Shown in pieces: positions 1-35,557 of a DNA stretch of 35,557 nucleotides. A program made the position numbers and the translations under genes. Position 1 is the first letter of the stretch. Each line of letters begins with the position of its first letter. Location: assembly GCA_009602725.1 (NCBI GenBank), contig WELB01000004.1:469196-504752 (forward strand). Direction: 5' to 3'. The DNA is from Spirogloea muscicola. Lineage: Eukaryota > Streptophyta > Zygnematophyceae > Spirogloeales > Spirogloeaceae. A model generated the notes under the pieces. It was not told where the DNA came from and did no database searches. It saw only the letters and a list, made by a program, of their open reading frames with translations.

Positions 1-125
<125 letters not shown>

Positions 126-168
126 TAGTTGCGGGCGGCGGCGGAGGGTAGCCGCCGCGCATGAGGCC

Positions 169-1451
169 ATGGCGGCGACGGCGGCGGCGGTGAGCTTCCG
201 CGCGGGCGCGGCGCTGATGCTCGCCTTCGTCGTCGTGGGCGCGCTGCTGACCCTCGCCAGCAGCATCGGCCTCACCGCCGGCGTCTGGGCTGCCGCCTCC
301 GGCGGCGGCGGCGGCGGAGCGGAGGACGGCGGCCTCGGCGGCGCAGCGGCGGCGCCAGCGGAGGGGGAGGAGGAGGAGCGCGCCGCGCCGCTGCCGCGCG
401 TTTGTGGGTCGCCGGCGGTGGACGGGTACGCGCACGTGAAGCCCGAGTGCCTGCTCGAGTCGCCCACTGCGCTCGCCTGGCGCAAGCTGCACCCCCAGGT
501 GGCCAAACCTCCCCTCACCTCTCCCCGTTGCCGTTCGGCATTCGAACATCAGTCAGCGACCTCTACGTGCTGACTCGTGGTTACTGAGCGGGTCAGCTTA
601 GCAGCAGGTGATGTACATTGGTCAATGTGCTTGCCTTGTACTTGGCCACTCAGGCCCTCCATCACTCAATACACAATCAATTCTTCCTTCTCCCTTCCTC
701 CGTCCTCACCTTTAGCCCCGGCTTGCGAGCCTCAAGTCCTGCATTGTGCACCCTGCGCCGTGCTGTGAATCGTCTGGCTAGTTCTGGGCCCACTGCCCGC
801 CGCTCGTGCGGCCACCTTGTGACGGTCGCGGGTCTGCGCCGCGCTGGCGGGCTGGCAGGGCGGCAAGAGCGGCGAAGGCTTGGAATGTAATACCGAGGTG
901 GGGGTGAGCATTGACGGCCTCGCCGTCGGCTGGGGGCTCCACAACATCAAGGCCTCGGCCGAGGAGTGCTGCCAGGACTGCAGGTGCACGCCACCATCGA
1001 TACAGGCGCTGTTGGTCTCGCATTGAGGCGGCTCCCTAGCCGGGCCCAGCGACGGCATTGGCGGCGCTGACGAATAGCGGCGACATCCGGCAAAGCATGA
1101 GCTAATGAGGGCTGTGCTGGTGCATCGTGATTTGCTCGTGGCCGCAGGGATCACGTCCCTGGTCCGCAAGTGGGCGGGCCCTTTCAGGACCTCCCGTGCA
1201 ACGCGTGGGTTTTCTGCCCCGACGACGAGTGCTTCGAAGCGGATGCGCACCACCACGTCAAGGGCAACTGCTGGCTCAAATTCACTGAGGCACCGCAGTC
1301 ACCTGAAATCAATGCTCGGGGTGATTTCCCGCCCGACTTCCGTGCCCGACACCCCACTGCACCAGCCCGCACGCAGTGGATATCTGGCATACTCCTTCCA
1401 CCCGGCCAACTCCTGACCAACGGCACATGGGGCCCGCGTGCATCATGGTAA
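169..1451 (+). CDS. PAN/Apple-like cysteine-rich protein with N-terminal membrane anchor (3 exons)
   Basis: Assembled exons are 169-498, 859-983 and 1148-1451 (phases 0 and 2 agree), giving about 252 residues. Residues 13-40 form one hydrophobic segment, read as a signal anchor. A Gly/Ala/Glu-rich linker follows, then a cysteine-rich module with LECNTEVGVSIDG, a CCQDC pair, LPCNAWVFC, and GNCWLKF near the end, then a HPTAP...WISG tail. This order resembles plant uncharacterised proteins with an Apple/PAN-like fold. Family membership rests on my recollection of that motif order. No catalytic residues are seen, so a ligand- or protein-binding role at the endomembrane or cell surface is only inferred. 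The first ATG, at 161, is out of frame; the ATG at 169 has a better context. Intron 1 contains a retroelement 3' fragment. The final TGG-TAA overlaps a donor-like GTAAGC, so a further 3' exon cannot be excluded. Confidence 0.78.
530..705 (+). mobile_element. Retroelement 3' end fragment, copy A (inside intron)
   Basis: The frame ending at the TGA at 585-587 reads SVSDLYVLTRGY before the stop. The following tail (GAGCGGGTCAGCTTAGCAGC, then GTGCTTGCCTTGTACTTGGCC and GGCCCTCCATCACTC) is shared with the copies near 4074-4200 and, reversed, 13840-13690. It is strongly 5' truncated, to a few codons, and sits wholly in intron 1 (499-858) of the PAN-like gene. Its pyrimidine-rich end lies upstream of the exon 2 acceptor. 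Confidence 0.75.
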
Positions 1452-2129
1452 GCCTTGGTGGCTGCTGCTTAGACGACTACCAGTGGCGGCCATCAAGACT
1501 GATCAATGCAGCCGCCAATCTCAAGGGCGATGCATGTAACACCAATTTTGCGTGCTATATCCGCAATCTCTTCCCAGAGACCACTGCTGGTCTTGCTGTA
1601 CTACACGCTATGGCATTTTGCAGCAGAGTGGAAGCTAGTCGACCGCATGTGACTGCCAATTCTAGACTAGCTCCTCTGTCACCTTCTGGTCATGTGCAAG
1701 GATTTGCAGGGACCATATTTGTAAACATTGCCAGCTCTTCTTCTGCAATCAAGATTGCAATCACGCCATTAAGGCACATTAGTGGAGATGCGCGTGCGCT
1801 GCCGCAACTGGCAATTTTGAAAGTGCAAAGCTTCCACCCAATTAAGGTACCTGCCGGAATTGTGGGGTCCCAGATCTGAGTCTCTAAGCACAAGCGCCAA
1901 GATATGGGCCATTGTAAGACATCATTACCACACCATCAAAACGGGCGATTGGAGGGCGTTGCCAGAGCCAATTCACAATGCTATTCAATTCACAGGCCGA
2001 GCCCAAGGGCACTATCTGTGCGCGGCTCTGTTCCTTTGAGATTCCGCCAGTAGCACAGGCGAGCGCTGCCCGCAGCCATGTCACTGCGTGGGTACAGGGG
2101 TTGCTCCAGGAGCTCTACAGTGCCGCTGC
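1452..2129. other. Convergent intergenic region
   Basis: This lies between the 3' ends of the PAN-like gene (+) and RPL21 (-) and should hold both 3' UTRs. Open frames occur on both strands (for example + 1376-1879 and - 1884-2084), but I recognise no family in them and they lack clear splice-linked continuity. I see no repeat from the families described elsewhere. Confidence 0.5.
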
Positions 2130-2899
2130 TTAATAACCGCCCTTGAGCTGAGTGACGATGTCGTACGGCACCGCCGTCATGGTGTGCAGCGTCTGGCCCT
2201 CCACGATGAAGCCGGGCTTGGGCCCTGCCGGCTGCCGCTTGGTAGAAATCTTCTCCCCTCGCTTCTTGGCCTCGGCCTGCACAGCGGCGGGGGCAATGGT
2301 GCCCGTATTGGCCTCAGTAAGACTGTTCCAGACGGCAGTCGTCAACACAGCCCACAAGCGGCAAAGGTAGCAGCTCAAGAGCAGGGGCCTAGCAGAAGGG
2401 CGCAGCTGTTAGCAGTGGCGGGATGCGGCGCGGAGGCGACGCCGGACCTTGAGCTCGTCGTTGCGCTTGCGCCGCTCGAGGAACTCCTCGTGGCACCGCG
2501 ACTGCACGACGTGCTCGAGGCGGACGTGGATGCGCTTCTTGATGATCCGGTTGCCCACCTGCATCCCCCGCCGGGCACCAGCAGCAGCCATAGGCCGTGT
2601 CAATGGGGCCCCGGCTCGGGAGCGGCTCGGCTAGAAGGCGGCAGAGACGGGGAGAAGCGCCACACCTGCTTGTTCATCTCGACGCCGAGGGAGCGCTTGG
2701 CGACGTTCCAGATGCGGCCGGTGCGGCCGTGGTAGAACTTGAACGGCATGCCCTTCTGCACCGCCGCGTTGGCCTTGATGTCCACGTAGTCCCCCACGCG
2801 GAAGGTGCGCAGGTACTGGCCCAGCGGGATGTACCCCTTCTTCCGGAACGCCCGCGAGAACAGGTCCCGCGTCCGCGACCGCAGCCCGTGCCCCTTCAT
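2130..2899 (-). CDS. RPL21: 60S ribosomal protein eL21 (L21e), 3 exons
   Basis: Cytosolic large-subunit ribosomal protein. Exons on the minus strand are 2899-2666, 2558-2448 and 2276-2130, all phase 0, giving 163 residues, which matches plant eL21 (about 164). Diagnostic stretches are [78 protein letters not shown] and the terminal [12 protein letters not shown]. The start is MKGHGL where plants usually have MPAGHGL; it is the only ATG that fits. Introns are short (107 and 171 bp) with GT-AG ends. Upstream sequence has telo-box-like motifs typical of plant ribosomal protein genes. A single N at 2910 lies 11 bases upstream of the ATG, so the 5' UTR may be misassembled. The protein appears intact. 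Confidence 0.96.
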
Positions 2900-3060
2900 C
2901 GCGCCCCTCNTAACCCTATCAGCCCAGGCAGCGGAACAAGCGCCGCCGCCGCCGCCGCCGCCGACGCCGCCGCCGCCGCCGCCGGCGCTTCTGCGAGGAT
3001 CTAAACCCTCGAGGAGCACTAGGGTTCTTCTGGGGCCAGGTTTCACGACCACTTGGGTAA
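2900..3060 (-). promoter_or_regulatory. RPL21 5' region with GCC repeat and telo-box-like motifs
   Basis: Upstream of RPL21 (read on the minus strand) there is a (GCC)n tract at about 2940-2990 and telomere-motif copies: TAACCCTA at 2911-2918, TAAACCCT at 3002-3009, and AACCCTAG on the minus strand at 3019-3026. Telo-boxes of the AAACCCTA type are established promoter or 5' UTR elements of plant ribosomal protein genes. Assignment here is by position and motif only. Confidence 0.55.
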
Positions 3061-3248
3061 CCTGGCCGGGTCGTCTCCGGAGCTCAACTCAGCCGTCCGA
3101 TGGTAAGCCATCGCAGCCCTCCATGGCCAGTGCATCGACGGCTTCCCTACCCTTGGATTTTTCAGAGCCCCCCCTACCCCTTCAGAGCATCGACAAACAT
3201 TGCTGGCCACGCAGTGGGCATTGCAGAGCAGAGAAAGCTACTGCAATA

Positions 3249-3784
3249 CAGTCATACCTCGTTATAAGCACCCACGGATAAGGGCACATTAGGGCAATCC
3301 CTCTATAGTGGCACCTTTTTGCGGGAAGCATTTTTTCCCCAGGCAAAAGTGACTCGATAAGGGAACGTGCCGTTATGTACAGGCACAGTTTTTCGGGGCA
3401 AATTCCCCCACTAGAGAAAGAGCTCGCCCATTGAGGATGGGGGCTGGAACAGCCAGCCCAAAAAAGAATGGACAAAGTACGAGAAGTGCCCTATATGAAA
3501 ACAAACCAACATATCTCTAATATTCTCTACAGGGATTAGGGTTGAGGTTTAGGGTTTAGGGTGTGGGGTTTAGGGTTTAGGTCTAGGGTTAGGGTCTAGT
3601 ATTTAAACCCTATCCCTAAACCATAACCCAAAAGCCATTTTTCAAATATAATCTGATATACTGCTGACTGTCACGGTAGAAGCACATTTGGGGGCAATAG
3701 TGCCTCTACAACGAACAAGGACACCTCGATATAGTCACACATTTTCGCCAAACCGACCGACGTGCCTATAACGAGGTATGACTG
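3249..3784. mobile_element. Pogo/Tc1-mariner-like MITE, 536 bp, TA target duplication
   Basis: Terminal inverted repeats start CAGTCATACCTCGTTATA at 3249 and match the reverse complement ending at 3784 over 24 positions, with mismatches near the inner end. Both ends are flanked by TA (3247-3248 and 3785-3786). There is no transposase frame inside, so it is a non-autonomous element. CAG-starting TIRs with TA duplication are typical of Tc1/mariner and pogo elements, which supports the class but not the family. The interior holds one hairpin module (3441-3459) and a telomere-like inverted repeat (3531-3630). Confidence 0.85.
3531..3630. repeat. Interstitial telomere-like TTTAGGG inverted repeat
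   Basis: About 65 bases of degenerate TTTAGGG/TTAGGG units on the plus strand (3531-3597) are followed by the reverse-complement motif (AAACCCTATCCCTAAACC, 3604-3622), so the tract can fold back on itself. It lies in the middle of the MITE. TTTAGGG is the usual plant and green-algal telomere unit. Confidence 0.8.
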
Positions 3785-4199
3785 TACTCCGACTACCCCC
3801 GGTGCAATCAGCTCCTGCCAGCTGCAGTTGACACTTTTGGCTGTCTGGGTCCGCGTTTCCACACCCTCCTCCACAACATTGCCAATCTAGGCCACACACG
3901 ACGAGCAGATGTGTTCCCGGCTGAGATGTGCTTGCAAGCTGTATATCTGTCTTTCTTGCGACGACGAGTTTCGGCCTGTCTGCAGCGTGCCCAGGCTAAT
4001 GCCTTGCACCAGAAAGCTGGGCGAGCTCTAGTTGGTGGCAGAAGGGCTTCTTATCCGACATCTAGTATTCAGGCATCGATTAGCGACCTTTATGTTTTGA
4101 CCCGCGGTTACTGAGCGGGTCATTCTGCTGTAGGTTATATAGGTCTTAGGTGTGCTTGCCTTTGTGCTTGGCCATTTGGCCTTCGTTTGTTTCAAATAC

Positions 4200-4600
4200 A
4201 CGAATTTTCCCTAATCTGCGGCTGCTTAGCAGGGATTACTGAGTGATTCGTGGCTGCTTTGTTTCTTTTTGTGGCTTGTTTTTCTTAGCGTTCCCTTGGC
4301 CCCCTTCTCGTACTTTGTTCATTCGTTTTTGGGCTGGCTTTTCCAGCCCCTATCCTCAATCCTCAATGGGCGAGCACTTTCTTCTTCTTTGCCAGCCCCT
4401 CTTCTTTATGGGCTTGCTCTTTCCACGGCCATCGTCCCCTTTGATAGCTTCGCACTGTTACCTGCCATTGCCCCATTTTGGAAATGCTTTAGCTACCTTA
4501 GTCCCCCTCTTAGCATGGGCTTCGCTATTTGCCTGAAGAATGTATAGGCTGGATTTGGCTACGTTTCATTTCATGCGCATAGCGCCTTCTCTATCATTTT
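4200..4600 (+). mobile_element. Second retroelement 3' end (copy B2) with hairpin tail
   Basis: Directly after the B1 tail, a second protein end occurs: NLRLLSRDY then TGA at 4240-4242, matching copy E (DLRLLSRGY). Its 3' tail resembles that of copy E at 18140-18280, including the perfect hairpin GGGCTGG-CTTTT-CCAGCCC at 4331-4349 and ATCCTCAATGGGCGAGC. Here ATCCTCA is tandemly duplicated. B1 and B2 are thus two element ends in tandem. The distal limit is uncertain. Confidence 0.65.
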
Positions 4601-5518
4601 CTCTCGCTCTATGATGGCCAAGAAACAGGTTCATCCAAGAACGAGGCGGTGGCTGTGAATTGAGCAGCACCTCCACAACAAGAAGGGGGCAAAACCCGTG
4701 AAATAAAGACTTTTCCAGTAGAGGGCGATGGCTGTGAAAGGCAAGCCCAAAGGGATAGACAAGGAAACACAGTCGATCTTTTCACAACTGCCATCACTCT
4801 TTGTTGGCTCGCCACCGGCGTCATTGCCACCCTCATCCACTAGGCCATGTTGAAGATGCACAGCGGCGGTGGGCAAACCCAGGCACATTACACCATACAC
4901 TGATGAGATGCTGTACTTACATGCACTCGAGTCCGGCACCTTAAGCTAGCATGTGCTGCAAGCAGTGAACGAGGAAAACGAGAATAGGAGCTCAATGCTT
5001 CACATGTATGTAAGCCTGCAGCCCGGAAAGACTTCAGGCAGTGCATGATACAGTCCTACTCAGCCAAACATGACATCACTGCAGCATCACTGACATGCTG
5101 GCTCGCAGCAAGCGACAGAGGAGCAATTGGTCAAGCGAGGCAACGAAGCAGTGCGGCGTCAAGCTTGCCACAGTCGCCAATGCAAAGACGCAGACCTCTC
5201 ATCTTTCAGAGGTCCATGGTTGTACTGAATTGCTCAAGCTTGTTGCTCGTTTCATCAGCACGACAAAGTATAAGCATAGGCTTCACAACTGATTTGGCCG
5301 TCCAATGTGTTACAGCTCTTGGCTCACATCACAGTGCTTCTGTAGAAGAAGATGATGGGTTTCACATGTTGCCTCAATCTTAGTGCTTGGCAGTGATGCC
5401 AACAATCAGTCAAGGTGAAAAGTACACAACTTGATATGTAGGCCTGATGAAGCGACTTCAAGAAAATGCTCAATGTGGACGTACAGTACAGACCACATTA
5501 GGAGATTCTTTTGACTGG
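4600..5518. other. Intergenic region between retroelement copies and the CTP synthase 3' end
   Basis: About 4640-4760 holds a degenerate minus-strand copy of the hairpin tail (TTTGGGCTTGCCTTTCACAGCC when reversed). From about 4760 to 5518 I see no gene or repeat I can name. The part next to 5518 should contain the CTP synthase 3' UTR. Confidence 0.45.
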
Positions 5519-8500
5519 TTAGCTTACGGCGTCAAATTCAACATCATTGAGGTTCCTTGCCACGTGGGGCCGGGGGGGAAGCAGGTCAAGTGCTGACATT
5601 GGTCTGGAATTCTGGTAACCGTGGAGACTAGGGGCTTTCTGAGGAGACTGTAGCGGTGTGCTCAGATTGTCTCCCCTCATGTACCTATCCATCTGGCCGG
5701 AGGCTGCCAAGATGAGGCCTGCAGCAGATAGACGGCAACAAATATAAGAATCCCATGCCATGGCAGAGGAAGCAAGCTTCTGAGACGTCGCAAATGTGCA
5801 GCACACGTGGCAGGCACAATAATGCCAAGGGCTCGTTAGTAATTGCAAGGGCAAGACATTCTTACAGAATCAGCATTGCATAACCTCTGCATGGTGTTCA
5901 TGAGACTGACAATTAAACAGCAAAAAGGTATATCATCCTTACCAAGAAAGACAGCTGAAGGACGACCAGGCCTCGACTTGAATTCAGGATGGAATTGGAC
6001 TCCAACGTAGTATGGATGACCAGTAAGCTCCACGATCTGTGACATCAGGGAGTCAAGGAGCAATTTACAATACAGACTACACCCTTTAAGGAAAGCATAC
6101 AGACACATATCAGACATCTTCATATCTCTAGGCTTCAGATTAATTAAGGATTACCTCCATGCGGCGACCACTCTCGTCACGACCAACAAAGCGCAAGCCT
6201 GCCTCTTCCAGTTGTGGTACCATCTCGGGATTGACCTTCAACAAAATGAAAACCACAGCGCCTCACCTCTCCACACAACAACGTTGTACCTAAGCACCTG
6301 TGACTTATAATCGCAGTGTGTAAACAATCTCTCCTTCAAGCGGATGTGTGATGCAACCAGCACCTCATACTAGGACATGAACTGCAGAATCCCACTAAAA
6401 ATTTGGTGGTGCTTGCTACAAGAGCAACTCTTGGTGCATTTTCTGAAGAGATAATGTAGGGAGGCTGGCAGTATTCCTGTACCTCGTATCGATGTCTGTG
6501 CCGCTCATCAATGAAGCCATCCTTTTGATACCTACATGAATAGAGGAATGAATGAGCTACCACGGCATGCACTAGGCTCACTCACTAAGCTTCAAAAACA
6601 GCACGTTCGCAAGCCTCAGCATGACAGTCCTATATACATAACACAAACGCCTTGGGAAGCCGACCCTTCAGCAAAATTGGTCATGATCACGGCCCATCTA
6701 ACTCACAGCTTTGCCGTAATACAATCAGGTGTGAGAAGAATCGTCCTCCTTGAACCCAACCGCATGGTGCCTCCCATCTGCGTCTTTGACACCTGCAAGG
6801 ACACAATAGTCATAATAGTGCAGATGCTTTTGACGCGACCACATGCATACCTGCATCTGCGTCATACTGCATACATGCCTAGCAGTAAGATTTTGGCTCA
6901 AGACTTAAGGTGTGTGGCATGTTTGGTCCAGGTTGACACCTCTGGCATGAACACAACACAGGGGCTTGAAGTGGCTGAATCGAACTCCGTGCTGTCTGCA
7001 CTTGTCATACCCAGGATCTGACATTGCAAACGCTTCTATGTTCAGAGACTATTTGACATGTCAGCCAGCTCCTCCATATCTGGACAGCAAATTTTTTGCG
7101 TATGACGATGGAATTTATTAAGGACCTCCCTAAATCACAAAGCAGAACAGTGATGATGCTGCACAGCTAGTCCTTCATTTCTTGTCCCTCTGCCTCGAAA
7201 GTCGATCTAAAAATGAGCGCCAATGGTAGATGCTCACCGATCGAGCAAACTCAATGACAGCAACCTGAAGGCCAAGGCAGATTCCAAGGTAGGGCTTCGC
7301 AGACTCTCTCGCATATTGTGCAGCGATGATCATCCCTTCAATACCCCTATCCCCAAAACCTCCAGGGACAAGTATACCATCTGCTCCCTGTGCACATTGA
7401 CCATGCCTCTAATTAGAAAGAACTACAGGTAGGCAAACAGGGTGTGGCAATCAAGACAAATTCTCAGTAACTATGCAGACAATCATACTCAATATTATGA
7501 CAAATTGCACAAAGTGGTTGGAGTGCATAGTGCCAACTTTCAATGCCGCCCAGGCTGCTGTGCTGGCCTCCTCACTCTGAGCAGGATTAGGACATGTGAA
7601 ACAGGAATGTCAGTTGCTGCTACTGCTGCTTCAGGGAGGTGTGAGGCTAATTGAGGAGACTCAAGGATCATCGGACCTGAATTCGCACCGGAAAAAGGCA
7701 AGAGCAGCCTGTGCACAACGCCAGCGGATCAAGCCCGTAATACTGACATACTCACATCAGATCAAGGTATTGATTCATGGACCCAAGGTAGCTTCTTTAT
7801 GGGTTTCTTAAGCAAACCTCGGAATGAGATGATTCTTCAAGGTCCGTAGCAGCTATCCAGTCAATTACCAGTTTTCTTGAGCAAGCAATGCACGCGTGCT
7901 GCAGCGCCTGTGAAATATACACATCCCGCTCTCAATCAATCTTTCATGCAGAGCCCAACTTTAGTCAAGTCACCGCTGCTTTTCCTGACTTGCAACTTAG
8001 GTACACGTCGGGCCTCAGTGGTAGTGACATGTTTCCTCTACAAGTGACAAGGTATCTTGCCATCAGGTAATACGTGCATGGTAATTCGTCATTGGCCCGC
8101 ACTCTTGGAACAGCTACTTTATCCTTTTCACAGCCTATGCGAGAGGAGCGACTTGTGTCTGCTTGATGGCTCTAACAGCTTCTACAGTGCCTCGTACCCA
8201 GCCTGCAGCAATTTACTTACAGCCTCTGAACTCTGCATCTACATGAACACTGACACTCAATGCCAATGGAAGAGAGTTATCATGGCATACCTTAAGAACT
8301 GAGAGGTATGAGTCTGCCAGGCCAGTATACTTGCCCACCATGGCAATACGGACCTGTAGAAGCAACAACAAATCAGGCATGTTAGAGAACATTGCAGCCC
8401 AATGTGTGGTACATACAGAGTAAGGCTTTCTAGACATGACACAACAAATTGACGAAATGAGCCACCCATGAGCACGAGCAAGCTTGGTGCAGTCCTTTAC

Positions 8501-11500
8501 CTCCTTCATCAGACTGTCCCAACGACTTGCCCGTGCCTCCCAGTCCTTCAACTTTGGTAAAGGCGTCGTGTCGCTGCACAACAAACACGTATGCGCAACT
8601 TGCTCATGATCCCTTTTGGCAAGTCATATGAGCAAGTGCCTTAAGTAAGCGCCTGCCACAGTCAGGCACTTGTAGACTGCTTGTAGAGCACTTTGCTACT
8701 TACTTGCATACAGTATTGTCGTACAGTCTTAAGCACATGGATCAAGGGATGGTTGCTTTGACCCCTTACAAAAGATTGAACTCCTTAAGGATAGCACTGT
8801 GACCTCCTTGATCCTGTGCAAAAGATTTCAGGAGGATGGCAGAGGCAAGCAGTCAGTTTGGGAGAAGGTCCTCATCATCCACCCGATCTTTCTATTTTGC
8901 TCTTGTAGAGAACCTATGTAAAGAAAACAGACAAGTAGGAGTGCCACAACGACTGCGAGATGCTGGATATGATGTTGAAGTAATAGCTCTCTGGACATTT
9001 GAGTAAGAAGAGCTGAAGATAGACCTTGATAATAAGTGGTATATGCCAAATGTTGGAGACGTCGTGAAGGTTAAGGATGTGATCAGACTGCATCACCCCG
9101 TTCAAGAAGGTGAACACCTCAGTGGAGATCTAAGCCAGCTGCCATTTGAGCAACTTGGCAGAGCTGGAACAGGAGGACCTGCCCAAGCATTGGAAGGGCT
9201 CTGTAACATGCTAGGCATGGCATCATCTTTCGATTTTGCGATATCAAAGGCAAAAGACTGACCGAAACGTGGCAAAACTGTGAAAGCTTCTCCTTGGTCG
9301 GCTGCTCCAGAGGCTGTGGCATAGAAGGTGCGGCAGACGTTCACTGACTGGTGAAGCAAGCACTTGCACTACACACTTAATCTTTTTTGATAGAAGGAGG
9401 ATCCAAGGATCATCGATGAAGCCTCTGCCACTTTGTAGCTGCAATTTGGTACTCATTGTAAATATACCAACTCATGTGGTTGACTTGGTTCTGTGCCAAT
9501 GGCTTCACACAAATTGGTGAGAAGATTCAAATTACTTGAGCGCTGCGGCAGGCTAGGAGATGTGGAGTGAGGCCCAGGGCTCTAAGCTCCCGGACACTAT
9601 GCTGCGTTGGCTTGGTTTTCTGCAGCATCCAATGAGCACAGCAACACCTCTCTGACAGTGAACCAATTGCAGGTCCGTGCAAAGGGTTCTCAATCGCTTG
9701 CCTCAAAGCAGAGTTAAGAATCGTGCAACTTAGAGACCCATTCAATTGAGCAAGACCTCCTTGTTTACATTCCAGCAAATGCCATGCTTCTCATTTCACA
9801 CGTTTGTCTGGACTTGGACCATTGCATCAGTTGCCATCTTTGTCTCCACTGTTCATCAGCTGGAGAGCATACCTGCTCACCAACCACACCCAAGACAGGC
9901 ACCAGGCTCACGTGTACAAGGCAGAAATTATTCTTGCCTGCACACCGGAAGGCATGACAATGTCCATGAGGCGGCTACAGGGAGTGCATGAATTTGAGGC
10001 ACACATCAAGCTACTTTGATGGCATAAATTGATTGGAACAATGACAATGCGCTGATAGTAATTGGCTGCAGAATTTTGATATTGATTTCAACACTAACCA
10101 CCATTTATCAAGTGACTACAATCTCCTGCAATGCTTAATCGAGTAGCAAAAGAGGCTATCACGGACGACTGACCATTACCAAGTTCACTCACCAACTCGA
10201 AATTGGAATTGTCGGAGAGCTTCAATGAAGGGCATTGACTCGATGTCACCTGCAACAACAGCAGATTCACGCAAGTCAAATTACAATGAGATTGAGCAGC
10301 CTCATGGATTGCATAAGTTGCACCACCCAAGAGCCAGCCATGTTGGATGGCAGCTGTAGCAAAGGGTGCACTTCCTCAGCTGAAGGAGCTCAGCAATGCT
10401 CATTCCCAAAATTACATAGCTGATTCCTAGTGCCATAAATGATGGCCATTTAGCACAATAGGGCAACATGGAGAGGCAGCTGAGAGCCAAGGCTGTGTAC
10501 CAACAGTTCCGCCGAGCTCAATGATGCAAATCTCAGACGGCCCTTGCAGACCGTCGACTGGGATGTGAGCAACTCTTTCGATCCACTCCTGTATGGCATC
10601 CGTAATGTGGGGAACTACCTGCCACACGCTTGACAAAGGGGTAAATCTCAGTGACCTCCTGTAATGCCGCAGTTGCCACATGGAGCAGGATTGGTGATGC
10701 GCCAGAGTTTGCTGGCAATTCTGCCTTGTGTAAAGTGTCGTAGATTCAAGCAGAATAGCCAGGTGTCTCAGACCTGGACGGTCTTCCCGAGGTAGTCTCC
10801 GCGCCGTTCTCTTTCAATCACGGACTGCAAGTAGGTCAGATTGCGACTTGTCAGCAGGAGGAGTCTGACATAACAAGTTCTGACATTATCAGTAAGGGCA
10901 GAGCCTGTCGCAAGTGCTGACTGGAATAGCGGGGTAACCTGGTAAATTTTTCCAGTGGTAATGTTGTTGTCGTGCGTCAGCGTAATGTCCAGGAACCGCT
11001 CGTAGTTGCCAAGGTCCAAGTCCACCTGGGCAAGTCCGGCGCAGGCGTGGCGCTCTTAAAGAGCGGCGGGAGCTGAAGTCCAGGCTTCTCATTGGTTGTA
11101 TGCTGCAAGCGCAAGCCCCAAGAGCCGGGTTTTGGTCGTGAGGAGGCTCACCTCGCCGCCATCGTCGAGCACAAACACCTCGCCGTGCTCGAAGGGCGAC
11201 ATTGTGCCCGCATCCGTGTTGATGTAGGGGTCTGTGCTTCAAGCGGGCGCACCCCAATTTGTCTTTCTTTTGTGAGGCATTCTTGCTCGGCCGTCACATT
11301 GACACAGTACCGTTCGCTTCTCCCATAAAGTAACGCGGGCAAGTCGATGGCGCACTCTCGCCGCTCATGACCGCGCGGGGGAGGGGCGGGGCCAGGACGG
11401 GCATGTTCACGCTGGCGGCCTCACCGATCTTGATGGCCGTGCAGCGCAGGCCGCAGGCCTTGAGCACGACGCCGATGCTGCTGGCCGTCACGCCCTTCCC

Positions 11501-11545
11501 CAGCAGGCCGCTCACCACGCCGCCGGTGACCACCACGTACTTCAT
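5519..11545 (-). CDS. CTPS: CTP synthase, 22 exons, complete
   Basis: Converts UTP, ATP and glutamine to CTP. Minus-strand exons: 11545-11425, 11231-11152, 11025-10939, 10824-10774, 10618-10501, 10249-10193, 9937-9873, 9619-9536, 9313-9263, 9087-9025, 8813-8770, 8573-8501, 8353-8291, 7907-7818, 7576-7538, 7387-7238, 7017-6940, 6792-6707, 6531-6483, 6235-6155, 6036-5943, 5718-5519. They sum to 1824 bases (607 residues) and every phase agrees. The synthetase domain has the N-terminal P-loop, [52 protein letters not shown] and [18 protein letters not shown]. The glutamine amidotransferase domain has [10 protein letters not shown], the nucleophile in GICLGLQ (about Cys400), [13 protein letters not shown], and the catalytic His/Glu in VQFHPEF (about 526/528). 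The C-terminal tail of about 65 residues is Ser/Pro-rich and divergent, as in eukaryotic CTPS. Oddity: the P-loop reads SGLLGKG, with one extra Leu compared with the usual SGLGKG. Confidence 0.96.
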
Positions 11546-11860
11546 GGCGCCCGCTGCCCAGCACGGAGGGGCAGGGGCCCTGCCCCGGCACCGCAGCCGC
11601 CCGGCTAAACCCCGAACTCTAGCAAGCCCGTAGACCTAATCAGGTCTCCGCGTCAGCGCCGGCGGCGGCTGCTGGGCCGCCGGACGCGCCGCGAGATGCG
11701 GGCCCGGCGCTGCACAGGCCGTCGCCTGCCATGGGGGTTTTGGCGGGAACGCGCCGAGTGTCGGATTTTAGGGGTCGTCTGTGTCGTGTTGGAGACGCCG
11801 GGTTCGAACCTGCTGGGGAGCGAAGAAAGTGAGCTCTTCCAAAAGTCACAGCCATCACCC
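11546..11860 (-). promoter_or_regulatory. GC-rich 5' region of CTP synthase
   Basis: The sequence upstream of the CTPS start is GC-rich and without introns or repeats up to about 11780, consistent with a 5' UTR and CpG-rich promoter. GGTTCGAACC at about 11801-11810 resembles a tRNA B-box but no tRNA folds around it. The tail of retroelement copy D begins at about 11820-11860. Confidence 0.4.
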
Positions 11861-13368
11861 TACTGGAAGAGGGCGCGCGGTGCGCATGAGATTGAAAGGG
11901 AGGCCAATTCTAGCCTTACAAATGTCCTGTTAAGTGGGTAATGAGCTGGCTAAGGAATGAAGAAGTGGCACTCCCAATGGGGGCAAGGGCTGCGAAAAGC
12001 CAGCCCAAAAAGAATTCACAAAGGTTCAGAGGGGCCTAAAAGCGGTGAGCAGCTACAAAGGGGCCTGAGGATGCTATGGTAAAACAGGGGGAGGATGGAG
12101 CACTCAGTAATTACGAGTGAGGAGCCTCAGATCCGACAGACAAGCTGCCGGGAAGCTATCACCCTGACGAAAGCCAGAGCCCGCAGCGAGAGCACGGCCA
12201 GCTCGCAGATGCAGAGCGTGGGCCATGGAGCGCTGCAGGGATACAGAGAGGCGCATCCGGTAGACCTGCGCCCACGAGCCAGCGGCGTTGAAGTCGGCTG
12301 GCTCGCCGCATCTGCGGGACACAGCCCGCCGCGCAAGCCTAGCCAGCAAGTCAAGCCACTGGGACCCAAGAGCCCCGTGTACCCCACCGCCAAGGGGACG
12401 AACTCGTCGGCAGGTGGGTGGTCGGAGTGCTTGGCCGCCTTGCAGCGAGCGGCCTTCGAGGCAGCGTGGCCTGCCCGCGAGGCAGAGAGCCCCAGGTTGG
12501 AGCGGTCGACCACATCGGTGGTGACTACATCGGCTATGATCCGCGCGCCACCTCCCGGCGTGGACGCCACCAGGTCAACACGACGCGTATGGTGTCCGTC
12601 AGCCCTCTCGAGGATGGGCATGACCGAGGCGTTCTCCATCGCCACCGTGTAGCCCGCCTCCTGAACGATCCCGAACATAGCATCACGCAAGAGGTCGTGC
12701 GCAGCTGTTCGTTCGCCTCCAGTGGCGCAGCGGAGGAGATGCGCCGCCAGCTCCGCCGGGTCCGTCGACCGCTCCCCACATTCGCACTGCAACACGCCAG
12801 GCAGGCAGGGCGGGGGGAGGCCTAGCAGGCGATGCGTGGCCGTGCGGAACAGCTCGTCCGGCAGCCTGAGCGCATCATACAGTGGGAGCGCAGAGAGCCA
12901 GGCTGCCGCGCCGGGGGAGGGGGCCGACAGCAGCCGAGCACGGCCGCGCACGTCGCTTGCGGGGAGGAGCTGCAGCGTGTCCGTGAACGCCGCCTTGTCC
13001 ACAGCAGCCATGTATCGCGCCTGCGCCTGCGGAGTCGGGGGTGTGGGCGAGGTGGGCGAAGTGGACCACGCTCTCTGCAAGGGCAGGATTTTCCGTGAGT
13101 AACCCGTCCTGGGCTGAGCGGAGGGCCTCCTGGAAAGGCAACGAGCCAGACGCCACCTCCTCCAGAACCTGCTGCAGCAGGGGCCGCCCATCATGAAGGA
13201 AGCGCTGCGCCACCGACGTGGCGACCTGTGCCCAACTGCCGAGGAATGCTGGCCTGCAGACGCGCGCGAGCGAGCGGCAGCCGAGGCCGCCCTGGCCAGG
13301 GGGCAGTGTGGCCTGGAGCGTCGCGGCTGACTAGGCAAGGAAGCCATCGTGGCGGCTAAGGGGGACAC
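11860..13368 (-). mobile_element. 5'-truncated, frameshifted retroelement with RT 3' region and PD-(D/E)XK-like domain, copy D
   Basis: Longest element copy; it reads on the minus strand in three frames. About 13310-13050: LPPGQGGLGCRSLARV then AFLGSWAQVATSVAQRFL, typical of the segment after the reverse-transcriptase core in green-plant and algal non-LTR-type elements. About 13050-12360 (another frame): RARLLSAPSPGAAAWL, THRLLGLPPP, CECG with HLLRC (zinc-knuckle-like), GGERTAAHDLLRDAM, then E in AMENASV, RRVDLVA, RIIADVVTTD and K in ARCKAAK, spaced like a PD-(D/E)XK nuclease. About 12350-12104: EPADFNAAGSWAQVYRMRLS and the end SDLRLLTRNY, TGA at 12104-12106. At least two frameshifts make it dead. 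The non-coding tail (12103 to about 11860) holds the hairpin at 11988-12006. The RT core itself is absent. The clade is not certain; nuclease-bearing non-LTR elements are the nearest fit. Confidence 0.75.
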
Positions 13369-13539
13369 TAATATCCCCGAGTGAGCACATGCATATCTGA
13401 CAAGCTATACTGAGGAGCCAAACCACCACCACGGAAGCCCCTAGCCTGGGCTAATGCACGACCAGCACGCTGGTGAATCGCGAGTGCCTGGGAGCGCTGC
13501 AGACTCAATGATAGCCGCAACTACTGGAAGAGTCTTTCT

Positions 13540-13840
13540 TCATCTTCCATAATGGGCGGGGGCTATGAAAAGCCAGCCAAGAAAGAATGAACTAGTCTTA
13601 GCGGAAAAGGGCTGACAGGCACCAGAAGCACACAGCAATGCAAGAGACTACAGCGAAGGAAAGCGATGGAGTGTGCAATAAGTGATGGAGGGCCTGTGTG
13701 GCCAAATACAAAGGCAAGCACACGGACACATGTATAACACCTGCTGCTAAGCTGACCCGCTCAGTAAGCACGATTCAGCACATAGAGGTCGCTAACTGAT
13801 GCCCGATACCGGACGGCAAGTTCTAGACCTTCACACTGTC
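13540..13840 (-). mobile_element. Retroelement 3' end fragment, copy C
   Basis: On the minus strand the frame reads SVSDLYVLNRAY then TGA at 13761-13763. The tail shares GAGCGGGTCAGCTTAGCAGC, GTGCTTGCCTTTGTATTTGG and GGCCCTCCATCAC with copy A, and a degenerate hairpin lies at about 13560-13590. Upstream (13840-13870) the similarity to copy A stops. It lies in the same orientation as copy D, about 170 bases before it. Confidence 0.7.
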
Positions 13841-13869
13841 GAACCTCGACCCTCCAAATTGCAAGTGTT

Positions 13870-14830
13870 CAGCTGGAAGTTACTCCGACTTGCTGCTGCT
13901 AAGTCGGGCTTATCAAGCTCCACTCCGCCGTAGTCTCGTGCATAGCTGTGTGATTTAGGCGCTTTGCGGCTCTTTGGACCTTGTCTATTCTTTTGGGCTG
14001 GCCTACCCAGCCACTACCTTTTATTGGAAGAGCTTCCTCTTCTCTCCAAAGCTTACGACCTGGAGTCTGCTTCATACAGGTGTAGCTCCTGCACCATTCA
14101 CAAAGTGTCAGCAATGTCTTTCAGGATGTCCGAAATGGTGGTGAGGTGTTTGGGGAATTAAGAGCAAACCGCCTACACAGAGAAGCACCCACGCACAGCT
14201 TAGTAGAAGGCTTCACCCTGTGCTACGCCGCAAGGCGGCGGCTCCTACTTCTGAGCATCAGCCGCAGCCTGCCCCCCAAGCGAGATGCAAGCACGGAGCC
14301 CTCGTAAAGAGCCGGCAGCTAATCGGGGAAACAGGCTGCAGCATCGAGCAGCAGCAGGGCTTCACCACTCTGGGCTCTCGTGCCAACCGCCATAACCTAT
14401 GCGCAGTTGCTCCAAGGCTTTCACTTAGAGGAGCTGCGCCTTAAGAGTGACACAGGAAGCTGTGCCGAGCGGCGTGGTGGCTCAGGCATGCCGCAGAACA
14501 GTTCCGCTGTCAGACCTTCCAAGGCCACCGGGCAAGCAGTGAGCCGCCCAGACGAGCCGGAACTTAATGGATCAAGAACAACAGCAATACAACAGGACCA
14601 ACACGGCCGTGCTGCACATCAGGAGGTTGACGGCCTCACGGGTCGGAATATAGTATCAAGAATGCCTGCAGTTGTGCAGATTTCTATGTAGCAATACCGG
14701 CACATATTGGTGCTTGTGTGGTTTGGAGGCCTAAATATCTGTGAAAGCATCCAGCTGCACATTGTAAGGTTACTGAGGGAGTATCATCACGCAAGTCAAG
14801 GGTGGTATACATGTACATGCAAAGCAAAAG
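13870..14830. other. Intergenic region with one plus-strand hairpin tail
   Basis: A plus-strand hairpin module occurs at 13995-14012 (GGGCTGG, CCAGCC), in a context like the tails of copies E and B2 (CTTTGGACCTTGTCTATTC before it, GGAAGAGCTTCCTCTTC after). From 14060 to 14830 I recognise nothing. The end abuts the stop codon of the ubiquitin-like gene and should carry its 3' UTR. Confidence 0.45.
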
Positions 14831-17291
14831 TCAAATAGGGATGGCGGTGCGAGATGTCCTCCTCTCAAGCAGGCTCTGCTGGAATCTTGGAAGAACCATG
14901 CTGCCGTTTAGCCAGCTGGCGAGGCCACTTTTCCTCCAGCCTAAACAGGAGTGGCGCAAGGCGAGGTAGCCACTGCTCGCAGCTGATCTGTATCGGCCCG
15001 AGTCTTCTCTGTAGACGGGCAGCAGCTCGCTAGTGGACACAGACAGCTTCACTGCCAGCCAGCCGAGGAGGACTGAAGAGCTGCGAGCAGACTGACTGCC
15101 TTGACGTAGCAGGCTGAGTTTCGAACCTCTGATGTTGCTTTCAGAGAGATTGTCTGCAAACGTGAGATTCGCAGTTGCTCTTGAGGAATCTGTGCCCCTC
15201 CACCACGAGCTTTCAAGCCAGCCGTTAGTCCCACCAACAGCAGCGCTCTCCTTGCACTCGGCACTACCTGCAAGCGCTTCTGGTATGGGAGCTGAATAAC
15301 ATCCTTCACCCGTGGTGAGGTATTGGGAGTCACTGCAGGATTCCTGGCCCCAATCTCTGTTAAAGTATGGTCCAACTTTAGCCTTGAAGACGTCTTCCGC
15401 CTGTTGGTCTCTGGTAGCAGGTTGACTCTGAAAGGCACCTTCCGCAGTGCTGGTTGCATCTCCAAATGGTGTTGTCAAGTGCCTGCAGGCTCTGTGGAGG
15501 AATGCTCCCACCTTTTCTCCCTGTTTATATGGCCAATGATATGTTTCCACGGGCTGTCCTGAGCGGCACACATTGACAGTGACCAGTGGCAAGGCGTGCG
15601 TATGTGTGAGCTCCTGGCTATAAGCACCTGAGAGCGACCACAGGGAGGGGAGTGTCAGGGAGGTGACGGCCTTACAAAATTACAAGACATACAGTCATGT
15701 TTGCCGATCTTTCCGAAAATGCAGGTGAAGAGTCTAATAGATTGTATCTGTTTTACTCTGAGCTCTGAAGCCGCATGAGACCTGAACATGGACTTGCAGC
15801 ATCGGTGTTGCTGCAGCAGGTGACATGCATACTTGTAACATCAATGATGCCGTGCAGGACTGGCCTGTAGTCTGCTAGTTTCCTGTCCTTCTCCAGCAGC
15901 ATACCTGTGCAAAATTGTAGTGGACAGCATATCACATTTTTAAGCATACTTTCAGGCTACCACATGAAGCTGAGCTGTTCCATTTTATGTGCTTGTATAG
16001 TCCCTTTCGACTGAGAGACATGATTACTCCTGGAAATACCATGGAAACCCTTGTGTTGAATGGCGCTCACCATCAAAGCTGGCTTGCAGTTCGACTGCGC
16101 TCACACTCGTAAAGTGGCTTGCTAAATTCAAAAGGTCATCAACAGTATGCTTCAGCTGTACAACAACGTCCATGTGCAATCCATCTAGCAATTTCAGGCG
16201 GACAAGCACGTGACAGTGCAGCCCCGGCTTTGATGTCAAGCCTGCATGACGGGAGACAGACAGTGCGATCAAAGATCTGGATGAGGAGCATGTCCACCCC
16301 CCTATCCTTTCAGCATTTACCGACAGTCCGCGTAGTCGACACAATGAACTGGTCGAGAGTCTCACCAGAGGAGCAGACATCCAAGATGGAGTCCTCGCGG
16401 ACTGCATGCACTCCCTGTATCTGGTCAAGGCGAGCATGGTCGCGTAGTTCCAGCCCCAGACTGAACAAAGTCAAGCCTTCTGCTTTTGAGCCCACAGAAG
16501 TTTGAACCCGCTGCTTGAGGGCGTCGACCTGAAGGCCAGGGTGGACGTCGTCCAAGACGATCGATCCTGTGGGAGTGGTGACACGAAGGCGTCCTCCTGC
16601 TGCATGGAGAGGCCTCGGCAGGACCTGCGTCCGCCACAACACGTGCTTCAGTGTTGCAGAGCCTGCTCCCACAGCAGTGCATGCTGCAAGTAATGCTGGC
16701 GAGAGATGTAAGGACACTCTGAGCACGCGGAGTAAGCTGGCGGGTGCGTGCCCACGTGGACGTGAAGTGGCGACTCCGAAAAGGGCAAGTCGGACAGGTG
16801 CTGGCAGTCATTGAGCTCGACCAGCTCGGGGCCCTTGAGGAAGACCAGGCGCTGCGTCGTCGTTTCCAGATACAGAGGGCGCACTGCCTGAGCGCTGCTG
16901 CACAACAGATGCCCAATGGCATGCGTCAGTCTTGGCAGTGTTGCGGCTGCAAGGCACACCGGACGCTGCATGGATGGCGACTTCCGCCTGAGCGGGGCGC
17001 GCCTCGTTAGATGAGTGTGTCCCAATTATGTCAGCATGTAGCTAACCTGCTCGAGACGGCTTGCTGAGGCACGGCCTCGTGATGACCCAGCTGGACGAAC
17101 TGAGGCGTCAGGACGCGCAGGCGGCTGGCGGCAACGCCTGTCGCGCCCTGCACGGCGGTCTTGACGTCCACGACCGAGGCGCCATGGGCTCGCAGGCCCG
17201 GGAGCGCCAGCCGGAGGACGGGCGGCCTGACCGCCTCCGCCGCCGCCCTTAGCGGCCACTCGTACACATAGACGGCCGTAGTTGCCGCCAT
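14831..17291 (-). CDS. Protein with several ubiquitin-like domains (6 exons)
   Basis: Minus-strand exons 17291-17047, 16987-16756, 16624-16366, 16241-16071, 15904-15833 and 15627-14831 sum to 1776 bases (591 residues) with agreeing phases. Exon 3 (about residues 170-245) encodes a clear ubiquitin-like fold pattern: LRVTTPTGSIVLDDV, LQVDALKQRVQ, LFSLGLELRD, VREDSILDV. Exons 4-5 (about 253-330) encode another: HVLVRLKLLDG, HTVDDLLNLASHF, VELQASFDGMLLEKDRKLAD. Exon 1 (LRLALPGLRAHGASVVDVKT) and exon 2 (RPLYLETTTQRLVFLKGPEL) look like weaker ones, and exon 6 starts one more (LVTVNVCRSGQPVETYHWPY). The last about 220 residues are Ser-rich and unrecognised. No C-terminal diglycine is visible, so it is not a modifier precursor. 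An adaptor or shuttle role is inferred only. Multi-ubiquitin-like proteins are known in plants, but I cannot name this one. Confidence 0.78.
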
Positions 17292-17811
17292 GGCCGAGAC
17301 GCCGCTACTCCACGCGCCACTCCCCGGCGGCCGGGCGACCGGTGCCGTCAGGCGGTGCTGCCGGCGAGGGCGTGGGGCCGGAGGGCAGCCGCGCGTGCAG
17401 CCGCGGCGGGCGGCGGGAGCGGCGGCGGCGGCGGCGGGAGGGGGGGGCGCTTTGCCCCGCCAGGCATTTTCGCGCCTGGCCAACGGCTCCCAGAGGGCCG
17501 CAACCCCGCCCGCCACGTGGCGCCAGGGGCACACTCCTCTGCCCGTCACGTGGCGCAATTGTGTCGCCTGCGTCAGGCAAGGCGGCTGGCAAGGCCGACC
17601 TGCTGCTCGAGGGAAAGGGAAACCCACAAAGTGAGCCTCACGCAACGTCGTCCCATCCTGATCAGTCTCTCTCCTGCGCTGGCCTCTCGCAGCCATTTCC
17701 CTCGGCTGGAAGCGCCTGTCCCCTTTTCTTACGGGGTAGGCCGCGCTTTGCCCTCTCCAGCTGTTACAACAGCGCAGGTGCGGCTGCTGACCCAGGGTCA
17801 CTATGCTTTTT
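17292..17811 (-). promoter_or_regulatory. GC-rich 5' region with two G-boxes
   Basis: Upstream of the ubiquitin-like gene the DNA is GC- and GGC-repeat-rich (about 17400-17460). It has two CACGTGGCGC motifs in the same orientation, with cores at 17514-17519 and 17547-17552, 33 bases apart. CACGTG G-boxes bind bHLH and bZIP factors in plants. No TATA box is assigned. Confidence 0.45.
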
Positions 17812-18350
17812 CAATCTGACCATCCGCCGGCAGACAAGTTCTTCCCGTTGGCCATAGACACCCATGGGGCGCTGGGCGCTCGGTGGCTCGAGCTGCTCAC
17901 CCAGCTCGCCCGCCACACCATCGCCCGTCGCTTCCAGGGGAGCCTGTAGACTTCCCTGCAGCAGGGTCGCTGGCGCAATTGTATCGCATGCGCCTGGCCG
18001 TCTCGCTGCAGCGGTCGATGGCCCGTGCACTGCACCTTCGTGCCGGCCGGGCTCTTGCTGCTGCCTCTGGCTCTGGCCAGGGGACCCACTTTCAGGACCC
18101 TAGCCTCTCTGATTTGCGGCTGCTTAGCAGGGGTTACTAAGTGATTTGCAGCTGCTTTCTTTCTTTGTGTGCTTTGTTTTCTTAGCGCTTCCTCTGGCCC
18201 CCCTTCTCGTCCTTTGTTCATTCCTTTTTGGGCTGGCTTTTCCAGCCCCTATCCTCAATGGGCGAGCCCTTCCCTTCTTAATCGCTGTAGTCTCTTGCCT
18301 GGCTGTGTGGTTTGAAGCCATTCAGCCCTTTGGACTTTGTCCGTTCTCTC
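17812..18350 (+). mobile_element. Retroelement 3' fragment, copy E
   Basis: Starts in the nuclease-like region: SDHPPADKFFPLAIDTHGAL up to an in-frame TAG at about 17947. It then continues one frame over as DFPAAGSLAQLYRMRLAVSL and ends SDLRLLSRGY with TAA at 18138-18140. It aligns with copy D (SDHPPADEFVPLAV and YRMRLSVSLQRSM). The tail carries the perfect hairpin at 18230-18248 and a degenerate second module at about 18345-18370. A single-base indel separates the two frames, so it is a pseudogene fragment. Confidence 0.8.
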
Positions 18351-18369
18351 TGGGCCGGCTTTCACAGCC

Positions 18370-18830
18370 CCCCCTTTTTTTTGAAGGAGCTCACTTTCCT
18401 TTGGGCTGGCCCTGTGCAGCAGACAAAATGGCACTTCCAAATGGGCGGGGGGGGCGAGAACAAGAAAAGCGCGGCCGAATTGACTGGTGGCTGGGAGAAG
18501 CCAGCCCAAAAGGAATGGACAAGGTCAAGAGAACAAGGAGCTCTTTCAAAAGGAGGGCAGGGCTGTGAAAAGGCAGCCCGGAAAGAAGTGACACGGTCCA
18601 AACGGCCCAAGGCGCTACAACCACACAGCTATGCAAGATGTGGAGGGAGCGGGGAGGGGAAGATGGAGTATGTATAATTGATGGAGGGCCTGAGTGGCCT
18701 GAGGGTGGTACCGGACTGTGCTGCGAAAATCCTAGTGGAGCGCGGGGCGCGTTCGCTGGGAAAATGGTGTGTATTAAGAGATGGAGGGCCTGTGAGGCCA
18801 AATACAAAGGCAAGCACGCTGGGGAGGCCG
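18370..18830 (-). mobile_element. Retroelement 3' tails in opposite orientation, copy F
   Basis: On the minus strand GTGCTTGCCTTTGTATTTGG and GGCCCTCCATC (about 18820-18780) and a second GGCCCTCCATC (about 18680) repeat the tail of copies A and C. Two hairpin modules follow: a degenerate one at about 18560-18580, and GGCTGG/CCAGCC at 18489-18506. The end faces the tail of copy E head-on at about 18350-18400. Confidence 0.65.
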
Positions 18831-20440
18831 TGCCATGCCTCCCCCGCATGCGCTGGGCACCTCGACTCTCCGACTTCTTGGCTGCAAGCCCGCCGACGCC
18901 TGAAACGTCTAAGGCTGGCATGCGCCGCTCTGAGGTAGTCCTTCCATGAAGCACCTCTGAAGCCACTCCGAAGCCACCACCGCGCCGTTGCCGTTGTGAC
19001 GGCCACGCTGCCGTACGTCGCCGCAAGGATCTGCTCGATGCCGCTGGCGATCGACGGCCACGACTTTTGACAAAGGCGAAACCGCTGCTTTGCCAATGGT
19101 TCGGGCTCAAAGTAGTAGACCTGTCTGATGCTGGTCCGCCTCTCACGCAGGGACCTTGACAGCCCACGTTATCCAAGCGACGGCTTCATGCGGGGGCGCA
19201 GTGACTCACCAGATTCGCACTCATGCACGGCACGTGGCCACGTTGCATGGTGCACAGCTTCCGGTCTTCGCTGCGGACATTACGGAAGACCCAAGAGAGG
19301 GCGCAGGCAATCGAGGGGGGAGGAGGGGCGGGCACCCTAGGCCTGGCGAGAATCGGATAGAGCCAAGCTTGGCTGGTGAATAGACAGAGCTGCTCCTGCT
19401 GCGTAGATCAAAGGCAGTGCTGGCAGTCTTTCCTCGTGACCAAGTTCCTCGCAGCGTTGTGGGCACTCGACCAGGTGCATATGAGCACGCTGGAACCGCC
19501 CCTAGCTTCATATTTTGTAGCCTTGGTGCTATCAAACGCAGTGGGGCACGCAGCCAGCGAGCTGCGACTTGCTGGGACACGAAGGGGCTGCAGCGGTCAA
19601 CTCTGAGGAAGTGCAGCGTGAAGTGCAGCAGCATAAAGGGCGTCAGCAAGTCTTGTAAGGCCGGTCTGCATGCAAGTAAGGAGTATGCCTGAGACTGCTC
19701 CTCTAGATAGTATATCATTGCATGGCGGCCATACTCTGAGTACACCACCGCATGGCATACGGTTGCAACGTGGCCATCTTCACCTCAACGTTTGACCACA
19801 GCATGCCTACTGCCAACATCTATGTCCTGGATGCGGCGCGACATTGTACTACCTCTGTGCAATATAGGTTTTTGCCTTGCAAAAGGGGCGCCAGTACGAC
19901 TTGCTTACAGTGAAGGCAAGTGGTCGACTAAGGCCAGCCTACAGAAATCACACAAGAGCTGGTTTTATGTGTAATTGAACAGCTACTTAGTAGGAGCTAG
20001 AGGTCCGACAGGCCAGCCACATCTCCGCAGCAGGAAGTGGAAGCTGGAGCCAGCTTCCACGCAAATGGGATGCTGCAGCCTGCTGTGCTGCCCGGACACG
20101 GCCAAGGGCTAGCTGTCACGCTGCTAGGGGCTCGAAAGGACGGGAAGGGCAGCATGTCAAGCCCGAGGCAAGCGTTTGGCAGGGCTTCGCAGCCACGGTG
20201 ATTGGGACTCTGAATCCAGGAGCCAGTGTCCGAGAGAATCATGAGGGTCAGGTCACACCACTGCCACCTGGTCAAGAGCAATCGGAGGAACAAGGCAGGA
20301 GGAGGAGCGAGGCTGCTTTTGCTACTCCTGCACGGAGCAAGAGAGACGGGTCCCACCTGTCCGTCAGCGGCAAAGTCCAAGGCGCTGGCAGTGGCGGCAG
20401 CGCTGATCTAAACCTCGGGGCGGCTTCTTCTTCAAGTGAA
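18830..20440. other. Intergenic region, mostly unassigned
   Basis: The minus strand at about 19096-18830 has a basic open frame (KDYLRAAHASLRRFRRRR) that runs into the copy F tail, so it may be coding sequence of a different repeat. The minus frame 19748-19221 is open but unrecognised. A 24-base near-perfect palindrome lies at 20037-20060. I see no supported gene. Confidence 0.4.
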
Positions 20441-20575
20441 GTGACAGGGGGACAAGAAGAAGTGGCACTCCCAATGGGGGCAAGGGCTGCGAGAAGCCAG
20501 CCCAAGAAGAATTGACTAAGGTTCGGAGGGCCTACGAGCGTTCAGCAGCTACCAAGGGGCCTGAAGTGACAAGGG
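20440..20575 (-). repeat. Hairpin tail module (minus orientation)
   Basis: Closely matches the copy D tail at 11955-12075: AGTGGCACTCCCAATGGGGG, AAGGGCTGCGAGAAGCCAGC (stem 20484-20489 with 20498-20503), then TTCAGCAGCTACCAAGGGGC. No coding end is joined to it. It lies about 270 bases upstream of the PMP22 start. Confidence 0.7.
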
Positions 20576-20843
20576 GTGGGCTTTCCTCACCCTGACGACG
20601 TCAGTGACACGTGGCAGAAGCACAATGACCCACCCCGATGGCCGCAAACGGACGGGCAGCCAGGATCAAGCGCCATAAGGCAGCCTTTGGCCTGTGGAAG
20701 CCACGTGGCGCGCTGCCGCCAGCTGCGGCGGGCCTTGCGGCGGGCCTTGCGGCGGGCCTTGCGGCGGGTTTTGCGGCAGGTGCTGCAGGCGGGTCACCAG
20801 CAGCAGCAACGGCGGCGGCGGCGGCGGCGAGCGGCTCGCTGGG
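20576..20843 (+). promoter_or_regulatory. PMP22 promoter/5' region with ABRE-type G-boxes and 12-bp tandem repeats
   Basis: ACACGTGGC (20607-20615) matches the classic ABRE/G-box, GACGTC lies just upstream at about 20597-20602, and a second CACGTG is at 20702-20707. A 12-base unit GCGGCGGGCCTT is repeated four times at 20725-20772 (last copy altered), followed by CAG and CGG runs. An ATG at 20694 is in frame with the main start and open, so a start 50 codons upstream is possible. Confidence 0.5.
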
Positions 20844-22600
20844 ATGGCGGCGGGCAACGTTGTAGAGCGGGCCTGGCGGCGGTACCTGCGGGCGCTGCGC
20901 GAGCGCCCGCTGCAGACCAAGGTGCTGTCTCCGCCGCCGCCGCCGCNGCCGCTCGGTGGCCGGGCTGGAGGCAGGCCGTGACGGCGGGCGCCCTGGCGGC
21001 GCTCAGCGATGCGCTGTCGCAGCGCATCTCCGGCGCGCCGCGCCTGCAGCTCCGCCGCATGGGCCTCATGGCCGTGAGTCCCGCCGCCAGCCTCATCCCG
21101 CTCGGCTCGCGGCCGCCAATGCCGGGAGGCAGCACCTAGCCGGCCTGGCCTAAACCCTAATTCCGAGCCCCCAAACCCTAAACCTGTACCCAAAACTTTA
21201 ATGTAAGCCCAAGCGAGGCGGCGCTCCCGCCGTTTTTACGTGTGCGCTTGACGGGCCGTGTGGACGGCGCTGGCGCCGCTGTGGCAGCTTTTCGGCCTCT
21301 TGTTTGGCGGCCCCAGCCTCCACATTGTCCACCGGCTACTGGACCGCATCTTCCGAAGCGCCCAGGACACACCCACCGTCCTCTGCAAGGTCCGCTGTGC
21401 ACCTTCCCTCTAGAAATGCGGCTCCTTCCATCGCCGCACGAGAGGTGCTTCGCCACATTTCCACATCTTCAGAATACATACGCCGCTGCCCGCGAGCCTC
21501 TGCAGGTAGCTGTTGAGCAGCTTACGTACGGACCGATCATGAACCTAGCCAACATGTTCTTCATCGCCAGGGTTATTGAAGGTGTGGCGCCCATCCCCCT
21601 ACTGACACAGTCATTGAAGGATAACTGACAATGGCCTGACTTTATCAGGTTCCATGGGCAGGCCACCTGAATCCTCGATTGTATTTCCCTTGTTCCTGGT
21701 CAGGGGCCTTCCTCTAGGGATGTCCCTATTGCGGCTATGATGGAATCTTGTGCTCGGCCTAATCAGCGCGCAAGCCCAAGCTACAATGCAGGTAGGCCGA
21801 TGCCAGCAGTGCGGGAGAAGATTCGGCGAGACTATCCATCCGTTCAGATAAACGGCTGGCGAGTGAGTGTTCTCTAGTCCTCCTGTCGCAAATGGCTCAA
21901 GTGGCTGCACAATTCTGGACCAGTCATGGACAATAATGTTGCTGGCCAGCAGCCCAGGATGTGGCTTGTGAAGCAAGCATAGTAGTCCGTGTAGGAAGAA
22001 TGTCTTAGTCGGAGTCCAGACTACTCCTTAGCAGTCACCCCCAAGTATTAGCCATCTACTGCATAGACTCCTTGCACCATTTATAGTAGAAGACTCTGAC
22101 CCTCTTGGGAGCAATGACATGTGGGCACCCTATCAAATTTGCTTCTTTTGTTGCAGCTGTGGCCGCTGGTTTCCATAATAAATTACAAATACGTGCCAAT
22201 GAACTTGAGGGCACTGTATGTGAATTGCGTCGCTGTTATTTGGTAAGAAGTTCTCCTGCACAAGCTCACTACTTTCTGGCAGCAGTTAATCCTTGCTGGC
22301 CAAGTCACCTCAGCTGCTCCTGTCTACTGACTTGCTGTACAACGCGGCATGCATGTGTTGCGCATGGCACAGGACAACATTCCTCATCCTGAGGTCCCAA
22401 TCTGGTCTGCTAAGATAAGGTGGACGAGCAAGGTAGCACCACCTACCACCTTTGCAATTGCATGAGTTTAGTATACTAAGTCGTCCTACTTCATCGTACA
22501 TTGTTGCCAGTCAGATGTCTCACTCTTTATTAGTCATGGATTTAACTTCAGGCAAAAGTCTCGAAAGACCAACACCTTGAGGACTACTGAGTACTTATGA
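20844..22600 (+). CDS. PMP22: Peroxisomal membrane protein PMP22 (Mpv17/PXMP2 family), 8 exons
   Basis: Multi-pass membrane protein of the Mpv17/PMP22 family. Exons 20844-20921, 20975-21073, 21288-21389, 21506-21581, 21792-21862, 22157-22242, 22373-22393 and 22552-22600 sum to 582 bases (193 residues) with consistent phases. The order fits plant PMP22: RYLRALRERPLQTK, AVTAGALAALSDALSQRISG, LFGLLFGGPSLHIVHRLLD, VAVEQLTYGPIMNLANMFF, EKIRRDYPSVQINGWR, LWPLVSIINYKYVPMNLRAL, then WTTFLILR. Known relatives sit in the peroxisomal membrane; Mpv17 proper is mitochondrial. The match to PMP22 is closer. Exon 7 is a 21-base microexon supported by phase and by the WTTFL match. Intron 1 (53 bp) contains an N at 20946. 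Intron 2 has telomere-motif copies at 21151-21160 and 21173-21182. The conserved start is at 20844, but an in-frame ATG at 20694 could add 50 Cys/Gly-rich residues. The gene converges on the acyl-CoA synthetase gene. Confidence 0.93.
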
Positions 22601-22949
22601 GATGTACAAACAGCCATTCAAGCCATTACAGCTTCTACAGTAGCTGCCAATTTGTCAATGTCAGCCTCCACAGGAGTATCAAGCACTGTCAGCCCATGAC
22701 AAAAGAAAAGGCTTTCAAATGGCCTCCTTGCTCAGCAAAATCTGCTGGCCGAATGTGTTCTACTTCACAGCAGTCTCCAAATTAGTCAACTCCTTGGAGT
22801 AGAAAAAGCCCAGTGAGAGACCATGCAAACAGAGCTGGGAAAGCCATGGGGGTTCATCTTTGAGTCTCCTAGCTCCACCGAGATGAAGCAGTGGCTCTTG
22901 ACCAACGCTTGAGGTCTTGCATACATCAAGGCTATGCAGTTTGTGACGG
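22601..22949. other. Convergent 3' intergenic region
   Basis: 349 bases between the stop codons of PMP22 (+) and the acyl-CoA synthetase (-). It should hold both 3' UTRs. I see no repeat or RNA gene. Confidence 0.5.
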
Positions 22950-25900
22950 TCACTTTGCTGCCTCAGCCTTCCTCAGGTCTGCGTACATGGCATCTACTAC
23001 AGCCTGCAGCACATTGACGAGCATGTGCATCAGTCTATCATATCAGGATGCATGCAGCAACAAACAGGCACTGAAGATGAGGAACGACGAGAGCTCCTAA
23101 TTGACCCAACATTCCTTTCAGAAATTGATGAAGCCTACTGTCAGGCACTCTTAGTTGATTGTCACAAGAGAAGGCTCCAGACCTGGTAGTGTTTCAGCAG
23201 TTGAGGTCGCTTCTTCTTGTACGTAGGCGTCAAGAGGTCAGGTCCAAGATCAAAGGCTTGTGGCTCCAGATGCACCGCCTTGATCATTTCAAAGCCCTTC
23301 AGCTGTGCAATATAAAGGACCCACGTTAATTGCGTGCTATACGAGCCTATCACCAGCAGTTTTAATACATATAGGAAATATTGCACAGCATTGAGCAAAG
23401 GGAGGCAGTAAGATTCTGCGTGACAGTGAGCTGCTCCTTAGCACAAGCATTCACTGTGCTCTACACTCTCAGCACCATGATATGCAAGACGTACCTTTCC
23501 CTTCTTTCCTGCTCCAGTCAACTCATCAAGCACGTACTTCTTAGCTTGGGGGTTCGAACAGATGGCTGTATAGTCACCCTGCACATTGTTTGTCTTGGCC
23601 CAATCTTTCAAGTTGGCCTCATTGGGAACAGCAACAGCAACCAGAACAGACTCAAAGCTATTTCCGTACACCCAGACCTGTTCAGAAATCAGAGATCATA
23701 TCAGTGTCCAACACCTTTTCCAGCTCATATTGCTGACTTGATATCCAGCATCTTAATTGAGTCGGAAGCTCCCACGTTGGGCTGATTGCACTTTACTCAC
23801 GAACCTGGTCAATGGCTGAGCAGTTGCCATAGACATTCTCAAGGTTTTCAACTGCAACGTACTCTCCTTGCGAAAGCTTGAATATGTTCTTTTTCCGGTC
23901 AAAGATCTTCAATGATCCATCCCGTTGCCATTCACCAATATCCCCTGTGATCCATCACACATCGTCTGTTCAGGCCTTGCGCCTTTTTCGCCTGTTCAGG
24001 CCAATTCATCAGCTGCAACAGTGTAGGATCCAATGACCACAGATTATAGATGGAGACCACATGAATTGGTTGGTGGAGACCTGTGTGGAACCAGCCATCA
24101 ATGTAAGCCTCGGTTGTTAAGTCGGGCCGCTTGTAGTAACCATTGAAGAGTGACTTTCCCCGCAGGCACAATTCTCCTCTCGAGGGCGTCCCCAGTGCAT
24201 CATAATTCATCTCGGGTACAGACTCAAGTCTGACCTCCAGATTTGGAAGTGGTGGACCAACTGTGCCAGCCTGCTCAACAAGGTTGGGATACGATATAAA
24301 GCTTCCGGCACAAGATTCGGTAAGACCTGCAAGCACGATAGAATACCAAGCAATGACAGCAAGAGTATAATGAGAGTAGCAACACTAATTGCTTGGACGT
24401 GATTGCTTGGACCATCAAGAACGACTAGCTTTCTATTGCTGCAAGCTCATCATAACCCAGAGCCACGGCAGTCCTCAGTAGTAGTAGTACTTGCTGGTGG
24501 TACAGAAATACTACTAGTCATTCTGTACTAGCAGTGTAAAAGTGTCACAGATGAGTTGACAGCTTACCATAGCCTTGTACCACAGGAGCACACATTACAA
24601 CCTTCAGGAACTCCTCAACATGAGGGGCTAAAGGTGCGGCTCCAGAAAGGATCACGCGCACACTCCCTCCTAGTTGCTGCTTAATCTGCAGCAGAAACAA
24701 GGGTACAATATACTCAAGATGCTCCAGCCTGACCAGCAAAGTCAACACGTAGCTTTTTGATCACTTGCTAAGCAGGGAGGCTGCTGAAGACAAGCACTGG
24801 GCCATACATACCTTGCTGAACACTAACTTGTCAAAGAAAGGAGCTGCCTTCTCTTGTCTCAGACCCTTCCTAATTCGGTTCACCTTACTGTCAGCCATGA
24901 AAATAGAAGTATATTAATACGTGGATGTACAAGTGCTCCAATCAATTTCAGCTCAGTTTGCCATCCAGTGGTTGTCCTTGTATTGATGAACACGAAGTAA
25001 TATACATTAGACTTCAACTGTGCAAGTATACAACAACATGACATTGTTGTGTCATTGTATAACAAGCTAAGCTTTGGAATCAGTTGGTGCTTTGATGAAC
25101 AATCAGGTACTCTGACGACCTCTGCACGAAGAGCAGATTATTCAACTTTGGCTTTTGTGTGTCTAGCAAAGCACGGGATACAAGATTCCTAACAGGGAAT
25201 TAAGGAGCACATACAGTGACCTACTTATGGAAGCCCCAGTTGAATAGTAACTTTTTCAAGCCGCCAGAAGCATTCACTCTGGTATTAATGCCTGCAAGTA
25301 TTAGTTGATGATTGCAGATTGAATACACGTACTTGGACTCTATTGATGCCTCCAGACTGCTTTGCACTACATCAGGGTGGCTAGTTAACAGCTCAATAAG
25401 ATTAATCAGAAAGCTCTCAAACAAGCAGAAATATATGCTACTGACCAAGTTTGCTGACCTGAGTAGATGCGCTCAAAGACACGAGGAACTCCAGCAAAAT
25501 ACGTTGGCTTATACTCGCCAATATCTTCCACTAACTTTTTGATGTCCTGCAAATAGATTACTTACAGAGGTCACATATCTAAGAAGATAGTGATTCAGAC
25601 CCACACAAGACAAGAGAACATGACCTGAAGTTGAGCTTTCGCTTCATAATGGGAAGTACGCACAACATCTCATCATGTGCACATACTATTTATGAATGGC
25701 AAAAGTCACGCACCCCTTGCCAGAATCCTATTTCACCTCCGATAAAAATGAAGAACTCCTCGGACACTCTGTCAAATATGTGTGCTAAAGGCAAGTAGGA
25801 CAAGAACCTATCTTTCTGAGTCATCTGAAAGACATGTACATACAAATCTGATTAGGTCATGTCAGTACAGTCTGCATCCACTGAATAGTATGCCTTGGCA

Positions 25901-28504
25901 TCCAGATTTGAGTGCTCTCCACACTGCGTGATCCACTGCGCAATATGAGGCACTGCGCAATATGAGGCTCTTACCTCTTCATTGATGTCAACGAGGAACT
26001 TGTATACTGTTGCAATTTCAGTACATATGGCTGAATGAGACAGAAGCACACCCTTGGGTTCTCCAGTTGTACCAGAAGTATACATTATTGTGCAGATATC
26101 TTCTGCTGTAGGTGGAGTTGGATCAAATGCTTTCTCTTTGCCCTACGAAAGAGAGTGATGCAAGCACAGTGAAAGTGGCAGTATCAGATAGCAGGCATGC
26201 TTTGGTGCACCAGACAATTTAAAGCCAACACGTTGACCAGATTGGCACTTTAGACCTGCCATTAGCACACTGCCTATCCATATAGCTCTGAACACATCAC
26301 GTTGCTGCTTGAGAAAGATAAGTACCAGCTTCACAAAATCACTCCAGCCAGATATACTGATGCCCAATTCAGCAGCTCTTGCTCGCATTGCCTCCTCAAC
26401 AGTTGAAGAAAAACTGACAATTGCTGTGAATCATTCACGCCCATGCTGACATCAGACTCTAACGACAGACTGAGGTAGTCAATTGTTGTACTTGGATTCT
26501 CCAGTGACATCTTTGTAGAGTCGACTCACAATCAGCAATACAAGCCTAGTCCAGACAATCAGCTGACAGCTATCATTTCACAGCTGACAACACTGCTGCA
26601 CAGCATATTCCTTCTTACGTACTCTTCACATTCTGGGTGCATTTTGGCATGACATCCAGCAACTGGCTCCTCATCACGCACATGCAGACAATTAGTATAC
26701 CCTTGCAAGGGGCAAATAATAGCAGATAACAGGCATCCAGAGTTTTGTTGATCTCCAAAGAAATCCTCTTTGCAAGCAAGGTGAGGCATAATGTTATGTA
26801 TATCAAGGTATATATCATTTACCAGAGGGAGCTTCGTTTCTTGTATGAAGATTATGGATATCTCCGCATGATTAACGATGAACTCAATTGCATCAGCTCC
26901 TGGTACACCACAATATCCACGAAACAAATTGTGAGGACATCACTGAGGCTTAAGCTTCTTGCAATAACAGTAAGTGCAGTACTTTGTAAGATTGATCTGC
27001 TACCAAGCAAATAAGAGGCAGTCTTAATCAAGCAAACATCAAAACTTCTCCTAGCAAACAGTATCAAAGGGTGTGCAAGCACCAGGTCACCTAAAGTGTC
27101 ATAAAGGGGAACACACATGATGCTTTGACTGTTGCATGCCTGCGAAGAACGTACAGTACATCAGCTTCGATTTCAATGCTTTCCAACGACTTGGAGAGCT
27201 AAGCTCGTTATCCACATCCATGTCATCATGGTCCTCTCTGCTCATATCAAGCAACTAAGGAAAAGAACCATAATCTCCATAGCTGTGACCAACTCTCGGC
27301 AACTTATACAACAACCTCCTCTCTGCTCATATCAAACAGTTCAGGCTAAGACATACTTCCATAGCTGTAACCCACTCTGGGCAATTTGCTCCATATATTC
27401 CACATCGTCCCTTCTGTAAAAGAGGTCAAGATGTGCGGTTGAACGATGCTTCTTGGTAAGTCGTAGCTCAGAAAGTGGTCTAAGCTCAGTCTAAGCTCAA
27501 TACTCCTGGTCAGTATATGGAAGACTGCACAGCTGCCCTATGAGCCTCTGTTTCCTTTAGTATCGCACTCAGTGATAGACACCACCTACTCCAACCTGAG
27601 CCAATATCATGCTGCTGCTACTTGCAAACAAGGTAGCTCAACCCAACAAGTTCGCTGAAAGGTGTGCTTAGGTACCGGCTCGACACCAACGGAACGCATT
27701 GCCGATCCGACCTCCTTGGCCAGCTGAAATACCTCTGCATACGATTGAAATACGTACTTTCCAGCCTGCTCATAGTGGCAGCAGAAAGTACACATAAGTA
27801 TGCCAACCTGTGCAAAGTCCCCTACATTCTGGAACATTGCAAACACCACAAATCGGCCCTACAGTAGTTTCACCTCAATGCAGCATCGCAGAGCAGAGAC
27901 AACTTTGCATCAGTAGCTGAATCTCAACAGCACCATATGTTCATCCTTTCTGTGAGAGGCGGGTGGACAGGTGTGTGGGTGCCAGTGACTAAGCATGACT
28001 TTTCTCACCTTTCCATCAACTATTTCCCGTCTGCCGAGCATGTTGTTCGTGGCATACTTGCTTGCTGACGCGCTGCCAAGCACTGAAGTGCTGCGTGAGT
28101 TGCAGGAGACCGGAGTGACTCTAAAGTGCGAGCAGTGCCCTTGAAGGGTGTCTGCTGCTTCTTTGTCATGACGCAGCACTGCATCATGGTGAGCAGTGTC
28201 GACCGCACCTGAACATCTCCCATAATGTGGATACATTGCCAAGGGTCAAGGGCCCGTCCTTCTTCGATGTCGAACATATGTAGACAGGACCTGCAGGAAG
28301 TGGCGGCGACGGGCTCACATCCCGGGAGTCAGAGACATGGTAGCAGGAAGCGGGAAGCAGCAGAACATCGATACGGAGGCGCGGCCTGGGAACGGGGAGG
28401 GCGTGGCCAGGACAGCTGGCAGCGCAGGCGCGCGCGCTCGGACCTTTGGAAGGGCTGCCCTCCGTCGCCGGGACGGCCTCCTCGACCTGCTCCAGCCACT
28501 TCAT
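22950..28504 (-). CDS. LACS: Long-chain acyl-CoA synthetase (LACS4-like), 20 exons, complete
   Basis: Activates long-chain fatty acids to acyl-CoA with ATP. Minus-strand exons: 28504-28444, 28290-28209, 28072-28009, 27765-27676, 27413-27357, 27139-27091, 26899-26823, 26510-26471, 26423-26326, 26142-25975, 25824-25714, 25546-25459, 25291-25225, 24887-24812, 24685-24568, 24326-24081, 23944-23805, 23677-23495, 23302-23183, 23003-22950. They total 1989 bases (662 residues; plant LACS4 about 666) and all phases agree. Motifs: [22 protein letters not shown], the AMP-binding P-loop [11 protein letters not shown] (about 227-237), [85 protein letters not shown] and [14 protein letters not shown]. No peroxisomal SKL signal is present (it ends EAAK), which favours the ER-type class over the peroxisomal LACS6/7 class. 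An in-frame TAG upstream of the ATG fixes the start. Exons 8 and 20 are the least conserved but fit by phase. Confidence 0.95.
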
Positions 28505-29757
28505 CCCGGCGCCGGGGGGCTAGGCCGCGCGCGCGCGGGCGCGGCGCCCGGCGGCGGCGGCAGCGAGGGCGAGCTGCTGCCCTGGCGCGGGGCTCCGGCC
28601 GTCTCCTCCCATCCGGGGCTCGGCCACCGCCCGCTTTCTGCTGCTCTGGCCCGTCCTTTCGCCGCTGACAACCCCGGACTCCCCCCCCGGGGGCCCGTTC
28701 CCACGGCTCCTCACTCCCCCGTCTTCAGCACGCCCTCCTCGGCAGGACGCACCAGGGTCCCGCAATCTCAGCCACTGGCCGTGCCACGTCGGCAAGCCGT
28801 CCTCGTGGTGGGAACGAGGCTCTCGGGAGCGACACGCTGGCCAACGGTCGCGCATCGCCCCTCCTGCAGGGACTCCGAACCCACACGGCCCCCCCTTTTG
28901 TGCTCGTTTGGTGTTTCCCACTCTGCCTTGTGGCGGCTCCCGCTGCAGCGGTCCCGCTCGGCTGAGGCTGCCGTTTGGGACGCACAAAACTTGTGACGTC
29001 GGGCCAGCTTCTGTAAATTCAGTGGTGGGTTGATCGAGTCGAGTCCTTTGAAGATGGACACCGGAGGCCTTGCAGGCTGTTAGCGGCCAGCTAAGAGAAG
29101 AAAGCGGTTCTCCCGAAGGGGGCAAGGGCTGTGACCAGTGAGCCCGAAACAAACTGACAAGTGAAGAAGCTCTTCTCACTGGTGGAGGTAGTTGTGAAGG
29201 AGCGAGGCCAACCAGGACCCTGACTGTGCTGTCACTTTTGGACTTGTACCAAAGATGTCCCCTATTCATATGCTGTGGGATGTGAGCACTGTGCATGGAG
29301 GTTCCAGAGACCGCAGCAACTTAGAGAGCCATGCACGGAAGTTTCATTGCTGGCTACTAATGTCTTAGGAGCAACGTCGTCGGACTTGACTGCCAGCAGA
29401 GCAGCTCAGCTTTTACCAAAGAGAGTTGCTGCAGTCAGCCCCTCGTCCTTCAAGACCAATGATGCATGATTAGTTGCAAATTAGCATCATAAGTACTGGA
29501 CAGTCACAACTGATTATAGTACATGCCCATTCACATCATACTGGGCAAAGAATAGCCAGTCAGCAAATTCACTGACAGCTGATAGGCAACACACCTGCTA
29601 GTACCTCAAAATGACTACCCTCTACTAGATACCTGAAGGCAAGGCAACTCCAAGGATATAGAAAAGCGCATGGCACACTACGCTGCCATTCCTTGTGTCA
29701 GCTTCAAATTTTAAAGGGGCAGCTGTGACCTCATGGACTATGCAACTACACAGCTTC
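28505..29757. other. Intergenic region: LACS promoter side and LHW-like 3' side
   Basis: 28505-28990 is GC-rich and lies just upstream of the LACS start, so it probably holds the 5' UTR and promoter. A degenerate minus-strand hairpin tail is at about 29095-29200 (GAAGGGGGCAAGGGCTGTGA, matching 11970-12000). 29220-29757 shows nothing I can name and should include the 3' UTR of the bHLH gene. Confidence 0.45.
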
Positions 29758-32700
29758 TCACAAAAAGTTGCTCTCAGACGGTGGACTCATGGAAGCTGCA
29801 CTGTGACATGATGTTTGCCTGGAAGATGGTATTGACTCCTGACAAGCAGGGTTGGCCTGCAGTAGCTTCGTCAAAGCCCAAGTGATCTCCACATTGTGAA
29901 TGTCCCGTGTTGCCTGTAAGAGAGACGAACAAGTCGTGGTATAAGCATGCCATGCCCTCATGCGCCCACGTCATGTATTGGTTACTACACACAAGATCAG
30001 TGGGTCCGTCAATGCATATAGGACGCAGACTTTAGGCAGGCAGGCAAAATGCAGCACAATAGATCAGGCAGCATGATCTTGGGGGGAAATTGTAAAATTT
30101 GCTAACCTCGACAATGTACTGTGCCCTCAACTTGCCTTCCCTCATCTCCATTGTACCCTTTAAGATAGTGAGTCCCAAACTTTGCAAATGACTGGCAAGT
30201 TCCAGAAAAGAGTGCTGCATCTTGCAGTGCACCTGCATTGTCAAGAAGCCAGTCTGTCTTGTCATCCTCAACTCCATCGAAATAAGTTGACTCCACAGTA
30301 GGCTAGCTATATGCTCCAAGCTAAATTGATTCCATCAGTTTGTTGATGAGTCACAAGAACAAGGGTTGCCAGGAGCTACACTACCTGCTTCACAAGATTT
30401 TATGTTCGACTGTCACATTGACTTTCTTCAATGGAATCCAGAGCAAAAGTTGCAGCTCACCTCCACAGCCAACTGCCGAGGAAGAATCAGCGTTTCGACA
30501 TGAACAGGGCAATCGGAGCTCGACGAGCATCCGAGTGGGCACTTGCGAGAAAGTTGCTTCGCGTCTGAGTCAGACTGCACAAGACAACACACGACTTAAT
30601 CATTACCAGCACACATATCCTGATGAGCACCATCTCTTCATCGCTGCGTGTACGAAGGTAAAATTTCATGCAAAACATAAGGTATCCAAGGACATGGTAA
30701 GTAACAGATGAATGCTTAGCAACACAGGCAAGGGAATACCTCTGAACTAGCTTGCTTGTAACCACTCTGAATTGTTACAGTTTGCCGAAGGAATAGCACC
30801 TGCTTTATTGCTTTCTCTAGCAGTCCATCTATGCTGCACTGCAAGAGGAAAGAGAAGGCAGAAGAGATGAGTTCCAACATGACACTGTTGTCAATTGCTT
30901 GCCACAATGTGCTCTTTGACTTTGTATTGTTGATCATTCCATCTCTCTTATTGATGTGTAAAAGGGTCATGAGCAAGCCGGCCTGGTGTTCATGCTACGC
31001 AGTCCAAGATCAGGATCAGGTAAGCTGTGCCTGTAATGATGTTCAAGCTTGAGGCTTTGAGTGTCCATGCACAGCTTCTAGATACTGCCAAGCTAGCTTG
31101 AAGACTTACTTTCTGTGAATTTGGTACAATGTCGCGGAGCTCTTTCACCCGATCCTGGATTTGCTGCCTATCCCTAGGTCTTGGCCTGGGGGGATCCCCA
31201 GGCTTTCTAGCACGTTTCCGCCTGCTTCTTGTATACTCCTGCTTTGCTGGTGCTGACGAGGGTCGTTGACAGAATCCCATGAGCAGGGGGTTATGTCTGA
31301 AGAGCATGCTAGAAGCCTCTGCCTGCTGTTCGCTGGCCCCATAGCAGCTGCTCCCGCCCCTGAAGCCAGACACATCATCCATCTGCCTCATAGAAGGATC
31401 AAGCCCTGCAAGAACGCTGTGCTCCATCCTGGGTGCTATACTTCCCTGCTGTGCTGCGAAAGTCGTCATGAGAGCCGCCTGTGGCTGCTGAGTCAAAGTG
31501 TGGGATTGGTCGCCAACAAGGAGAGGCAGAACACTTAGGCACTCGGAGGGTGGGAGATCTGGATCAAAGGATGAGTCTGACGTGAGCAAGGAGCTCTCGC
31601 CATCCAGAGGACGACTGTTCAGATCTCCTTGCAAGCATGGCAGTTGTTCGTATCGGGTGAGTGGAAGTACTCCTTCCTCCGCTTTGGGACCTTGCCCATC
31701 ACTGGAGCTCTTCGCTGCCATTCCTGCCAACGCCGTGGAACAACAAGACCACTCCTCCGCCTGCTCCATTCTTGGTATCTGACCATCTCTTCTGCATCTG
31801 ACATAGCTTGAGCCCAGGGCTTCTGACAGCTCGTCTCCAAGCACATGCCCGCAAACACCGGGGCTGTCCCATGGCCTGTTGTTGTGCGTGTCTATAAGGC
31901 TGGTGCTGGCAGCTCCAGTTTCCCTAGTATCGGTAAGTGGGCTCGCAAGGAGCGAAGTATACAGGGAGCCAAAAGCTGCATCATAGGGCCCTGCCTCTTG
32001 CTGAGCTCTAAGAATGTTGAGAGTCTCCAGATCCAATGTTGCACTGCTGTCGCCTGACATCACCTGCCCTGCTTGAGTAGCTGCAATACTTGGCAAACCT
32101 TTATCCCAGGGTCCAGGACTCCTAAGAAGGAATGCCCCTCTGGATCCATTCTGTCCTGGTGGTGGTAGCAGATGAGCTCGATCATGGTACCCTTCATTGT
32201 CAGGTATGCTCACGGCTGATGACGGTCGCACTTCTGCCAGCAGCTCATTCCATGTATCCTGTGCCTCCTGTCTGTGTGATGGCATGCTCACTGTCTGATT
32301 TGGACCCTGACGGACAGGTGACAAGCTTTCAAAAAGACCATATGCAGCTTGTCCAACTGGCATAACATTTGGCAGGGAGCTTGCAGGTACAACTCCATCA
32401 GGTGGCAGCTCAAAGTGCTGGCTGAGGACAGAGCTGTTTTGCTGGTCAAACCCATCGCCTTCGAAAAAGTGGAGGGGTACTGTGTCAATTGATAAGGATT
32501 GAGTACTCGACAGATGTCGAGGACTACTATTTGTCTGCCGTGCTATCCTTCCACCAGAAAACTTGCCTGATTCCACTTTCGTATACGTCTGATGATACTC
32601 AGGGCCCCATAAGGAACTGACTTGAGCAGAATCTGTGGCAACGGCGGGATGACAAGGAGGTCAATCGTTATTAAAGGCTTAGCAAAAGGCTAAAGCTCAC

Positions 32701-35292
32701 AAATGCCACATCGCTGAACCTTCGCTACCAAAGCAGGCAGCCTCAGTGAAATACCCTTCACAGAAAATCGAGCAAGCACGTCATGGCTGGTGATCAAAGG
32801 CAGTGGAAGATATCCACTTACTTGAAAACTTCTCAGAAGTTGGTAGATAAACTCCACCATCTTCAGAGACTGAATGTGCATTGCAGGGTAGAAGCACTTC
32901 AAGCGACCCTCTCATAGAGCTCAATGATGCCACAGGCAAGCTTGTTGTGCCTCCCATGCTCTCTGTGCACAGTGTGCTCACATCACTACAGGCTCCGGAC
33001 AGATCCACCTTGCAGCTGGCCACCTGATCCGGCATGGCTGGGCTGTCGCTAAGCCTCTGAGGCTCCTTATGCTCAAAGCTAGGCAATGCTTGCGTTGACC
33101 AACTGGATTCTCCAAACAAAGGTTCCTGTAGGCTCTTGACGACAGGCCTTGTATGATCGGCTTGGAGCCCACTAGGAAGGTTCCATGTCCGACTGAATGC
33201 CCCTGCTGGGCCAGCTAAGGAAGGGAGCTGTGTCATATGTTGGACCGACTTCATTGACTGCGGGGGTAGTCTCTGCAGACCAGACTCCTCCGTTCCGTTA
33301 TGTGCCATATCTGGCAAGAAGGCACCAGGTACTTTGTGCAGTGTGGAAAGGATGCCTCGCACGTGACAGATGAAGTCAAGATCCTCTGGCACCTGCAGAA
33401 AAGAAGTGAGGTGAGGAAGAATAAAGTACTGCAGTAACGCCACAAACGCCACATACTGGTAGCATGGTACAGACTGCCACCACATGGCAATCACAAGTTA
33501 ATTCCTTTGGTGGTACAAGAGAGTGAGAAAACAGAAGTCAAGATAGATGGCAATACCGAGTAGCCATGATCAATCGTGCTTTCTGCTGAGGAGCACGACA
33601 CGAGTTTGGCAAGCAAGTAAACAGAGCGCAACTGGCATACCATATGCATGGAGCCCAACTGAACGACTCCATCGGGCACCGCTATGATAGCAATGGTCTG
33701 CCAGATACAAACGATAATTGCCAGAGATATCAGGTCTCAACCACGTCATGTCCAGATACTACATTCCCCCAGCTAGAAGACGACTTCCAACGAGTCAAAC
33801 ACTTACAAAGCTGCACATAGTATCGCAACAACAGAGGCCAAATGTAAGTGGCACAAACCTTGATCCCAGCTGCGAATTGGTGCTGCCAACCTGCTGGATA
33901 CTGCAAAAGCAGATATGGTCTACATCGTCAGACAACTTCTAGCACACCCAATCCAGACTGCCAGACATACAAAAGGTGCAAACACAAGAACATCAACTTC
34001 TTAGAGCATGTATAGCTGCTTATGCCATCTTAAAGACATAGCCCAAATAAGTCAATGACATTCTCGATGACTGGAATGAAGACTGTATCCAAGGAACCCA
34101 GATATCAGATGATGCTAACATCGAGACAAGGCTGAAGCATTGCACCTTGTCTGACATCTGCCGCCCACCACCTCGTATCAGATTTTGCGGACCGAGAGAC
34201 GTCTCACTGACAGCTCCTTCTGCCGAGAAGATCCACTGATGTTTCCCAGTGAAGGCCACTCTGCCAATGATTCTGCAAAAGATGGACGAACACATGCCAT
34301 GGTTAGCATAGCAGACAAGGAGATAAAACCAACTGCTTCCTGACAAGAGGCCTAGGGTCCTGATATGATGAACCAGATGAAAACAGACCGAAAGTGGCAT
34401 TGGAACATACATATGAGGAAGATCAGACTGAATGCAGATTAAGGTAGGAGAGCATCGTCATGTTCTGGTGTCACCCGGCAAAGCGCAGGTGCACCAGGTG
34501 CAGTAAGAGCAGCGCACTACTTCCAGATCTTCGCTTCCTGCTAACAAGGTGCTCTATCAAACAAGCAGAGACTCTGGGGGTAAGGCACGTACCCTTCACC
34601 AAGGGCATACACATGGTAGGACATCCTTGCGAAGGTATCTGCCAACAGGTTCTGGTCAGCAGTAGATGTGCCGACGTCATCAGCCTCGACTTTGTACTCC
34701 TTGAAATCGCTGAGCCCCAGAGGCTGGCCGGCCAGAGTGTGCAACAGGTTGGAGCTCGAGAACTGACAGTAACCATCCTCCCATGTCAGCACCCTGGTCC
34801 AGGCACAGACAGGGACAGAAGACAGAGAGTACCAATCAGTGGATGCCGCCTTGTCACCAATTACTCGTTAGCCTGTGAGCAGGCACTCTGGACGGTGCCA
34901 TGGAGGGCCCCCGACCTCCTTACAGAGTCATGGACAACGTGTAGCTACCGCCTGGAGAGTAAAACGGCCTAGCCAGTCGCATCTGAACGAGAAGCTAACA
35001 CCAAAACGAGCTCGTAGAAGTACCATGGCGAATCCTGAGCTCTCTGGACACACTCGGACTTCATGAGCGAGGCGAGCCAAGCAGCACAACGGCATCCAGG
35101 CAAGGGTGCGCGTGCTGCCCGGACCGGGGAGGGAGACGGCAGTTGGGACTCCTAACGATGCAGAAGTGTGGGGAGACGAAGCACATCAGTGGCGGGCGCT
35201 CACACTCGGCCGCGGCGCTTGCGCTTCCAGAGCACGGCATAGGTCCACTCGCTGCTGCTGCAGAGCTCCCGCAGAGCCCGCTGGAGCAGCAT
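29758..35292 (-). CDS. LHW: LHW-like bHLH transcription factor, 11 exons
   Basis: Homologue of LONESOME HIGHWAY, the partner of TMO5 in land-plant vascular patterning. Minus-strand exons: 35292-35204, 34793-34593, 34272-34146, 33900-33859, 33697-33641, 33392-32822, 32632-31110, 30838-30740, 30574-30461, 30232-30107, 29913-29758. They total 3105 bases (1034 residues) with agreeing phases. The N-terminal LHW domain has LLQRALRELCSSSEWTYAVL, GRVAFTGKHQWI, FAAGIK and VPDGVVQLGSM. A long, low-similarity middle follows (exons 6-7, about 700 residues). The bHLH basic region and helix 1 are RPRPRDRQQIQDRVKELRD and IVPN; helix 2 is SIDGLLEKAIKQVLFLRQ. Exons 9-10 resemble the C-terminal ACT-like region (FLELASHLQSLGLTILKG). 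Arabidopsis LHW is about 650 residues, so this one is larger because of the middle. The start of exon 10 is uncertain: an acceptor 21 bases upstream also keeps the frame. Start chosen by alignment; two further in-frame ATGs lie just upstream. Confidence 0.9.
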
Positions 35293-35526
35293 CCCGGCCG
35301 AGCCGTTCGGCACCATCATCGGAACGGCGCGGCGCGCCAAGAGACGCGCGGGCTCCAACTGCGGCGCTGGGCCCCCGGACCGTCTCGAGCGCCTTGCAAT
35401 GGCTACACGTCCCGATGGCCGGCGGGTCCACCCGGAAGAAACCCCGGACGTACGCCCGAGCCGCTGCTCCGGCCGCTGCTTGACGGCTGCGCTCGCCACG
35501 CACGGCCGCGCCGCGCCCTGGTTTGA

Positions 35527-35557
<31 letters not shown>
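35293..35557 (-). promoter_or_regulatory. GC-rich 5' region of the LHW-like gene, ending in a GCC repeat
   Basis: GC-rich sequence upstream of the bHLH start, with open frames on both strands caused by base composition. It ends with a perfect (GCC)n run from about 35530 to the window end, which may be a real 5' UTR repeat or the place where assembly stopped. The promoter itself is probably not complete in this window. Confidence 0.45.

What the first reader, a model, noticed from the sequence alone, without database searches (positions are those of the whole stretch)
530..18140. Six fragments of one element family share the C-terminal motif SDL(Y/R)(V/L)L-x-R-x-Y before the stop
The ends at 585-587 (+), 4112-4114 (+), 4240-4242 (+), 12104-12106 (-), 13761-13763 (-) and 18138-18140 (+) read SVSDLYVLTRGY, SISDLYVLTRGY, NLRLLSRDY, SDLRLLTRNY, SVSDLYVLNRAY and SDLRLLSRGY. 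Lengths upstream vary from a few codons to about 1.2 kb, which is the 5' truncation expected of target-primed reverse transcription. Two subfamilies (Y-type and R-type) have different tails. The conserved protein end, after a PD-(D/E)XK-like region, is not something I can match to a named clade.
Basis: partly seen in the sequence, partly recalled or inferred. Interest (0 to 1): 0.72.

Follow-up and report, generated by a model that had tools for sequence, protein, structure and literature searches.

The report
R2-like LINE with many 3'-end fragments
The repeated protein endings are the tails of a recently active copy-and-paste jumping gene related to R2 elements, which has littered this genome with copies, many only 25 to 100 bases long.

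Summary
All six ends are real and at the stated coordinates; the motif with stop occurs 6 times, 0 in 100 simulated windows. They are 3' ends of a non-LTR retrotransposon family. Elsewhere in the 153-Mb genome, copies have one open frame (1,299 and 1,255 aa in the two read): finger motifs, reverse transcriptase (E 8e-16, 1e-18), CCHC knuckle, restriction-like endonuclease (RLE) and this C-terminus. At least two young lineages exist. RLE-LINE hallmark residues are present; knuckle spacing and GXW differ. A low-confidence fold matches R2 proteins best over RT plus RLE, then Prp8. Exact-word counts fall from 1,697 at the 3' end to 1,098, 81 and 23 going 5', as target-primed reverse transcription with 5' truncation predicts. 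Copy D interrupts another copy with an 8-bp target duplication; an uninterrupted paralogue exists. Clade placement was impossible without a eukaryotic RT reference set. Unusual: dispersed insertion and co-oriented, often nested micro-copies down to 25 bp.

The parts
528..690 (+). Copy A: 5'-truncated Y-type copy (about 60 nt of coding end plus 3' tail); ends SDLYVLTRGY at stop 585-587
   Evidence: blastn to young Y-type L094, 87% over 160 nt, 528-683; tail HMM 585-675; 3' limit approximate
3186..4204 (+). Copy B: 5'-truncated Y-type copy, interrupted at 3247-3786 by an unrelated terminal-inverted-repeat element; ends SDLYVLTRGY at 4112-4114
   Evidence: blastn pieces 3186-3249 and 3785-4204, 92% and 97%; TIR arms
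3415..3490 (-). Tail-only R1-type fragment inside the interrupting element
   Evidence: tail HMM E 5e-21
4205..4385 (+). Copy C: R1-type copy truncated to the last few codons plus tail, joined directly to the 3' end of copy B; stop 4240-4242
   Evidence: blastn from 4208 and tail HMM E 3e-33; start approximate
11956..13353 (-). Copy D: R2-tail type copy, 5'-truncated in the linker region, with CCHC and RLE and end SDLRLLTRNY (stop 12104-12106); two frameshifts
   Evidence: tblastn to L035/L049/L056; bounded by the direct repeats
11948..11955 (.). Target-site duplication CCTTAGCC on the 3' side of copy D
13354..13361 (.). Target-site duplication CCTTAGCC on the 5' side of copy D
13362..13520 (-).
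   Evidence: tblastn 13371-13520; uninterrupted paralogue in L030
13544..13599 (-). Tail-only fragment of R type
   Evidence: tail HMM E 3e-5
13671..13819 (-). Copy E: Y-type short copy, ends SDLYVLNRAY, stop 13761-13763
   Evidence: blastn 87% over 153 nt
13884..14050 (+). Eighth end, SDLLLLSRAY with the stop lost, followed by an R-type tail
   Evidence: translation; tail HMM 13960-14041, E 5e-5; 3' limit approximate
17782..18280 (+). Copy F: R1-type copy, end SDLRLLSRGY, stop 18138-18140; one frameshift near 17937
   Evidence: blastn 91% over 348 nt; tblastn in frames 1 and 3
18283..18395 (+). Probable tail-only fragment (a further tail type) next to the 3' end of copy F
   Evidence: tail HMMs only E 0.003 and 0.01; chosen by eye as a seed, where its match is by construction; bounds approximate
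18467..18521 (-). Tail-only fragment, R3 tail type, directly downstream of the next one
   Evidence: tail HMM E 2e-7; adjacency
18539..18611 (-). Tail-only fragment of R type
   Evidence: tail HMM E 2e-5
18765..18821 (-). Tail-only fragment of Y type
   Evidence: tail HMM E 5e-8; blastn 88% over 59 nt
20456..20567 (-). Tail-only fragment, R2 tail type
   Evidence: tail HMM E 3e-31
29102..29162 (-). Tail-only fragment of R type
   Evidence: tail HMM E 2e-7

Best explanation
The ends belong to a family of non-LTR retrotransposons (LINEs) of the restriction-like-endonuclease group. One protein (1,299 and 1,255 aa in the two long copies read) carries N-terminal finger motifs, reverse transcriptase, a CCHC knuckle, a PD-(D/E)XK-type nuclease and a helical C-terminal extension ending in SDL-x-x-L-x-R-x-Y. 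Shown: RT domain, nuclease hallmark residues, intact young copies, fixed 3' ends with variable 5' truncation, short target duplications in some copies, dispersed sites. Inferred: the RLE nicks a T-rich site, the A-rich primer end starts reverse transcription at the RNA's 3' end (...CTTTCTTC, after a hairpin GGGCTGG..CCAGCCC), and synthesis mostly aborts early. Because the element's own sense-strand tails are T/pyrimidine-rich, new copies tend to land in or against older copies in the same orientation, building nested chains of micro-copies.
Confidence: 0.92

Rival explanations
1. Dualen/RandI-type LINE: an algal element carrying both an APE-type nuclease and an RLE.
For: Dualen is known in green algae (PMC8226300 passages) and codes for both nucleases (PMC3636483 passage).
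Against: No APE (exonuclease-endonuclease-phosphatase) or RNase H family in any of 4 long proteins at E up to 1. The Y-type frame L094 is bounded by stops on both sides, and its part before RT is a proline-rich finger region.
Confidence: 0.03
2. Chains arise by end-to-end template jumping: one reverse-transcription event copies several RNA 3' fragments in series, so joined fragments share one target duplication.
For: Fragments of different tail types are joined at or within 12 nt of exact 3' ends (L029, L013, L042, L033, L006; B to C in the window). 8 of 14 short copies with both flanks matched are not simply nested. R2-type RT does template jumping (PMC8857657, title and start of abstract in a listing only).
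Against: 6 of 14 are nested in a contiguous older copy. Separately, L087 and L103 hold R1 fragments at one R2-tail site with duplications of 5 and 10 bp. Co-orientation also follows from T-rich target preference.
Confidence: 0.25
3. The short fragments are copies of a separate SINE that borrows the LINE 3' tail, not truncated LINEs.
For: Very high number of tail-only copies; SINEs commonly share LINE tails (recalled).
Against: 5' ends are spread (start points 26-138 nt from the 3' end in 55 R1 hits, 138 being the model's limit), and I saw no recurrent non-LINE 5' head in the flanks printed (by eye).
Confidence: 0.05
4. A host gene family without RT.
For: Copy D alone has no Pfam match.
Against: Intact relatives have RT in the same frame; 1,697 exact 3' ends; near-identical copies.
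Confidence: 0.01

Closest known systems
R2 non-LTR retrotransposons (R2Bm, R2Tg, R2 of Platysternon)
   Same: Single ORF with finger(s), RT, knuckle, RLE; best PDB match by 4-sequence profile (E 1e-9) and by fold
   Different: Copies are dispersed, not at one 28S rRNA site; knuckle spacing differs; conserved SDLxxLxRxY end; 5' truncation down to 25 bp
BLAG, non-site-specific R2-like elements of Blattella (PMC7650587, passages)
   Same: R2-like protein with insertions scattered in the genome
   Different: Insect; relation to the present family untested
Utopia / NeSL group of RLE LINEs (PMC4640811, abstract and sections 9 and 10)
   Same: One protein with 1-3 N-terminal zinc fingers, RT, one zinc finger and RLE
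   Different: Utopia targets U2 snRNA genes; the flanks sampled here are diverse (U2 genes not searched for); no tree possible
Zepp / ZeppL (PMC8226300, passages)
   Same: Algal LINE with nested insertion into existing copies, giving arrays made mostly of 3' ends
   Different: Zepp is L1-type and clustered at centromeres; this family has no APE match, has an RLE and is spread over many contigs

Membership tests
Non-LTR retrotransposon (LINE) | Reverse transcriptase in the element's ORF | tested here: met
   RVT_1 in 4 of 4 long proteins, same frame as the C-terminal end
Non-LTR retrotransposon (LINE) | Fixed 3' end, variable 5' truncation, dispersed copies | tested here: met
   word counts 1,697 / 1,098 / 81 / 23; 5' start points
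Non-LTR retrotransposon (LINE) | Target-site duplications | tested here: met
   8 bp for copy D; 5 of 15 short copies >= 5 bp, 1.6 expected; the other 10 show none that long
RLE-type LINE | PD-(D/E)XK-type nuclease C-terminal to RT with H, E, D...D and K in helix 2 | tested here: met
   8 of 8 for H, E, D, D; 7 of 8 for K-x2-[KH]-[YH], strict KX2KY in 2 of 8; model order helix, 3 strands, helix, strand (low confidence)
RLE-type LINE | CCHC knuckle with spacing CX2-3CX7-8HX4C | tested here: not met
   knuckle present in 8 of 8 but spaced CxC-x11-12-H-x3-C
RLE-type LINE | GXW motif after strand 4 | tested here: inconclusive
   GxxW in 6 of 8, GxxF in 2 of 8
RLE-type LINE | N-terminal zinc finger(s) | tested here: inconclusive
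   C2H2/CCHC patterns read by eye; Pfam zf-C2HC_2 E 4e-4 in L094 and zf-C2H2 E 0.09-0.14 in L056, all below the curated cut-offs
RLE-type LINE | R2-like fold of RT plus linker plus RLE | tested here: inconclusive
R2 clade proper | Insertion at one 28S rRNA gene site | tested here: not met
   flanks of 40 sampled R1 copies are diverse; whether any copy lies in a 28S gene was not tested
R2 clade proper | Position inside the R2 clade of an RT tree | not testable with these tools
   no eukaryotic LINE reference sequences held; only PDB chains
Dualen/RandI | APE nuclease in addition to RLE | tested here: not met
   no such Pfam family at E up to 1 in 4 proteins, one of them (L094) a frame closed by stops on both sides

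The most novel reading that the evidence does not exclude
A separate clade of RLE LINEs that has lost site specificity and recruits its own T-rich 3' tails as targets (or jumps between RNA tails), so that intergenic DNA of this genome is being rebuilt from co-oriented chains of 25-100 bp LINE 3' ends.
Probability: 0.3. Interest if true: 0.6.

Novelty: new member of a known kind. Interest (0 to 1): 0.45.

Why it matters
RLE LINEs are the source of current RNA-templated gene-insertion tools (PMC11371274, listing only) and are mostly site-specific. A young, very abundant and dispersed family gives natural variants of the nuclease and knuckle, and a record of thousands of junctions in which target choice, early abortion and template jumping of an R2-like enzyme can be read.

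Tried and rejected
Pfam on the window's own fragments gave no match apart from a neighbouring L21e gene; the family became clear only from the longer relatives. Giant open frames of up to 7,842 aa around some matches: the three loci read to check this (L031, L032, L033) contain 2,822, 441 and 737 N, so there they are an assembly artefact; the other giant frames were not checked. Relatives outside this genome: viral contigs none confirmed by tblastn; phages none; genome contigs two loci at 26-28%, which I read as bacterial group II intron RTs. Covariation of the 3' hairpin: none. The RLE profile alone against PDB: none up to E 10. The sequence TTTGTAGCTG of the R2 tail begins the 3' flank in 5 of 40 sampled ends (L083, L087, L099, L100, L103) and looked like a target, but in L099 it seems to be the start of a further fragment, so it is only partly a target. 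First-look orientation counts (12 same, 2 opposite of 137; 19 vs 10 of 40, P 0.14) were replaced: 170 ends, 52 same, 19 opposite, 99 none, P 1e-4. The control 200-260 nt away also leans the same way (36 vs 23 of 109). In one search, 63 copies not reaching their 3' end gave 6 vs 2. These loci were chosen around element matches, so they are not a random genome sample. Dropped before counts: duplicate contexts, ends with under 60 nt downstream and N-containing flanks; 25 of the 40 sampled ends whose 5' start lay outside the fetched stretch or was not found; 6 of 10 fetched 3' stretches in which my search word was not found. L057 (31-41 differences) and L062 (361-366) are outside the '9 of 11'. 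Papers: the listings (top rows only, open-access library) showed no algal RLE LINE of this kind that I recognised; Repbase was not available, so this is not evidence that none is in print.

Full report
What was checked. The six reported ends are in the sequence at the stated coordinates. The motif with stop occurs 6 times against 0 in 100 simulations. The window lies in an unnamed 153-Mb assembly of 471 contigs. It holds a ribosomal protein L21e match and what reads as a CTP synthase exon (recalled), so it is eukaryotic; 'green alga' is my inference, not tested.

More copies than reported. Two further coding ends exist (SDMHVLTRGY-stop; SDLLLLSRAY with the stop lost). Seven tail-only fragments were found with profiles of the 3' tails at E 3e-5 or better, and an eighth is weak. 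Copy B is interrupted by an unrelated element with 25-nt inverted ends, inside which sits another tail fragment.

What the ends belong to. Searching the genome with the copy D protein gave 102 matches (lower bound). One relative, L030, has RVT_1 at 1e-8 in the same 832-aa frame as the C-terminal motif. Searching with its RT part gave 99 matches; 17 share one score with no stop. Those fetched mostly carry a single frame ending SISDLRLLSRGY, with a C2H2-like and a CCHC-like finger upstream (motif reading; Pfam support weak), RT with FADD, the CCHC knuckle and the RLE. A second lineage ends SASDLYVLTRGY; 9 of 150 matches lie in a frame of exactly 1,267 aa, one of which was read in full (L094). 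The two lineages are 46% identical from before RT to the end.

The C-terminal motif. Between the lineages the last 10 residues are 70% identical against 45% overall, but 151 of 976 windows do as well. It is a conserved end, not an exceptional one. The model puts it in a short helix (low confidence).

How it moves. Exact words of the young R1 lineage fall from 1,697 (3' end) to 1,098 (stop codon), 81 (about 1.1 kb in) and 23 (about 3.8 kb in), controls 0. Different conservation of the words may account for part of this. Young copies have different 5' start points (L053, L055, L061). Of 10 fetched 3' stretches my word found 4; three stop at ...CTTTCTTCT without poly(A) and one stops earlier. The 40 sampled ends carry this end by choice. 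Nine of 11 copies compared differ by 1-17 in 3,390 bases, so activity is recent. Copy D sits in the 3' UTR of copy G between two CCTTAGCC repeats; a paralogue of G in L030 lacks it. Of 40 R1 ends sampled from three contigs, 15 have their 5' start in view and are 25-108 bp long; 5 of these 15 have direct repeats of at least 5 bp, 1.6 expected, P 0.01.

Chains. Of 170 distinct 3' ends, 52 run straight into another element fragment in the same orientation, 19 in the opposite one, 99 into neither (P 1e-4); left flanks of 65 tail-truncated copies give 28 against 5; a control region 200-260 nt away gives 36 against 23 of 109. Six of 14 short copies with both flanks matched are nested insertions; the other 8 are joins or mosaics. 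The simplest reading is a preference for T-rich sites (T at 35 of 40 junctions), which the tails themselves offer on their sense strand; template jumping is the rival. Nested 3'-end arrays are known for the L1-type Zepp of algae (PMC8226300 passages).

Tails. The R-type tails share TTCTTTT-GGGCTGGC and a hairpin before the end; the Y tail has a different hairpin. The R1 tail folds better than all 200 shuffles, the Y tail better than 191, a further R tail better than 188, the other two not clearly (170 and 149). There is no covariation, so RNA recognition by the hairpin is inference.

Verdict. A real, recently active RLE-group LINE family; ordinary in kind, unusual in abundance of micro-copies and in dispersed insertion. 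Clade unresolved.

Noticed in passing
window 3247-3786: 540-bp element with 25-nt terminal inverted repeats (TACAGTCATACCTCGTTATAAGCAC) containing TTTAGGG-like repeats, inserted in copy B; MITE-like.
   Followed up: partly
window 1-123: Run of 123 A at the window start, directly before a GC-rich coding-like stretch.
   Followed up: no
L083, L087, L099, L100, L103: The sequence TTTGTAGCTGC of the R2-type tail begins the 3' flank in 5 of 40 sampled R1 ends, as insertion site or as fragment start.
   Followed up: partly
L023, near 1490: A truncated R1 tail runs into three TTTAGGG units and then a linker-region copy of the element, a telomere-repeat-like join inside a contig.
   Followed up: no
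window 2600-3088 (-): Ribosomal protein L21e match just upstream of copy B, with one N in the assembly near 2910.
   Followed up: no
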